From assembly GCF_001458595.1 (NCBI RefSeq), contig NZ_LN890327.1:202178-266177 (forward strand): a stretch of DNA of 64,000 nt. Reading direction: 5' to 3'. Every line of letters starts with the position of its first letter. Positions within the stretch are counted from its first letter, which is position 1. Both the position numbers and the translations under genes were made by a program. The notes under the pieces are model-generated. The model saw nothing but the letters and a program-made list of their open reading frames with translations, was not told where the DNA came from and ran no database searches. The stretch comes from Clostridium neonatale. GTDB lineage: Bacteria > Bacillota > Clostridia > Clostridiales > Clostridiaceae. Below, one piece after another: positions 1-64,000 of this stretch.

Positions 1-855
1 TTTATCTAATAATTTTTGGGCATATTCTGGTTCACGTTTTTTGTCAATAATATTAATTCCAGATTGTAATACTGGGTGAGATTCATGATAAGTCTTCTTT
101 GTTTCATCAAGATATATTATTCCTATTGGAATCCCATCATCACCAAATTCTTGGGCTTTTTCAAAGGCCTTAATTTTATCTTTTGGATTATAATTTTCAT
201 CTAATTTATAGACTCTATCTTTATACCATTTGAAAGTATTTACTTTATTAAATGAAATACATGGATCAAGTATATCTACTAATGCATAACCTTTATGATT
301 TATCGCTTTTTTTATTGTTTCTTTTAAATGTTCTTTTTCACCAGAAAAGCTTCTAGCAACAAATGTTGCTCCAGCTGCTATTGCAACAGCTAATGGGTTT
401 AAAGGATCGGTATAAGTTCCTTCAAATTGCATAGAAGTTGTTTGTCCTCTTGCAGTTGTAGGAGATGCTTGGCCTTTTGTCAAACCATAAATTTGATTGT
501 TATTAACAAGCTGTACTATATCTACATTTCTTCTTATATTATGCAAAAAGTGATTTCCTCCTTCACCGTAAGTATCTCCATCGCCGGAAACAACTATTAC
601 ATTAAGTTTTTTATTTACTATTTTAATGGCTTGTGCTGGAGGAAGTGCTCTACCATGAAGCCCATTAAATACATTTGCTTTCAAGTAATGGGGAGTTTTA
701 GCTGCTTGTCCTATCCCAGATACCATAACAACTTCATTAGGAGATAAGCCAAGTTCAAATAAGGATTCTTTTATTGCTGCCAATATAGCAAAATTACCGC
801 AACCAGGACACCAAGTATTTTCATCAGTACTATTAAAAGATTTTAATTCTATCAT
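1..855 (-). CDS. 2-oxoacid:ferredoxin oxidoreductase, beta subunit (3' end outside window)
   Basis: Thiamine-diphosphate-binding beta subunit of a pyruvate/2-oxoglutarate:ferredoxin oxidoreductase-type enzyme, which oxidatively decarboxylates a 2-oxoacid to acyl-CoA and reduces ferredoxin in the cytoplasm. The first 285 codons are visible and no stop is reached before base 1. Seen: the N-terminal CPGCGNF cluster (the family's WCPGCG motif), then GDGDTYGEGGNHF followed by NNNQIYGLTKGQASPTT, the ThDP/Mg binding motif. The ATG at 855 directly abuts the stop of the alpha/gamma gene upstream, so the two form one operon transcribed right to left. The exact 2-oxoacid cannot be fixed from sequence; 2-oxoglutarate (Kor) is the usual annotation for this two-gene form. 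Confidence 0.9.
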   Translation of the reverse strand, partial: MIELKSFNSTDENTWCPGCGNFAILAAIKESLFELGLSPNEVVMVSGIGQAAKTPHYLKANVFNGLHGRALPPAQAIKIVNKKLNVIVVSGDGDTYGEGGNHFLHNIRRNVDIVQLVNNNQIYGLTKGQASPTTARGQTTSMQFEGTYTDPLNPLAVAIAAGATFVARSFSGEKEHLKETIKKAINHKGYALVDILDPCISFNKVNTFKWYKDRVYKLDENYNPKDKIKAFEKAQEFGDDGIPIGIIYLDETKKTYHESHPVLQSGINIIDKKREPEYAQKLLDK

Positions 856-2535
856 TTAAAAGGCCTCCTTTTTTACTTTGTCTGCAATTTCACTACCAAT
901 AATTTGGCGGCCATCATATTTTAATATGCTGTAATCCATTAAAATTCCTGTTTCTTGAGTTATTAGTTTACCAAATTGACCAGTGAAATTCTGTTCAACA
1001 TTAATTATTTTTTTAGCTTTTTCTTTATATTCTTTTAATTTCTTTTGTGGAAGAGGATAGATATCTCCAAAGCTTAATGCACCTGTTTTTATGCCACTAT
1101 CATTTAATAATTTAACAGCATCCCTTAAGGCACCATAAGTTGAACCCCAGCCAACAAGAAGTATATCAATAGAATCTGCACCAAAGTATTCGGGCTCTTG
1201 TAAATCATCCTCTATTATTGAACTGATTTTTCTAAATCTCTTTTCCATTTGAGAGATTCTTACTTCTGATTCTTCAGTGATATGACCTTCTTCAGTATGT
1301 TCATCGCTATCAATTATTACGACTTGACCTTTTACACTACCAGGAATTAATCTTGGAGAAATTCCATTCTCAGTAACTTTATATCTCTTATATACTTCAT
1401 CAGAAGCAATATCTTTTTCTGATGCAACATGTCGTTCTATTTTTACTTTACTTAAGTCATACATAGGGATTGTAATGTTAGAATCGGCGGTATATTGATC
1501 TGTTAATAGAAAGACTACTGTCTGATATTTATCTGCAATATTTAATGCTTTAACAGTTTGATTAAATGCATCTTCTGCATTTCTAACACTTAGAACTATT
1601 CTAGGGAATTCACCATGTGATGCACTTAAAATAAAACTTAAATCGCTTTGTTCAGTTCTTGTTGGAAGCCCAGTAGCAGGACCGGGTCTTTGAGAATCAA
1701 CTACAACTAGTGGGATTTCTGCTATGCCAGCAAGCCCTAGAGATTCAACCATTAGTGAGAAACCACCACCTGAGCTACCAGTCATTGCGCGAGCGCCAGC
1801 ATACGATGCACCAATTGCAAAGTTTATGGCACTTATTTCATCTTCTGCTTGATCAACAACTATATCGACATCTTTTTGATGTTTTGATAAATAAGTCATT
1901 ATACTTGTGGCTGGTGTCATAGGATAAGCTGAATAAAAATCCAAACCTCCAGCGATGGCACCAAGAGCAATTGCGTTATTACCATTTATTAAGATATGAT
2001 TACTTAAATCTTTGCCTTTCAATTTATATTTTGAATTTATTAAATCATATCCAAGATGTATTGCTTCAATATTTTTACTTCTTATTGGCTCTTTTAATTT
2101 TTTGCTAAATAAATCATCAACACTACCATTTAAAGAGAAATATTTTAGTACTGCTCCAGCAGCTACAGAAGTAAATCCACGTGATATTCCAAGAGTTGTG
2201 GCAGTTTTAATTAATGGTAGTTTAATAGCCCTCGGATCTGATATATTAATAGATTCATCTAAAATAAGTGATCCATCTTCTTTTAAGTTATTTATATGAA
2301 GATGTGCTGTATTCTCATCCAGAGCTAATATCAAATCTAGTTCATTCGCATGAGAATAAATGGGATCTGTTCCAAACCTTATTTGAGTATAATTGTGACC
2401 ACCTCTAACTCTTGACATATAATCTTTGTTAGAAAATACATAAAACCCTTTTTTCTTTAGCGACTTTTCAAGAAAGTCACTAATGGTATCCATGCCTTGA
2501 CCAGCACTACCACCTATTAAAATATTATAATTCAA
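856..2535 (-). CDS. 2-oxoacid:ferredoxin oxidoreductase, fused gamma/alpha subunit
   Basis: A 559-residue fusion of the gamma domain (about residues 1-175, beginning with GGSAGQGMDTISDF) and the alpha, pyrimidine-binding domain (about 185-559, with the YPMTPATSIM stretch and a C-terminal transketolase-like part). Together with the adjacent beta subunit it forms the catalytic core that couples 2-oxoacid oxidation to ferredoxin reduction. No ferredoxin-like delta subunit is visible upstream, which agrees with the two-subunit KorAB-type layout. The start ATG at 2535 is preceded on the minus strand by an AT-rich leader; this gene is first in the operon. Substrate is not certain; 2-oxoglutarate or another 2-oxoacid are both possible. 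Confidence 0.9.
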   Translation of the reverse strand: MNYNILIGGSAGQGMDTISDFLEKSLKKKGFYVFSNKDYMSRVRGGHNYTQIRFGTDPIYSHANELDLILALDENTAHLHINNLKEDGSLILDESINISDPRAIKLPLIKTATTLGISRGFTSVAAGAVLKYFSLNGSVDDLFSKKLKEPIRSKNIEAIHLGYDLINSKYKLKGKDLSNHILINGNNAIALGAIAGGLDFYSAYPMTPATSIMTYLSKHQKDVDIVVDQAEDEISAINFAIGASYAGARAMTGSSGGGFSLMVESLGLAGIAEIPLVVVDSQRPGPATGLPTRTEQSDLSFILSASHGEFPRIVLSVRNAEDAFNQTVKALNIADKYQTVVFLLTDQYTADSNITIPMYDLSKVKIERHVASEKDIASDEVYKRYKVTENGISPRLIPGSVKGQVVIIDSDEHTEEGHITEESEVRISQMEKRFRKISSIIEDDLQEPEYFGADSIDILLVGWGSTYGALRDAVKLLNDSGIKTGALSFGDIYPLPQKKLKEYKEKAKKIINVEQNFTGQFGKLITQETGILMDYSILKYDGRQIIGSEIADKVKKEAF

Positions 2536-4270
2536 TTTTTTCGCCTCATTTCATCAGTGTATATTTATTATTAAAAATATATACTATATTGATATTATAT
2601 TTATTATTGTTTAATTATTATTTAAGTTAAATATACATCTGGGAACAATAAATATCAAATGATAATTATTGTTAAATATATTGTTAAATTGCGTTTTGAG
2701 ACAGATTTTATTATAAAATCTGGGTAAATCTTAAATTATTTATAAATATTAAAATTATAGATTTATAAGGGGAATTTTTCTATTTTGTGTTATTACAATG
2801 TGCTTTATCATTCTTTACCACAAGTTAGAAATGCAATTGAAAAGTTTATAAGAAATATAAATATGTTTTCTACTTAGGCAATAGTTAGATTATGCGTCTG
2901 AAGATAGAAACTGATTTGCAACATATATATAATGTTAAATTTTTATTTTTAAAATGACTTTGGAAATTGAGTTAAAGATATATTTTATAAATCTTAGATA
3001 TTAGATTTCAGATATAGTAAATAATTTTACATTAAATAATATTAAATACTAAATAAGTATAATATAATAATGATTAAAAATAACAATTAATGAAGATTAT
3101 TGAATTAAGAAAAATAATATGGTATTATGAGGAATATAGATAACAAAGAAATAGAAATACTTTTAGACAAGTTTTAGAATAAATTATAATGTAAGCTGTA
3201 AAAACTACCTAGAATTAATAAATTTTTATGGAAAATAATATAATATTTATAATAGCTATACATATAATTTATATTTAATTACCTATCTTTCGTACAAATA
3301 TAAAAGTTATAATTACCTATAAAATTTCTTTATGTGTCCAATTTAAGATAATGTATTATTGAGTACCATACAAATTTTAAAATGGTCATACTGAGAAAAG
3401 TAAAAATAATACTTATAATTTAGGATTATATTTAATTGGTAAGACTTGATTTAACTTGAAATATTAAAAGTTAGTTGGATATATGTGGGAATACAAAGTA
3501 CATAAATCATTAACTTTGCTAACTTAGTTAGTTGCGAAATATTTACTGTGATTCTCTCAGAAGTTCTTTTAACAACATCTTTTATATTTCCAACAATTTT
3601 TACTAGAGCTCTAATTCTTATATTTTCAAGTTCAGTGCGTAAAGAACTATAGAGTTGAAACAGCTTATAAGATTATGTGCTGTGGATATAATCTACAGAA
3701 ACCCATATATACTATAGAATTTTGATGTTCTTAGATTTTTTATATGACATACATTTTAGCCATCTTAAAGAATGCTATTATAAGTCTGACATTGATTATA
3801 AAATAAAAATGAAATAATTCCACTGGATTGATTTCATTAATACTTATGTTTTTTATCTTTACACTTATTATTAGTAAAGGTAAAATTATTCATTGGATAA
3901 TGCCTGCCTTTCTTAATTTTTTTGTGTGTAAAGAAAATTATACTTGAAGGCTAGTATTATTCTTTATTTATTTTTTGAAATTATAATATGGAGAGTGCTA
4001 TGTTTTAGTTGTATGAAATTTAGGTAATTAAAAATAAAAAAAGATACTAGTAATTAATTGATATGATTTGTCCAAGCTGTGAAATTATTTGTGGATATAA
4101 CCAGTTACAAATTATAAATAGAAATAAAGAGTAATTAAGTTATCATCAACAAAATAAAAAGGCTGACTTCATATAGTTAACTAATGAAAAAATAAAAGAA
4201 AGACACAGGGGAAGAAGATTAGAAAAAATAATCTAAAAGAATTATAATTTTATTTTAGGAGGAATTTATT
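2536..4270. other. 1.7-kb gene-free AT-rich stretch
   Basis: No open reading frame with plausible start, ribosome site and composition was found on either strand between the oxidoreductase operon and rubredoxin. Short decayed-looking coding scraps are present (a minus-strand piece near 3525-3715 is listed separately). The rest is AT-rich sequence with scattered short repeats. This is unusually long for a genome where most gaps here are under 300 bases. Confidence 0.6.
3525..3715 (-). pseudogene. possible transposase-like C-terminal remnant
   Basis: On the minus strand a frame interrupted by a stop reads roughly YKLFQLYSSLRTELENIRI and then RALVKIVGNIKDVVKRTS. The basic, Arg/Lys-rich composition and the arrangement recall C-terminal parts of DDE transposases, but I cannot name the family. 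There is no start, no ribosome site and no flanking inverted repeat that I can define. Treat as a weak lead only. Confidence 0.2.
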
Positions 4271-4432
4271 ATGGAAAAGTATATTTGTACAGTCTGTGGT
4301 TATATTTATGACGAGGCAGTAGGCGATCCAGACAATGGAATTGCAGCTGGAACAAAGTTTGAAGATATTCCTGACGATTGGGTTTGTCCGTTGTGTGGAG
4401 TAGGAAAATCATACTTTGAAAAAGTAGCATAG
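4271..4432 (+). CDS. rubredoxin
   Basis: A 53-residue rubredoxin, a one-iron electron carrier with Fe bound by four cysteines. Both CxxCG knuckles are present: [11 protein letters not shown] near the N terminus and [11 protein letters not shown] near the C terminus, with the family's [20 protein letters not shown] core between them. Length matches the usual 52-54 residues. The ATG follows an AGGAGG ribosome site by 8 bases. It stands alone: there is no partner reductase beside it and it is closed by its own hairpin terminator. In clostridia rubredoxin typically feeds oxygen- and peroxide-reducing enzymes; that role is knowledge of the family, not shown here. Confidence 0.97.
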
Positions 4433-4459
4433 TAAATATTAATAGGAATAAACTAGGAT

Positions 4460-4521
4460 AATAAAATACATCTAAATTTCATAACTTTATAAGTTATATT
4501 ACAATTTAGATGTATTTTATT
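4460..4521 (+). terminator. rubredoxin terminator hairpin
   Basis: A perfect 19-bp inverted repeat: AATAAAATACATCTAAATT at 4460-4478 and its complement AATTTAGATGTATTTTATT at 4503-4521. A smaller inner hairpin (ATAACTTTATAAGTTAT) occupies the loop. The stem ends in T-rich sequence and lies 27 bases after the rubredoxin stop. The A-rich left arm makes it able to work in both directions. Confidence 0.75.
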
Positions 4522-4526
4522 GTTTA

Positions 4527-4770
4527 CACCAGGTTCGATATAAGGCGATGGATCTATTGGCGGAACACAATCATATCATTAAGCACTTCTAGTCCATGCA
4601 ATGACTCTAATGCAGGCTTTATCATTTGGTTTTACTATAATAGTTGGTCCTGGTACTGAACAATTATATCCCCATGCCTTAACAAATAGTTCTGGTATTA
4701 GTTTTAAAGTAACTTCTTCTGCAAGTGATGTGAAATATTTAATTCCATCTTCATAGGTAATTTTAAATTA
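4527..4770 (-). pseudogene. multicopper oxidase (cupredoxin) remnant
   Basis: Read on the minus strand, this stretch encodes ELFVKAWGYNCSVPGPTIIV, then KPNDKACIRVI, and then, after shifts of frame, a LHGLEVLND piece (compare the family's IHWHG copper-ligand motif) and PIDPSPYIEPG. This is the N-terminal cupredoxin domain of a multicopper oxidase. It has at least two frame changes and in-frame stops, and the rest of the roughly 500-residue protein is missing. No start or ribosome site remains. It is a decayed gene fragment; the ancestral product would have been a laccase- or CotA-like oxidase. Confidence 0.75.
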
Positions 4771-4876
4771 TTTATTTCAGATGTTATTACCATAAAATAC
4801 TTCAATGAAATGTTAATATACACTATATTATTATTTTAGTGGAGTATAAAATGTAATAATTATTATTAAATTTTTG

Positions 4877-4906
4877 TTGACATATTCACATAATGTATGA
4901 TAAAAT
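4877..4906 (+). promoter_or_regulatory. promoter of tRNA-Trp
   Basis: TTGACA (-35) at 4877-4882 and TAAAAT (-10) at 4901-4906, spacer 18. The predicted transcription start lies about 6 bases before the mature tRNA 5' end at 4919. Confidence 0.65.
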
Positions 4907-4918
4907 ACTAAATGTCTT

Positions 4919-4993
4919 AGGGGTATGGCTCAACGGTAGAGTAGTGGTCTCCAAAACCATTGGTTGTGGGTTCAAATCCTACTGCCCCTGCCA
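4919..4993 (+). tRNA. tRNA-Trp (CCA anticodon)
   Basis: The acceptor stem AGGGGTA at 4919-4925 pairs with TGCCCCT ending at 4989, followed by discriminator G and an encoded CCA at 4991-4993. The anticodon loop CTCCAAA carries CCA at 4951-4953, reading UGG (Trp). The T arm with GGTTCAAATCC is intact, and the D arm begins GGCTCAACGGTAGAG. It is a single-gene transcript with its own promoter and terminator. Confidence 0.97.
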
Positions 4994-5027
4994 AAATCGT
5001 AACACACAGTGTTACGATTTTTTTATT
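4994..5027 (+). terminator. tRNA-Trp terminator
   Basis: AAATCGTAACAC (4994-5005) pairs perfectly with GTGTTACGATTT (5009-5020), followed by a T-rich run. It starts immediately after the encoded CCA. Confidence 0.9.
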
Positions 5028-5220
5028 TAAATAGTATAACATAGATATACTATATAGCTGAAGCAATTAAAAATTCAAATGTAGAATGAGATTTAATTAA
5101 ATCATAATATATATATAAACTTAATAAAATTAATTTGTAAGATATATTAATTGAAAAATAGAAGATAGTTGTATAGTATAATAATATTGTGGTGATAATC
5201 CATTATGAGGTGAAAATATT

Positions 5221-6168
5221 ATGGATAAATTACTTTTTTTAAAAAGAGTAGCAAAGAAAAATCCCTATGAAAATAAATGTGATAGGATCATAGAGGATAA
5301 AGTAGAAAGACGATATTATAAATTTGAAGATAAATTTATAAATAAAAATGGATTTTATTATATAAGTAAAAAAAATGAATCTGAAATAGAATTGTTAGAA
5401 ATAATAAAAAATTTATTCTATTTTGATAATAAGGTTCCGGTGATTGATTTTTTTAATTCTATATACTGTGATGGATGGGAAGCATTAAATTCGATTGTTA
5501 GATATATAGAAAGTAGCAAAGAATCAAAAGAAGAATTTGATATTGTAATTCAAATAGAAAATGAATATAAAAAAATAAAGTATAAAATTAATTTTAAAAT
5601 TGAAGATAATGAAAATCGAGCAATAATTATCTTTAGAGATGACTTATCTAAAGAATCAAATAAAATAATAAGTTTGTTTGGTGGAAAACAAGCGTTAAGA
5701 AATAAAAAGAGTAAGGCAGAATTAAATAAAAACAGTCCATATATTATTATGTTGAATTCAAATATGGAAGTGCCAGACATGTTGGAATTTAAAATTAATG
5801 CTGAAAATACTCATTCATATAAATTTAATGTAGTAAAAAGTTGGAAGTATGATATGAAAAAAATGTTTGATGAAAATGTATATTTATTTTTCCCATTAAA
5901 AATATTTGATTTGGAAAGGAGATTATTTAATATAAGTGATGAATCTGTATGCCATGATCTTGTAAGGTATGAAGTGCTTAGATTTTTTAGGGAAATGAAC
6001 AATTATTTAAAGAAGATAAAAGAAAAAGGTATCATTTCACAAAATGATATGCATGAGCTTAATTCGATTGCTTCTAATTTACTTCTTAATATAATAAATA
6101 AAGAAACTCAAACGCTTGCGCAAATAGATAAAAAATTTGTTGATAGTTTAATGATTACTGTAAGTTAA
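5221..6168 (+). CDS. hypothetical protein, 315 aa
   Basis: Not recognised with confidence. It is a soluble, Lys/Glu/Asn-rich protein without signal peptide or membrane segment. The middle (about residues 180-240) contains NSNMEVPDMLEFKI and then SWKYDMKKMF, YLFFPLKIFDLERRL. This wording resembles the C-terminal half of clostridial Rpn/PD-(D/E)XK transposase-like proteins, but the N-terminal nuclease half with its catalytic residues is not seen, so I do not assign that function. The ATG follows GAGGTGA by 7 bases. It stands alone between tRNA-Trp and the SASP gene; codon use is like its neighbours. Confidence 0.7.
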   Translation: MDKLLFLKRVAKKNPYENKCDRIIEDKVERRYYKFEDKFINKNGFYYISKKNESEIELLEIIKNLFYFDNKVPVIDFFNSIYCDGWEALNSIVRYIESSKESKEEFDIVIQIENEYKKIKYKINFKIEDNENRAIIIFRDDLSKESNKIISLFGGKQALRNKKSKAELNKNSPYIIMLNSNMEVPDMLEFKINAENTHSYKFNVVKSWKYDMKKMFDENVYLFFPLKIFDLERRLFNISDESVCHDLVRYEVLRFFREMNNYLKKIKEKGIISQNDMHELNSIASNLLLNIINKETQTLAQIDKKFVDSLMITVS

Positions 6169-6299
6169 TAAAAAATATAAAAATCCATATTTTTCAAGGA
6201 ATATAAAAGCCTATATTGGTAAAAATAATATTGTCAACAAGGATAAATAAATTATTAATCATGTTGGCAAATACCAGATTAACCAAGGAGGGGATTGTA

Positions 6300-6482
6300 A
6301 TGTCAAACAAAGCATTAGTTCCAGAAGCAAAACAGGGCTTATCAAGATTTAAGAACGAAGTAGCTCAAGAACTAGGAGTACCATTTAAAGAATATAATGG
6401 CGACTTAACAGCAAGACAATGCGGTTCCGTAGGAGGAGAAATGGTAAAAAGAATGGTAGAGGAATATGAACATAGAATATAG
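6300..6482 (+). CDS. alpha/beta-type small acid-soluble spore protein
   Basis: A 60-residue SASP that coats and protects DNA in dormant spores and is degraded by the GPR protease at germination. Seen: FKNEVAQELGVPF, corresponding to the family's EIA-ELG region around the GPR cleavage site, and the conserved C-terminal signature GSVGGEMVKRMVEEYE. The start chosen is the ATG at 6300, eight bases after AAGGAGGGG; a longer in-frame extension upstream lacks a ribosome site. Expression is expected in the forespore under sigma-G, but I could not define a convincing sigma-G promoter. Divergent details: LTARQC replaces the more usual TSRANG-type wording before GSVGGE. Confidence 0.95.
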   Translation: MSNKALVPEAKQGLSRFKNEVAQELGVPFKEYNGDLTARQCGSVGGEMVKRMVEEYEHRI

Positions 6483-6539
6483 CGATTATGTTTATTAATA
6501 TTCAGAAAGCTTAATTAAAATTTTCATATTTCAATGCCG

Positions 6540-6582
6540 AGGGATATATTACTTAAGTTTATAGTAATATATCCCTTATTTT
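6540..6582 (+). terminator. SASP gene terminator
   Basis: GGGATATATTAC (6541-6552) pairs perfectly with GTAATATATCCC (6564-6575), followed by TTATTTTTATT. It lies 58 bases after the SASP stop. Confidence 0.85.
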
Positions 6583-6602
6583 TATTAGCCATTATAATTT
6601 TA

Positions 6603-6631
6603 TTGACATACTTATCTATTCCTAGTAATAT
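6603..6631 (+). promoter_or_regulatory. promoter of the zinc-binding lipoprotein gene
   Basis: A consensus -35 TTGACA at 6603-6608 and -10 TAATAT at 6626-6631 with a 17-base spacer. The start of transcription is predicted near 6638, just upstream of the palindrome at 6644-6664. Confidence 0.7.
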
Positions 6632-6643
6632 TATTTATAAGAG

Positions 6644-6664
6644 TGCAAATGCGAATTATTTGCA
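6644..6664. promoter_or_regulatory. palindromic operator candidate (Zur-like)
   Basis: TGCAAAT (6644-6650), seven spacer bases, then ATTTGCA (6658-6664): a perfect 7-bp dyad between the predicted transcription start and the ribosome site AGGAGG (6669-6674). A repressor bound here would block early elongation. Because the gene encodes a zinc-type binding protein, a Fur-family zinc sensor is the natural guess, but the sequence does not match a motif I can name with certainty. Confidence 0.5.
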
Positions 6665-6678
6665 TATAGGAGGTAATA

Positions 6679-7608
6679 ATGAAAAAGAAAATTTTTTTAG
6701 GGGTATTATTAGGTTTAATAGGAAGTATGATCATAGGATGTGGAGAATCAAATGATAAGAATGCAGTTAAAAATGGAGAGACAAAACCAAGCATTACAGT
6801 ATCAATTTTTCCGTTAAAAGAATTTGCTGAGGAGATAGCAGGAGATAAAGTAGATATTAATTGTTTAGTTCCAAATAATATGGAACCACATGATTATGAA
6901 CCTAAAACTAAAGATTTTGAAAAATTAATAAATAGTGATGCGTTTATATATAATGGACTTGGATTAGAAGAATGGGTAGAGAAAGTTAATGAAGTAATAA
7001 AGAATGAAGACGTACTAATAGTAGATTCAAGTAAAAATGTAGATTCTATAACAATAGAAGATGAAAATCATGAAGAAGAACATGACCATGAACACGGGGC
7101 AATTGATCCTCATTCATGGCTTAGCTTAAAGGAAGCACAAGTTCAATCAGAAGCAATAAAAGATACATTAATAGAGATAGATCCTGAAAATAAAGCATAT
7201 TATGAACAAAATTATAATGAATTTAAACAAAAATTAGATGATTTATACAATAAATATAATGAAAAATTTCAAACACTTCAAAATAAGAATTTTATAACTG
7301 GTCATGCAGCTTTTGGATACTTATGTAGGGATTTTGGATTGGAACAAAAATCAGTTGAAAATGTATTTGGAGAAGGTGAACCAACACCAAAGCAATTAGA
7401 GAATCTAGTGAATTTTTGTAAAGAAAATAATATAACAACTATTTTTTCAGAGTCATTAGCAAGTCCTAAAGTTTCTGAGACTTTGGCAGCTGAAGTTGGT
7501 GCAAAAGTAATTCCAATATATACTTTAGAGTCTCAAGAAGATAATAAAAGCTATCTAGAAGCTATGGAGTATAATTTGAATCAAATATATAATTGCTTAG
7601 AAAAATAA
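6679..7608 (+). CDS. znuA: zinc/manganese ABC transporter substrate-binding lipoprotein (ZnuA/AdcA type)
   Basis: Extracytoplasmic metal-binding protein of the cluster 9 (TroA/ZnuA) family, 309 residues. Seen: signal peptide with lipobox IIGC (lipidated Cys21), metal ligands in NNMEPHDYEP (first His), a His/Glu-rich loop HEEEHDHEHG typical of zinc rather than manganese members, DPHSW (second His), TGHAAFGYL (third His) and an acidic ligand in the IFSESLASP region. No permease or ATPase genes flank it, so it is an orphan binding protein that must work with a transporter encoded elsewhere. The ATG follows AGGAGG by 4 bases. The promoter and palindrome upstream suggest metal-responsive control. 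Confidence 0.93.
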   Translation: MKKKIFLGVLLGLIGSMIIGCGESNDKNAVKNGETKPSITVSIFPLKEFAEEIAGDKVDINCLVPNNMEPHDYEPKTKDFEKLINSDAFIYNGLGLEEWVEKVNEVIKNEDVLIVDSSKNVDSITIEDENHEEEHDHEHGAIDPHSWLSLKEAQVQSEAIKDTLIEIDPENKAYYEQNYNEFKQKLDDLYNKYNEKFQTLQNKNFITGHAAFGYLCRDFGLEQKSVENVFGEGEPTPKQLENLVNFCKENNITTIFSESLASPKVSETLAAEVGAKVIPIYTLESQEDNKSYLEAMEYNLNQIYNCLEK

Positions 7609-7692
7609 TAACTTTATAGAATAGAAAAATAAGCTTTGATATTTTAAACATCTTCCTGTCTATTTGACGGAGAACAGTTCAAAATGTCAAAG

Positions 7693-7792
7693 TTATTTTT
7701 TATTCTTTAGGAGCGTGCCCTTTGAGGGGATAAACTGAAATGGAAAATATTGAAATAAACTAATGCCGTTGAACCTAAAGAATAAAAAATAA
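7693..7792. repeat. 19-bp inverted repeat enclosing 62 bases
   Basis: TTATTTTTTATTCTTTAGG at 7693-7711 and its exact complement CCTAAAGAATAAAAAATAA at 7774-7792. The loop is GC-richer than the flanks. It may be a small non-autonomous mobile element with terminal inverted repeats, or a structured transcript end after the zinc lipoprotein gene. No target duplication could be defined. Confidence 0.6.
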
Positions 7793-7996
7793 AATATATA
7801 TGCCTGGCCTTTTCTTCGGCAAGCTCAGAAAATCCAGAATGTGCTGAAAAAAATCGGCGGCTAAAGGAGTTTATTAAATTTAAGTTATTGTACTCTATTG
7901 GATTTATATTTTATAGGGGATTATATCATGGTTGCCTTGGCGATTTTTTTTTGTTCAAATATTATAAAAACTCATGGTAAAAAATACAAGCGTTTA

Positions 7997-8024
7997 TTGA
8001 CACATTTATATAATAACGTAAAAT
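7997..8024 (+). promoter_or_regulatory. promoter of the MutS-like gene
   Basis: TTGACA at 7997-8002 and TAAAAT at 8019-8024, spacer 16, about 48 bases ahead of the start codon. Confidence 0.55.
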
Positions 8025-8071
8025 ATAGATATATGGGATTAAAATTTGATGAATAATTTTAAGGAGAGTTT

Positions 8072-9874
8072 ATGAAAGACAAGGCAAGAAAAATTTATGA
8101 GGAAAATATATTAATTCATGAGAAAAAAAGCGATTTTCTAAATAAGAAAAGTAATTTAGTTGGGTGGAGCAGGTTAGGAATACTTATACTGGTGATAGTA
8201 ATAGATTATATTTTTTATAAAAAAAATGATTATGGTAATATTGCTATATCATCAATTTTAGGAATATTTATATTTGTGATCCTAGTAATTTATCATAATA
8301 ATATTTTAGATTCTAAGAGGAAGGAAGATATATTATTAGAAGTAAATAAAAAAGGCATAAAAAGAATAGAGGGAAGATTTAAGGAATTTGAAGATGATGG
8401 CAAAGAGTTTTTAGATTATACGCATCCATTCACAAATGATCTAGATGTATTTGGAAATAATTCGATTTTTCAATATATAAATACTACTGTAACTTATGGT
8501 GGACGTATATTACTATGTAATTTACTAGAATTAAAAATAAGATTTTCAAAAGAAGAAATAAAACTAAGGCAAGAAGCTATAAATGAACTTGGAGAAAGGG
8601 TAGATTATAGGCAGAATTTATTTGTTGAAGGAGTATTAAATGAGACAAATATCAAGGAAATAAAATCTTTTATTGAATGGAATAAAATACAAAGAAAATA
8701 TGGTTTATCACGAATAGTATGGGCAAGTATATTTATTTTAATAACTATTGTGTCTATTTGTTTAATTATTGGGAATATACTACCAGAATCATTTTTGTTG
8801 CTAAATTTAATGGCAAATTATTTAGTATCAAAGATATTATCTAGCGGTATAAAACATGAGATAAAATTATTTGAATCAATAAAGAGTGTAATAAATGGAT
8901 ATTCAAAAATATTTGCTATAATAGAAGAAGAAAAATTCAATAGTGAATACCTTAAGCAGCTTTGCCGTAAGTTAAGTAATGATAATGTAAGTTGTAAAAA
9001 AGAACTAGAAAAATTATCTGATATCTTTGATTGGATAGGAAATAGCAAATATAATTCATATTATTTTTTATTAAATATATTATTTTTTTCTGATGTTTTT
9101 TTAATGAAAAGTCTTTATAAGTGGAGAGAAAAAAATGGTGAGTGTATAGAACAGTGGATTAATGTTGTTAGTGAAATAGACGCACTGAGTAGCATATCAA
9201 ATCTTGCATTTGAAAATTCAGATTGGGTTTATCCTAATATTTTGGATAATGATATAATAGAAGGAGAAAATATAGGACATCCGCTTATTGGTAAAAAGGC
9301 AATTAAAAATAATTTTAAATTTAATGGGGAAAAAAGAGTCGCCGTTATTACAGGTTCAAATATGTCTGGTAAAAGTACATTTTTGAGAACTTTAGGTGTA
9401 AATCTTTTACTTAGTTATGTTGGTTCACCTGTTTGCGCAAGGAATTTTTCTTGTGGAATTATGAACATCTATACCTGTATGAGAACTAAAGATAATTTGC
9501 AAGAAAACATATCATCATTTTATGCTGAAATATTAAGAATAAAATTACTTATAGAAGCATGCAAGAGAGGCGAAAAAGTCTTCTTTTTATTAGATGAAAT
9601 TTTTAAAGGGACAAATTCAAAAGATAGGCATATAGGTGCTACAGTTTTAATAAATCAATTAATAAAATATGGTGGCGTAGGTCTTGTATCTACTCACGAT
9701 TTAGAATTGTGCGATTTGGAATATAAAAACAGTAAAATCGTAAATTATAATTTCAGGGAATATTATGAAAATAATAAGATTAAATTTGATTATTTACTTA
9801 GAAAAGGAAAAAGCGAAACTCAAAATGCAATACATTTAATGAGACTTGCAGGAATAGAGATAGGGGAGGAGTAA
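8072..9874 (+). CDS. membrane-associated MutS-family ATPase
   Basis: A 600-residue protein whose C-terminal third is the MutS ATPase domain: Walker A GSNMSGKST at about 428-436, Walker B LLDEIFKGTNS with D508/E509, the dimer-linked SKDRH motif and the STHD motif. The N-terminal half has two hydrophobic pairs (about residues 30-75 and 215-250) and a further hydrophobic segment near 330-345, and lacks the mismatch-recognition domain I with its Phe-x-Glu. It is therefore not the canonical MutS of mismatch repair but the short, membrane-linked paralogue common in Firmicutes, whose job is not established. SD AAGGAG precedes the ATG. The next gene begins 30 bases downstream, so the two are probably co-transcribed. 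Confidence 0.88.
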   Translation: MKDKARKIYEENILIHEKKSDFLNKKSNLVGWSRLGILILVIVIDYIFYKKNDYGNIAISSILGIFIFVILVIYHNNILDSKRKEDILLEVNKKGIKRIEGRFKEFEDDGKEFLDYTHPFTNDLDVFGNNSIFQYINTTVTYGGRILLCNLLELKIRFSKEEIKLRQEAINELGERVDYRQNLFVEGVLNETNIKEIKSFIEWNKIQRKYGLSRIVWASIFILITIVSICLIIGNILPESFLLLNLMANYLVSKILSSGIKHEIKLFESIKSVINGYSKIFAIIEEEKFNSEYLKQLCRKLSNDNVSCKKELEKLSDIFDWIGNSKYNSYYFLLNILFFSDVFLMKSLYKWREKNGECIEQWINVVSEIDALSSISNLAFENSDWVYPNILDNDIIEGENIGHPLIGKKAIKNNFKFNGEKRVAVITGSNMSGKSTFLRTLGVNLLLSYVGSPVCARNFSCGIMNIYTCMRTKDNLQENISSFYAEILRIKLLIEACKRGEKVFFLLDEIFKGTNSKDRHIGATVLINQLIKYGGVGLVSTHDLELCDLEYKNSKIVNYNFREYYENNKIKFDYLLRKGKSETQNAIHLMRLAGIEIGEE

Positions 9875-9904
9875 AAGGAGGTGAATTAGCCTTCTTAAAT
9901 TATT

Positions 9905-10834
9905 ATGGCATATATTATTATTGACTTGGAATTTAATGGAATGAAGGGGATAACTAAATATTACAAGGATTTTTTTGATGAACATAGTGAGCTTAAAGAA
10001 GTTGGTATTGAAAATGAAATAATTGAAATTGGTGCTATAAAGGTTGATAAATATATGAAACCTGTATGTAGTATGAGAGAATATATAAAACCGACTATAT
10101 TCCCTATTATTAATCCAATAGTAAATGAAATAACTAAAATTGACATGGAAATCTTAAAGGATAGAGGCATCTCATTTGAAGAAGCTATGAGTAAATTACG
10201 AGATATGTTTGAAGATGGTGATGTTTTATGTTCATGGGCGAAAGATGATATTGTAGAATTAATCATAAATTCTAATTATCATAATTATAAACAGCTAGAA
10301 TGGATTAATGGTTACTTAGATTTACAAGAATATGCAATGAAAATATTAGTGCATAAAAAAGCATTAGGTCTTAAATCAGCTTTAGATGAACTAAAAATAA
10401 AGATTGATGAGAGTAAACTTCATGATGCATTAAATGATGCGGAGTATACAGTAGAAGTTTTTAAAAGAATATATAATTCAAGAGTTATTAAGAACTATAT
10501 AATTAATGATATTTATAACATGCCTGCATTAAATGTGGAAAACCTAAAAGAACGTAATATAGACGAAGAAGACTTAAAATTACTATGCCCGAAATGTAAT
10601 AAAAAAGTAAATTTAGAAACGCCCTTAAAATTACTTAATTGGAGATTTGCAGCTGTAGGAGCATGCCCTAAATGTAAAAATAATATATTATGTGAAGTTT
10701 CTATAAAAAAGACATTGAAAGATGAAGAAATCTACATAGAAAATAATAGTATACTTAAGAGTGAAGCTTATTTGAAATACTGTTATAAGCTTAATAATTT
10801 AGATGAAAATAAAGAAAATGTAACAAATATATAA
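9905..10834 (+). CDS. DEDDh 3'-5' exonuclease with C-terminal zinc-ribbon-like motif
   Basis: An exonuclease of the DnaQ/RNase T superfamily, 309 residues. Acidic residues D7 and E9 (IIIDLEFN), a central Asp (SWAKDDI region) and H173/D178 (KLHDALNDAEYT) make the DEDDh set. The N-terminal wording DLEFN resembles KapD/ERI1-type members that act on RNA or DNA 3' ends. After the exonuclease fold there are two CPKC pairs (C228/C231 and C254/C257), which can form a zinc ribbon. Oddity: the strong AGGAGGTGA site lies about 20 bases before the ATG, too far for ordinary initiation, and no better ATG/GTG/TTG lies between. Overlapping-operon position after the MutS-like gene. Confidence 0.88.
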   Translation: MAYIIIDLEFNGMKGITKYYKDFFDEHSELKEVGIENEIIEIGAIKVDKYMKPVCSMREYIKPTIFPIINPIVNEITKIDMEILKDRGISFEEAMSKLRDMFEDGDVLCSWAKDDIVELIINSNYHNYKQLEWINGYLDLQEYAMKILVHKKALGLKSALDELKIKIDESKLHDALNDAEYTVEVFKRIYNSRVIKNYIINDIYNMPALNVENLKERNIDEEDLKLLCPKCNKKVNLETPLKLLNWRFAAVGACPKCKNNILCEVSIKKTLKDEEIYIENNSILKSEAYLKYCYKLNNLDENKENVTNI

Positions 10835-10991
10835 GAAATTACTGAAGAAATTTTGTGAAAAGTATGATAAAATGTAAAAAGGACATGTTACAAAATATAG
10901 AAATATTATATAGAATGTGATATTGAATTCGTTTAAAGAATAATCTGTAGCATGGAATTATAATAAATTTATTTAGGAAAGGATTTTAGTT

Positions 10992-11441
10992 ATGAATATA
11001 GCCTTTTTTCTTACTCCTAAAAATGAAGTAGTATATGAAAATCTAGAAGCGACAATGAGACAAGTTATGGAGAAAATGGAGCATCATGGATATACAGCTA
11101 TACCGCTTATAGACAGAGAAGGAAAATATGTAGGTACATTAACAGAAGGGGATTTACTTTGGAAGTTAAAGAACACCCCAGATTTGAATTTTAAGAACAC
11201 TGAATCTGTTAAAGTAAAACATATTGAAAGAAGAATAAATCATAAATCAGTATCTATAACTTCGAATATAGAAGAATTGATAACTTTAGCGGTTAGCCAG
11301 AATTTTGTTCCGGTTACTGATGATAATGGAATTTTTATAGGAATAATAAAACGAAGTGATATAATAAATTATTGTTATAATGAGATGGAAAAAAGAAAGC
11401 ATTTAGAAGTTCAGCAGTTTTCTATGTATGATGAAGGATAG
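10992..11441 (+). CDS. CBS-pair domain protein
   Basis: A 149-residue protein made of two CBS motifs (about residues 8-65 and 75-140), for example YTAIPLIDREGKYVGTLTEGD and FVPVTDDNGIFIGIIKRSDI. Stand-alone CBS pairs bind adenine nucleotides or cyclic dinucleotides and act as regulatory sensors; Firmicutes relatives such as CbpB/DarB bind c-di-AMP, but that ligand is only an inference here. SD GGAAAGG precedes the ATG. The gene is a short single unit ending in a strong terminator shared with the convergent PspA operon. Confidence 0.85.
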   Translation: MNIAFFLTPKNEVVYENLEATMRQVMEKMEHHGYTAIPLIDREGKYVGTLTEGDLLWKLKNTPDLNFKNTESVKVKHIERRINHKSVSITSNIEELITLAVSQNFVPVTDDNGIFIGIIKRSDIINYCYNEMEKRKHLEVQQFSMYDEG

Positions 11442-11445
11442 TATA

Positions 11446-11476
11446 TTAAAGAGGTGGCTAGTTGCCACCTCTTTAA
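11446..11476. terminator. bidirectional terminator between CBS gene and PspA operon
   Basis: TTAAAGAGGTGGC (11446-11458), loop TAGTT, GCCACCTCTTTAA (11464-11476): a perfect 13-bp stem. It follows the CBS stop by 4 bases and overlaps the stop codon of the convergent Cys-rich gene (11473-11475). Confidence 0.8.
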
Positions 11477-12132
11477 GCATTTTGATAAGTTTCAACAATG
11501 AAGTCAAATTCTTCAACATTAGTTATTTCACCAAAGGTATCTTCTTTTATTCCAGGATAATAGTATAACACTAATTTATCATTTGCATCTCTTAAGTTTT
11601 CAAGTAGTATATATTGTTTTTTAATCGTACAGTCCTCTATTACAGCTAAGGCCTTATACTTAGAAGAAATACCAGTATCATTATTAGTAAGATCAAAGGT
11701 AAAGTTATCAAACTTTCGAATATTAACTCTATCTTTATCACAAAAACTTAATAATGAGTTGCTTCTACAAGCTGAGCATGATTTGAAATTACACTCAAAT
11801 GAACAATTTAAGCATGTACATTTATAACATTTTTCCAGTTGAGTGAAATCCTCTCTATTTTTTTCTTTATAATCTTGCAACAATGAAATAGTAGGGTTAG
11901 ATTTAAATATAGAAAATAGAGATTTTTTTTTACAATCAGTTTCTGCTGAATCTAATAGCTTAATATATTCTTTTAATGCATCAGACTTAGAATAATATTT
12001 TCGTTGTTTTAATTTTTTTTCTTCTATAAAAGGGGAAACCTCATTTAATGCAAACATTATTTCTGTATATATCTTTCCCCAATAGTTTCTCTCAGTTTCT
12101 ATAAAGTCGAGATCTTTATCCATATATATCAC
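11473..12132 (-). CDS. hypothetical protein with eight-cysteine cluster, PspA-operon partner
   Basis: 219 residues, family not recognised. The N-terminal half is Lys/Glu-rich and helical. Residues 102-131 hold eight cysteines at 102, 105, 107, 110, 114, 119, 122 and 131 (CYKCTCLNCSFEC, then SCSAC), enough for two zinc or metal sites. The C-terminal third, about 140-219, looks like a beta-rich domain. The start ATG abuts the stop of the PspA gene directly (12133/12132), so translation is probably coupled. It is the last gene of the three-gene minus-strand operon. Position suggests a role in the same membrane-stress response, but nothing in the sequence proves it. Confidence 0.75.
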   Translation of the reverse strand: MIYMDKDLDFIETERNYWGKIYTEIMFALNEVSPFIEEKKLKQRKYYSKSDALKEYIKLLDSAETDCKKKSLFSIFKSNPTISLLQDYKEKNREDFTQLEKCYKCTCLNCSFECNFKSCSACRSNSLLSFCDKDRVNIRKFDNFTFDLTNNDTGISSKYKALAVIEDCTIKKQYILLENLRDANDKLVLYYYPGIKEDTFGEITNVEEFDFIVETYQNA

Positions 12133-12786
12133 CTAAAGATTATTTTTATATTTTTCAAGTTCAAGATCTAAATCTACTTCATCTAACTTTTCAAACTCAC
12201 TATCAAAATTGTCTAAATCTTTTAATTCTCCTAATCCTTGAGCAAGAGATTCTTTTCTTTGAATTTTTCTTTCTATGCTATCAAGTTGAATGGAATTATT
12301 TTTTGTTTGAACATTGGCAAGCACTTCATTAACTTTTTGCGAAGCTTCAGCATTTGAAAATCTAGCAGCAGCTTCATCTCTGTAGTTTCTAGTTTTGTTA
12401 ATCTCTTCTTCTAATGAACGAAGATTGGCTTTTAATGCATCTGCTTGAATTTTTGAATTATCATAACTTGATTGAAGAGAAGAGACTTTTTTGTCAATTT
12501 CAACTTTTCTAGCTAAAGCTTTTTTTGCTAGATCTTCATTTCCTTTGCTTAATGCAAGTTTGATTTTTTCTTCATAATCAGCAGATTCCTTTTTAGCTAA
12601 GTTTAATTTTTTTTCTATTTCATGAACATTACCTAGAATTTGAGCAGAATTTAATTTTGCTTTATTAAATTGTTCTTCCATATCTCGTAACTTTTGATCC
12701 AATAATTCAATTGGATTTTCCATTTCATCTAAAGTATTATTTACTTTTGCTTTTATCATATTTGACATTCTTGAGAAGATTCCCAT
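12133..12786 (-). CDS. PspA/IM30 family membrane-stress protein
   Basis: A 217-residue, almost wholly alpha-helical coiled-coil protein of the PspA/IM30/Vipp1 (bacterial ESCRT-III-like) family, which assembles on the inner face of stressed membranes. Seen: MGIFSRMSNMIKAKVNNTLDEME, here residues 1-23, containing the amphipathic membrane-binding helix; ENPIELLDQKLRDMEEQ, the typical family opening; and long heptad-rich helices to about residue 200. Length matches the family (220-230). No pspF/pspBC or liaRS genes lie beside it; instead it sits between a Ser-rich membrane protein upstream and a Cys-rich protein downstream, in one operon. Confidence 0.93.
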   Translation of the reverse strand: MGIFSRMSNMIKAKVNNTLDEMENPIELLDQKLRDMEEQFNKAKLNSAQILGNVHEIEKKLNLAKKESADYEEKIKLALSKGNEDLAKKALARKVEIDKKVSSLQSSYDNSKIQADALKANLRSLEEEINKTRNYRDEAAARFSNAEASQKVNEVLANVQTKNNSIQLDSIERKIQRKESLAQGLGELKDLDNFDSEFEKLDEVDLDLELEKYKNNL

Positions 12787-12800
12787 AAATTTACCTCCAA

Positions 12801-13691
12801 TTATTTTCTTTTATTTTTTAGATATATTTTTATTAAAGCAATTATTATCATAAATATTATTGCTAATATTATAGCATTGATCATTAAACTTGTTATTGAG
12901 CCAAAATAAAATGGTCTATAAAAATAACTACCATAACTATATGATGGCCAATAAGATGTATTTCCTCTAGGTGGTGAATCATAGCTTTTGGTATTAGTAT
13001 CATTTTCTTGGTTATTACCATCTGCATCAGATGATTTATCATCAGTATTTTTATTTGTAGAGAAAGAACCACTTTTAAATCCTTTTTCACTTCCTGTACT
13101 ACTAGAAGAACTGTCTTCATCACTAGTGGTACTATTTCCACTAGAAGTTGAGTTTGTAGAAGAATTACTTACAGAACCGGTTTTAAAATCGCCATTAGTT
13201 GAACTTGTAGCGGAATTATTTTTATCAGTAGAAGTATTATTTCCACTAGTTGTTGAACTAGTAGAAGTAGTATTTTTATTTGTAGAAGAATTACTTACAG
13301 AACCAGTTTTAAAATCGCTACTTGTTGAACTTGTAGTGGAATTCTTTTTATTAGTAGAATTACTATTTCCACTAGTTGTTGAACTAGTAGAGGAACTCTT
13401 TTTATCTGTAGAAGAATTACTTACAGAACCAGATTTAAATCCACTACTGCTTGAACTATTAGATGAGCTTTTCTTACTACTAGAACTTCTTTTACTACTA
13501 GAACTTTTTGAACTGTGAGAACTTTTGGAACTACTAGATTTTGATTTAGCTTGTGCAATGTTAGTTTGAAGCTGATCTGTATTACCTAGAGATATTATAT
13601 CTAAGGATAAACCGGAAAATGTAAATAAAAGTGTTAAAAGTAATATAAAAAGTTTTTTCCTATTATTCTTTCTAATATTTATCCCCCCCAT
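12801..13691 (-). CDS. serine-rich repeat membrane protein with signal peptide
   Basis: 296 residues. Seen: a positively charged start and hydrophobic segment (about 14-34) as a signal or anchor, a 190-residue Ser/Thr/Asn/Lys-rich region containing near-copies of DFKTGSVSNSSTN about 42 residues apart, a Tyr-rich stretch (SYWPSYSYGSYFYRPFYFGS) and a C-terminal membrane helix (about 266-290) ending in KNKRK. It probably exposes the Ser-rich part outside the cell. The ATG at 13691 has no good ribosome site ahead; a GGGGGG run just inside it could serve a later non-ATG start, so the first few residues are unsure. First gene of the PspA operon. Function unknown. Confidence 0.75.
   Translation of the reverse strand: MGGINIRKNNRKKLFILLLTLLFTFSGLSLDIISLGNTDQLQTNIAQAKSKSSSSKSSHSSKSSSSKRSSSSKKSSSNSSSSSGFKSGSVSNSSTDKKSSSTSSTTSGNSNSTNKKNSTTSSTSSDFKTGSVSNSSTNKNTTSTSSTTSGNNTSTDKNNSATSSTNGDFKTGSVSNSSTNSTSSGNSTTSDEDSSSSSTGSEKGFKSGSFSTNKNTDDKSSDADGNNQENDTNTKSYDSPPRGNTSYWPSYSYGSYFYRPFYFGSITSLMINAIILAIIFMIIIALIKIYLKNKRK
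13156..13450. repeat. 126-bp tandem repeats inside the Ser-rich gene
   Basis: The string GTAGAAGAATTACTTACAGA recurs at 13156, 13282 and 13408, giving an exact 126-bp (42-codon) period with two full units and a third partial one. Each unit encodes the FKTGSVSNSST block plus Ser/Thr/Asn linkers. Such in-frame repeats are prone to copy-number change. Confidence 0.8.
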
Positions 13692-13817
13692 AAATTAAGT
13701 ATGTATTAATTATATAAAAAAAAGAATAATCACACAATGATAGAATTTACTCAAAATAGACTAAATTACAGGATTAGGGTTTAATATATCACTAAAAGGT
13801 TATTAAAACTATCTTTT

Positions 13818-13858
13818 AATAATATTATATAACTCTTAAAGTGTTATATAATATTATT
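13818..13858. promoter_or_regulatory. 16-bp perfect inverted repeat between divergent genes
   Basis: AATAATATTATATAAC (13818-13833), nine bases, GTTATATAATATTATT (13843-13858). It lies in the shared upstream region of the minus-strand PspA operon and the plus-strand S1 gene, so it is not a simple end-of-gene terminator. It could be an operator or a leader hairpin; all-AT composition weakens the case. Confidence 0.4.
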
Positions 13859-13968
13859 TGTTGCAATCAGAAGTAAAATATTTTTATAAATATATGAGTT
13901 TACTTGTATTAAAGGTTTACTTAGATTAATATTGTAATTAGATAGTTTATTTTTAGGAGGATTTGAAA

Positions 13969-15120
13969 ATGCTTAATGAAGAAAAAGAAGTTACAATGAA
14001 TGATTTCTTTGATAATTATGATGTAAAGAAATTAAATAGAGGAGAAATATTAAAAGGTACAGTTATAGAAGTAAGTGATAAGGATGTAAGTGTTAATATA
14101 AATTATGCTTTTGATGGATTAATTTCAAAAGAAGAAGTATCTATGGATAATAAAGATCCTAGAGAAGTAGTTAATGTGGGAGATGAAATTACAGTATATG
14201 TACTTTCACCTAATGATGGAGAAGGTTATGTTGAACTTTCTTTAATAAAAGCTATGGAAATAACAGAAAAAGAAAATCTGAAAGCAGCTTATAATGAAGG
14301 AAAAGTTATAATTGTAAAAGTAAAAGAAGAAGTTAAAGGTGGTTTAGTAGCTTATTATGGAAATATAAGGATATTTATTCCAGGATCACTTGCGTCAAGG
14401 GAGAGAATTGAACTTAGTACTTTACTTGAAAAGGAATTAGAGGCTAAGATAACTGAATTAGATTTCAGAAATAATAAAATAGTTGCATCAAGAAGGGTAC
14501 TTGAAGAAGAAGAATATGAAAAAAATCAAAAAGCAATCTGGAATACTTTAAAAGAAGGAGAAAAGAGATCTGGAGTTGTTAAAAAGATAGTTAAATTTGG
14601 AGCTTTTGTAGATATAGGTGGAGTAGAAGGATTAATTCACCTTTCAGATTTATCTTGGAAAAGAGTTAATAGAGCAGAAGAAGTTGTAAAAGAAGGTGAT
14701 AAAGTAGAAGTATTTATAGGAAGTGTGGATAAGGAAAAGAAGAGATTATCTCTAATTCTAAAAGATGTTGAACAAGAACCGTGGACTTTACATAGCAAAG
14801 ATTTAAAAGAAGGCGATGTTGTAGAAGGAAAAGTATGTAGATTAACTTCATTTGGTGCTTTTGTAGAGCTGTTTGATGGAATTGAAGGCTTAGTACATAT
14901 TACTGAAATAACAGATGATAATATTGCAAAAGCTTCTGATGTATTAGAAGTGGGTCAAAAGGTTAAAGTAAAAGTATTAAGTATTGACAACGAAAGCAAA
15001 AAAATTGCATTAAGCATAAAAGAGGCTGTTGAGACTAATAAAGAATATTTAAATTATGTTGATAATGAAGAAGATGGAACCTCTTTAGCTGATTTACTTA
15101 AAGGATTTAAGTTTGAATAA
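13969..15120 (+). CDS. S1-domain RNA-binding protein (30S ribosomal protein S1 homologue)
   Basis: 383 residues with four S1 OB-fold repeats at about 20-85, 100-165, 185-255 and 272-340, and an acidic tail. The third repeat, GVVKKIVKFGAFVDIGGVEG followed by LIHLSDLSW, is the most canonical. Four-repeat S1 proteins are the usual clostridial/low-GC form; E. coli S1 has six. Start chosen: ATG at 13969, eight bases after AGGAGG; an in-frame TTG at 13963 sits only two bases from that site and is unlikely. It is monocistronic, convergent with pyk and closed by a shared terminator. Binding of mRNA at the ribosome or as a free RNA chaperone are both possible for this family. Confidence 0.92.
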   Translation: MLNEEKEVTMNDFFDNYDVKKLNRGEILKGTVIEVSDKDVSVNINYAFDGLISKEEVSMDNKDPREVVNVGDEITVYVLSPNDGEGYVELSLIKAMEITEKENLKAAYNEGKVIIVKVKEEVKGGLVAYYGNIRIFIPGSLASRERIELSTLLEKELEAKITELDFRNNKIVASRRVLEEEEYEKNQKAIWNTLKEGEKRSGVVKKIVKFGAFVDIGGVEGLIHLSDLSWKRVNRAEEVVKEGDKVEVFIGSVDKEKKRLSLILKDVEQEPWTLHSKDLKEGDVVEGKVCRLTSFGAFVELFDGIEGLVHITEITDDNIAKASDVLEVGQKVKVKVLSIDNESKKIALSIKEAVETNKEYLNYVDNEEDGTSLADLLKGFKFE

Positions 15121-15132
15121 AGATATAAAATG

Positions 15133-15173
15133 AAAAGATAATGCCTACTTAAATTTAGGCATTATCTTTTTAT
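15133..15173. terminator. terminator between S1 gene and pyk (convergent)
   Basis: AAAAGATAATGCCTA (15133-15147) pairs perfectly with TAGGCATTATCTTTT (15156-15170). T-rich on the right and A-rich on the left, so it can serve both the plus-strand S1 gene and the minus-strand pyk. Confidence 0.85.
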
Positions 15174-15182
15174 TTTATTGTA

Positions 15183-16601
15183 TTATATTTTTTCGATTTT
15201 TAACATATTAGTTCCACCTGTATGAGTTGTAGGCATACCAGCAGCAACTATTATATCATCTCCAGGTTCAGTTATTCCTAATTTAAATACTACATTTTTA
15301 GCTTCATCTAAAATTTGATCTGTAGTATTAAACATGTCACATAGCATTGGATAAATACCAAAGTTTAAGCTTAAAGACCTTCTAACTTGGTCATATGGAG
15401 TAATAGCTATAATTGGAGCTTTTGATCTATATCTTGAAAGTATTCTGGCAGTAGCACCACTTTTTGTAGCTGCAACTATTGCTTTTGCATCTAGTAAATT
15501 AGCAGTTCTACAAGCAGAGTAACTTATTGCAGCAGCATAATCAGTAAGAGATGGTTCTCTAAGTCTTGCAGTTAAAGCATTATAATCTAGGTATTCTTCA
15601 GCTTCTTGAGCAATATTAGCCATAGTTGTTGCGGCTTCAATTGGGAATAAACCAGAGGCACTTTCACCACTTAACATGATTGCATCAGTTCCATCAAATA
15701 TAGCATTACAGATATCACTAGCTTCAGCTCTTGTAGGAAGAGAATTTCTTATCATTGAATCAAGCATTTGAGTAGCTGTAATTACTATTTTACCTGCTTT
15801 ATTACATTTTTTAATTATCATTTTTTGAATTATAGGTACCTTTTGTATTGGAATTTCTACACCCATATCTCCTCTAGCAACCATAACTGCATCAGTAACT
15901 TCTATAATTGAATCAATATTATCAACACCTTCTTGATTTTCAATTTTAGCAATCACTTTTATATGCTTTCCATTATTTTCAGCTAAGATCTTTTTGACAT
16001 CAAGAATATCACTAGCTTTTCTTATGAAAGATGCAGCAATGAAATCTACACCCATCTCACATCCAAATTTAATATCTTCGATATCTTTTTCAGTTATTGA
16101 AGGGAGTTTTATAACTACATTAGGTACATTAACACCTTTATGATTTTTAATCATACCACCAACTTCAACTACTGTGTGAATAGTTTTTCCTTCAATACTA
16201 GTAACAGTGAATTTTAGAAGACCATCATCTACTAGAATTTTACCTCCTACTTTTATATCTTCATAAAGTTCTAAGTAAGATATAGAACATCTATGTTCAT
16301 CACCAAGAATTTCTTCTCCACAAATAAAATCAAAAGAATTGCCTTCCTTAAGTTCTACACCATCATTGACAAAATTATGGGTTCTTATTTTAGGACCCTT
16401 AATATCTAATATAATTGCAGTTGATGAATTTTTTTCCTTTCTTAAACGCTTTATTAATTCTATTTTTTCTTTATGTGTCTCATGAGTTCCATGGGAAAAA
16501 TTTAATCTTGCGGCACTCATACCAATATCAATGAATTTGCCTAAAACTTCTTCATTATCACTGGCAGGTCCAATAGTAAAAATCATTTTTGTTTTTTGCA
16601 T
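15183..16601 (-). CDS. pyk: pyruvate kinase
   Basis: Cytoplasmic glycolytic enzyme, PEP + ADP to pyruvate + ATP. 472 residues, with the N-terminal KTKMIFTIGPAS opening, NFSHGTHETH, the VMVARGDMGVEIP loop (Mg/K binding) and the ATQMLDSMI signature. Length matches enzymes that lack the extra C-terminal PEP-utiliser-like domain found in Bacillus pyruvate kinases. It is alone in its transcription unit, with the shared terminator at its 3' end. Start ATG is preceded by AGGTGTT on the minus strand. Confidence 0.97.
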   Translation of the reverse strand: MQKTKMIFTIGPASDNEEVLGKFIDIGMSAARLNFSHGTHETHKEKIELIKRLRKEKNSSTAIILDIKGPKIRTHNFVNDGVELKEGNSFDFICGEEILGDEHRCSISYLELYEDIKVGGKILVDDGLLKFTVTSIEGKTIHTVVEVGGMIKNHKGVNVPNVVIKLPSITEKDIEDIKFGCEMGVDFIAASFIRKASDILDVKKILAENNGKHIKVIAKIENQEGVDNIDSIIEVTDAVMVARGDMGVEIPIQKVPIIQKMIIKKCNKAGKIVITATQMLDSMIRNSLPTRAEASDICNAIFDGTDAIMLSGESASGLFPIEAATTMANIAQEAEEYLDYNALTARLREPSLTDYAAAISYSACRTANLLDAKAIVAATKSGATARILSRYRSKAPIIAITPYDQVRRSLSLNFGIYPMLCDMFNTTDQILDEAKNVVFKLGITEPGDDIIVAAGMPTTHTGGTNMLKIEKI

Positions 16602-17091
16602 ATTAACACCTCATCCTAATAATTTATTTTAATATATATTTCATCTAATTTTGAATAAATTAGCAATAATACACTACATAAATGAAAAAATATAAAATAG
16701 TAAAATGCTCGCAATAAATTTAAAAAAATGGAGCAAAATATATAATATCAATTATAGTCTTATCAAAATACATTTATTAAATTCATTAAATCTAGGCAGG
16801 AATAATTCTAATACACGTACTATATAATTTAAAATCAGAAAAATTATTGCTAAATAATAATACATAAAACGAATATTATTGTTTAGCTATAGATTAGTTA
16901 TAGAGAGGAAACTAATATTTGATTTGATTATTGGAAAATTAAAAAATTATATAATTTTAACTATGTAAAGATAGATATGATATAATAAATGAAATAATTG
17001 ATTAATATCTTATTATCTTATGATATTAAAGTGATATAAAAGATATATCAAATATATTGTACCACACAATTTTGGAAAGGAAGATATTATT
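16602..17091. other. 490-bp AT-rich divergent promoter region
   Basis: No gene is seen between pyk (minus) and pepD (plus). A possible pepD promoter has TATAAT at 16981-16986 with TTAACT 18 bases upstream. Nothing else can be supported. Confidence 0.5.
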
Positions 17092-18546
17092 ATGAAAACT
17101 TTAGAAAAACTTACAGAAGAAAATGTATTTAAATATTTTAGTGAAATAAGCAAAATTCCAAGAGGATCAGGAAATGAAAAAGCTATAAGTGATTATTTAT
17201 TAAATTTCGGTAAAAGTTTAGGCCTTGAATCAATTCAAGATGATGCAAATAATATAATTATAAAAAAGCCAGCAACTAAAGGATATGAAAATGCGCCGAC
17301 AGTTATAATTCAAGGACATATGGATATGGTATGTGAAAAAAATAAAGATAAAGTACATGATTTTACTAAAGATCCTATAGAGTTAGTGGTAAAAGATGAT
17401 TATATATATGCAAATGGAACGACTTTAGGAGCTGATGATGGAATTGCAGTTGCATATGCAATGGCAATATTAGATTCAAATAATATATCTCATCCAGCTC
17501 TTGAAGTGTTAATTACAACTGATGAAGAAGCAGGAATGAGTGGAGCTATGGCATTAAGTCCAGAGCATATAAGTGGAAAAATTATCTTGAATTTAGACAA
17601 TGAAGAAGAAGGAAAACTTTTAGTTAGCTGTGCTGGGGGAATTAGAACAAAATCTTCAATAAAAATTCAATTAGAAGATAAAAAGGAAGCTATTAAGGAA
17701 TTTTCTATTGAAGTAAAGGGACTAAAAGGCGGTCATTCAGGAATGGAGATTCACTTAGGAAAAGGAAATTCTAATAAAATAATAGGAAGAATTTTAAAGA
17801 ACATTTCTAATGAAATAAGCTTTAATTTAGCTTCAATAGAAGGTGGATCAAAGAATAATGCTATTCCAAGAGAAGCAAGTGCAGTAATATCAATAAATGA
17901 AACTGACAAAGATAAGTTATTTGAAATAGTATCAAATCTTACTAAAGATTTAAAAAATGAATTTGCAACTAAGGATCCAGGATTATTAATAAATATTTGT
18001 GAAACTACTTTATCAAATAATAAGGTAATTTCAAATGAAATAACACAAAAAGTAGTTGATTTATTGTATATGTATCCGAATGGTGTGAACACAGAAAGTG
18101 CTGATATAAAAGGACTTATTGAAAGTTCTACTAATTTAGGTGTAGTGCTTATGAATGACAATGAAGTTGAATTTGATAGTGCGGTAAGAAGCTCAGTATT
18201 TTCGTTAAGAGAAGATATCGTAGAAAAGATAAAATGTATAACAGAACTTTTGGGTGGAGAATTTTCTAGTAATGCTGGCTATCCAGAATGGCCATATAAA
18301 GCAGATTCGAAAATAAGAGAAATATGTAAAGAGGTATTTAAGAGAATGTATAATAAAGAACCAGAAATTGTAGCTATACATGCAGGTGTTGAATGTGGAT
18401 TGTTTAAGGAAAAATTAGGTGATCTTGATATGATTAGCTTTGGCCCAGATCTTTATGATGTTCACACACCAAATGAGCATATGAGTATTTCATCAGTTGA
18501 AAGATGTTATGAATATCTATTAGAAGTACTTAAAGAAATTAAATAA
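17092..18546 (+). CDS. pepD: aminoacyl-histidine dipeptidase (PepD, M20 family)
   Basis: A 484-residue M20/M25 metallopeptidase that hydrolyses dipeptides such as Xaa-His in the cytoplasm. Seen: IPRGSGNEKAISDYL near the N terminus, GHMDMVCEKN with the first zinc-ligand His-x-Asp, GADDGIAVAYAMA with the bridging Asp, TTDEEAGMSGA with the catalytic Glu pair, and near the C terminus AIHAGVECGLF and the final zinc-ligand region DVHTPNEHM. Length matches E. coli PepD (485). SD GAAAGGAAG precedes the ATG. Single gene with its own terminator. Confidence 0.95.
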   Translation: MKTLEKLTEENVFKYFSEISKIPRGSGNEKAISDYLLNFGKSLGLESIQDDANNIIIKKPATKGYENAPTVIIQGHMDMVCEKNKDKVHDFTKDPIELVVKDDYIYANGTTLGADDGIAVAYAMAILDSNNISHPALEVLITTDEEAGMSGAMALSPEHISGKIILNLDNEEEGKLLVSCAGGIRTKSSIKIQLEDKKEAIKEFSIEVKGLKGGHSGMEIHLGKGNSNKIIGRILKNISNEISFNLASIEGGSKNNAIPREASAVISINETDKDKLFEIVSNLTKDLKNEFATKDPGLLINICETTLSNNKVISNEITQKVVDLLYMYPNGVNTESADIKGLIESSTNLGVVLMNDNEVEFDSAVRSSVFSLREDIVEKIKCITELLGGEFSSNAGYPEWPYKADSKIREICKEVFKRMYNKEPEIVAIHAGVECGLFKEKLGDLDMISFGPDLYDVHTPNEHMSISSVERCYEYLLEVLKEIK

Positions 18547-18567
18547 TTAATTTAAATATCATTTTTC

Positions 18568-18608
18568 AAGAGATTAAAGTATATGAATATATTTTAATCT
18601 CTTTTTTA
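18568..18608 (+). terminator. pepD terminator
   Basis: AAGAGATTAAA (18568-18578) pairs with the complementary TTTAATCTCTT ending at 18603, followed by TTTTT. It begins 21 bases after the pepD stop. Confidence 0.85.
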
Positions 18609-18724
18609 TTTCATATTTTAAATAAGAAAAATTTTAAAATTACATTACATAACTCATAAATGGATTTCCAAAGGAATAATAATATATAAATGAGTTTTAG
18701 TATTAAAAATCTGGGGGTGGCATT

Positions 18725-19402
18725 ATGAGATACACAAGATATGAATATAAAAGATATAGCAAACTAAAATTTCTATGTAGTGTTATTATTATAGGTGGTA
18801 TTTCTATTGGTGGAGGCTTATATATAAGTAGTTTAATTTTTGATAGAAATCAAGAAAATTCAGTACAAACAACAGCATCTAAAAACAATGATAAAGATAA
18901 AGTTGTGGATACTAATATGAATATAATAGCATTACAATGTGGATATTATTCAAAGAAAGAAAATGCAGAGAAATCTGTAAATGAACTAGCTGCTTATTGT
19001 ACACCATTTATAATCGAAAGCGATGGAAAATTTAGAGTAATGGCAGGGATATATGAAGAAAATAATGCAAGTAAAAAGTTTGATGAATTAATATCCAAGG
19101 GGATAGAAGTGGCAAAAATTAAATTAACCATAAATGGAGAAAATAATGAAGATAAAAAATGTATTGAAGTGATGGATGGAGTTTTTACTATATTAAATAA
19201 ACTAGACGAAGATGGTGTTAAGAGTATAAAGACTGAAGACTTCAAAAAATGGACTCAAAATATAATAAATAAAGAGGACTTAAATAATTCTAAAAAACTT
19301 AATCTAATAAATGAGTGTATAAATAATTTCCCAGAAGAAATAAATAAGAATAATAAAGGAGAAATTAGTGCCAATGTATATAAAGCAATTAACGAGAATT
19401 AA
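18725..19402 (+). CDS. SPOR-domain membrane protein in the SpoIIB position
   Basis: 225 residues: a short basic N terminus, one membrane helix (about 16-36), then a SPOR domain (about 64-135, IIALQCGYYSKKENAEKSV onward with the final VAKIKLTI strand) and a helical tail. SPOR domains bind glycan strands stripped of stem peptides at septa. In B. subtilis the gene just upstream of maf is spoIIB, also a membrane SPOR protein acting at the engulfing septum; the same placement here makes this a likely functional equivalent (inference from order and domain). SD GGGGGTGG precedes the ATG. A hairpin separates it from maf. Confidence 0.85.
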   Translation: MRYTRYEYKRYSKLKFLCSVIIIGGISIGGGLYISSLIFDRNQENSVQTTASKNNDKDKVVDTNMNIIALQCGYYSKKENAEKSVNELAAYCTPFIIESDGKFRVMAGIYEENNASKKFDELISKGIEVAKIKLTINGENNEDKKCIEVMDGVFTILNKLDEDGVKSIKTEDFKKWTQNIINKEDLNNSKKLNLINECINNFPEEINKNNKGEISANVYKAINEN

Positions 19403-19505
19403 ATTAGTTGTTTAATGAAATTATTACAACAAAATTAATTTTATATAAAAAAAAACATAACTTAATAGAACACACTTGTTTAAGGTGTTGTTAAATGATA
19501 AACTA

Positions 19506-19544
19506 TAGGGTGTAGAATTGTTGCTGAGACAAATCTACACCCTA
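19506..19544 (+). terminator. hairpin between the SPOR gene and maf
   Basis: TAGGGTGTAGA (19506-19516) pairs perfectly with TCTACACCCTA (19534-19544), loop 17. It is GC-richer than its surroundings, but no T-run follows it, so it may be a factor-assisted terminator or a regulatory hairpin in the maf leader. Confidence 0.45.
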
Positions 19545-19610
19545 ATGTCTATTTAAAAGAGTATTTGTCAATAATAATAGATAGATTCTTTAAATTTAGG
19601 ATGTGAAAAT

Positions 19611-20177
19611 ATGAGAATAATATTAGCATCAGCGTCAGAGAGAAGGCAAGAACTTCTAAAAAGGTTAGTTTCTGATTTTGATATAATTATAAGCAATTTT
19701 GATGAAAACAAAGTTGATTTTAGGGGCTCTATAGATGAGTATGTTAAAGAAATAGCATTAGGAAAAGCGATGGATGTTAGAAATAGAGTATCTAAGGATT
19801 CAATAATAATATCAGCAGATACTATAGTTACATTAGACAACAAAATTCTTGGAAAGCCAAAGGATGAGAAAGAAGCTTTTAAAATGTTAAAGTCACTTCA
19901 AGGAAAAAATCATTTTGTTTATTCTGGAATTGTTGTAATAAATAATAAAGAGAATATTATAATACAAAAGAGTTTGGCTACAAAAGTCAAATTTTCCAAT
20001 ATGAGTGATGAGGAGATTTTTCAATATATAAATACAAAAGAACCAATGGATAAGGCTGGAGCTTATGGTATCCAGGGAATCGGAGGAGTTTTTGTTGAAA
20101 GCATAGAAGGATGCTACTATAATGTTGTAGGTCTTCCTTTAAATACATTGAGATCTGTTCTAAAAGAAATAGTATAG
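19611..20177 (+). CDS. maf: Maf-family nucleoside triphosphate pyrophosphatase
   Basis: 188 residues. Maf proteins hydrolyse dTTP/UTP and modified nucleotides to monophosphates and are linked to septum formation in Bacillus. Seen: MRIILASASERRQELLKR (substrate-binding SxxR), SADTIVTLDNKILGKPKDEK (catalytic Asp region) and DKAGAYGIQGIGG. The start follows GGATGTG. First of the maf-radC-mreB cluster; the gap to radC is 129 bases. Confidence 0.95.
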   Translation: MRIILASASERRQELLKRLVSDFDIIISNFDENKVDFRGSIDEYVKEIALGKAMDVRNRVSKDSIIISADTIVTLDNKILGKPKDEKEAFKMLKSLQGKNHFVYSGIVVINNKENIIIQKSLATKVKFSNMSDEEIFQYINTKEPMDKAGAYGIQGIGGVFVESIEGCYYNVVGLPLNTLRSVLKEIV

Positions 20178-20306
20178 AAAATATTTCAACATTAGATATG
20201 ATTTAAAAGAGCAATTTTTTCTTACAATGTAATAAATGATATCTATGAAGAATATAGCTTGTAGGTTAATCTGGGGTGGGGAGTTTTAATTATTTGGAGG
20301 TAAATA

Positions 20307-20996
20307 ATGAAAGCAATCCCAAGAAATAAATATGATGATAGCTATGAAACACCAAGAGAAAGATTAGTAAAATTTGGACCAGAGGTGTTAGCAAATCATG
20401 AGCTTTTAGCAATTATACTTGAAAAAAACTCCAATAAAGAGAGGATACTTCAATTAAGTAGTAAATTGTTAATGGAGTTTGATGGATTAGATGGAATACT
20501 AAGTGCAAGTTTTGAAGAAATTAAATCTATAGAAGGTGTAAGAGGTGCTAGAGCAGCTCAAATACTTGCTATATCTGAATTAGTAAGAAGACTTAGTACA
20601 TTAAGGGCATCAAAAAAAGAAGTTAAAATTAGTTGCCCGGAAGATTTAGCTAGTGTTGTAATGAATGAAATGAATAGCTTAAATCAAGAAGTGTTAAAAG
20701 TTGTATTTTTAAATACAAAGAATATAGTTATTGGAAGTAAGGATGTTTTTAAGGGCAGTTTGAATAATTCTATTGTTCATCCGAGAGAAATATTTAAACC
20801 TGCAATAAATAAAAGTAGTGCATCTATAATTGTATGTCATAACCATCCATCAGGGGATCCAACACCAAGCCGAGAAGATATTAATATTACTTTAAGAATA
20901 AAGGAATGTGGAAATATCTTGGGAATAAAATTGTTAGATCATATTATTATAGGTAACAATAAATTTGTTAGTTTAAAAGATAAAAAACTTATATAA
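20307..20996 (+). CDS. radC: RadC-family JAB/MPN domain protein
   Basis: 229 residues: N-terminal helix-hairpin-helix region (about 25-85, with [10 protein letters not shown] and [11 protein letters not shown]) and a C-terminal MPN/JAB metalloprotease-like domain (about 105-229) with the metal motif [14 protein letters not shown] and the upstream Glu. Despite the name, a DNA repair role was not upheld for E. coli RadC; the biochemical role is uncertain. SD GGAGG sits 6 bases before the ATG. Its stop lies 22 bases before mreB, so they are in one operon. Confidence 0.93.
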
Positions 20997-21018
20997 ATTG
21001 GAAGGAGCAAACGCAATA

Positions 21019-22038
21019 ATGGGATTTTTTGGTTCAGGAAAAGATATGGGAATAGATTTAGGTACAGCAAATACTTTAGTATTTGTTAAAGGAAAAGGTA
21101 TAGTTTTAAGAGAACCTTCAGTTGTTGCTATGAATAATGTAACAAAAAAAACATTAGCAGTAGGTTCAGAAGCTAAACTTATGATTGGTAGAACACCAGG
21201 AAATATTGTTGCTATTAGACCATTAAAGGATGGAGTAATTGCAGATTTTGATACAGCTCAAACTATGATGAAGAATCTAATAGAGAAAGTTACTACAAAA
21301 AATGCATTTAAGAGTCCAAGAATAATAGTATGTTATCCTTCAGGAGTTACAGAGGTAGAAAAGAGAGCTATTGAAGAAGCAACTAAACTTGCAGGAGCAA
21401 GAGATGTTGTATTAATGGAAGAGCCAATGGCAGCAGCTATTGGAGCAGGACTTCCAGTAAGTGAACCTACAGGAAGCATGATTGTTGATATCGGTGGAGG
21501 TACAACAGAAGTTGCAATAATTTCACTTGGAGGTATTGTAACTAGTAAATCATTAAGAGTTGCAGGAGATGAATTAGATCAATCAATCATTTCTTATATA
21601 AGAAAAGAATTTAGTTTAATGATAGGTGAAAGAACAGCAGAACAAGTAAAAATGGAAATAGGATCTGCTTATAAATTAGAAGGCGAAGAAGAAATGCTTA
21701 TGGAGATAAAAGGCAGGGATATGATAACAGGCCTTCCAAAGATAGTAGAAATTTCTGAATCACAAGTAAGAGAAGCTTTAAAAGAACCCGTTTATGCTAT
21801 TATAGAATCAATAAAAACTACATTAGAAAAAACACCACCTGAACTAGCTGCAGATATAATGGAAAAAGGTATTATGCTTGCTGGTGGAGGAGCTTATCTA
21901 AGAGGACTAGATGTATTAATAAATAAAGAAACAAATATGCCTGTACATATAGCTGAATCACCTCTTGATTGTGTAGTATTAGGAGCAGGAAAAGCATTAG
22001 AGGATTTTGACAAAATTAGCAGAGATCAAAGAGGTTAA
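21019..22038 (+). CDS. mreB: rod-shape actin homologue MreB
   Basis: 339 residues, ATP-binding actin-fold protein that forms membrane-bound filaments directing lateral wall synthesis. Seen: [17 protein letters not shown] (phosphate 1), [16 protein letters not shown] (phosphate 2), MAGG-like [12 protein letters not shown] (adenosine motif), and the short amphipathic N-terminal GFFGSGKD. Start chosen: ATG at 21019 after GGAAGGAG (spacing about 11); an upstream in-frame TTG at 20998 would include the ribosome site itself. First of mreB-mreC-mreD-PBP2. Confidence 0.97.
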
Positions 22039-22042
22039 TTAA

Positions 22043-22900
22043 ATGAAGCTTCTTAAAAATAAGCTGGCAGTAACTATTATAGTACTGTCAGTTACATTTT
22101 TAGTATTAATTATTGCTACTTTTAAAAGAGAAAACAAGAGTATGATTGAAAGTGGTGCAGGAGCGGCATTAAATCCAGTCCAAAGTATTGTCTATAAAGC
22201 AACAAATAGGGTGAAAGAAAGTGTAGATTTCTTTTTAAACTTCTCAGAAGTAAAAGAAGAAAATAAGAATTTAATTACTGAAAATGAAAAATTGAAAGAT
22301 AAATTATTAGAGTATTCTGATTTAGCAGATGAGAACGAAAGATTAAGACAAATATTGAATTTCACTGAAGAACATAATAATTATGATTATGTTGGATGTG
22401 ATATTATTGGATATCCTAACAATAATATTTCTGACGGATATTTTATTAATAAAGGTGAGAATGCAAATATACAAAAAGGGATGGTAGTTGTAGCGGCACA
22501 AGGACTTGTTGGCCAAGTAACTAGCGTTGGATCAAACTGGAGTATAGTTCAATCCCTTGCAAATGAAAATATAGTGGTTGCTGTTATGGCAGATAGTACA
22601 AGAGAAGCAACAGGATATATAAAAGGATATAAAGATAGACAAAATAGGAATTTGGCTAAGGTGTATGATCTTCCAATAGATTCAGAAATTAAAGAAGGCG
22701 ATGTAATAATGACTTCAGGCGTTGGAATGCTTTATCCAAAAGAAATTAGAATTGGTGAAGTAACTAAAGTTGAGGAAGATAAGGTAAAAGTAATGAAAAG
22801 TGCTATAGTTAAGCCTTATGTTGATTTTAATAAATTGGAAGAATTGTTTGTAATAGTTCCTAAAGATATAAGGGACACAAAAGAAGTTAAATATAATTAG
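22043..22900 (+). CDS. mreC: rod-shape determining protein MreC
   Basis: 285 residues. Membrane-anchored scaffold of the elongasome. Seen: N-terminal membrane helix (about 8-25), a coiled coil (about 70-105, with KEENKNLITENEKLKDKLLE-type heptads) and the paired beta-barrel extracellular domain (about 120-275) including GMVVVAAQGLVGQV and VIMTSGVGMLYPKEI. It starts 4 bases after the mreB stop and is followed directly by mreD. Confidence 0.95.
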   Translation: MKLLKNKLAVTIIVLSVTFLVLIIATFKRENKSMIESGAGAALNPVQSIVYKATNRVKESVDFFLNFSEVKEENKNLITENEKLKDKLLEYSDLADENERLRQILNFTEEHNNYDYVGCDIIGYPNNNISDGYFINKGENANIQKGMVVVAAQGLVGQVTSVGSNWSIVQSLANENIVVAVMADSTREATGYIKGYKDRQNRNLAKVYDLPIDSEIKEGDVIMTSGVGMLYPKEIRIGEVTKVEEDKVKVMKSAIVKPYVDFNKLEELFVIVPKDIRDTKEVKYN

Positions 22901-22909
22901 GTGATAAGT

Positions 22910-23407
22910 ATGGAAAAAATAATTTTAATATTAATTTCTATAGTACTACTTATCTTAGACAATTCATTTGCTCCATTTTTTGCTATACATGGAGCTTATC
23001 CGAGTTTACTGCTTACTTTTTCTATAGCGTATTCAATTTTAAAGAAAAAAGAAGATGCAGTATTTATAGGAGTTGTCAGTGGGCTATTACAAGATATATA
23101 TTTTTACAATGGTTTCGGTGTAAATTCATTGTTGAATTTATTTTTGTGTATTATGGCAAGTGTGATAGGTGAAAGTATTGTAAGAAATAAGAGATTAATT
23201 CCTACAGTAAGTATATTTGTAATTACGATTGTTAAGTTTTTTGGAATATTTATGATATTTTCCTTTATGGATATTATTGTTGAAGTGGATTTTATAAAAA
23301 TTATAATCATGGGATTGTATAACTCAATAATAATGTTCTTCATGTATAAGATAGTATCTAGACAATTGGATAAAAATAACAACAATCAACAGTGGAGGTT
23401 TAAATGA
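22910..23407 (+). CDS. mreD: rod-shape determining protein MreD
   Basis: 165 residues, a small polytopic membrane protein with about five or six hydrophobic segments, typical of MreD in length and placement. Seen: SFAPFFAIHGAYPSLLLTF, and GVVSGLLQDIYFYNGFGVNS, which matches the conserved G-ll-D region. Start chosen: ATG at 22910 after AGGTGAT; an in-frame GTG at 22901 lies within the ribosome site. Its end overlaps the start of PBP2 by four bases (ATGA), which indicates translational coupling. Confidence 0.93.
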   Translation: MEKIILILISIVLLILDNSFAPFFAIHGAYPSLLLTFSIAYSILKKKEDAVFIGVVSGLLQDIYFYNGFGVNSLLNLFLCIMASVIGESIVRNKRLIPTVSIFVITIVKFFGIFMIFSFMDIIVEVDFIKIIIMGLYNSIIMFFMYKIVSRQLDKNNNNQQWRFK

Positions 23408-26391
23408 TAGTAAATAAACCAGCCAAAAAGAAAAAGATATCAAGATATACTGTTTTAAGTATAATAATGTTAATAATATTTGGAACTATTACTTTTAAAC
23501 TTATATATCTTCAAATTTTAAATCATGAAGATTATAAAGAAAAAGCCAATGTTACATCAACAAGGTTTGAATCAGAAAAAGCACCAAGAGGAAGAATTTA
23601 TGATCAAGAAGGAAATATATTGGCTGATAATATAAATACTTATACTCTTTCATATACAACTACAGATGATGCAACAAATAACTTCTATAGTACAATGAGT
23701 GAAATATTTAAAATATTCAAAGAAAATAATGAATCTATTCAAGATAATATGGCATTAAAAATAGATTCTGATGGTAATATTTATTTTGAATATACAACTA
23801 GTGATAAAGAATCACAAAATTATCAAGAATTAAGATTCAAAAAAGATAGAGGATTTGATGATACACTAAAAAAGAAGATGTTTCCAGATGTTGAAGAGTT
23901 AAGTGATGAAGAAAGTGCAAAATTAGATTCAGAACTTCTTAAGATAACTCCAGAAGAAATGTTTTATGAATTAACCAAAAAGTATTCTTTAATTGAACTT
24001 ATTGATCCTAATTATAAGGACTCTAAAGAAAAAAAACAGATGTATGATAATATGTCTGGAAAGGAAATTGTAGATCTTATAAAGAAACAAGGATATTCTC
24101 TTGAAGAAATAAGAGAATTTATGGTTATTAAAGATGCAATAAAAATGCAAAGTTTTAAAGGATATAAAGCTGTTACTATAGCTGATAATATTCAAAAAAA
24201 TACTGCACTTATAATTCAACAAAAGCTAATTAATTTACCAGGAATATCTGTTAATTTATCGCCTATAAGATATTATCCGTATGGAACACTTGGATCATCA
24301 GTGCTTGGATATGTATCATCAATAAATAGCTCGGAAGAAGAAAAATATGAGCTAAGAGGATATGATGCTTCTACAGATTTAATTGGTAAAGCAGGTATTG
24401 AATCAGCTTTTGAAGAACAATTAAAAGGTGTTAAGGGTGGAGCAACTGTAAAGGTAAATTCTCAAGGTAGAAAAACTGAAGAATTGTTTAAATTAGAATC
24501 TTATCCAGGAAATGATGTTCATTTAACAATAGATAGAGATATTCAGTATGTAGCAGAACAGGCTCTTGCTGATGGAATTAAAAATATCCAAGAAAATGGA
24601 TCTGATAGGGGATATAGATTTGCAAATGCTACAAGAGGTGCTTTAGTTGCTGTAGAGGTTAAAACAGGTAGAATATTATCTTTAGTAAGCTATCCGGGAT
24701 TTGATCCAAATTTATTTACTACTTCCGGTAAGCTTACTTCTGAAGAAACTAGAAATTACTTTAATCCAGATTTAGATTCATTTGGGACAGAACTTATACA
24801 AAGAATGGGATTGACTAAGGACTTAGATTATATATTTCCAAAAGAAAATGGAGCAAGAGTAGATAAGTACGATTTATATCCAAGACCATTTTATAATTAT
24901 GCTACAATGGCATTGATTCCACCAGGATCAACATTCAAGCCACTTACAGCCATTGCAGGGTTAGAAACAGGAGTTATAGATCCGACTACTACGATTTATG
25001 ATAAAGGTAAATTTGATGAACATCCAGAAACTTTCGGAGTTGGATTTGCTCCTCAATGTCTAGTATATAGTAATTATGGATATGGACATGGTTCAATCGA
25101 TGTAAAAAAAGCTCTTGAAGTTTCTTGCAACTATTTTTTCTATGAAACAGCTTATAGATTGTATAAATATAATGGTGGAAATATTGATTCGCTAGATGCT
25201 ATAGCAAAGTATGCATATCAATTTGGACTTGGAATAGACCCGAATAGTAAAGCTAATCCATCGACAGGTATTGAAATTCAAGAAAACTTTGGCCAGACAT
25301 ATAACTTTACTTCTTTTAGAAGAAATTCAGTGTATTATGCTAAGTATGAATTAGTAGATTACTTAGAAAAAGGTGATTATAAGGGAATAATCACTAATTT
25401 CGTTCCTTTTGATATACAAGTTTCAGATGATGACATTGAAGAAGTTAAAAATGCAAAGCAATCAATAAAGGATAAAGTTGCAAATTACTTAGGTAATGTT
25501 GGTACTGATGATAATAAAAATCCATCAGAAGAAGAATTCACGAAAGATGTTAAAAAAGATGTAAAAACAATAATCGAGCATTCTGATATATATAAGAAAA
25601 GAGTGGCAGATTACGAAGCAAAGACAGGTAAAACTGTAAGTCTTGATAATCAAGCTAATATAGTGTCAAATATAATAGCGAGATTTACAGTAAATGATAA
25701 AGCTGCCGAAATTAAATCACCAGCTCAGCTCGTATTCGCATCTATAGGTCAAGGTATGCATACATTTACGCCACTTCAATTAGCAGGTTATGTTTCAACA
25801 ATAGCTAATGGAGGAACAAGATATAAGTTACATTTAGTCGATAAGATTACAGACAACGATGGTAATGTAGTGCAGCAATTTGAGCCAGAAGTATTAAATA
25901 AAGTAGAAATGAAACAAAGTACTATTGATGCTGTAAAAGAGGGAATGGCAAAGGTTAATGAAGATGATGGAGGTACAGCGAGTACTGCATTCATGGGATT
26001 TCCGATAAGTACAGCAGGTAAAACAGGTACAGCTGATTTCTCAGAGACTCAAAATGAAGTTGGAAGAGCACCATATGCTACCTATGTGAGTTTTGCGCCT
26101 AAAGAAGACCCAGAAATAGCAGTGGTTGCAGTAGTTTTTGATGGAGGTCATGGAGGTTCAATAGCACCAGCTGTTAGAGCTGTTTATGAAGCATATTTTA
26201 AAGATAGATTATTAGAGATGGATCCTAATTATGCATATAAATCTCAATCTTTCCAGAAGTATGTTTTGAATAATCCATATAGAACAAAAACTGATACAGA
26301 AGCAACAAGTAATGAAACTTCCGGAAGTGAAGTTACTTCTGAATCAGGTGATGGTCAAAATAATACAGAATCAAATAATGAACCAGAATAA
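23404..26391 (+). CDS. mrdA: penicillin-binding protein 2 (elongasome transpeptidase), extra-long
   Basis: Class B PBP that crosslinks peptidoglycan with RodA during elongation. 995 residues against 600-750 in most rods. Seen: membrane helix (about 15-35), dimerisation-domain motif RGRIYDQEGNILADN, transpeptidase motifs S509-x-x-K (PPGSTFKPLTA), S574-C-N, and K873-T-G-T. The extra length comes from an insertion in the N-terminal pedestal (about 80-260), a large acidic insertion between SCN and KTG (about 640-760), and a Ser/Thr/Glu-rich tail of about 35 residues. Last gene of the mre operon, followed by a strong terminator. Confidence 0.95.
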   Translation: MIVNKPAKKKKISRYTVLSIIMLIIFGTITFKLIYLQILNHEDYKEKANVTSTRFESEKAPRGRIYDQEGNILADNINTYTLSYTTTDDATNNFYSTMSEIFKIFKENNESIQDNMALKIDSDGNIYFEYTTSDKESQNYQELRFKKDRGFDDTLKKKMFPDVEELSDEESAKLDSELLKITPEEMFYELTKKYSLIELIDPNYKDSKEKKQMYDNMSGKEIVDLIKKQGYSLEEIREFMVIKDAIKMQSFKGYKAVTIADNIQKNTALIIQQKLINLPGISVNLSPIRYYPYGTLGSSVLGYVSSINSSEEEKYELRGYDASTDLIGKAGIESAFEEQLKGVKGGATVKVNSQGRKTEELFKLESYPGNDVHLTIDRDIQYVAEQALADGIKNIQENGSDRGYRFANATRGALVAVEVKTGRILSLVSYPGFDPNLFTTSGKLTSEETRNYFNPDLDSFGTELIQRMGLTKDLDYIFPKENGARVDKYDLYPRPFYNYATMALIPPGSTFKPLTAIAGLETGVIDPTTTIYDKGKFDEHPETFGVGFAPQCLVYSNYGYGHGSIDVKKALEVSCNYFFYETAYRLYKYNGGNIDSLDAIAKYAYQFGLGIDPNSKANPSTGIEIQENFGQTYNFTSFRRNSVYYAKYELVDYLEKGDYKGIITNFVPFDIQVSDDDIEEVKNAKQSIKDKVANYLGNVGTDDNKNPSEEEFTKDVKKDVKTIIEHSDIYKKRVADYEAKTGKTVSLDNQANIVSNIIARFTVNDKAAEIKSPAQLVFASIGQGMHTFTPLQLAGYVSTIANGGTRYKLHLVDKITDNDGNVVQQFEPEVLNKVEMKQSTIDAVKEGMAKVNEDDGGTASTAFMGFPISTAGKTGTADFSETQNEVGRAPYATYVSFAPKEDPEIAVVAVVFDGGHGGSIAPAVRAVYEAYFKDRLLEMDPNYAYKSQSFQKYVLNNPYRTKTDTEATSNETSGSEVTSESGDGQNNTESNNEPE

Positions 26392-26394
26392 AAT

Positions 26395-26436
26395 AAAAAA
26401 ATTATCCCAATAAAATGTATTGGGATAATTTTTTTA
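26395..26436 (+). terminator. mre operon terminator
   Basis: AAAAAATTATCCCAATA (26395-26411), loop AAATG, TATTGGGATAATTTTTTTA: a 17-bp stem followed by T-rich sequence. It separates the mre-PBP2 unit from sfsA and min. Confidence 0.9.
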
Positions 26437-26520
26437 TATAATATATAAACTATTTAAAAATACAGATAGTTATTATATTCTAAATAAGAATAACGTATTT
26501 TATGAGTTGGAGGTAAAGAT

Positions 26521-27204
26521 ATGAAATATGATAATATATTACAAGGGAGATTTATCTCTCGTCCTAATAGATTTATAGCTAATGTTGAGATAAATAATAA
26601 AATAGAAGTCTGCCATGTCAAAAATACAGGCAGATGCAAAGAGCTATTGATACCAGAGGAAACTACTGTGTTTGTACAAGAAAATGATAATCCTAATCGT
26701 AAAACAAAATATTCTCTAATTACAGTGAAAAAAGGTGATAGATTAATTAATATGGATTCACAAGTACCAAACAAAGTTGTATATGAATGGATTAAAAAAG
26801 GAAATCTATTCAATAGCCCATCATTAATAAAACCAGAAAAGAAATATGATAAGTCTAGATTTGATTTATATGTTGAAGAAGGAAGTAGAAAAGCATTTAT
26901 TGAAGTTAAAGGAGTTACTCTGGAAGAAGATGGCGTTGTAAGATTTCCAGATGCACCAACGGAAAGAGGAGTAAAACATTTAAAAGAACTTTGTAATTGC
27001 ATAGATGAAGGATATGAAGCATATATAATTTTTGTTATTCAAATGAAAGATGTTTTATATTTTGAACCTAATGTAAGGACACATAAGGAATTTGGAGAAG
27101 TATTAAGAGAAGCAAAAAAACATGGTGTTAATATATTAGCTGTAGACTGTGATGTTACTGAAAATTCCATCGATATAAGAGATTATGTGAAAGTTAAGAT
27201 ATAA
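26521..27204 (+). CDS. sfsA: SfsA-family DNA-binding/nuclease-like protein
   Basis: 227 residues, SfsA family (sugar fermentation stimulation protein in E. coli, later proposed to be an OB-fold/PD-(D/E)XK nucleic-acid-binding protein). Seen: N-terminal OB-like part with RFIANVEI and CHVKNTGRCKELLIPE, then a nuclease-like fold with RFDLYVEEGSRKAFIEVKGV (D...ExK) and RFPDAPTERGVKHL. Length matches the family. SD TTGGAGGTAAAG precedes the ATG. It sits between the mre and min units with its own likely promoter upstream. Confidence 0.92.
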   Translation: MKYDNILQGRFISRPNRFIANVEINNKIEVCHVKNTGRCKELLIPEETTVFVQENDNPNRKTKYSLITVKKGDRLINMDSQVPNKVVYEWIKKGNLFNSPSLIKPEKKYDKSRFDLYVEEGSRKAFIEVKGVTLEEDGVVRFPDAPTERGVKHLKELCNCIDEGYEAYIIFVIQMKDVLYFEPNVRTHKEFGEVLREAKKHGVNILAVDCDVTENSIDIRDYVKVKI

Positions 27205-27359
27205 AAGTCTAAAAGTATCTAAATATATATACAAAAATATTGAAATAATGATATAATTTTAAATGGATATATAAAAAATATTTAAAGGTACATATTGGAT
27301 ATTGAGTTAAAAATATGATTTGTGATTGGTTTAACCTGCAGAGTTATTGGAGGCAGTAA

Positions 27360-28016
27360 ATGTATAATGATGGAATTGTAATTAAGGGCAACAAGGAAGG
27401 CATAAACACACAGATTGACATAAGTAAATTTGCTGATTTTGAAGATATGCTCATGAACCTTATAAAGAAACTTTCTAAGGGAAAACACTTTTATAAGGGA
27501 ACAACACTAATTCTAAAAATTGATTTAAAAGCAATTACTCAGAAAAATGTCCAAACACTTAAAGAAGTGTTATTAAATCAAATTGAATTAAAAGATATTG
27601 TATTAGAAGATATTGAAAAAAATATAGAAAAAGATGAAGAAAAAGATAAAAAAGTATTTTCAGGGGTATATGAAGGAAAAACTAGATTTATAAGGAAAGC
27701 TGTAAGAGGTGGTCAATGTATTAATTACCCAGGCAATATAGTTATTATTGGTGATGTTAATAGTGGTGCTGAAGTTTCTGCAGCGGGTAATGTAATTGTT
27801 TTAGGAACATTAAAAGGAAAAGTAAGCGCGGGAACAAATGGAAATACAAAAGCTTTTATTGCAGCATTTTCACTTCAACCAGAGCTTTTAAAAATAGCAA
27901 AATGTATGGCCATGTCTCCAGATGATACTGGAAAACCTAAATATCCAGAATTAGCAAAGATTAAAGATGGAATAATAATTGTTGAGCCGTATTTACCAAA
28001 TAAATATATATATTAA
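27360..28016 (+). CDS. minC: septum site-determining protein MinC
   Basis: 218 residues. Inhibitor of FtsZ polymerisation recruited to the membrane by MinD. N-terminal domain about 1-100; C-terminal right-handed beta-helix (about 110-215) with RFIRKAVRGGQCINYPGN, VIIGDVNSGAEVSAAGN and VLGTLKGKVSAG, the classic MinC repeats. SD TTGGAGGC before the ATG. It begins the minC-minD-minE unit. Confidence 0.95.
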   Translation: MYNDGIVIKGNKEGINTQIDISKFADFEDMLMNLIKKLSKGKHFYKGTTLILKIDLKAITQKNVQTLKEVLLNQIELKDIVLEDIEKNIEKDEEKDKKVFSGVYEGKTRFIRKAVRGGQCINYPGNIVIIGDVNSGAEVSAAGNVIVLGTLKGKVSAGTNGNTKAFIAAFSLQPELLKIAKCMAMSPDDTGKPKYPELAKIKDGIIIVEPYLPNKYIY

Positions 28017-28037
28017 TGATGTCGGAGGGATTTTTGT

Positions 28038-28835
28038 ATGGGAGTATCTATTGTAATTACTTCAGGAAAAGGTGGAGTAGGAAAGACAACAACAACTGCA
28101 AATATAGGGACAGCGTTAGCTTCACTAGGCAAAAAAGTAGTAGTTGTTGATGGGGATACAGGATTAAGAAATTTAGATGTATTATTGGGATTAGAAAATA
28201 GAATTGTATATACAATAATGGATGTTATAGAAGGCAGATGTAGATTAAAACAAGCTCTTATAAAAGATAAGAGATTCCAAAATTTATGTTTACTTCCAAC
28301 AGCACAAACTAGAGATAAGGATGATATAAGTCCTCAAGAGATGCTAAAAATAGTAAAGGAATTAAAAGAAGAATTTGATTATGTGATTATAGATTCTCCA
28401 GCAGGAATAGAGCAAGGATTTGAAAATGCTGTAATTGGAGCTGATAGAGCAATAGTAGTAGTAAATCCAGAAATAACATCAGTAAGAGATGCAGATAGAG
28501 TTATAGGAAAGCTTGATGCTAAGGGTCTTGATGATCATGCCGTAATAGTAAATAGATTAAACTATCAAATGACGAAAAATGGAGATATGCTAGATGTTTC
28601 TGATATAATAGAAACTTTATCAATAGAACTAATAGGTGTTGTTCCAGATGACAGAAATATTACTGTTTCAACTAATAAGGGTGAACCGATAGTCTTAGAT
28701 GATGGTGCATTTGCAGGAAAAGCGTTTAAGAATATAGCACATAGAATTATGGGAGAAGAAGTTGCATTTTTGGATTTGAATAATGAACAAGAAGGCTTCT
28801 TTACGTCTCTAAAAAAACTATTTAAGCGTAAATAG
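28038..28835 (+). CDS. minD: septum site-determining ATPase MinD
   Basis: 265 residues. Deviant Walker A motif GKGGVGKTTT (residues 10-19, signature Lys11), switch region DSPAGIEQGFENA, VVNPEITSVRDADR, and a C-terminal amphipathic membrane-targeting helix ending FFTSLKKLFKRK. It forms ATP-dependent membrane dimers that recruit MinC and MinE. Spacing to minC is 21 bases and to minE 12 bases. Confidence 0.97.
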   Translation: MGVSIVITSGKGGVGKTTTTANIGTALASLGKKVVVVDGDTGLRNLDVLLGLENRIVYTIMDVIEGRCRLKQALIKDKRFQNLCLLPTAQTRDKDDISPQEMLKIVKELKEEFDYVIIDSPAGIEQGFENAVIGADRAIVVVNPEITSVRDADRVIGKLDAKGLDDHAVIVNRLNYQMTKNGDMLDVSDIIETLSIELIGVVPDDRNITVSTNKGEPIVLDDGAFAGKAFKNIAHRIMGEEVAFLDLNNEQEGFFTSLKKLFKRK

Positions 28836-28847
28836 GGGGAGAGTTAT

Positions 28848-29117
28848 ATGGGATTTTTTAAGAGTTTAAGTAATAAACCAACTCCTAAGGAAGTTGCAAA
28901 AGATAGATTAAAATTGATTCTTATACATGACAGGGGAGAAATTCCTCCAGAAACAATAAAAAAAATAAAAGAAGAAATATTGGAAGTAATCTCTAAATAT
29001 ATAGATATTCAGGTTGATGATGTTGAGATATCAGTAAATAAAAATGATGATGATGAAGGAGATAATTCATCAGCACTTGTTGCCAATATTCCAATAAGAA
29101 ATATACGTGGTAGATAA
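28848..29117 (+). CDS. minE: cell division topological specificity factor MinE
   Basis: 89 residues. Stimulates MinD ATPase and drives Min oscillation. Seen: N-terminal membrane-targeting part MGFFKSLSNKPTPKEVAKDR, the anti-MinCD helix with RLKLILIHDRGEIPPE and the dimerisation domain with IDIQVDDVEISV. The presence of MinE rather than DivIVA/MinJ alone is typical of clostridia. Followed by a terminator. Confidence 0.95.
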   Translation: MGFFKSLSNKPTPKEVAKDRLKLILIHDRGEIPPETIKKIKEEILEVISKYIDIQVDDVEISVNKNDDDEGDNSSALVANIPIRNIRGR

Positions 29118-29132
29118 AAATGAAGTTTTTTG

Positions 29133-29176
29133 GTGGAAATTAACGATGATATAGTTGTTAATTTCTACTTTTTTTT
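29133..29176 (+). terminator. min operon terminator
   Basis: GTGGAAATTAAC (29133-29144) pairs with GTTAATTTCTAC (29157-29168) with one G-T pair, followed by T8. Confidence 0.9.
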
Positions 29177-29350
29177 GTGAAGATATTATGTAAAAGTAAA
29201 TAATTTATTACGAATTTATTATCTTACATGAATTAATATAGAGAATATAATCATAATAATGTATAATTAAATATGCACTTATCAATAAAAATAAATATGA
29301 TTATTTTATTTATGTTTATATCCGTGTATTTAAAGCAAAGAGGTGGAAAT

Positions 29351-30478
29351 GTGTTTAAAAAATTAAAATTAGATACAAAGTTGATAAAAGAAATAGACAA
29401 AACTCTTTTAATTTGTATGATTTTACTTACTCTGTATGGAATATTTAATATATACTTATGTACTAAAGGAGATTATGGATTCTTTTTTGCTAAAAGACAA
29501 TTTATGTGGTTCTTAATTTCCATGGTAGCTTTGTATTTAGTTATAACATTTGATTATACATTTATAATGAATTATGCTCCTATAATTTATTGGGGAACTG
29601 TAGTTCTGCTTATTATAACTAGGTTTGCAGGTGTTGTAGTTAATGGGGCAAGAGGATGGCTAAGGTTTGGACCAATATCATTGCAGCCAGCTGAGTTAGC
29701 AAAGCTAGGAATAATATTTATGCTGGCTAAAAAGCTGGAAGAAATGGATGGTCAGATAAATGATGTAAAGAATTTTTTCACACTGGTATTCTATGCAGCC
29801 ATTCCAGTATTATTTATAATTATTCAACCTGATATGGGAATGACCATGGTTTGTTTCTTCATAGTTCTTGGAATATTTTTTATTGCTGGACTAGATATGA
29901 GAATAATTGGTGGAGGACTTTTAAGTATTGTATTAGCAATAGTTATAGTTTGGAATTCAGGTTTACTTCCTTCTTATCAGAAAGCTAGATTTACAGGATT
30001 CTTAAATCCAGCTGCTGATGATAGTGATACAGGATATCACTTAACACAGTCACTTATAAGCATAGGATCAGGTGGCATTCTTGGAAGTAGACCGTCTATA
30101 AAAAATGATAGCAGTACAGGTTATGCAGCTCAAAATGTACCAGAAATACAAACAGACTTTATATTTGCTGCAATAGCAGAACAATATGGATTTTTGGGAG
30201 CTATGCTATTAATAGTATTATATGGATTTTTAATATATAAGATGATAGCAATAGCTAGAACTTCAAAAGATCTATTTGGATCAATAATATGTGTAGGAAT
30301 AATTTCATACTTCTTACACGCTATACTGCAGAATATTGGTATGACTATAGGATTGCTGCCTATAACAGGAATAACTCTGCCTCTTATAAGTTATGGTGGA
30401 AGTTCACTTTTAACTACTATTATTTCAGTTGGATTAGTATTAAATGTAGGTATGAGAAGAAAGAAAATATATTTTTAA
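29351..30478 (+). CDS. rodA: rod-shape SEDS glycosyltransferase RodA
   Basis: 375 residues, polytopic (about ten membrane helices) SEDS-family peptidoglycan polymerase that works with PBP2. Seen: NGARGWLRFGPISLQPAELAK (FtsW/RodA signature), QPDMGMTMV with the conserved catalytic-region Asp, and the C-terminal GITLPLISYGGSSLL. Start chosen: GTG at 29351, seven bases after GAGGTGG; a longer reading from 29273 adds 26 residues without ribosome site and is not RodA-like. Transcribed separately from minCDE and closed by its own terminator. Confidence 0.93.
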   Translation: MFKKLKLDTKLIKEIDKTLLICMILLTLYGIFNIYLCTKGDYGFFFAKRQFMWFLISMVALYLVITFDYTFIMNYAPIIYWGTVVLLIITRFAGVVVNGARGWLRFGPISLQPAELAKLGIIFMLAKKLEEMDGQINDVKNFFTLVFYAAIPVLFIIIQPDMGMTMVCFFIVLGIFFIAGLDMRIIGGGLLSIVLAIVIVWNSGLLPSYQKARFTGFLNPAADDSDTGYHLTQSLISIGSGGILGSRPSIKNDSSTGYAAQNVPEIQTDFIFAAIAEQYGFLGAMLLIVLYGFLIYKMIAIARTSKDLFGSIICVGIISYFLHAILQNIGMTIGLLPITGITLPLISYGGSSLLTTIISVGLVLNVGMRRKKIYF

Positions 30479-30489
30479 TGAGTTTAATT

Positions 30490-30528
30490 GGGATGTCGCA
30501 TTAAATAATCTGCGGCACCCCTTTTTTG
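30490..30528 (+). terminator. rodA terminator
   Basis: GGGATGTCGCA (30490-30500) pairs with TGCGGCACCC(C) (30511-30521) through G-T pairs, followed by T6. Confidence 0.9.
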
Positions 30529-30805
30529 TTATATTATACATTGATTTTGCTAAGGTAAAATTTAATGTTTTATACTTTTAACTTAAGTTAATTCTAAATA
30601 TTCACTTTTAGTTATTATCTATTTATAAACTATGTTTTGCAAATACGATAGTTCTATTTTGGGGTAATGTAAATTATTTTTAGAACAGCAATGTGCAATA
30701 ATTAAATAAAGAATAATTATATATAATACTTATGAAATATATCTTTCATATTATCCTCTTTAGAAAAATATAATTAAATATATAAAAGAAGAAGGGGCGA
30801 GGGTG

Positions 30806-31282
30806 ATGAACGATTATAGAGAAGCTTATGAAAATTATTATAGAAATATAAATAAAAAAACTAATGTAAATATCCAAGAAGATAAAAGTTCATTTTGGTC
30901 TAAAAATAAAGTGAAAAATTATAGAAGCAATAATAAAATTGAAGGTTTAGTATCTAAAGAATATTGGATTAAGCGTGTTGAGAGAGAAGTGGCAGGATCA
31001 GCTGTTATTATAGTGATTCTTTTTGGGCTCAAATGTTTTCCATCAGAAGGCACAACATCTCTATATATTAAATGTAAGAATATATTGAATACAAATTTAA
31101 CATATGATCAATCAGTAGATATACTAAAAGGTATTGAAATAGGAACATTTAAAGGACAGAATTTTAATATAAATGGATTTACTTTTGATAATTTAAAAAA
31201 AGAAAATGTGAAGAAAGAATTTATTGACTGTATGAATTATATTAAAGATAATTCATTTAAGGTTGAAGAAAAAGAAATTTAA
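30806..31282 (+). CDS. hypothetical membrane protein in the SpoIVFA position
   Basis: 158 residues. A charged N-terminal region (about 1-58) ending ERE, one membrane helix (about 62-80, GSAVIIVILFGLKCF), then a short extracytoplasmic part of about 75 residues. It lies 38 bases before the SpoIVFB-type protease, where B. subtilis has spoIVFA, the membrane inhibitor/assembly factor of SpoIVFB. Unlike Bacillus SpoIVFA (about 264 residues) it has no recognisable LytM/M23 domain. I infer it is the clostridial equivalent. The ATG at 30806 is preferred over the GTG one codon upstream; both follow a G-rich ribosome site. Confidence 0.75.
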   Translation: MNDYREAYENYYRNINKKTNVNIQEDKSSFWSKNKVKNYRSNNKIEGLVSKEYWIKRVEREVAGSAVIIVILFGLKCFPSEGTTSLYIKCKNILNTNLTYDQSVDILKGIEIGTFKGQNFNINGFTFDNLKKENVKKEFIDCMNYIKDNSFKVEEKEI

Positions 31283-31320
31283 AGAACGTTTGGCAAGCAA
31301 TTTGTAGAGGTTGTATTTTA

Positions 31321-32169
31321 ATGAAGAAAAAATATAGAGTAATCATACTACAAATCCTTATTCTTATATTTATTATAAGTATAAATGGGAATTTTTTAAT
31401 AGGTGTATTTTGGATTACGCTACATGAACTTTCTCATATCGTTATTGCAAGTAGTTATGGATGTAAGTTTAATAATTTCAAAATTAATGTTCTTGGTGCT
31501 AAAGCTGAAATATGTGAAATAGAGGAATTGTCTGAAAAAAGGAAATTAAATGTTTATTTAGCAGGCCCATGCTTTAATTTTATTATTGCGATGATGATGT
31601 ATATTTTAAATTATAAATATAACTTGGTAATTTTTGAAAATAGCGTGAAAATAAATTTGAGTTTGGGATTATTTAATTTATTGCCTGCATATCCATTAGA
31701 TGGATCAAGAATATGTGAAATATTGCTAACTAGAAGATATTTATATAGAAAGACAAAAAGTATTGTTGTTATTTTAAGTATTATTATTTCAATAATGCTG
31801 TTTCTTTTCGGAACTAGTATTATGATATTTTTACATAAAGTAAATATAAGTTTTTTCATGGCTTCTGTATTGATGATTTATACCTCAATTTTAGAAAAAC
31901 AAAAAACAATGTATATAATAATGGGAGATATCTTTAAGAAATTAAAAAAATTAAAAAAATATGGCTATATAGAAAATAAAAGTATATCTATTTATTATAA
32001 AAAAGGATTGGTTAATGTATTAACTTTAGTAGATAAAAATAAGTTTAATATTTTTTATGTGTTAGATGATAATATGAAGGTTGTTGGAACTGTATGTGAA
32101 GATGAACTCATAGAAGCATTAAAGGAATATGGGAATATAAGTCTAGAGGAGTATATGAAGCTAAGATAG
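31321..32169 (+). CDS. spoIVFB: M50 intramembrane metalloprotease, SpoIVFB type
   Basis: 282 residues. Site-2-type protease expected to release mature sigma-K in the mother cell. Seen: HELSH zinc motif at residues 35-39 in a membrane helix, a second motif LLPAYPLDGSR with the third zinc ligand D127, several further helices up to about residue 190, and a C-terminal cytosolic CBS-like region (about 205-280), as in B. subtilis SpoIVFB. Neighbour upstream is the SpoIVFA-position protein, and the whole order minCD-spoIVFAB-rplU is as in Bacillus. Confidence 0.9.
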   Translation: MKKKYRVIILQILILIFIISINGNFLIGVFWITLHELSHIVIASSYGCKFNNFKINVLGAKAEICEIEELSEKRKLNVYLAGPCFNFIIAMMMYILNYKYNLVIFENSVKINLSLGLFNLLPAYPLDGSRICEILLTRRYLYRKTKSIVVILSIIISIMLFLFGTSIMIFLHKVNISFFMASVLMIYTSILEKQKTMYIIMGDIFKKLKKLKKYGYIENKSISIYYKKGLVNVLTLVDKNKFNIFYVLDDNMKVVGTVCEDELIEALKEYGNISLEEYMKLR

Positions 32170-32326
32170 TAATATATATTGTTTTAAGAACAGGGGCTTA
32201 TTATAAAAGATATTTAATTTTTTTTAACGCATAGGAAAGTATAAAATTTTTATCATAGCAAAAAACTTAAGAATAGAGCTATTCTGTAACTTAGATAGTC
32301 CAATACGTTAAAAAAATTATAGTCCC

Positions 32327-32470
32327 GCAAAAGAACCCAAAAGCAAGTTTTGGAACCTTTTGCATGGGTAAAAAAAGTGGCTTCTTATTTAAAAATGTGT
32401 TTGAGTAGTTGCTTATTTATAGTGTTAAGGTTTATATTTTACGTATAAAGCGTGGCGAAGCCACTTTTTT
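32327..32470 (+). ncRNA. candidate structured RNA with terminal hairpin
   Basis: Two nested elements. First, GCAAAAG (32327-32333) pairs with CTTTTGC (32357-32363), with CCAAAA/TTTTGG continuing the stem around a GCAAG loop. Second, AAAAAAGTGGCTTC (32371-32384) is the exact complement of GAAGCCACTTTTTT (32457-32470); alternatively the right arm folds locally as GTGGC-GAA-GCCAC followed by T6, a classic terminator. Two mutually exclusive folds sharing one arm are what an attenuator or riboswitch looks like, but no known class is recognised and no coding gene follows directly. Confidence 0.45.
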
Positions 32471-32648
32471 ATTAAATTTAGTAAATGAAATCATATTTCA
32501 TAGGAACAGTTCATATGCATCATAAGAAATTAAAAGATTCAAATAATTATATATTTAATATAGTAAAAAGTATTAATAGTTGTCAAAAATATCATTATTC
32601 CAATAATAATATAATTATGTTAGAATAGGTATAGTAATTTAGAGGAGG

Positions 32649-32672
32649 GAAGTATAAATAGTACTTCTTTTT
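32649..32672 (+). terminator. leader hairpin upstream of the radical SAM gene
   Basis: GAAGTA-TAAATA-GTACTTC followed by six T. It could be a weak terminator or attenuator about 185 bases ahead of the radical SAM start codon. Confidence 0.4.
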
Positions 32673-32853
32673 TCTATTTAAGGAATTATTCAAATTAGAC
32701 ATATTATAAATATGGATATACTTATGATAGTATAGTTATATACAGAAATAGAGGATTATTCATATAAAATGTGGATAACTTAAGAAAATAAATCTAATTT
32801 GTGGATAAAGTTTCAGATTATAAAATAGAGTACTTTTAAGGAGGAAATAGTTA

Positions 32854-34710
32854 ATGAATAAAATTTCAGATGATATTCTATTTAAGGTTGAAAAGCCAAG
32901 TAGGTATATTGGTGGAGAATTAAATGAAATTGTTAAAGATCCGAAATCAGTTGACATAAGATTTGCATTTTGTTTCCCAGATGTTTATGAGGTTGGAATG
33001 TCTCATTTAGGAAGCAGAATACTTTACCATACTATCAATTTAAGAGAAGATACATATTGTGAAAGAACTTTCGCACCATGGCCAGATATGGAAGCCTTAA
33101 TGAGGGATAAGAATATTCCTTTATTTACATTAGAAACTAAAGATTCATTAAATGATTTTGATATCTTAGGATTTACTCTTCAATATGAAATGAGTTATAC
33201 AAACATGCTTAATATGCTTGATATGTGTAATATACCATTAAGAACATCTGAAAGAGGAGAAGATTATCCTATAATTATGGCTGGTGGACCTTGTGCATAT
33301 AATCCGGAACCTTTATATGATGTTGTTGATTTCTTTGAAATAGGTGAAGGTGAAGAAATCATGAACGATGTTTTAGACGTTTACAAACAATTTAAAAAAG
33401 AAAACAAAAGTAAAGCAGAGTTTTTAAGGGAAATAGCTAAAATAGAAGGAGTATATGTTCCATCATTATATGAAGTTACTTATAACGAAGATAATACAAT
33501 AAAAGAATTTAAACCTAAGTATGAGGATGTACCTGCAAAGGTTAAAAAGAGAATAATAAATAACTATACAGCAGTAGAATTTCCAGAAGATATAATAGTT
33601 CCTTATACTGATATAGTTCATGATAGAATAGTTTTAGAAACATTTAGAGGATGTACTAATGGATGCAGATTCTGTCAGGCAGGAATGATATACAGACCGG
33701 TTAGAGAAAAGACTAGAGAAGATTTAGTTAAGCAAGCGAGAAAGTTAGTTGAAAATACAGGTTATGATGAAATATCACTTTCTTCATTAAGTACTTGCGA
33801 CTATTCAGATATAAAAGAATTAATACATGATTTAATGGAGGAACATGAACCAGATAAAGTTGGGGTAGCACTTCCATCAATTAGAGTTGATGCCTTTTCT
33901 GTTGACTTAATTAAGGAAATTCAAAAGGTAAGAAAGACAGGTTTAACTTTTGCACCAGAAGCAGGATCTCAAAGAATGAGAGACATTATAAATAAGGGGT
34001 TAACAGAAGATAGAATCCTTGAAGCTGCAAGAAGTGCCTTTGAAGCAGGCTGGAGAACTCTTAAACTTTACTTTATGGTTGGTCTTCCTTATGAAGAATT
34101 AGATGATTGTAGAGGAATAGGCGAGCTTGCAGAAAAAATGGTTAAGGAATATGCAGAGATTCCAAAAGGAAAAAATAATAAAGGACTTAGAATAACAGTA
34201 AGTACATCTATACTTGTGCCAAAGCCATTTACACCATTCCAATGGGCACCTATGGCAAGAATTGAAGATGTTAATAAGAAGATTGAAGCTGTTAAAGGAT
34301 CAATTAAATCTAAATGTATAGTTTATAACTATCATGAACAAAAGACATCATACATGGAATCAGTGTTTGCAAGAGGAGATAGAAGACTTTGTGATGTTCT
34401 TATAAAAGCTTTTGAAAAAGGTGCAAGATTTGATGGATGGACTCAGTATTTCAATTTCGACTATTGGACAGAAGCATTAAACGAATGTAATGTTGATGGA
34501 GACTTCTATGCATATAGAGAAAGAACATATGATGAAATATTACCATGGGATTTCATAGATATTGGAGTTACAAGAAAATATCTTGAAAGAGAAAATGAAA
34601 AAGCTAAAAAAGCAGAGCTTACTCAAAACTGTAGAAAAGGATGTACAGGATGTGGAGTAAATGTAAACTTTAAAGATGGGAAGTGTTTTGAAGGTGCGAT
34701 ACTTAATTAA
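32854..34710 (+). CDS. B12-binding-type radical SAM protein (TIGR03960 family)
   Basis: 618 residues. N-terminal B12-binding-like Rossmann region (about 30-190, FAFCFPDVYEVGMSHLGSR) and a radical SAM core (about 255-480) whose cluster cysteines are C267, C271 and C274 in GCTNGCRFCQAG. The C-terminal part ends in a Cys-rich tail CRKGCTGCGVNV. The family is very often paired with the DUF2344 protein that follows here, and both often precede ribonuclease G and rplU. The reaction is unknown. SD AAGGAGGA precedes the ATG by 8 bases. Confidence 0.9.
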   Translation: MNKISDDILFKVEKPSRYIGGELNEIVKDPKSVDIRFAFCFPDVYEVGMSHLGSRILYHTINLREDTYCERTFAPWPDMEALMRDKNIPLFTLETKDSLNDFDILGFTLQYEMSYTNMLNMLDMCNIPLRTSERGEDYPIIMAGGPCAYNPEPLYDVVDFFEIGEGEEIMNDVLDVYKQFKKENKSKAEFLREIAKIEGVYVPSLYEVTYNEDNTIKEFKPKYEDVPAKVKKRIINNYTAVEFPEDIIVPYTDIVHDRIVLETFRGCTNGCRFCQAGMIYRPVREKTREDLVKQARKLVENTGYDEISLSSLSTCDYSDIKELIHDLMEEHEPDKVGVALPSIRVDAFSVDLIKEIQKVRKTGLTFAPEAGSQRMRDIINKGLTEDRILEAARSAFEAGWRTLKLYFMVGLPYEELDDCRGIGELAEKMVKEYAEIPKGKNNKGLRITVSTSILVPKPFTPFQWAPMARIEDVNKKIEAVKGSIKSKCIVYNYHEQKTSYMESVFARGDRRLCDVLIKAFEKGARFDGWTQYFNFDYWTEALNECNVDGDFYAYRERTYDEILPWDFIDIGVTRKYLERENEKAKKAELTQNCRKGCTGCGVNVNFKDGKCFEGAILN

Positions 34711-35401
34711 ATTTACTAAGGAACCAAATATAAAATTTATTTCTCATTTAGATGTACTGAGAACAATTCAAAGAAATATAAGAAGAGCAGATCTTCCAAT
34801 AGAATATTCACAAGGATTTAATCCACATATGGCAACATCAATTGCGCAGCCATTGTCAGTAGGAGTTTATTCTAGTGGTGAATATATGGATATGGTTTTG
34901 ACTAGAGAAATGAATGAGGAAGAAATAATAAAAAGATTGAATGAGACAGCTCCAAGTGGAATTAAATATATAAGTGCATTGGCTATTCCATATGTTGAGG
35001 GACAAAAGAAAGTGCCTCAAGCTATGGCAATGATAGATGCAGCAAGATATATAATAAAAATAAAATATACACAGATAGATAATGTAGAAACTGAAATGAA
35101 TAAACTTTTGGAAAAAAACCAATGGAATACAATAAAGAAAAGTAAAAAAGGTTCAAAAGAAGTTGATATAAAAACTTTTATTAAAGAATTTAGTTTTTGG
35201 ATTAAAGATGAATATTTAGTTATAAATACATTAATAAGTACTGGAAGTAGAGAACATTTAAGTGCAGAGTTATTAGTTAGATATATTCAAGAGAATACAA
35301 CAAACGCAGATTTAGATGCTTTTGTTGATACGAAAAGAGAAGAAATGTATTTTTATAAAAAAGAAGATAAGCTAGTACCATTATATAAATGTTTAGAATA
35401 G
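34688..35401 (+). CDS. TIGR03936/DUF2344 radical-SAM-associated protein
   Basis: 237 residues. Partner of the preceding radical SAM protein, of unknown function. Seen: KVRYLIKFTKEPNIKFISHLD, a signature N terminus here as residues 2-22, then LRTIQRNIRRADLPIEYSQG and FNPHMATSIAQPLSVG. The frame overlaps the end of the radical SAM gene. The start is unsure: TTG at 34688 fits the family's usual N terminus (MKVRYLIKF), while an in-frame ATG at 34676 adds four residues. Overlap shows translational coupling. Confidence 0.88.
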   Translation: MKVRYLIKFTKEPNIKFISHLDVLRTIQRNIRRADLPIEYSQGFNPHMATSIAQPLSVGVYSSGEYMDMVLTREMNEEEIIKRLNETAPSGIKYISALAIPYVEGQKKVPQAMAMIDAARYIIKIKYTQIDNVETEMNKLLEKNQWNTIKKSKKGSKEVDIKTFIKEFSFWIKDEYLVINTLISTGSREHLSAELLVRYIQENTTNADLDAFVDTKREEMYFYKKEDKLVPLYKCLE

Positions 35402-35500
35402 TTAAGAGTTGACAGTGCACAGTTGACAGTTAAGAGGTCAACTGTCAAAGTAATTGTGAATTTTGAATTGTGAATTGTGAATTGAAAAAGGGTGGTGATT
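35400..35500. repeat. intergenic cluster of short direct and inverted repeats
   Basis: Between the DUF2344 gene and rng, GTTGACAGT occurs twice, and TTGACAGT (35423-35430) forms a perfect 8-bp dyad with ACTGTCAA (35441-35448). It is followed by GAATTGTGAATTGTGAATTG-type repeats. The string AGTGCACAGTTGACAG is close in wording to AATGCACAGTTCACAA at 40113-40128, so both probably belong to one dispersed repeat family. Confidence 0.6.
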
Positions 35501-35502
35501 TT

Positions 35503-36951
35503 ATGAAGGAGATTTTTATTGAGAGAAGTGAGAGTCTTTTAAGAATTGCAATTAAGGAGAATAATGAGTTAGTTGAAAGCATAGTAGAGGAAAAGAAAAG
35601 TGGACCTATAATTGGAGAAATATACAAAGGAAAAATTAAAAATATAATTCAAGGAACTAACTCAATATTCGTTGATTTAGGTTTAGATAAAGAAGGTTAC
35701 ATGTATTATAGTGACGAACTTAAATCTAAAGATTTAAAAAAAGGCGATGAAATATTAGTAGAGGTTATAAAAGAACCTATTGGAAATAAAGGCGCAAAAA
35801 TAACTCATAAAGTTTCAATTCCCGGGAAATATGTCGTATTAGATTGTTATAGTAGTGGGATTAAATTTTCTAAAAGAATAAATGATGATTTAAAAAAAGA
35901 AGAAATATTAAATAATATTGCACCATTGGAAGATGTATGTATAACTATTAGAACAGAAGGTGCTAATATAGCCTTAGAAAAATTGAAAGCAGAAATAGAT
36001 AAGTTTTATGAAATTTTTAAAAACCTAGATAGCAAAATGAAGTATTCATTAGGAACACAAAAGCTTTATGGTGATGATGCTATACTAACAAAGATTTTAA
36101 CAAATAATATAGGTAATGAAACAGTAAAAGTTTTTGTTAATGATGAAAAAGATTTTAATATTATAAATAGTTTTGTTGATGGAGAAAGCAATTTTAAAAT
36201 AGAAAAATATACAGGATACAGAGGAATATTTGACTATTATGGAATAGAAAAAGAATTGTTAAAGCTTAGACATCATAAGGTTAATTTACCTTGTGGAGGA
36301 TATATTGTCATAGAGAAGACAGAAGCAATGTATGTTATTGATGTTAATAGTGGGAAAAATATAAAAGAAAGAAGCTTTAATAAAACAATTTTAGAAACTA
36401 ATCTAGAAGCTGCTAAAGAAGTAGGAAAACAAATAAGACTTAGAAATTTAAGCGGAATTATTGTTATAGATTTTATCGATATGAGAGATAAAAATCAAAG
36501 ATCATTAGTTATGTCCGTTCTTCAAGAGAGTTTAAGAAATGATAAAGGTAATGTTAAGATATTTCCATTTACAGAACTTGATTTAGTTCAAATTGCAAGA
36601 AGAAGGAATGGAAAGAGTATATATGAGTACATGGAAGAAGAATGCTCATTATGCAAAGGACGTGGAATAGTACTAAAGCTATCTTATATTGAAGGTCTTA
36701 TCAAAAATGAAATTATAAGAATGAAGGAAGAAAATTCAATAGAGTCTTTTTATATTGAAGTAGACAGTGTATATAAAGACAGAGTAAAAGAAGATGTATT
36801 TAGTTTTCTGAAAGAAATAGATGCTTTAGGAAATGACATATATTTAAACTATGTTGATGGAATTGACGGATATAAAATAGAGCCACTTTTATTTCAAAAT
36901 CAAAAAGATAATTTAAAAGATTATAAAGTGAATAATATTGAGGAATATTAA
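35503..36951 (+). CDS. rng: ribonuclease E/G family protein
   Basis: 482 residues, endoribonuclease G-type enzyme for rRNA 5' maturation and mRNA decay. Seen: MKEIFIERSESLLRIAI start, an S1 domain (about 35-105, GEIYKGKIKNIIQGTNSIFV), catalytic-domain motifs including YVIDVNSGKN and GIIVIDFIDMRD with the metal-binding acidic residues, and the zinc-link CSLCKGRG. It lacks the long C-terminal degradosome scaffold of RNase E. Start chosen: ATG at 35503 after GGGTGGTG; an earlier in-frame ATG at 35470 lies in the repeat region. It precedes the rplU leader. Confidence 0.93.
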   Translation: MKEIFIERSESLLRIAIKENNELVESIVEEKKSGPIIGEIYKGKIKNIIQGTNSIFVDLGLDKEGYMYYSDELKSKDLKKGDEILVEVIKEPIGNKGAKITHKVSIPGKYVVLDCYSSGIKFSKRINDDLKKEEILNNIAPLEDVCITIRTEGANIALEKLKAEIDKFYEIFKNLDSKMKYSLGTQKLYGDDAILTKILTNNIGNETVKVFVNDEKDFNIINSFVDGESNFKIEKYTGYRGIFDYYGIEKELLKLRHHKVNLPCGGYIVIEKTEAMYVIDVNSGKNIKERSFNKTILETNLEAAKEVGKQIRLRNLSGIIVIDFIDMRDKNQRSLVMSVLQESLRNDKGNVKIFPFTELDLVQIARRRNGKSIYEYMEEECSLCKGRGIVLKLSYIEGLIKNEIIRMKEENSIESFYIEVDSVYKDRVKEDVFSFLKEIDALGNDIYLNYVDGIDGYKIEPLLFQNQKDNLKDYKVNNIEEY

Positions 36952-36961
36952 AAGATTTTGC

Positions 36962-36990
36962 TTTACAAAAAATTATGATTATGATAAAAT
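36962..36990 (+). promoter_or_regulatory. promoter of rplU-prp-rpmA
   Basis: TTTACA at 36962-36967 and TAAAAT at 36985-36990, spacer 17. It sits 11 bases after the rng stop and drives the ribosomal operon. Confidence 0.7.
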
Positions 36991-36996
36991 GGCTTT

Positions 36997-37080
36997 TGTA
37001 GACCGCTCACATAAGGTTTTAATTTATAAACAAAGTTAAATCTTTGTACCGAAAGTGGCGAGACCGTTATGAGGAGGTGT
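36997..37080 (+). ncRNA. ribosomal protein L21 leader
   Basis: Roughly 84-base 5' UTR of rplU with GC-rich blocks GTAGACCGCTCAC, TTTGTACCGAAAGTGGCGAGA and CCGTTATGAGGAGG. Position and the GACCG/CGAAAGTGGCGAGACCG wording fit the Firmicutes L21 leader, a structured autoregulatory element bound by L21. The family match is from memory, not a covariance search. Confidence 0.7.
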
Positions 37081-37084
37081 TTTA

Positions 37085-37396
37085 ATGTACGCAGTATTAG
37101 CAACAGGTGGAAAGCAATACAGAGTTAAAGAAGGAGACGTATTATTCGTTGAAAAATTAAACGCTGAAGTTGACACTACAGTTGAATTAAATGAAGTTTT
37201 AGCAGTTGAAACTGAAGATGGTATCAAAGTTGGTACTCCAGTAGTTGAAGGCGCTAAGGTTACAGCTAAAGTTGTAGCTCAAGGTAAAGCTAAAAAAGTT
37301 GTAGTTTTCAAATATAAGGCTAAGAAGGACTATAGAAGAAAGAATGGTCACAGACAACCTTATACTAAATTAGTTATCGAGAAGATCGAAGCTTAA
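37085..37396 (+). CDS. rplU: 50S ribosomal protein L21
   Basis: 103 residues, 23S rRNA-binding protein of the large subunit. Seen: [18 protein letters not shown] and the C-terminal signature [19 protein letters not shown]. Codon use is biased to the highly expressed set (GCT, GGT, GTT). SD AGGAGGTG precedes the ATG. First gene of rplU-prp-rpmA. Confidence 0.98.
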
Positions 37397-37400
37397 TGTT

Positions 37401-37787
37401 ATGGTTAAGATAACAATTAATCAAAAAGAATGTAATATTGTTGGTTTCGTAATAAATAACCATGCCATATCAGATGAAAGAGATTTTCAGAATGATGCAG
37501 CACTTGTAGGTGAAGCATTTGATATGATTTGTAACTCAGTATCTGTTTTATCTCAAAGTGTTTTAATTGGTTTAGATGAAGTTTTAAAACTTAATTGTAC
37601 ATACGAAATCATGGATGGATATCTAAAACTAGATATTTCAGATTTTACTAAAGAAGAGTTAAATCAAGCTCAGGTATTGCTCAAAACATTTGAAAAAAGT
37701 TTAGAAAGTGTAATTTTGAGTTTGGAAGAAATGTTTGGAAAAGAAAAACGTAGGGAATATATAATTTTAGAAATAGAGGAGGTGTAG
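37401..37787 (+). CDS. prp: ribosomal-processing cysteine protease Prp
   Basis: 128 residues. Protease that removes the N-terminal extension of L27 in Firmicutes. Catalytic residues H21 (NNHAISD, where most members have GHA) and C44 ([14 protein letters not shown]) are present. It lies between rplU and rpmA as usual, and the downstream L27 carries the matching cleavage site. Slightly longer than the 105-112 residues typical of the family. The start is 4 bases after the rplU stop. Confidence 0.92.
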
Positions 37788-37791
37788 TCAC

Positions 37792-38091
37792 ATGCTAATC
37801 ATGAACCTTCAATTATTTGCCCACAAAAAAGGGGTAGGTAGTACAAAGAATGGTAGAGACTCTGAATCAAAGAGATTAGGAGTTAAATCTGCTGATGGAG
37901 AATTTGTTCTTGCTGGTAACATACTTGTTAGACAAAGAGGAACAAAGATTCACCCAGGTGAAAATGTTGGAAGAGGTAAAGACGATACTTTATTCGCTAA
38001 AATCGATGGAGTTGTTAAATTCGAAAGATTTGGTAGAGATAAGAAAAAAGCTAGCGTTTACCCAGTACAAATAGAAGCAAAAGCTGAATAG
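37792..38091 (+). CDS. rpmA: 50S ribosomal protein L27 (with Prp-cleaved N-terminal extension)
   Basis: 99 residues. Near-peptidyl-transferase-centre protein of the 50S subunit. The first ten residues [10 protein letters not shown] form the Firmicutes extension, with predicted cleavage before HKKGVG; the LQLFA-H wording matches the Prp site. Body [21 protein letters not shown] and [19 protein letters not shown] is canonical. Terminator follows. Confidence 0.98.
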
Positions 38092-38101
38092 TTTTTACTT
38101 T

Positions 38102-38132
38102 AAGCACTCTTAGTTTTAAGGGTGCTTTTTTT
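38102..38132 (+). terminator. rpmA terminator
   Basis: AAGCACTCTT (38102-38111) pairs with AAGGGTGCTT (38118-38127), followed by T5. Confidence 0.85.
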
Positions 38133-40096
<1,964 letters not shown>

Positions 40097-40111
40097 GCAA
40101 TTCAGAATTCA

Positions 40112-40160
40112 CAATGCACAGTTCACAATTATAGCTTTTAATTGTGAATTGTTTGCATTG
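40112..40160. repeat. palindromic intergenic repeat between obgE and yhbY
   Basis: CAATGCA (40112-40118) with TGCATTG (40154-40160) outside, and TTCACAATTA (40122-40131) with TAATTGTGAA (40139-40148) inside, form one nested hairpin. More GAATT...GTGAA-type strings surround it. Similar wording to the cluster at 35400-35500. Confidence 0.65.
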
Positions 40161-40216
40161 ATGTCATAAATGGTATGAATTTTGAATTATGAAGTGTAAA
40201 ATGAGGAGATGAAAAT

Positions 40217-40519
40217 ATGATAACAAGCAAGCAAAGAGCTTATTTAAGAAGTTTAGCTAATGATATACAGCCAATATTCCAAGTTGGGAAAAATGGTATA
40301 GAAGAAAACTTTATAAAACAAGTTAAAGAGGCTTTAGAAGCAAGAGAATTAATAAAAATTAAAGTTTTAGAAAATAGCGGACTAGATACAAGAGAAGCTT
40401 CAGATGAAATTTGCAGATTAGTTAATTGCGAAGGAATTCAAGCGACAGGAAGAAAAATGGTTTTATATAAACAATCTAGTGACGTGAAAAAGAGAAAGAT
40501 TGAATTACCTAAGAAATAA
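40217..40519 (+). CDS. yhbY: YhbY-family (CRM domain) RNA-binding protein
   Basis: 100 residues. A single CRM domain, associated with pre-50S particles. Seen: MITSKQRAYLRSLANDIQPI, FQVGKNGIEENFIKQVKEAL and the GxxG-type loop region near AREL. C-terminal basic tail KKRKIELPKK. SD GAGGAGATG precedes the ATG. Confidence 0.93.
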   Translation: MITSKQRAYLRSLANDIQPIFQVGKNGIEENFIKQVKEALEARELIKIKVLENSGLDTREASDEICRLVNCEGIQATGRKMVLYKQSSDVKKRKIELPKK

Positions 40520-40553
40520 TGGATGTAGAACTAAAGTTTAGTGAATAACAACT

Positions 40554-40613
40554 GAAATAAAGCTCTCAAATTGGAATGCAAGTCTACGACCAATATGAGA
40601 GCTTTATTTCTTT
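40554..40613 (+). terminator. yhbY terminator, long hairpin
   Basis: GAAATAAAGCTCTCA (40554-40568) pairs perfectly with TGAGAGCTTTATTTC (40596-40610), and ATTGG/CCAAT extends it inward. Followed by TTTGTTT. The flanks also carry partial complementarity (AAACTTTAGTT-like), so the element may be larger than a plain terminator. Confidence 0.75.
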
Positions 40614-40775
40614 GTTTGATCTAAACTCAAAGTTTCAGTATTATTGGTGTTGCACATAAATACATTTTTAAATTAAGGAATAGTTGTTTAAGCAAGCTAA
40701 TATTTTATAATTTTTAAGAAAGCAACAATATATTGATATATAGAATATTCTAAAAAGCATAAAATATAATTAACA

Positions 40776-41038
40776 AAGTTGAGTAACTATGATTTTAGAG
40801 AAAACAAAGAAATTCAATATATGAATAGGCTTAGTATTGTATTAAAATTTGAACTTTTAAATTCTTTGGCAGAGGATGTTCAAAAATTGTTTGTCCAAAA
40901 CTTGTTTTTTTGGAGCAAACATTTTTGGGTGCATCCTCTGCCATTAGAATTTTTAGTTCGAATTTTTCTACAATCGAGCCTATCATATATTGAATTTCGG
41001 TTATTTCCAACTAAACTTTGATTCTACTCAATTTATTT
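40776..41038. mobile_element. 263-bp long inverted repeat, MITE-like
   Basis: Two imperfect arms of about 120 bases mirror each other. Shared blocks, read inward from each end: GTTGAGTA/ATTGAGTA, GAAATTCAATATATGA, AGGCT, ATTGTA, AATT(T/C)GAACT, GGCAGAGGATG, and GTTTG(C/T)(T)CC near the centre. The ends look like terminal inverted repeats. No transposase is inside; an 80-codon frame there is a by-product of the fold. Probably a non-autonomous element or its remnant. Confidence 0.6.
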
Positions 41039-41208
41039 TATTAATTTATAAATGAGTTTATAAAAAATTAAGATTAACGTTATTAAGAATCTATTTACTA
41101 ATGATATAATAATATAGAAATAATTTTATTATATTATTTGAGCTAATTAGAGAAGCTATAATTATAGTATGAAATTATAAAAAGCTTATGGCGCTTAGGA
41201 GTGAAACT

Positions 41209-41817
41209 ATGAAGATAGGAATAATAGGCGGAACTTTTGATCCAATTCATAATGCACATTTATATATAGCTTATGAAGCAAAAGAACAATTAAATTTAGA
41301 TAAGGTTATTTTTATGCCAGCAGGAATTCAACCATTAAAAACAGATAAAAAAATAACGGAATCAAAAGATAGATATGAAATGGTTAAAGAAGCTATAAGA
41401 AATTATGATAGCTTTGAAGTTTCAGATTATGAAATAAATAAAGGTGGATTGAGTTTTACTTATGAAACATTAGAACATTATAATAATTCAAAAGAGAGTA
41501 AGGATGAGGAATTATTTTTTATAACAGGTGCTGACTGTTTAATGAATATAGAAAAATGGAGAGAGGTAGAAAAAATATTATCATTAAGCAATATGGTCGT
41601 TTTTATGCGTGGCGGAACAGATGTGGAGAGGCTATTAGCTCAAAAGAAATATATTGAAGAGAAATATAATGCTTCTATAATATTTTTAGCGCTTAAAGAG
41701 CTAGAAATATCATCAACAGATATAAGGAATAGGGTTAATGAAGGAAAGAAAATAGATTTTTTTGTGCCTGAGAGCGTAAAAAATTATATATATGCAAAAG
41801 GATTATATAAAAAATAA
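41209..41817 (+). CDS. nadD: nicotinate-nucleotide adenylyltransferase
   Basis: 202 residues. Forms deamido-NAD from nicotinate mononucleotide and ATP. Seen: MKIGIIGGTFDPIHNAHLYI (nucleotidyltransferase GGxFDPxHxxH), TGADCLMNIEKW, and ISSTDIRNRVNEGK (ISSTxIR signature). Start chosen: ATG at 41209 after TAGGAGTG; seven codons of upstream in-frame sequence lack a ribosome site. Followed closely by yqeK. Confidence 0.97.
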   Translation: MKIGIIGGTFDPIHNAHLYIAYEAKEQLNLDKVIFMPAGIQPLKTDKKITESKDRYEMVKEAIRNYDSFEVSDYEINKGGLSFTYETLEHYNNSKESKDEELFFITGADCLMNIEKWREVEKILSLSNMVVFMRGGTDVERLLAQKKYIEEKYNASIIFLALKELEISSTDIRNRVNEGKKIDFFVPESVKNYIYAKGLYKK

Positions 41818-41867
41818 AAAAGTAATAGTGAATTTTTTGATTGTTAGAAAGGATGGAGGGATATTTT

Positions 41868-42440
41868 ATGTTATCAAGAGATGAAATAAAAGAGTATTTA
41901 AAAAATAATTTACAAGAAGAGAGATATAATCATGTTCTAGGAGTTGCAGAAACTGCTAAGAAATTAGCAGGATTAAATAATGTAGATGAAGATATAGCAG
42001 AGCTTGCAGGTTTTGCACATGATGTTGCTAAAAATATGCAAATAGATGAAATGAAGAAGATAATGGATGAAAATAATATTATTCTTTCAGAAGTTGAAGA
42101 GATAAATAAGAGCCTATGGCATAGTATAATTGCACCAATTGTAGCTAAAGAAAAACTAGGTATTGAAGATGAGGAGATACTTTCTTCTTTAAGATGGCAT
42201 ACAACAGGAAAAGAAGATATGACAACACTAGAAAAAATAATATATATAGCAGATATGATTGAACCAACAAGAGATTTTGATGGATTAGAGGAACTAAGAA
42301 ATATAACATTTAATAATTTGGATGATGGAGTTTTAGCAGGTCTTACTCACACAATGAAATTTCTTTTAAGTAAAAATTCATTGATGGATGAAAATACAGT
42401 TAAGGCACGAAATTATTTATTAATTCATAATGGTAAATAA
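41868..42440 (+). CDS. yqeK: YqeK, HD-domain symmetrical Ap4A hydrolase
   Basis: 190 residues. HD-domain metal enzyme that splits diadenosine tetraphosphate symmetrically. Seen: RYNHVLGVAETAKKLA (first His), GFAHDVAKNMQ (HD pair), SLWHSIIAPIVA, RWHTTGKEDM, and IYIADMIEPTRDF. Start chosen: ATG at 41868 after GGAGGG. Order nadD-yqeK is conserved in Firmicutes. Confidence 0.95.
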   Translation: MLSRDEIKEYLKNNLQEERYNHVLGVAETAKKLAGLNNVDEDIAELAGFAHDVAKNMQIDEMKKIMDENNIILSEVEEINKSLWHSIIAPIVAKEKLGIEDEEILSSLRWHTTGKEDMTTLEKIIYIADMIEPTRDFDGLEELRNITFNNLDDGVLAGLTHTMKFLLSKNSLMDENTVKARNYLLIHNGK

Positions 42441-42517
42441 GAGATAGCTATTGAATAGTAAAAGAAAGGGAAAAATATTTAAGATAGATCTTTCTTAGAT
42501 AGAGGTGAATTCTGGTT

Positions 42518-43768
42518 ATGGGGAGAAAGAAAAATCAAAAAAAAGAAGATAGCACTTTTTCAAGATTAGAAAAGATTTGTTTAAGATGTATATCTTTAAT
42601 TTTAGCATTAGTTGTATTTTCACTATTATCAGCAGTAATTGCATTGTTTAAAATATCAAATAACTCAATGCCAGATGGAGAGAGCCCAGGCTTTGGAGAA
42701 TCATTAAATATATTGTTAATGGGCGTTGATATAGGTGATGTTAATCAGGTTGAAAATGAATCAATAAAAAGAACTGATACTCTTATGATTTTAAATTATA
42801 ATCCTACAACTAAAAATGTTAATTTAGTATCTATACCAAGAGATACTCTTATAAATATTAATGGATCTAATTATAAAATTAATGCAGCTTATGCCTTAGG
42901 TGGATATTCAAGATTAGAGACTGAAGTAGAAAACTTACTAGATATAAATATAAATTACCTAGTAAGAATAGATTATAATGCATTTAGAGAATTTATAGAT
43001 GCCATTGGCGGAGTTGAAATGACAATTGAAAATAACATGTACTATGACGATGAAGGTCAAAATTTACATATTAATTTCAAGGCTGGTGAAACTGTAAAAT
43101 TAGATGGTAAAAAGGCTGAGGAATTTTTTAGATGGAGAAAAAATAATGATGGGACAGGACTTGCTACTGGTGATTTAGGAAGAATAGAAAATCAACAAAA
43201 GTTTATTGCGAAGGTAGTTAAAAAATGCAAAAATCCATTTATAATATTTAGGATACCTAGCATATTAAATGCATTTGCAGATAATATTGAAACTAATATA
43301 CCAGCATACAAGGTTGTTGGATATGGATTGAAATTCTTAATTCATAGCTCAAATATGAATATGTCAACTATAACCGGTGATTTAAAAATGATTGGTGGTC
43401 AATCCTATGTTGTCTTTAATAAATCTTATAATTCAGATATAATAAATTCATTGGGTGAAAATGCTAGCCCCTCTGAAAAGTCAGAAGTAAATTATGATGC
43501 AAGAATAAAAGTTTTAAATGGAACAAATATTAATGGATTGGCAGGGAAAGTAAAAGAGAAATTAGTAGCTAATGGTTATACTAATATTGATGTTGATAAC
43601 ACTATAGAAACAGAAAAAAGTGTAATATTAAGTAATGATAGTTCAATTGCAAAGAAAATAAAAAAAGTAGTAGATGTAAGTAAGATTGATGAAAAAGAAG
43701 ATAAGGTTGAATATAGTGATTATGATGTTATTATAATTATAGGTAATAATTATGATGATAAATTTTAA
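42518..43768 (+). CDS. LytR-CpsA-Psr (LCP) family cell-wall glycopolymer ligase
   Basis: 416 residues. Membrane enzyme that attaches teichoic-acid or polysaccharide chains to peptidoglycan. Seen: basic N terminus, one membrane helix (about 24-46), LCP catalytic domain (about 62-255) with RTDTLMILNYNP, SIPRDTLI and RWRKNNDGTGLATGDLGR-type motifs, and a C-terminal LytR_C domain (about 325-410, IKVLNGTNINGLAGKV). Position after nadD-yqeK is usual in clostridia. Confidence 0.93.
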   Translation: MGRKKNQKKEDSTFSRLEKICLRCISLILALVVFSLLSAVIALFKISNNSMPDGESPGFGESLNILLMGVDIGDVNQVENESIKRTDTLMILNYNPTTKNVNLVSIPRDTLININGSNYKINAAYALGGYSRLETEVENLLDININYLVRIDYNAFREFIDAIGGVEMTIENNMYYDDEGQNLHINFKAGETVKLDGKKAEEFFRWRKNNDGTGLATGDLGRIENQQKFIAKVVKKCKNPFIIFRIPSILNAFADNIETNIPAYKVVGYGLKFLIHSSNMNMSTITGDLKMIGGQSYVVFNKSYNSDIINSLGENASPSEKSEVNYDARIKVLNGTNINGLAGKVKEKLVANGYTNIDVDNTIETEKSVILSNDSSIAKKIKKVVDVSKIDEKEDKVEYSDYDVIIIIGNNYDDKF

Positions 43769-43782
43769 AGGAGTACTTTAGG

Positions 43783-44685
43783 ATGAGTATTTTAGAAAAA
43801 AAAGTTGAAGATGTGGTTGAAGGTACTAAGCTTAGAGAATACTTAAAACGTGAAATGGGTATTTCAACAAGATTAATAAGAAGCGCTTCAATACAAAAAA
43901 GGATATTTATTAATAATGAAGTAGTTAAAATGAACCGTGTAATAAAAAATGGTGAAATCATTAAAATAGATTTAGAAAAGGAAGAAAGTCAGAATATTGC
44001 ACCAGAAAAAATAGACATTGACATAGTCTATGAAGATGAAGATATTTTAGTAGTAAATAAGAAACCATTTATGGTTGTTCACCCAACTAAAACATATCAA
44101 AGCGGAACTTTAGCAAATGGTGTTATAAATTATTTTATGGAAAGCAATCAAAATTGCATTGTAAGATTGGTTTCAAGATTAGATATGAATACATCTGGAC
44201 TTATTATAATAGCTAAAAATCAATTTTCTCATGGAATGCTCTCAAAAGCTATGAGCGAAAATAAAGTTGAAAAGAGATATTTGGCTATAGTACATGGGAT
44301 TTTCAAAGAAAAACAAGGAACTATAGATAAGCCAATATATAGACCAGAAGGAATTGAAAATGGTACTAGAAGAGTAGTGGATGAAAGAGGTCAAAGAAGC
44401 ATAACACATTATAAAGTTGTTGAAGAATTTAGTGATTCAAGTTTAGTTGAATGTAAACTTGAAACAGGAAGAACACATCAGATAAGAGTTCATTTAAGTT
44501 ATTTAGGGCATCCTATATATGGTGATGTTTTATATGGAGATGGAGATAATGAGGGAGATTTGATTGAAAGACAGGCACTTCATGCTTATGGACTTGATTT
44601 TAAATCACCAAGAACAGAAAAAGAACTTTCGTTAAGAGCTGATCTTCCTGATGATATGAAGGGGCTTATAGATAAATTAAAATAA
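43783..44685 (+). CDS. RluA-family pseudouridine synthase
   Basis: 300 residues. Isomerises uridine in rRNA. Seen: an N-terminal S4-like region (about 15-75), the catalytic motif RLDMNTSGLIIIAKN with the nucleophile Asp, and ETGRTHQIRVHLSYLGHPIYGD. RluD-like in length. Starts 14 bases after the LCP gene, so it is probably co-transcribed. Target position is not deducible. Confidence 0.92.
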   Translation: MSILEKKVEDVVEGTKLREYLKREMGISTRLIRSASIQKRIFINNEVVKMNRVIKNGEIIKIDLEKEESQNIAPEKIDIDIVYEDEDILVVNKKPFMVVHPTKTYQSGTLANGVINYFMESNQNCIVRLVSRLDMNTSGLIIIAKNQFSHGMLSKAMSENKVEKRYLAIVHGIFKEKQGTIDKPIYRPEGIENGTRRVVDERGQRSITHYKVVEEFSDSSLVECKLETGRTHQIRVHLSYLGHPIYGDVLYGDGDNEGDLIERQALHAYGLDFKSPRTEKELSLRADLPDDMKGLIDKLK

Positions 44686-44697
44686 ATATCACAATAA

Positions 44698-44757
44698 TAA
44701 AAAATCTGCTTTCATTAAACTAAGATTTTAATTTGGTTTAGTGATAGCAGATTTTTT
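44698..44757 (+). terminator. terminator after the pseudouridine synthase gene
   Basis: AAAAATCTGCT near 44699 pairs with AGCAGATTTTTT near 44746, with TTAAAC/GTTTA extending the stem. T6 follows. Confidence 0.85.
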
Positions 44758-44892
44758 GGTTATAGATTATATAAAGTTTTTGCTTAAATTATGTTTATGA
44801 AATTTAAAGATAGAAGTTTGAAGAATATGGAAAATTAAAGATAATATTAAAAACAACGATAAGTTAGAAATGTCATGATTGGATCGAATAAA

Positions 44893-45514
44893 ATGAGTGA
44901 AGAAGAAATAAAAGCAAGTGGATGGGATAGTATAACAGAAACTTTTGAAAGAATATATCCAGATCAAAAGGATCCGCTTCATTTTGGAACATTGATAAAG
45001 TGGAGGCTTGGGGGATCAGACCTCTAGATGGGATAAGTATTTATGATGCTGGAGAGTATTATCATTTTGTAACTTATGGACTTTCAGAGTTATATGAAAA
45101 GGAGTGTGAAGATAAAGAATATAGTGGATATGGGTTTGAATTTACATTAAAATTGAAAAAAATCCTGGTATTGATGATAATGAGTTAAAATGTGTTGCAG
45201 GAATTTTGCAGACATTAGCAAGAATGACTTTTGAAAATGGAGAAATATTTAGGACATATGAATATATTTACACTGGTCAGGAAACAGGAATGGATTCTAA
45301 AGGTATATCTAAAATTACAGGATTTATAACTATACCAGATAAGCCGGCTGGGGTAATAGATACACCAAATGGACAAGTAGAGTTTGTTCAGCTTGTTGGA
45401 ATGACTGATAAAGAACTTAAAATGCTATTAAATAAAAAGAGAAGTGATGTACAAGAACTGTCAGAGAAGCTGCAAATAGAACTTACAGATTATTCAAGGG
45501 ATCATTTGATATAA
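44893..45514 (+). pseudogene. SUFU (suppressor-of-fused) domain protein, two frameshifts
   Basis: The translated pieces join into one SUFU-domain protein. Frame 1 from ATG 44893 reads SGWDSITETFERIYPDQKDP and on to KWRLGGSD. A one-base loss near 45022 shifts it; frame 2 continues PLDGISIYDAGEYYHFVTYG and LSELYEKECEDKEYSGYGFE. A second one-base loss in an A7 run near 45156 shifts it again; frame 3 continues GILQTLARMTFENGEIFRTY to DYSRDHLI. The ancestral length would be about 207 residues. Bacterial SUFU proteins are often immunity or antitoxin-like partners of polymorphic toxins; no toxin lies beside it here. Sequencing error in the A-run cannot be excluded for the second shift. Confidence 0.8.
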
Positions 45515-45548
45515 ATTATTTATAATATGTATGTTGCACTAATGTTTT

Positions 45549-45762
45549 TTATAAAAATACAGCTATATAGTCTGACGTACGGGCTCGTGAAGTACCTAAA
45601 GTAACTATTAGTGATAAGATATGGACACTTTTAAGAGGAGCAAGTAAAGGAAGTAGGTATGGCTTGCGGACCACTTCAAGAGCCTTAAGATATAAGGCAG
45701 GTGCATGGCCATTATAGGACTGAGGAAATACCACCAGCTTAGCTGGTGGATTTTTATTGCAA
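45549..45762 (+). ncRNA. candidate structured RNA with terminator, class unknown
   Basis: About 200 bases that are clearly GC-richer than all flanks. GGCTCGTGAAGT (45582-45593) pairs with ACTTCAAGAGCC (45673-45684) with one mismatch, closing a 80-base internal region. GGTAT near 45656 can pair with ATACC near 45728. It ends in a terminator, CCACCAG-CTTAG-CTGGTGG (45731-45749) followed by ATTTTTATT. Frames crossing it use codons (CGG, CGT, ACC) foreign to this genome and have no ribosome site. I could not match it to 6S, RNase P, tmRNA, SRP or a riboswitch class I know. Confidence 0.5.
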
Positions 45763-45813
45763 AAAACTGAGAACTAATTATTTAGTGTGACAACCCATTT
45801 TATTACTTTAAGG

Positions 45814-45827
45814 TGAAAATAATTTCA
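45814..45827. promoter_or_regulatory. RpiR-type operator candidate 1
   Basis: TGAAAATAATTTCA, a TGAAA-N4-TTTCA dyad. An identical copy lies 52 bases downstream. MurR/RpiR regulators commonly bind TGAAA/TTTCA half-sites (family knowledge), and one is encoded in the operon at 50693. Confidence 0.65.
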
Positions 45828-45865
45828 ATAAAGATTTTAGTTTGAATTATTAAAATCATATTTTG

Positions 45866-45879
45866 TGAAAATAATTTCA
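45866..45879. promoter_or_regulatory. RpiR-type operator candidate 2
   Basis: An exact second copy of TGAAAATAATTTCA, 52 bases (about five helical turns) from copy 1 and about 95 bases upstream of the predicted transcription start, a placement compatible with activation or looping. Confidence 0.65.
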
Positions 45880-45925
45880 TATAAAAAATTATTTTAGTAA
45901 GCTAAATCTAAACAGTTCAAAAATA

Positions 45926-45954
45926 TTTACTTGAAAACGTTGTGAGTATATACT
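45926..45954 (+). promoter_or_regulatory. promoter of the PTS-mannosidase operon
   Basis: TTTACT at 45926-45931 and TATACT at 45949-45954 with a 17-base spacer. The start is predicted near 45961, giving a leader of about 20 bases with GGGAGGTG before the ATG at 45983. Confidence 0.65.
45932..45945. promoter_or_regulatory. cre-like (CcpA) site inside the promoter spacer
   Basis: TGAAAACGTTGTGA matches the cre consensus TGWAANCGNTNWCA at all but one position (G for C near the end). It lies between the -35 and -10, where CcpA binding would block polymerase, fitting glucose repression of a sugar operon. Confidence 0.6.
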
Positions 45955-45982
45955 AAGAGCTGTAAACGGGAGGTGTTTTTTA

Positions 45983-47980
45983 ATGAATAAAAAAATAGTA
46001 GCAATTACTGCATGTGCAGCAGGTATTGCACACACGTATATGGCAGCAGAAAGTTTAACTAAAGCTGGCAATGAAAAAGGTTATAAAATAAAAGTAGAAA
46101 CACAAGGCTCTATAGGGGCAGAAAATGTATTAACGGAAAAAGAAATAGAAGAAGCAGACGTAGTAATAGTAGCAGCAGATATAAGTATTGATTTAATGAG
46201 ATTTACAGGTAAAAAAGTATTTGTTGCAAAATCAATCGATGCAATAAAAGATTCAGAAGGCTTAATAGAAAAAGCTCTTAAAGAGGGGCAAGTATTTGGA
46301 GCAAAAGGAACTAAAGTTGGAAAAGTTACTTTAGGAAAAACTGATAATAAGTTTGTAACTCATATAATGAGTGGTATATCGTATATGGTACCTATGGTAA
46401 TATCAGCAGGTTTACTTTTAGCAGTAGCAAATATATTTGCATTCCAAAAAAATGATTTAGGACAAATAATAAATTGGGGATTTGATACATCTACTCAATT
46501 AGGATACTTTATGTCAAAACTTTTTGCAGTTGGGCAAGTTGGATTTAAACTTATGATTCCACTTTTTGCGGGATTTGTTGCTAATTCAATAGCAGACAAA
46601 CCAGCTATTGCACCAGCTATGATAGGTGCTTATTTAGCAAATGACCCAGAGTTTTTAGGAACTCAAACAGGTGGAGGGTTCTTATCAGCAATATTAGTTG
46701 CATTTATAGTTGGATATTTTGTTAAGGGATTAAAGAAAATAAAGTGGCCAAAAATTTTACAACCTTTATTAGCAATTATGATAATACCTTTAATAGCTAC
46801 TTTTGTAATAACTGTAATTGTACTTTATATGATAGGTGGACCTATAGCAGGTCTTATGGACTGGTTATATAATAGCCTAACTTACTTAAATGATACTTAT
46901 TCAAGTGCAACATTTATAGTTGGAGCAGTTATTGGAGCTATGATAGGATTCGACTTTGGAGGACCTGTTAATAAAACAGCTCTTATATTTGGAACAGCAG
47001 TATTTACAGATACTGTAGCTAAATTTGGAATCCAAAATGCTAACTTCGTACCAGGAACAGCAGCTCAAGCGGCAATATCAGTAGCGCCACTTGGAATATG
47101 GCTTGCATCAGTATTATTTAAAAATAAGTTTACTAAAGAAGAAAAAATATCAGCAAGTTCAGCTTTTGGTATGGGTATAGTAGGAGTTACAGAAGGGGCA
47201 ATACCTTTTGCCGCATCTAATCCAGTTCAAATGATTACAGCATCAGTTGCAGGTTCAGCAATAGCTGGAGGTCTTGTAGGTTTAACTGGATGTAAGTTCT
47301 ACGGAGGTATAGGTTCTCCTCTTGGAACTTTTATAGGATATATAGAACAACCTATTCCATTTGTAACATGGATTTTATGTACCCTTGCAGGTATTTTAGT
47401 TACAGCATTAATAATCGGATTTTGGAGAAAACCAGTACCAGAAAATAAAATGGATGATGAATTACAATATGAAACTGATAAAAATATTGAAGTAAATATA
47501 ACAGAGGTTATAGATGAAAAGAATTTTATAAATAGAGATGTATTTGATCAAACTCACATATATGTAGATGAAAATTCAAAAACTCAAGATGAAGCTTATA
47601 AGTTTATAGCTAAAATAGCTAAAAAACATGGATATGTTAAAAGTGAAGAAGAATATTATAAAGGATTATGGAAAAGAGAAGAAGAAGCAACAACAGGTTT
47701 TAATGATGGAATAGCAATTCCACATAGTAAAAATAGTACAGTAATAAAACCAGGAGTGTTTTTAATAAAATTCAAAAACGGAATAGAGTGGAATTCATTA
47801 GATGGAAAAGATATAAAAACAGCATTTGCACTTACAATACCAGAAGATGGTGCAGAAAATCACTTGAAAATATTAAGTGCAATAGCAACAGAGCTAATTG
47901 ATGATGACTTTAGAAATAATATTGTAAATGAGACTGATAAAGATAAATTATACAATTTAGTATCACAAATAAAGCTTTAA
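45983..47980 (+). CDS. PTS fructose/mannosylglycerate-type EIIBCA component
   Basis: 665 residues. Phosphotransferase permease that imports and phosphorylates a sugar. Domain order B-C-A: EIIB about 1-100 with phospho-Cys11 (ITACAAGIAHTYMAAES), EIIC membrane domain about 115-460, EIIA about 515-665 with phospho-His581 (GIAIPHSKNS). E. coli MngA, the mannosylglycerate permease, belongs to the same family but has order A-B-C. Neighbours (GH38, GH1, ROK, RpiR) suggest an alpha-mannosyl-linked substrate. First gene of the operon; the transcript meets a hairpin directly after its stop. Confidence 0.92.
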   Translation: MNKKIVAITACAAGIAHTYMAAESLTKAGNEKGYKIKVETQGSIGAENVLTEKEIEEADVVIVAADISIDLMRFTGKKVFVAKSIDAIKDSEGLIEKALKEGQVFGAKGTKVGKVTLGKTDNKFVTHIMSGISYMVPMVISAGLLLAVANIFAFQKNDLGQIINWGFDTSTQLGYFMSKLFAVGQVGFKLMIPLFAGFVANSIADKPAIAPAMIGAYLANDPEFLGTQTGGGFLSAILVAFIVGYFVKGLKKIKWPKILQPLLAIMIIPLIATFVITVIVLYMIGGPIAGLMDWLYNSLTYLNDTYSSATFIVGAVIGAMIGFDFGGPVNKTALIFGTAVFTDTVAKFGIQNANFVPGTAAQAAISVAPLGIWLASVLFKNKFTKEEKISASSAFGMGIVGVTEGAIPFAASNPVQMITASVAGSAIAGGLVGLTGCKFYGGIGSPLGTFIGYIEQPIPFVTWILCTLAGILVTALIIGFWRKPVPENKMDDELQYETDKNIEVNITEVIDEKNFINRDVFDQTHIYVDENSKTQDEAYKFIAKIAKKHGYVKSEEEYYKGLWKREEEATTGFNDGIAIPHSKNSTVIKPGVFLIKFKNGIEWNSLDGKDIKTAFALTIPEDGAENHLKILSAIATELIDDDFRNNIVNETDKDKLYNLVSQIKL

Positions 47981-47985
47981 TTAAT

Positions 47986-48022
47986 AAAAATCCACTAAAA
48001 GTATAACTTTTGGTGGATTTTT
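47986..48022 (+). terminator. intercistronic terminator between PTS and GH38 genes
   Basis: AAAAATCCACTAAAAG (47986-48001) pairs with CTTTTGGTGGATTTTT (48007-48022), ending in T5. It sits inside the operon 28 bases before the GH38 start, so it would partially terminate and make PTS mRNA more abundant than the rest. Confidence 0.8.
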
Positions 48023-48049
48023 AAAAATAGTTTTTAAGGAGAAGTAGTT

Positions 48050-50668
48050 ATGAAAAAGGTACACGTATACTCGCATACACATTGGGATTATGAGTGGTAT
48101 TTCACAGCAAATGAATCAATAATACAACTTATATATCACATGGATGAAGTAATGGATGCATTAGAAGAAGGATTAGTTGATAATTATTTACTAGATGGAC
48201 AAATGATCCTATTAGAAGAGTATTTAAGGTTTTCACCTAGTAATTTTGATAGGGTTAAAAAATTAGTAGAAGAAAAAAAACTTATATTAGGTCCTTGGTA
48301 TACACAAACAGATGAGCTTATTATAGATGGTGAATCAATAGTTAGAAACTTATTTTATGGAATAAAAGCAGCTGAAAAGTTTGGAGAATATATGAAGGTT
48401 GCTTACCTTCCAGATTCCTTCGGACAAACTAAGGATTTACCTAAAATAATGAATGGCTTTGATATAAAAAGAAGCATATTTTGGAGAGGTGTATCTAAAG
48501 ATAATTGCAAAAATAGAGAATTTTTATGGAAAGGAGAAGATGGAAGTTCTTTATTGGTTTATAATATAAAAAATGGGTACTTTTATGGAGGGAATTTAAT
48601 CTATAGTGATGATGTTGAAACAGTTGAAAACACTATATTGGATGGAAGTTCAAAAGAAAATATTTTACTTCCAGTAGGTGGTGACCAAAGATACGTTGAT
48701 TTCAATATAAAAGAAAGAATAGATTTTTATAAAAATAAAAGCAAACATGATTTAGAATATGTTGAAAGTTCATGCGAAAAGTTTTTTGATGAATTAGAGA
48801 GAGAAGGTAACTTTGAAGAAGTTTTAGGAGAGTTTGTAAACCCTTCAAATTCAAAAATTCACAGATCTATCTACTCATCTAGATATGATCATAAATATTT
48901 AAATGATAAAGTTGAAAGAATGCTAATTTACAAATTAGAACCTCTTATGGTAATAGCAGAAAACTTAGGGTTAGATCCTAAGATAGAAATGATAGAAGCC
49001 ATATGGAAGAGGCTTCTAATGAATCATGCACACGATAGTGCATGTGGATGCAACAGTGATAAAACTAATAGAAGTATATTAAATAGATTAATAGAGGCTG
49101 ATGAATTAGCGTATTCAGCCCATGATTATATAATAAGAAAAATCAGTGAATCTTTAAAAGGTAAAAAAGAAAATGATTTGATTTTAATAAATACATTACC
49201 TAAAAAAAGAAAAGTGAATTCAGAAATTACTTTAAGCACAAAATTTAAAGAGTTTAAGATAGTAGATAAAAATGGCAATTTAGTAGACTATCAAATTTTA
49301 GATACTAAAAAAGAGTATAGCGGAAGCATAAAAAAAGATGAAAAAGATTATGATGAAAATCTTTATTATTATATATCCAAAATCTCCGTAAATGAAGAGA
49401 TAGAAGGACTTGGAATTAAAAGATTTCAGGTAGTTAAAGATGAAAATTTAGAAGTTAAAGAAATTGAAATATTAAATTCTAATGAAATAGAAGATGATCT
49501 ATTTAAAGTATCTTTAATGGAAGGAAAAATAAATATATTTGATAAAAAAAGAAATGTTATTCTGGAGGATTGTGTTTATATAGAGGATTCAGGAGATGAT
49601 GGGGATACTTACGATTATTCACCACCAGAAAAGGATTTTTTACTTAAATTTAGATTTGAAAATTCTAAAGTATCAGCAATAAAAGGAAATATATATAATG
49701 AATTAAAAATAGAAGGAAAATTAGAAATCCCAAAGGATTTAAATAGTAGAGAAGATAAAACTTTGGATACATCTATAGACTATGAATTAAAAATATCCTT
49801 AAATAACAGTAAAAATATAGAGTTTCATTTAGAAATTGATAATAAAGCAAATGACCATAGAATGAGAATAGTTATAGATACAGGTCTAAGAAGCAAATAT
49901 AGCATAGCTGATACTGCTTTTGGAGTTATAGAAAGAGATAATAAACCAGAGCATTTAGATGATTGGAGAGAACTTTTATGGAAAGAAGAACCTTCACCAA
50001 TATATCCAATGCTACATTTTGTAGGACTTAAAGATGAAAAGTATAATGCTTATATTTTTAATAAAGGAATAAAGGAATATGAAGTTTTAGATGATTCCCA
50101 AATAGCTTTAACGCTTTTTAGAAGTGTGGGTTATCTTGGAAAACCAGATTTAATAAGAAGACCTGGAGTTGCATCTGGAAATGAATTTAAATATATAAAA
50201 ACACCAGATAGTCAGTTAATCAAAAGGATGAAGTTTAAATTTGCCTTATACTTAGGCAAAATAATAGATTTAAATGAAGTTAGTGAAAGATGGAAAGATT
50301 ACGCTATAAAAGTTTCAGACTATCAAGTTCAAGAAATAAATAGATTTACTAATACTTTAAAGTATTTTGTTATGCATCCTTTAAGAGAAGAAATAAATTT
50401 TATGGATAATTTAATAGATGTAAGTAATATGAAGAATATAAGAATTACATCAATTGCACCTATAGATAAGAGATCATATTTTATAAGATTCGTAAATAAT
50501 GGTGAAGAAATTGCAGATTCAGGTGAAATTTTTATAGGTAATTGCAAAAATTATCAATGGATAAACATGAATAACAAAGGTAAATTTAATAAAATTGAAA
50601 ATGAAGGATATATAAACCTTGGAAGCTTTAGAAAAGGTGAAATAAAAACTTTAAAGATTAATTTTTAA
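48050..50668 (+). CDS. GH38 alpha-mannosidase (MngB-like)
   Basis: 872 residues. Cytoplasmic zinc-dependent alpha-mannosidase; no signal peptide. Seen: HTHWDYEW (zinc-ligand His9 and Asp13 region), the nucleophile motif LPDSFGQT near 120-127, FWRG, and the late zinc ligand stretch NHAHDSACGCNSD, followed by the long beta-rich C-terminal half. Length and motifs match E. coli MngB, which cleaves 2-O-(6-phospho-mannosyl)-glycerate. Next to a PTS permease the likely substrate is a phosphorylated alpha-mannoside; the true sugar is unknown. Confidence 0.95.
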   Translation: MKKVHVYSHTHWDYEWYFTANESIIQLIYHMDEVMDALEEGLVDNYLLDGQMILLEEYLRFSPSNFDRVKKLVEEKKLILGPWYTQTDELIIDGESIVRNLFYGIKAAEKFGEYMKVAYLPDSFGQTKDLPKIMNGFDIKRSIFWRGVSKDNCKNREFLWKGEDGSSLLVYNIKNGYFYGGNLIYSDDVETVENTILDGSSKENILLPVGGDQRYVDFNIKERIDFYKNKSKHDLEYVESSCEKFFDELEREGNFEEVLGEFVNPSNSKIHRSIYSSRYDHKYLNDKVERMLIYKLEPLMVIAENLGLDPKIEMIEAIWKRLLMNHAHDSACGCNSDKTNRSILNRLIEADELAYSAHDYIIRKISESLKGKKENDLILINTLPKKRKVNSEITLSTKFKEFKIVDKNGNLVDYQILDTKKEYSGSIKKDEKDYDENLYYYISKISVNEEIEGLGIKRFQVVKDENLEVKEIEILNSNEIEDDLFKVSLMEGKINIFDKKRNVILEDCVYIEDSGDDGDTYDYSPPEKDFLLKFRFENSKVSAIKGNIYNELKIEGKLEIPKDLNSREDKTLDTSIDYELKISLNNSKNIEFHLEIDNKANDHRMRIVIDTGLRSKYSIADTAFGVIERDNKPEHLDDWRELLWKEEPSPIYPMLHFVGLKDEKYNAYIFNKGIKEYEVLDDSQIALTLFRSVGYLGKPDLIRRPGVASGNEFKYIKTPDSQLIKRMKFKFALYLGKIIDLNEVSERWKDYAIKVSDYQVQEINRFTNTLKYFVMHPLREEINFMDNLIDVSNMKNIRITSIAPIDKRSYFIRFVNNGEEIADSGEIFIGNCKNYQWINMNNKGKFNKIENEGYINLGSFRKGEIKTLKINF

Positions 50669-50692
50669 TTTAGATAGGAGCTGGAGTGAGAA

Positions 50693-51508
50693 GTGAATAA
50701 AGAGATAATTTTAAGAATAACACATTCAAAAATGGATTTTACTTATGTTGAGGAAAAAATAGCAGAATATTTTTTAGGAAATAATCCTATTTTATCAACA
50801 AATGAATTATCAAAGAAGTTATGCGTATCCCCAGCTTCTATAACTAGATTTTGTAAGAAGATAGGACTTAGTAATTTTAAGGAGCTTAATTATTTATATA
50901 GTGAGCATTTAAAAGATTTGGATAAACTTAGCATATCAAATATAGCAACAGATTTGCATTCATCTTATATTAAGATATTTAGCTATATAGATAATAACTT
51001 TGAAAATGAAAAAATAGATGAGATATGTAAGCATATTTATGAAAATAGATTTATGCATATATTTGCTCTTGGACTTAGTGCAACAGCAGCTCAAGACTTT
51101 AAATTTAGGTTTTCAAGAACAGGTAAGCTTATAGAAGTAATATATGATAAGGACGCCATTGCAATGACTTGTGAACTTTTAAAAGAAGGTGATTTAGTAT
51201 TTATTTTTTCTCTTAGAGGAAATAAAACTTTAGAAAGATATGCAGAAAGTCTTAAAGAAAAAGGTGTAACTATCATATCTATAACAGGAAATAAAAACTC
51301 TAAGTTAGTAAAATTATCTGATGTTTATTTGCTTACAGCAAATCTAGAAGGAGAAGAATCAACAGGTATGATGTCTGCTCAGATTCCAATCCTTATACAA
51401 ATAGATTTGATTTATTATTACTATGTTAGAAGATATAGCGATGTATTAGACCAATGGATTTCAACAGAAAAAGTTTTTGTAGAAAAAAGGGGAGATAGGC
51501 ATGATTAA
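50693..51508 (+). CDS. MurR/RpiR-family transcriptional regulator
   Basis: 271 residues. N-terminal HTH (about 1-77, with SPASITRFCKKIGLSNFKEL) and a C-terminal SIS sugar-phosphate domain (about 105-235, FALGLSATAAQDFKFRF and IFSLRGNKTLERYAESL). Such regulators sense phosphosugars and control the operon they lie in. Start is GTG at 50693 after GGAGCTGGAG. The probable targets are the two TGAAAATAATTTCA dyads upstream of the PTS gene. Its stop overlaps the GH1 start by 8 bases. Confidence 0.93.
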   Translation: MNKEIILRITHSKMDFTYVEEKIAEYFLGNNPILSTNELSKKLCVSPASITRFCKKIGLSNFKELNYLYSEHLKDLDKLSISNIATDLHSSYIKIFSYIDNNFENEKIDEICKHIYENRFMHIFALGLSATAAQDFKFRFSRTGKLIEVIYDKDAIAMTCELLKEGDLVFIFSLRGNKTLERYAESLKEKGVTIISITGNKNSKLVKLSDVYLLTANLEGEESTGMMSAQIPILIQIDLIYYYYVRRYSDVLDQWISTEKVFVEKRGDRHD

Positions 51509-52877
51509 ATTTCCAGAGAATTTTTATTTTGGAAGTGCAGCTTCAGCAACTCAAACTGAAGGAGCTAGTAATGTAGATGGGAAAGGGAAAAATATTTGGG
51601 ATTATTGGTATGAGACTGAAAGTTTTAGATTTCATAACAACATAGGACCAGATGTCGCATCTACTTTTTATAAAAATTATGTGAATGATGTAAAATTATT
51701 AAAAGAGACAGGTCATAATTCATTTAGATTATCTATAAGCTGGTCAAGAATGTTTAAAAATGGGTTTGGAGACGTTAATGAAAAAGCAGTTGAATTTTAT
51801 AATAATGTTATAGATGAAATGATTAAAAATGGAGTAGAACCCTTTGTAAACTTATTTCATTTTGATATGCCTTATGAATTGCAAAAAATAGGCGGATGGG
51901 AAAATAGGTTAGTAGTTGAGTATTATGCAAAATATGCTAAAACTTGTTTTGAGTTATTTGGAGATAGAGTTAAACACTGGTTTACTTTTAATGAGCCTAT
52001 GGTTCACGTAGAGTGTGGATATTATTTAGGATATCAGTATCCATATAAAGTAGATCCTAAAGCTGCTGTTTTAGTTGCATATCATACAGCACTTGCAAGT
52101 GCCTTAGCTGTAAAGGAATATAAAAATCTAAATGGTGATGGAAAGATAGGTATAATAATAAACCTTTCTCCATGCTACCCAAGAAGTGAATATAAAAGTG
52201 ATTTAAAAGCAGCTTATATTGCTGATTTATTCTGCAATAAAAGTTTCTTAGACCCAGCTGTAAAAGGAGAATTTACTAAAGATTTAGTAGATATAATTAA
52301 AAAACATAACTTGATGCCGGAAATAGATTTAGAAGATTTAAAGGACATAAAAGAAAATACTATAAACTTTTTAGGTGTAAATTATTATCAGCCTAGAAGA
52401 GTTTGTGCAAAAGCAAATCTTCCAAATCCAGAAGCTCCGTTTATGCCAGAATATTATTATGACAACTATGAAATGCCTGGAAAAAAGATGAATCCATATA
52501 GAGGTTGGGAAATCTATGAAAAAGGTATATATGATATAGCTATAAACATAAGAGATAATTATGGAAATATAGAATGGATGATAACTGAAAATGGAATGGG
52601 AGTTGAAGGAGAAGAGAGGTTTAAAGTGGATGGAGAAATTCAAGATGATTATAGAATAGAATTTTATAAAGATCATTTAACTTGGCTTCATAAAGCTATT
52701 AGTGAAGGCGCAAACTGTGTAGGGTATCACGTTTGGACATTTATAGATAATTGGTCTTGGCTAAATGCTTATAAGAATAGATATGGATTAGTATCATTAG
52801 ATTTAGACACTCAAAAAAGAACTATAAAAAAGAGTGGAAAGTGGTTTAAACAGCTTTCAGAAAATAAAGGATTTTAG
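51501..52877 (+). CDS. GH1 glycosidase, 6-phospho-glycosidase-like
   Basis: 458 residues. Retaining beta-glycosidase with acid/base in TFNEPMVHVE and nucleophile in WMITENGMG. N terminus FPENFYFGSAASATQTEG is typical GH1. The C-terminal loop WSWLNAYKNRYGLVSLDLD resembles the phosphate-binding S...K.Y loop of LacG-type 6-phospho-glycosidases: Ser and Tyr are kept, the Lys position is Asn with Lys one place earlier. This favours a phosphorylated substrate delivered by the PTS but is not decisive. Overlaps the regulator gene by 8 bases. Confidence 0.93.
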   Translation: MIKFPENFYFGSAASATQTEGASNVDGKGKNIWDYWYETESFRFHNNIGPDVASTFYKNYVNDVKLLKETGHNSFRLSISWSRMFKNGFGDVNEKAVEFYNNVIDEMIKNGVEPFVNLFHFDMPYELQKIGGWENRLVVEYYAKYAKTCFELFGDRVKHWFTFNEPMVHVECGYYLGYQYPYKVDPKAAVLVAYHTALASALAVKEYKNLNGDGKIGIIINLSPCYPRSEYKSDLKAAYIADLFCNKSFLDPAVKGEFTKDLVDIIKKHNLMPEIDLEDLKDIKENTINFLGVNYYQPRRVCAKANLPNPEAPFMPEYYYDNYEMPGKKMNPYRGWEIYEKGIYDIAINIRDNYGNIEWMITENGMGVEGEERFKVDGEIQDDYRIEFYKDHLTWLHKAISEGANCVGYHVWTFIDNWSWLNAYKNRYGLVSLDLDTQKRTIKKSGKWFKQLSENKGF

Positions 52878-52890
52878 GAGGTAGTTTATT

Positions 52891-53772
52891 ATGTACGCTT
52901 GTATAGATATAGGAGGAACTGCTATAAAAGTGGCCGTATCTGATAAATTAGGCAATTTAAAATCAAAATCAAAACTTAAAGTAAAAGATAATTTTGAAGA
53001 GCTTTCAAATGATGTAGCAAACTGGATAAAAGATATGAAAAAAGAATATGAAATAGAAGGTTTAGCAATAAGTTCTCCAGGTGCAGTAGATTCAAAAAGT
53101 GGAATAGTAGGAGGTGATAGTGCTGTCAAATGCATTCACGGACCTAATCTTAAAGAAATATTTAAAGAAAAAACAGGGTTAAATGTCTCTATAGAAAATG
53201 ATGCAAACTGTGCGGCTTTAGCTGAAGTTTTTTCGGGTAATGCTAGAGGGGCAAAAGATATGATGTTCTTAGTTTGTGGAACAGGTATTGGAGGCGCTAT
53301 AGTTAAAGATGGCAAGATTCATAAAGGAAAACATTTATATGGAGGAGAATTCGGGTGCATGATTATGGAAGAAGAAGACGGAAAGTATAGAAACTTTAGT
53401 GAGTGCGCATCTACCATGTCTTTTGTAAGAAAGGTTAGAAAACATTATAAAGATGATTCTTATGATGGGGAGAGAATATTTAAGGAAGCTAGTGAGGGAA
53501 ATGAAATATGTATAGATGCTATAAATACTTTTTATAAAAATTTAGCTAAAGGAATATTTAATTTGCAACACATATATGATCCAGAGATAATTCTTATAGG
53601 AGGTGGAATCAGCAGTAGAGAAGGGTTTGTTGAAAGGATTAATAGTGAAATCAAAGAAATAAGAGAAAGTATAGATATAAAAACTATAGAGCCTAAATTA
53701 GACATATGCGTTCATAAAAATGATTCTAATCTTATAGGAGCTCTTGCAAATTACTTAAATGAATATAATTAA
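52891..53772 (+). CDS. ROK-family sugar kinase
   Basis: 293 residues. ROK fold: ATP phosphate motif DIGGTAIKVAV (residues 5-15), GLAISSPGAVDSKSGIVGG, ENDANCAALAE with the catalytic Asp, and GTGIGGAIV. The ROK zinc motif (CxCGxxGCxE) is absent; SECASTMSF stands there instead, as in BglK/NanK-like members. It probably phosphorylates the free sugar left after GH38 or GH1 cleavage, so both halves enter glycolysis as phosphates. Last gene of the operon; 13 bases after GH1. Confidence 0.9.
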   Translation: MYACIDIGGTAIKVAVSDKLGNLKSKSKLKVKDNFEELSNDVANWIKDMKKEYEIEGLAISSPGAVDSKSGIVGGDSAVKCIHGPNLKEIFKEKTGLNVSIENDANCAALAEVFSGNARGAKDMMFLVCGTGIGGAIVKDGKIHKGKHLYGGEFGCMIMEEEDGKYRNFSECASTMSFVRKVRKHYKDDSYDGERIFKEASEGNEICIDAINTFYKNLAKGIFNLQHIYDPEIILIGGGISSREGFVERINSEIKEIRESIDIKTIEPKLDICVHKNDSNLIGALANYLNEYN

Positions 53773-53879
53773 TTTATTAAAGAATAGTATATTTATTCTG
53801 ATATACGGGCAGTTATTGATTACTTCTGAGCATATTTCTTTTGAAAAACCTTGTCACCAGAATTCTTCCTTTAAATATA

Positions 53880-53917
53880 GTCCTATTTCATAGATATTAC
53901 TATCTATGAAATAGGAC
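53880..53917. terminator. perfect 17-bp hairpin between ROK and LysR genes
   Basis: GTCCTATTTCATAGATA (53880-53896), loop TTAC, TATCTATGAAATAGGAC (53901-53917). Very stable, but neither side has a T-run. It lies between the convergent ROK and LysR genes and may end both transcripts, or be a small palindromic element. Confidence 0.55.
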
Positions 53918-53961
53918 GTATCCAATAGCAGCCAACAAATTCATTTGTTTCTAATAAATAA

Positions 53962-54849
53962 TCAATTGCTTAAATACTGTTTAGCTAAATTTAGAAATTC
54001 CCTCAAAGCAGGTGAAATCCATTTATCTTTATGATATATAACTTGTGAAATTATATTAAAATCTGGTCCAGCCCAATTTATAGGAATTAACCTTCCAGAT
54101 TCAATTTCGTCTGTTACAGCAACCTTAGGTAAAAGAGAAATGCCAAGACCACTCATTGTGAATTGCTTAATAGCCTGCACACTGCCTGTCTCTAAAGCTA
54201 CATTTGGAGTTATATGTGAATCTCTTAAAATATTTTCAAAAGCAGCACGATAACTGCATCCAGTATCAGTTAATATTAGAGATTCATTTGAAATATCTTT
54301 AGGAAAAACCTTCTCTTTTTTTAATAGAGGATGTCCAGGATATGCAAGAATAAGCATTTTTTCTGGAAGTTCTATTTCTGAAATAAACTCAGTTGAATCT
54401 ATTTTTACGCCAAGAGAAAAAGCTACATCTACAATATTGTTGCTTAAGAAGTGCCTAAAATCAGCACAACTTCCAAATTTAATTGAAACATCAACATCCG
54501 GATAGAGTTCTCGATATTTTTTTAAAATTTCAGGAAGTCTTAAAACACATAGTGATTCTGCTGCACCAATAGTTAACGTTCCAGTTGGCTTGTCTGCGGT
54601 TGTTATACTTGATTTTATATCATCAGATAATTTAAGCATTTGTTTTGCATAAGGAATTAATTTTCTTCCTTCGTGAGTTAAAGTTACATTTTTTCCTATT
54701 CGTTCGAAAAGTTTAACTTCAAGTTCATTTTCAAGTGATTTAATCTGAGTAGTAATGCTTGACTGAGCATAGCCTAATTCCTGAGCTGCTTTTGTAAAGC
54801 TTTGAAGTCGTCCTATAGTTAAGAAGGCATTAAGTTGTTTAAAATCCAT
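53962..54849 (-). CDS. LysR-family transcriptional regulator
   Basis: 295 residues. N-terminal winged HTH (about 1-60, MDFKQLNAFLTIGRLQSFTK and AAQELGYAQSSITTQIKSLE) and the periplasmic-binding-like effector domain (about 90-290). Start chosen: ATG at 54849 after GGAGGTGA; a longer reading adds 26 hydrophobic residues and is not LysR-like. It diverges from asd, and LysR proteins usually control the divergent gene, so asd is a candidate target; the effector is unknown. Confidence 0.9.
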   Translation of the reverse strand: MDFKQLNAFLTIGRLQSFTKAAQELGYAQSSITTQIKSLENELEVKLFERIGKNVTLTHEGRKLIPYAKQMLKLSDDIKSSITTADKPTGTLTIGAAESLCVLRLPEILKKYRELYPDVDVSIKFGSCADFRHFLSNNIVDVAFSLGVKIDSTEFISEIELPEKMLILAYPGHPLLKKEKVFPKDISNESLILTDTGCSYRAAFENILRDSHITPNVALETGSVQAIKQFTMSGLGISLLPKVAVTDEIESGRLIPINWAGPDFNIISQVIYHKDKWISPALREFLNLAKQYLSN

Positions 54850-55057
54850 AAATTCACCTCCATCAAAATAATTGATTATGATAATAGAAATTATCAATTT
54901 TACTAATAGATAAATACATGATATCATATATTTAACAAATAAGTAAGGTCTTGAAGATTTAGGTTAGATAAATAATTCTAACTATAGGTAAATGCTTAAT
55001 ATAAGCATCATAAGTTATAACAGAGACTTTATATTAAAATTATCTAGAGGTGAGTTT

Positions 55058-56143
55058 ATGTCAAATAAGTTAAGAGCAGGGATAGTAGGGGCAACTGGTA
55101 TGGTTGGACAAAGATTTGCATGTCTTTTGGAAAATCATCCATGGTTTGAAGTAACTGTACTTGCAGCAAGTAAAAGATCAGCAGGAAAATCTTATAAAGA
55201 AGCTGTAGGAGATAAGTGGAAGATGGATGAGCCAATGCCTAAAAAATATGAGGACATGGTAGTAATGGATTCAGATGATATTGATGCAATTGGTGGAAAA
55301 GTAGATTTTGTATTCTGTGCAGTATCATTAAATAAAGAAGATACAAAAAAATTAGAAGAAAAATATGCAAAGAATGAAATACCAGTTGTTTCAAACAACT
55401 CAGCACATAGGCATACAGACGATGTTCCAATGATTATTCCAGAAATAAATGGAGAGCATGTTAAAATAATAGAAGCTCAAAGAAAGAGACTTGGAACAAA
55501 GAGAGGATTTATTGCAGTTAAGCCAAACTGTTCAATTCAAAGCTATGTTCCAGCATTAAATGCACTAAAAGAATTTGGACTTGAAAAAGTTGTAGTAAGC
55601 ACTTATCAAGCAATATCAGGTGCTGGTAAAACATTTAATGACTGGCCAGAAATGATTGATAATGTTATTCCATACATTGGTGGAGAAGAAGAAAAGAGCG
55701 AAATTGAACCACTTAAAATCTGGGGTAAAATTGAAGGAGACAAGATTGTTGATGCAAAATCACCAGTTATAAGTGCACAATGTGTAAGAGTTGCAGTTGC
55801 AAATGGACACTTGGCAACAATTTCAGTTAAGTTTAAAAACAAACCAGCTAAAGAACAAATAATAGAGAAATGGAATAGTTATAAAGCTGATGATGTAGTA
55901 TTAAGTCTTCCAAGCGCGCCAAAGCAATTTATAAGATATATGGAAGAACCAGACAGACCTCAAACTAATTTGGATAGAGATTATGAAGGCGGAATGGGAA
56001 TTTCAATGGGTAGACTTAGAGAAGATGTGATTTTTGATTACAAATTTGTAGGACTTTCTCATAATACTTTAAGAGGTGCTGCAGGTGGAGCAGTATTGTC
56101 TGCTGAATATTTAAAAGCTACAGGATATTTGACTGCTAAATAG
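55058..56143 (+). CDS. asd: aspartate-semialdehyde dehydrogenase
   Basis: 361 residues. Reduces aspartyl phosphate to aspartate semialdehyde for lysine, threonine, methionine and diaminopimelate. Seen: GIVGATGMVGQRF (NADP), PVVSNNSAHRHTDDVPMIIP, catalytic Cys158 in VKPNCSIQSYVPAL, and RVAVANGH. The wording and length match the archaeal/fungal-type enzyme rather than the E. coli type. Start chosen: ATG at 55058 after GAGGTGAG; the upstream in-frame ATG at 54992 has no ribosome site. Confidence 0.95.
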   Translation: MSNKLRAGIVGATGMVGQRFACLLENHPWFEVTVLAASKRSAGKSYKEAVGDKWKMDEPMPKKYEDMVVMDSDDIDAIGGKVDFVFCAVSLNKEDTKKLEEKYAKNEIPVVSNNSAHRHTDDVPMIIPEINGEHVKIIEAQRKRLGTKRGFIAVKPNCSIQSYVPALNALKEFGLEKVVVSTYQAISGAGKTFNDWPEMIDNVIPYIGGEEEKSEIEPLKIWGKIEGDKIVDAKSPVISAQCVRVAVANGHLATISVKFKNKPAKEQIIEKWNSYKADDVVLSLPSAPKQFIRYMEEPDRPQTNLDRDYEGGMGISMGRLREDVIFDYKFVGLSHNTLRGAAGGAVLSAEYLKATGYLTAK

Positions 56144-56160
56144 ATGTTTAATATATAGAA

Positions 56161-56201
56161 ATGTGCCTTTGGCTTAATAATTAGCCAAAGGCACATTTTT
56201 A
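56161..56201. terminator. terminator between asd and the carboxypeptidase gene (convergent)
   Basis: ATGTGCCTTTGGCT (56161-56174) pairs perfectly with AGCCAAAGGCACAT (56183-56196), T5 to the right and A-rich to the left. Confidence 0.9.
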
Positions 56202-57434
56202 ATGTTTTCTTTTTCTTATTTTAAACTTCTTCTTAGAAAAATTAACGCCTACAAAGATTAATCCTAAACCAACAATAGCACCAGCTGCAATGCTTAATAC
56301 AGGAAAATTCTTTTTTGACATTAGTGGAACATAATCAACTGATTCACCAGCAAGTAAATCAGTTGTAATAAACTCTTTTCCATTTACCGAAATAGTTCCT
56401 TTTAAAATAGGATCATTTTTATTAAAAGAACTCTTACTCAAATCTTTATTTTCAACGGTTATATTAGAACTTACATTGTTTTCTTCACCTTTTTTTACAT
56501 AATAATTTATATCTTCAGGTGCAAGAAGGGGAATTTCTAAATTATCCTTTATCTTATATGTTGATACTTCTTGATTTTTTTTATATAAATTTACTAAAGA
56601 ATAGTTATTGAAACCATAATCAAAAACAGTCTGCATATCATGGAAATTTTGATTTTTATCTAATGCATTTAGAAAAGATGCAACTAGAACATGTCCATCT
56701 TTCTCAGCAGCAGCTACATATGTATGATTAGCAACAGTTGTATATCCATTTTTTCCGCATGTAGCATATTGATAATAATATTTGGAATTTTTATTTATCA
56801 TATGATTTTTATTGTTTACTATAATTTTTCTTTCAGGATTATTTTTCATTACAATCTCATAGTAAGGAACTTCTGAAATCTCCATAAAATCCTTATTTTT
56901 TATTGCTTCTCTTAGTATTAGAGCTAAATCATGAGGTGTGGTGACATGGCCTTTATCTGGAAGCCCACTTGGATTTTTAAATGTAGTATTTACAGCTCCT
57001 ATTTCTTTGGCTCTTTTATTCATAAGTACTGAAAAATCTTCTATGCTACCAGAAATATGGATTGCTATTGCATTAGCGCAATCATTTCCAGACTCCATAA
57101 GTAAACCTAGAAGTAAATCCTTCATTGTTAGCTCATCACCAGTTAATAATCCGATGGCAGTACCATCAATAGAAGTAAAGTCTTGTGTGACTTTAACGGT
57201 TTCATCTAATTTACAACTTTCTAGTGCTATTAATGCTGTCATTACTTTTGTTGTAGAGGCTGGTTCAAAAGATTTATTTTCATTTTTCCCGAAAAGAACC
57301 TGGCCGGTTGAAGCATCAATAAGTATAGATCCTTCAGCATTAATATTAGGTTCTTCCACTGCATTTGCTTTTGCATTAGAGAATGAAAAGCAAACTAAAA
57401 ACAGTAAAACCAATATCTTTACATACTTTTTCAT
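56199..57434 (-). CDS. D-alanyl-D-alanine carboxypeptidase (DacA/PBP5-like)
   Basis: 411 residues. Low-molecular-weight PBP that trims peptidoglycan stem peptides outside the membrane. Seen: signal peptide (about 1-25), S60-T-T-K63 in EPASTTKVMTA, S115-G-N in LMESGNDCANAIA, and K228-N-G in TCGKNGYTT, where the family usually has KTG. A C-terminal domain and a final membrane helix with the basic tail KKFKIRKRKH follow. Start chosen: ATG at 57434, with GGAG nine bases before; the ATG at 57449 lies upstream of that site. Possibly sporulation-linked (DacB/DacF type), not shown. Confidence 0.92.
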   Translation of the reverse strand: MKKYVKILVLLFLVCFSFSNAKANAVEEPNINAEGSILIDASTGQVLFGKNENKSFEPASTTKVMTALIALESCKLDETVKVTQDFTSIDGTAIGLLTGDELTMKDLLLGLLMESGNDCANAIAIHISGSIEDFSVLMNKRAKEIGAVNTTFKNPSGLPDKGHVTTPHDLALILREAIKNKDFMEISEVPYYEIVMKNNPERKIIVNNKNHMINKNSKYYYQYATCGKNGYTTVANHTYVAAAEKDGHVLVASFLNALDKNQNFHDMQTVFDYGFNNYSLVNLYKKNQEVSTYKIKDNLEIPLLAPEDINYYVKKGEENNVSSNITVENKDLSKSSFNKNDPILKGTISVNGKEFITTDLLAGESVDYVPLMSKKNFPVLSIAAGAIVGLGLIFVGVNFSKKKFKIRKRKH

Positions 57435-57592
57435 TATTCTATTCTCCATAAAAATTATTTTGCTTACTCAGTACATTTTACCAAATAATTATAATTAATT
57501 CCATAAAAATTTCTATGCACTTGTAATTATAGTGTATTTTATATAATATATGTCAATAATTTTAATATAATAAATATGGAGAGGGGACACAT

Positions 57593-58270
57593 ATGTTAGA
57601 AGAACTTTTTAAGGATAAAAAGAAGCTTGGCATATATATTGTCATATTAATATTATTAACTATTCTTGGTTTTAATTATTACAGGAATGGGTATAAGGAA
57701 TTAAGAAAAAATAATGATGAAGATATATTTGTTGAACAAAATAATGAGTCTGATAATTCAGCTTATTTTGAGAATGAGAGCAATTCTAAAAGTGAATTTT
57801 CTGAGAAAAGCATTCCTTTAAAAGATAAAAACATAGTTGTGGAAATTAAAGGGGAAGTAAAAAAGCCTGATGTTTATACATTAGAAGATGAGTCTATAGT
57901 AAAAGATGTAATAGATCTTGCAGGTGGTGTAACAGAAGAAGCTGATCTAAGTAATATAAATAGAGCAAAGAAATTACAAAATCATGAGTTAATATATATT
58001 AGAAACAAGAATGAAATAAATGATAAGGTTGAAGATAATACAGTTGTAAATAATATAGAAACTACAACTAATGTAAGCAATATGGTCAATATAAATTCTG
58101 CAACATTAGAGGAATTAAAAACTTTAAATGGTATAGGTGATGCTAAGGCCAATGGAATAATAGAGTATAGAGAGAAAAGTGGTGGGTTTACTTCTACTGA
58201 TCAAATAAAAGAAGTGGATGGAATTGGTGAAAAAATGTTTGAGAAAATTAAAGATAAGATAGAAGTTTAA
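57593..58270 (+). CDS. comEA: competence protein ComEA, helix-hairpin-helix DNA-binding
   Basis: 225 residues. Membrane-anchored DNA receptor of the uptake machinery. Seen: N-terminal membrane helix (about 15-35), an acidic linker, an SLBB domain (about 82-140, VVEIKGEVKKPDVYTLE), and a C-terminal pair of HhH motifs (about 160-225, VNINSATLEELKTLNGIGDA and KANGIIEYREKSGGF). Typical ComEA architecture. No comEB/comEC follow; the gene stands alone before the 71-nt repeats. SD GGAGAGG precedes the ATG. Confidence 0.95.
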   Translation: MLEELFKDKKKLGIYIVILILLTILGFNYYRNGYKELRKNNDEDIFVEQNNESDNSAYFENESNSKSEFSEKSIPLKDKNIVVEIKGEVKKPDVYTLEDESIVKDVIDLAGGVTEEADLSNINRAKKLQNHELIYIRNKNEINDKVEDNTVVNNIETTTNVSNMVNINSATLEELKTLNGIGDAKANGIIEYREKSGGFTSTDQIKEVDGIGEKMFEKIKDKIEV

Positions 58271-58347
58271 AATATTTGATTATATGTTATGATAATTGCA
58301 AGATTAAGAGAAAGATTATATAATAAACAAAGAAACATCTTCAAAGA

Positions 58348-58418
58348 GGAAACATCTTCATTAGTAGATGAAGATGGGCTATACTGCTAAGTTAGTACCT
58401 CACTAAGCATTATATGCC
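58348..58418. repeat. 71-nt structured repeat, unit 1
   Basis: Unit layout: GGAAA, then CATCTTCAT (6-14) pairing with ATGAAGATG (21-29), then GGCTATACTGC (30-40) able to pair with GCATTATATGCC (60-71). The middle TTAGT-ACCTC-ACTAA can fold as a small hairpin in this copy. The 73-base gap before unit 2 is plain AT-rich sequence. Confidence 0.8.
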
Positions 58419-58491
58419 TATGACACATAACTGTAATACTGTAATGATAACATAAAGTATATGTTGTGGATTTTTATTGCTAGTAGTTAAA

Positions 58492-58562
58492 GGAAACATC
58501 TTTATCTATCGATGAAGATGGGCTATACTGCTAGGTTCGTGCCTCACCAAGCATTATATGCC
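58492..58562. repeat. 71-nt structured repeat, unit 2
   Basis: Exactly 71 nt again. The hairpin is CATCTTTAT/ATGAAGATG with one T-G pair, and its loop is CTATCG. The segment 30-40 and the last 12 bases are identical to unit 1. Two bases separate it from unit 3. Confidence 0.8.
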
Positions 58563-58564
58563 GA

Positions 58565-58635
58565 GGGAACATCTTCATCAGTATATGAAGATGGGCTACA
58601 CTGTCAGGCTTGCACATCACTAAGCATTATATGCC
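58565..58635. repeat. 71-nt structured repeat, unit 3
   Basis: Exactly 71 nt. The stem CATCTTCAT/ATGAAGATG is kept, with a different loop (CAGTAT). GGCTACACTGT replaces GGCTATACTGC; the TGC-to-TGT change keeps pairing with GCA through a G-U pair. The last 12 bases are identical to the other units. The next gene begins 86 bases after its end. Confidence 0.8.
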
Positions 58636-58720
58636 TATTCAATTTAATTAAATCCCTTTATAACAACATATATTAATAAACATATATAATAAAATTAACA
58701 AAAATTTAGGGGGAAAATAT

Positions 58721-59425
58721 ATGTCAAAGAAGATAGCAAGCATATTGATGAGCTTAGTATTATGTGTATCTTTAATTAGCTGTGGAAATGGAAAAACAGA
58801 AGATGAAGCAGCAAAAGAAAATAATACAGCTCAAGAGCAGCAAAAGACAGATGCGACAGATGCATACCTTACAGGAGAATGGGCAGAAGATCGTACATTA
58901 GATGAGCTTAAAACTGTATTTGATGAAAAGCTTGCTAACGTAGAGAAAATAACAAAAGATACAGGATTGAAGTATTCATTAGATGAGAAGATTAAGAAGA
59001 TCGATGGCCAACAAGTGACAGAAAAAGCAATTTATTTTGATAATGAAAATCCAGAAATGAACAAAATGGAAAGCATGTATTTTGGATTAAAAATATATGG
59101 AGAAGATTTATCAAGTGGAGAAATTCAATTAAAATTAAGCTTGAAATTTGATAGTAAGGATGCAATAGAAAGCGGAAAGTTTGATTTAGGAGAAACAGCT
59201 TTTGCTAAATACATAGAAGCCTTTACAGGAGAAGAGAATAAAGATTATTCTAACATAAATAATACTATAATTGAACAAATGAAAAGTGGTCAAGAAGAAG
59301 TAATAGTTAGTAATACAACAAAAGATGGGTTAAAAGAAGAATATCTTGCTGATAAGGATTATATTGTTTATAAATTATCAACTAAAAAATATGTATTTGC
59401 AAATGCAGAAATGAGCATGGAATAA
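58721..59425 (+). CDS. hypothetical lipoprotein, 234 aa
   Basis: Signal peptide with lipobox LISC (lipidated Cys21), then a Glu/Gln/Lys-rich linker (about 25-45) and a folded part of about 185 residues including AYLTGEWAEDRTLDELKTVF. Family not recognised; it has the make-up of surface lipoproteins of unknown role in clostridia. SD AGGGGGA precedes the ATG. The small membrane protein gene follows 19 bases later, so they are probably one unit, with the 71-nt repeats in its upstream region. Confidence 0.75.
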   Translation: MSKKIASILMSLVLCVSLISCGNGKTEDEAAKENNTAQEQQKTDATDAYLTGEWAEDRTLDELKTVFDEKLANVEKITKDTGLKYSLDEKIKKIDGQQVTEKAIYFDNENPEMNKMESMYFGLKIYGEDLSSGEIQLKLSLKFDSKDAIESGKFDLGETAFAKYIEAFTGEENKDYSNINNTIIEQMKSGQEEVIVSNTTKDGLKEEYLADKDYIVYKLSTKKYVFANAEMSME

Positions 59426-59444
59426 AAGTTTAGGAGGATATGTT

Positions 59445-59849
59445 TTGGAAAACGAAGAAATAAAGAAGGATATCAATAATGAAAGCGAAGAAAATACTTC
59501 AAGTGTGGAAAATAAAACTGATGAGACTAATATAGAATCAGTAGAAAGTGAAACTTCAGTAGAAGAATCTGAGAAATGTGAAAATGAAGATGGTGCAAAC
59601 GAAGAAATAAAAGAAACTTCATTATTAAAGAAGATTTTTAGCAATGTATTAGATCAATCACTTATGATAGCATTATCAAGTATTTTGTTAATCATCTTTG
59701 ACTTTTTAATAAAATTTGCAGGATATATGGTTGTTATGCCTTTAGGAGTGCTATTAATAATATACTTCATAGTTAATTCACTTTATTCGCCAATACTTAA
59801 GAATAGCAAATTTAAAAAGACTCTAGGCGAAAAAATATTTAATATATAG
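59445..59849 (+). CDS. small acidic membrane protein, 134 aa
   Basis: An acidic N-terminal half (about 1-58, Glu/Asn/Ser-rich) followed by two hydrophobic segments (about 68-88 and 92-108) and a basic C terminus (KFKKTLGEKIFNI). It begins with TTG at 59445, eight bases after AGGAGG; there is no nearby ATG with a ribosome site. No family recognised. Downstream terminator at 59878. Confidence 0.7.
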   Translation: MENEEIKKDINNESEENTSSVENKTDETNIESVESETSVEESEKCENEDGANEEIKETSLLKKIFSNVLDQSLMIALSSILLIIFDFLIKFAGYMVVMPLGVLLIIYFIVNSLYSPILKNSKFKKTLGEKIFNI

Positions 59850-59877
59850 AATATTAATTATATAAAATAAAAATTTG

Positions 59878-59926
59878 AGTACAAACTTATTAAAAAATAT
59901 ATTTAAATAGTTTGTGCTTTTTTATT
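59878..59926 (+). terminator. terminator after the small membrane protein gene
   Basis: AGTACAAACT near 59879 pairs with AGTTTGTGCT near 59909 (one G-T pair), followed by T6. Confidence 0.8.
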
Positions 59927-60126
59927 GTAAAATTTCAATTTTAACCAATAAAATTTATTGGCGTAAAGATAACTTTTAAATTATAATAGGATAGGTACAT
60001 AAGTAATAAGGAAAATACCTATTCATATGTATATTTATAGGTATAAGTGATTCAGCAAACATAAAATTTGGATTATCAGCTTAAGAATATAGATTAAAAA
60101 TATTAATGTAAATTTAGGAGCGTGCA

Positions 60127-61482
60127 ATGAGAAGAGGAAGCGATATTATTGTTAAAATAGAGAATTCAGAATTTCCGTCAACAGGAATAGGTTATGCAGA
60201 AGATAAAAAAATATATGTAAAGAATGCTTTTCCAGGCCAGACGGTTAAAGCGAGAGTTAAAAAGAAAAGAGATACTTATGCAGAAGCAAAACTTATTGAA
60301 GTGATTGATAAAGCAGAATATGAAATTGATGCAGTATGTCCTCATTTTGGAGTATGTGGAGGATGTTCATCACAAAATTTATCATATGAAAAGCAATTAG
60401 AGTTTTTAAGTGAAGAAATAAAAGATTTATTTAAAAATGCAGATGTTCCAATGGGAAATTATCTGGGGATTCAAGGCAGTCCAGAACAGTTTGAATACAG
60501 AAATAAAATGGAATTTACTTTTGGAGATGCAGAAAAAGGTGCTCCACTTGGTGTTGGAATGCACATGATAGGTAAATCCTTTGGGATAATAACAGTTGAT
60601 GAATGTAAGCTTGTAGATGAAGATTATAGAAAAATAATAAAGCTTACAGTAGAATATTTTAGAGAACAAAATTTACCTTATTATAGATTAATGAAGGCTG
60701 AGGGTTATTTAAGACACTTAGTAATAAGAAAAGCCAAAAATACAGGAGAATTGTTAGTAAATTTAGTAACTACAACTCAAATAGATTTTGATTTAAGTGA
60801 ATATGTAAAGTTATTAAGGGATCAAAAATATTCAGGAAGATTAGTTTCAATTATACATACAGAAAATGACTCAAGATCAGATGCAGTAATACCAGAAAAG
60901 GTTAATGTACTTTATGGTAAAGACTATATAAGAGAAGAACTTTTAGGTCTTGAATTTAACATATCACCATTTTCATTCTTCCAAACTAATACAAAGGGAG
61001 CAGAACAACTTTACTCAATGGTTAGGGAGTTCATGGGAGATAGTGAAAATAAAGTTGTATTTGACCTTTATTGTGGAACTGGAACAATTGGTCAAATAGT
61101 TGCACCAAAAGCTAAGAAAGTTATAGGTATTGAACTTATAGAAGAAGCTGTTGAAGCAGCTAAGGAAAATGCTAAGCTAAATGGATTAGATAACTGTACT
61201 TTCCTTGCTGGAGATGTTGCAGAAATAATTAAAACAGTTAAAGATAAACCAGATATAATTATTTTAGATCCACCAAGAAGCGGGGTTCATCCTAAGGCAC
61301 TTGATTATGTAATTAAGTTTAATGCACCAGAGATAATATATGTTTCATGTAATCCTAAGACTTTAGTTAATGATCTTAAAGTTCTTATTGAAAGAGGATA
61401 TGAAGTTGTGCAGACTAAGGTTAAGGATATGTTCCCTAATACACCTCATGCTGAGACTGTTGTGAAGCTAATCAAGAAATAG
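60127..61482 (+). CDS. rlmD: 23S rRNA (uracil-C5)-methyltransferase, RlmD/RumA type
   Basis: 451 residues. Seen: N-terminal TRAM domain (about 1-60), the Fe-S cluster motif [20 protein letters not shown] (three Cys, CxxxxxCxxC), SAM motif [27 protein letters not shown], and the catalytic Cys in YVSCNPKT. It methylates a uridine such as U1939 of 23S rRNA; the exact site among RlmD/RlmCD/TrmA paralogues cannot be set by sequence alone. Followed by a terminator and the start of a variable region. Confidence 0.95.
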
Positions 61483-61535
61483 CGCAGTATCAAAGGTTTC
61501 GCGGATTTTAATTAAATATTGAAGTGTGTTTTATG

Positions 61536-61566
61536 TTCCCTAAGACTAGGTCTTGGGGAATTTTTG
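61536..61566 (+). terminator. rlmD terminator
   Basis: TTCCCTAAGAC (61536-61546) pairs with GTCTTGGGGAA (61550-61560) through one G-T, followed by T5. Confidence 0.85.
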
Positions 61567-62232
61567 TGGTTAGGGGGGCTAACTTTTACGCAGAAGTGAG
61601 GATATTTGCGTATTTATTTGAGTAAAAAATTGGTTATCTCATTATTAATATATAAATATGGTTTTATAGATATTTCACATGGAATATGTATTATTAATAT
61701 AAAGAAATATAGTACCTGAAACTGCCAGTAAAAAAATGGTTTCTAGATATTAGGTTTATCTCGCAGCTGTTTTGCTGGAGGTGCAAATTTCGGAAAAACT
61801 TTATTTTTATTGTTTGAGCTTACAAATCAACTGTCTTAAAGGTGATAGGAGGGGGGGGATTAAATAGCTTCTATTTTTTAAAAGAAATATTATGGCATAG
61901 AACAATTAGTTCATAGTATAATATTTTTACTTATATTAAGTTGCGTGGCTTCATTTTTAAATTTAACTTTTTTGTATAGGAATATCTTTAGGAATTTCAA
62001 GTCATATAATATTGAATATCTTAACGTTTGAAATATATTAATTGGAATTTTGTACTCTTAGATAATTTTCATTTATTATTGATTTCTATGGAAAGCTTGA
62101 AATAAGGGGATTATGGCGGTTGAGGTAGAATAGATAGGCATGTTTAATAGAGAATTTAATAAGATAAATTACTATAATGTAATGAGTGGAGGAACTTTAT
62201 ATGCTTATACATAAGAATATGCAAAATAAGGG

Positions 62233-62260
62233 TTGAAAAGTTCAGATAAAAGAATATAAT
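62233..62260 (+). promoter_or_regulatory. promoter of the restriction-modification gene
   Basis: TTGAAA at 62233-62238 and TATAAT at 62255-62260, spacer 16; start predicted near 62267, about 27 bases before the ATG. Confidence 0.6.
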
Positions 62261-62293
62261 AAAAGAGCAGGATTTGGTTAAGAAATGGGGGGT

Positions 62294-64000
62294 ATGATGA
62301 ATTTTTTTACTACATACGAATTATCTAAAATATGGGGAATTTCTGCAAGAAGAATTGCCTTATTATGCAGTCAAGGTAGGATAGAGGGAGCAATGTTGAA
62401 GGGAAAAACGTGGCTTATCCCTTCTGGCGTCCAAAAGCCTGAAAATCTGAGAAGTTTCAATAATATGAAGAATGATTCAAGAAAGGATATTGATATGAGT
62501 AAAATAAAAGAAGGATATGTGTATGATCCGGTAGCAAAGAAGCAGAGAAAGGCTACAGATGAAGAATATGTCAGACAAGAAATGATAAAAGTGCTTGCAA
62601 AGGAATATAATTATTCTTTTGAAGATATGGAAACAGAATTTGTAATTAAGGTTGGTAGTTCATCTAAGAGAATAGATATTGCAATCTTTGATGAGAATCG
62701 AGAACACATACAAGAAAACGTAAAATTAATAATAGAAACAAAATCACCAAAGATTGGATTGGCTGATAAGAAAGATGGGGTTGGCCAGTTAATATCATAT
62801 GTTGCAGTATGTCCGGATTGTATGTCTGGGTTATGGACTAATGGACCAGGATGTTTACGTCAGGTTGTTATGCGTGAAAAGATAGGAAGTGGAAAAGTAT
62901 CCGAAGTGGATACTGATATACCACGAGCAGGTCAAGTTATTTCAGGTGATAAAGGACCGAGAATTGAAGAACTTGTTCCAGCGACATCAGAGAGCTTGAA
63001 GTGGCGATTTAAAAAATGTCATGACATTATTGCTACAGCTGGTGACGATAAGATGACAGCTTTTTGGGAATTACTTAAAGTGATTGAAACAAAGATTGAG
63101 GATGAAAAAGAAGATAAAGAGTATGCAGAATTCTATGTTACTCCAAATGAGAGCCAGACACAGGATGGGATTAATAAGTTGAATAATCGAATTAATGGAT
63201 TATATAAAAGACTTATCGTCGATAGATATGATAAGTATCAAGGTTTTTTGGGAGATACAATTAATATTAGACCAGCATCTCTTTCAAGAATCGTTAATGA
63301 ATTGCAGAATTATTCATTACTTGAAACTAGTGCAACTATCAAAGGTGCTGCATATGAAGAAATTGTAGGTGCTAATTTAAGAGGTGACAAAGGAGAGTTC
63401 TTCACTCCGAGAGTTGTTATAGAGGCGGCAGTAGCAATGCTGGAAATTGAACCGGATGATATTTGTACTGATTTAGCATGTGGTTCGGGTGGTTTTATTA
63501 TTTCAATGTTAGAAGCAGGAAAAAGATCTATTTATAATAGATATAGTAAAAGAAAAGGTGATTTTAGCGAAGCAATTTATAGGGAACAGAGTCACTTCGC
63601 AGCAAACAATATTATTGCGAATGATATAAATAGAAATCTTGCGAATGCGTGCTCTATGAATCTGATGATGAATGGCGCTGAAACTGCTCAAGTGTTTAAT
63701 CAGGATATTCTTGAACCTGTTCAAAACTGGACATGTGATAATGCAGATGCTTTAAGAAAACTATATGGATTAAAAAAGGTTGAAGAATCAGGACATGTAT
63801 TTTATGTTGGAAACATTACCAAAATAGGTGCTAATCCTCCTTTTGGTAACAATATTATTAGAACAGAACAGTATGTTCTTGAACAGTTTGAATTGGCAAA
63901 AGATAAGACATCACAAATTGTTGAAATTTTATTTATAGAGAGAATTATTCAATTATTAGTACCAGGAAAAGGTCGCGCAGCGATAGTTGTTCCACAATCA
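62294..64000 (+). CDS. HTH / HsdR-N-like nuclease / N6-adenine methylase fusion (3' end outside window)
   Basis: The first 569 codons are visible. (1) Residues about 4-45, TTYELSKIWGISARRIALLC then QGRIEGAMLKGKTWLIPSG, form an excisionase/MerR-like winged HTH. (2) About 80-160 is a type I restriction R-subunit N-terminal (PD-(D/E)XK) domain: D128 in SKRIDIAIFD and E148-T-K150 in LIIETKSPK. (3) About 345 onward is an N6-adenine methylase: GEFFTPRVV, SAM motif DLACGSGGF (393-401) and catalytic NPPFG (514-518). Codon use (CCG, CGA, CGT, CGC) differs from the neighbours, which suggests transfer. Either of two adjacent ATGs may be the start. HsdS/HsdR partners would lie beyond the edge. Confidence 0.88.
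   Translation, partial: MMNFFTTYELSKIWGISARRIALLCSQGRIEGAMLKGKTWLIPSGVQKPENLRSFNNMKNDSRKDIDMSKIKEGYVYDPVAKKQRKATDEEYVRQEMIKVLAKEYNYSFEDMETEFVIKVGSSSKRIDIAIFDENREHIQENVKLIIETKSPKIGLADKKDGVGQLISYVAVCPDCMSGLWTNGPGCLRQVVMREKIGSGKVSEVDTDIPRAGQVISGDKGPRIEELVPATSESLKWRFKKCHDIIATAGDDKMTAFWELLKVIETKIEDEKEDKEYAEFYVTPNESQTQDGINKLNNRINGLYKRLIVDRYDKYQGFLGDTINIRPASLSRIVNELQNYSLLETSATIKGAAYEEIVGANLRGDKGEFFTPRVVIEAAVAMLEIEPDDICTDLACGSGGFIISMLEAGKRSIYNRYSKRKGDFSEAIYREQSHFAANNIIANDINRNLANACSMNLMMNGAETAQVFNQDILEPVQNWTCDNADALRKLYGLKKVEESGHVFYVGNITKIGANPPFGNNIIRTEQYVLEQFELAKDKTSQIVEILFIERIIQLLVPGKGRAAIVVPQS

Follow-up and report, generated by a model that had tools for sequence, protein, structure and literature searches.

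In the window, that is, the whole stretch of 64,000 nucleotides of the Clostridium neonatale genome that was analysed, three copies of a short two-hairpin unit lie on the plus strand downstream of a ComEA-like gene (57593..58270, plus strand; named by eye from the C-terminus of its product) and upstream of a lipoprotein-like gene (58721..59425, plus strand; no Pfam family). Unit 1 occupies positions 58348..58418 (hairpin 1, 58353-58376; hairpin 2, 58377-58418), unit 2 positions 58492..58562 (58497-58520 and 58521-58562) and unit 3 positions 58565..58635 (58570-58593 and 58594-58635).

Structure and setting of the three units

The length of 71 nt that an earlier note, made from the sequence of this region, had given to the units starting at 58348, 58492 and 58565 was borne out. 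The same note had described three tandem units, which is correct for units 2 and 3 only: these are arranged head-to-tail and form a tandem of period 73 according to TRF, while 73 nt of other sequence separate unit 1 from unit 2, hence the arrangement is one unit plus a tandem pair. In an 82-nt register, units 2 and 3 share 84% and 80% identity with unit 1, respectively. The 12-nt stub GAAACATCTTCA, noticed before unit 1, is indeed present (58332..58343, plus strand) and represents either an incomplete copy or a duplicate of 17 bp from the 5' end of unit 1 produced by slippage.

Each unit begins with GGAAAC, followed by hairpin 1 of 9-10 bp and the abutting hairpin 2, which harbours a bulged T. 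The proposed first stem of 9 bp is found in unit 3, whereas the minimum free energy (MFE) structures of units 1 and 2 have 10 bp and a 4-nt loop; the C-to-T change said to result in a T.G pair is real and belongs to unit 2. Both helices form in the MFE structures of units 1 and 2 (z -3.86 and -4.28), but the MFE structure of unit 3 folded alone keeps helix 1 and not helix 2 (z -1.44; 22 of 200 shuffles as good). One terminator-like site, which would suit an antisense terminator, is predicted on the minus strand of unit 1. In agreement with the observation that the units match no riboswitch class, the Rfam scan of the window at the gathering score revealed one tRNA only and no family over the units, and a scan of eight carrier loci at E<=5 yielded three rows, none of them over the units.

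Unit 1 is located between two promoter-like boxes, the predicted P1 (TTGCAA-17-TATAAT; 58296..58324, plus strand) and P2 (TGACACA...TGTAATA...TGATAA; 58421..58450, plus strand), and ends directly before the latter; units 2 and 3 are situated between P2 and the ribosome-binding site AGGGGG. Altogether, nine promoter-like sites are predicted on both strands, compared with 4.1 expected. The lipoprotein-like gene has a match at E<=1e-5 in 53 of the 97 other relatives searched, and the orthologous loci of 19 of these 53 were examined, 17 of which have an ORF with a ComEA-like C-terminus upstream. The spacers of 15 of the 19 were aligned with that of C. neonatale from which the units had been removed; L167, L171, L174 and L181 were left out on account of no upstream ORF, a wrong spacer end, an unrelated-looking upstream ORF or a very short spacer. 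The TTGC...TATAAT block of P1 aligns in 12 of the 15 relatives and that of P2 in all 15, albeit in degenerate form in L179 and L180, and as judged from this alignment P2 resembles a regulator or promoter site that the aligned relatives have retained. A search with the broader covariance model R2 (see below) at E<=1 detected no unit at any of the 19 orthologous loci, and all three units when applied to the C. neonatale genome. Since P1 and P2 align and the units do not occur at these loci, a promoter-like region conserved among relatives carries the units only in C. neonatale, among the genomes examined.

It had also been proposed that the units are a tandem regulatory leader of the lipoprotein gene, and that one could check whether copies always precede the same type of gene. 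They do not: the genes beside and downstream of the copies are diverse and unrelated, with no association to any gene type. These diverse neighbours, together with the 19 empty orthologous sites examined, lead to the rejection of a gene-specific leader and likewise speak against a conserved riboswitch or other cis-regulatory leader; that the units serve the lipoprotein gene as a riboswitch is improbable.

Copy number, nesting and distribution

BLAST of unit 1 returned at least 45 rows at E<=10 in the C. neonatale genome, with the best 40 of 74 candidates scored. The covariance model R1, built from 31 copies, gave 80 rows at E<=1 and, at E<=0.0012, at least 78 copies, a number that may be low, as 150 of 4850 first-look candidates were scored; R2 gave 84 copies at E<=0.01. 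The copies, present on either strand, are spread over contigs C12, C14, C15 and C16, and with 78 family members in the same genome the units are more than a chance likeness. None of the 78 lies wholly within an ORF of at least 70 aa and seven overlap the edge of one (ORFs called mechanically). The covariance-model search envisaged in the earlier note hence shows its alternative of a REP-like dispersed element to be right in kind, and the many intergenic copies, the lack of an ORF and the ability to fold agree with the general description of dispersed palindromic repeats.

Two of the copies at ORF edges (L097:1774-1845 and L097:4799-4870) each lie at the 3' end of one of two paralogous wall-binding-repeat-like genes, the kind of which was read from translation. 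The TAG stop codon of both is provided by the left edge of the unit, and a C-terminal-like coding stretch follows the unit. Arrays of the octamer AATATAAG or AATTTAAG were seen upstream of the unit or of composites containing it in several intergenic stretches (L020, L021, L025, L027, L029 and L030).

Many copies are associated with other repeats. In a set of 79 copies (the 78 above and C16:677827), 19 are enclosed between the halves of another repeat, namely D (11), B (6) or E (2), all of which are also found free of it. The unit occupies the loop in the case of D and E, and in B it replaces the first hairpin's top and 3' arm. One of the 11 nestings in D is reversed in orientation (C16:3005975), and the remaining ten look like a single event multiplied as a composite. 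By hand, 11 palindromes of type D were counted in the fetched stretches, as well as 19 of a sister type, with short loops and no unit. B is represented by at least 41 matching rows in the C. neonatale genome and D by at least 57, including split and reverse-strand rows, 40 candidates having been scored for each; B-like sequence is present in 13 of 58 other genomes searched. Another module, C, follows 16 of the 79 copies. Since so many copies ride in larger composites (11 in D, 16 before module C), the number of independent jumps must be smaller than that of copies.

It could be argued that the units possess no mobility of their own and have spread only as passengers of such composites or by recombination and replication slippage. 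Near-identical D-plus-unit composites, composites of about 1 kb with modules C and D, and a four-unit array with a 74-nt period (C16:370501-370794) are all consistent with this explanation. For 21 of the 79 copies, however, a coarse match, which misses divergent neighbours such as the unit beside C16:1702514, recognised no module in the 60 nt to the left or right, and the unit occurs in D, B, E and plain intergenic settings, and in both orientations in D; exclusive spread as a passenger is therefore considered unlikely.

Several related repeats deserve mention in their own right. Three partial matches to B with a 76-nt period are located at G030:C22:219953-220140, and B-like repeats are found six times in about 30 kb at G017:C1:1255162-1285604. 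The window itself harbours a long palindrome of the D-sister type, TTGTTTGTCC...GGAGCAAAC, at about 40875-40940 (C15:243064), the loop of which contains no unit. The gene of an IS110-type transposase (PF01548 and PF02371; L074 copy scanned) was met twice, at L074:45-1241 and L088:30-1226 (minus strand), and both copies start shortly past an arm of a D-type palindrome, as if the insertion sequence targeted the D-type repeat.

As regards other genomes, R1 matches seven of 147 at E<=0.01, C. neonatale included; G086 and G104 are weak, and the match in the latter (E 0.0099) looks like chance. R2 matches 11 of 40 genomes of the genus, that is, C. neonatale and, as divergent copies, 10 of the 39 others, leaving 29 without a match. 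BLAST with the 92-nt consensus of the form found in other species gave matches in 13 of 147 genomes including C. neonatale (12 of 146 others) and as many as 11 rows in G015; some of the matches are partial (27-53 nt). Constant parts of the family are AGGAAC/GGAAAC or a similar motif at the start and, within hairpin 2, GGGCT and ATGCC at the base and CTAAG...CTAAG higher up; the stem letters between them vary among copies. C. neonatale also has one copy of the 92-nt form typical of other species (L129; C15:319735-319826). In the collections of viruses, phages and plasmids, no match was detected save one of 42 nt and 86% (E 5e-3) in an Enterobacter plasmid, which was taken as chance. A protein scan and a scan for the exact pattern in a collection of genome contigs likewise gave no match.

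In G011, G030, G036 and G037 a unit lies antisense at the 3' end of a gene that we presume from its sequence to be rlmD-like, and reaches or touches the stop codon. The corresponding gene of C. neonatale (window positions 60127-61482) has no unit at its 3' end, and in the case of G037 similarity to C. neonatale resumes, by eye, soon past the unit. A copy at this site common to several species fits vertical retention, possibly selected, as well as repeated insertion.

Covariation, mispairs and orientation

An alignment of 70 copies, 68 of them distinct, has 93.7% pairing cells; of the 23 pairs, 19 are changed on both sides (182 cells), and none of 500 shuffles scored as high on any of five measures. 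A second set of 35 copies (34 distinct, L116 and L130 being the same copy), drawn almost entirely from other species with row L129 from C. neonatale, has 86.8% pairing cells. Covariation in relatives, named previously as a check on an RNA role, was found here at 14 of 23 pairs. Four measures exceeded all shuffles in this set, the exception being further pair types, where 345 of 500 shuffles reached the observed value. Two of the pairs in the model, both low in hairpin 2, are for the most part not formed here. A tight subfamily has four pairs with change on both sides, a value reached by 8 of 500 shuffles. It must be borne in mind that alignments A3 and A4 were fitted to the model and so lean towards structure, and that kinship of sequences can by itself beat shuffles.

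The earlier suggestion that stems are preserved by selection on RNA or hairpin structure is therefore partly upheld: covariation does keep the stems, yet selection on a sense RNA is not borne out. G-U and A-C mispairs both derive from G-C by equivalent mutations, so selection on a sense RNA is expected to produce an excess of G-U. The observed ratios of G-U to A-C are 12:12 in the tight subfamily, 35:36 among C. neonatale copies and 10:18 in other species, these counts being cells of related sequences rather than independent events.

The orientation of the units differs between genomes. When the 78 C. neonatale copies are merged to 67 clusters and ORFs of at least 100 aa are considered, 36 clusters between tandem genes are sense and 11 antisense (n=47, p 0.00035), and 46 of the 67 run along the leading strand (p 0.003), as deduced from GC skew and the strand of the genes. 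All three clusters located where genes run against the inferred replication are sense, and six of the 11 antisense clusters sit within palindromes D or E. In other species, by contrast, rows between tandem genes are antisense in 17 cases and sense in two. This count is drawn from 36 rows in all, with L129 left out, 17 rows uncounted because their neighbours are convergent, divergent or missing, and four rows being partial matches; the 3' end of a gene faces the 3' side of the unit in 29 of the 36. Given that G-U and A-C mispairs balance and that the strand bias is opposite in other species, a shared sense-RNA role is unsupported, and these comparisons of sequence do not support an orientation-specific RNA role common to the whole family.

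The sense bias in C. neonatale is nevertheless real and is the best remaining point for a role in RNA, for instance as a structured motif of mRNA leaders or 3' ends that serves stability, processing or protein binding and has multiplied because it is useful. The strong covariation and the better folding of the predicted lipoprotein-gene leader than of shuffles (z -3.85) also argue for such a motif; the mispair ratios, the antisense position in other species, the lack of an association with gene type and the absence from the 19 orthologous loci argue against it. Such an origin of the family seems improbable, though a role special to C. neonatale would still be compatible with the data; the orientation bias in this genome would fit transcript selection or a replication-linked process as well.

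Mobilisation and relation to known repeats

The similarity to REP sequences raises the question of a RAYT (TnpA-REP) transposase, as in the REP/BIME family of E. coli. REP/BIME/REPIN elements with RAYT, as portrayed in the available part of PMC6006769, are likewise short hairpins, dispersed between genes and interrupted by a bulge or mismatch, occur as singles, tandems and mosaics and vary among species. The Y1 transposase domain (PF01797) is found in 27 of 40 genomes of the genus. In C. neonatale, however, no match to PF01797 was obtained at E<=0.001, by a search that gave matches in five of 14 control genomes, and RAYT mobilisation in this genome is rejected. In 10 genomes, 14 RAYT-like loci were chosen for their longer reading frame and lower score, IS200-like loci being left out, and none of the 14 has a unit better than E 0.29 (three matches up to E 5); RAYT-like genes were picked in four of the 11 genomes with the unit and in six of the 29 without it. 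The 5' foot is also different, namely GGAAAC before hairpin 1 and GATG before hairpin 2 instead of the GTAG/GTGG tetranucleotide at the foot of REP hairpins (PMC6006769, in the part available). Besides, the unit consists of two abutting hairpins with a conserved CTAAG...CTAAG core and is nested in other palindromes, which sets it apart from REP, BIME and REPIN. Movement of the family by RAYT thus appears very unlikely. One RAYT-like locus, L150 (G030:C33), has GC-rich hairpins of its own, of the CCCCGGAGG type (949-1003 and 1747-1795), which may perhaps form with the RAYT-like gene a true REP/RAYT pair of the genus unrelated to the unit.

Four reverse transcriptase matches in C. neonatale, each accompanied by group II intron RNA matches at the same locus, and the orientation of the units, which tends to follow transcription in this genome, could suggest reverse-transcribed copies inserted via group II intron reverse transcriptases, but no unit at E<=1 is present in the stretches around the four matches, which excludes these genes as neighbours, and the orientation is mostly opposite in other species; this origin is considered very unlikely.

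Small palindromes that insert in or near genes include the Rickettsia palindromic elements and the GC clusters of yeast mitochondria, the latter of which also insert into one another. The Rickettsia elements keep reading frames open, whereas the present unit supplies some genes with a stop codon at their end. ERIC, BOX, RUP and NEMIS are mostly intergenic and without genes, and BOX is modular. By description, these four (names and sizes in Table 3 of PMC2267715, a source available in part) resemble the unit as short palindromic repeats. The same available part of PMC2267715, which gives no mechanism for them, describes Clop-1 of C. perfringens (93 bp, 44 copies) and Clot-1 of C. tetani (74 bp, 19 copies), which, compared by description only, are alike in belonging to Clostridium, in size (near the 92- and 74-nt forms), in being type I intergenic and in conserved structure, and are the closest published hints. 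In the literature searched, a description of the present repeat was not found, and one may still be in print.

Taken together, the units of the lipoprotein-gene leader are in all probability members of a dispersed two-hairpin DNA repeat family, likely a non-autonomous mobile element, that was probably inserted there. The family is likely a mobile or formerly mobile palindromic repeat of the REP/BOX/ERIC kind, apparently new and unusual in its nesting. The absence of a mobilising enzyme among those searched for and of a clear target-site duplication, by eye in the flanks, speaks against mobility. As to the terminal inverted repeats that a MITE would have, the ends present by eye a 6-nt imperfect match (AGGAAC / AGGCAT).

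The symmetry of the mispairs, the nesting in loops and the presence on both strands suggest that the unit may be copied as folded single-stranded DNA, which would join into hairpin loops or other exposed single-stranded DNA by means of an enzyme that would not be a Y1 (RAYT/IS200) transposase. Complementarity would then be kept because the DNA hairpin itself is recognised. Template-switch repair operates between the arms of imperfect palindromes and may help to keep it. Units 1-3 are predicted to be transcribed from P1 and units 2-3 from P2, in which case the 5' leader of the lipoprotein mRNA would carry the hairpins, and any effect on expression would be incidental or secondarily recruited. 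A more far-reaching possibility, advanced only tentatively, is that of a genus-wide system of hairpin-in-hairpin mobile DNA, in which two-hairpin units would enter the loops of palindromes, the composites would multiply, and an enzyme independent of Y1 would recognise the shape of single-stranded DNA and not the sequence of the stem.

Strong covariation alone is no proof of RNA function, and in the present case it is read as a property of DNA on account of the mispair symmetry and the empty orthologous sites. The repeats of this genome are layered, larger palindromes enclosing smaller ones, and pieces related to them are also present in other species of the genus; they provide clear material on the spread of hairpin repeats that lack a transposase.
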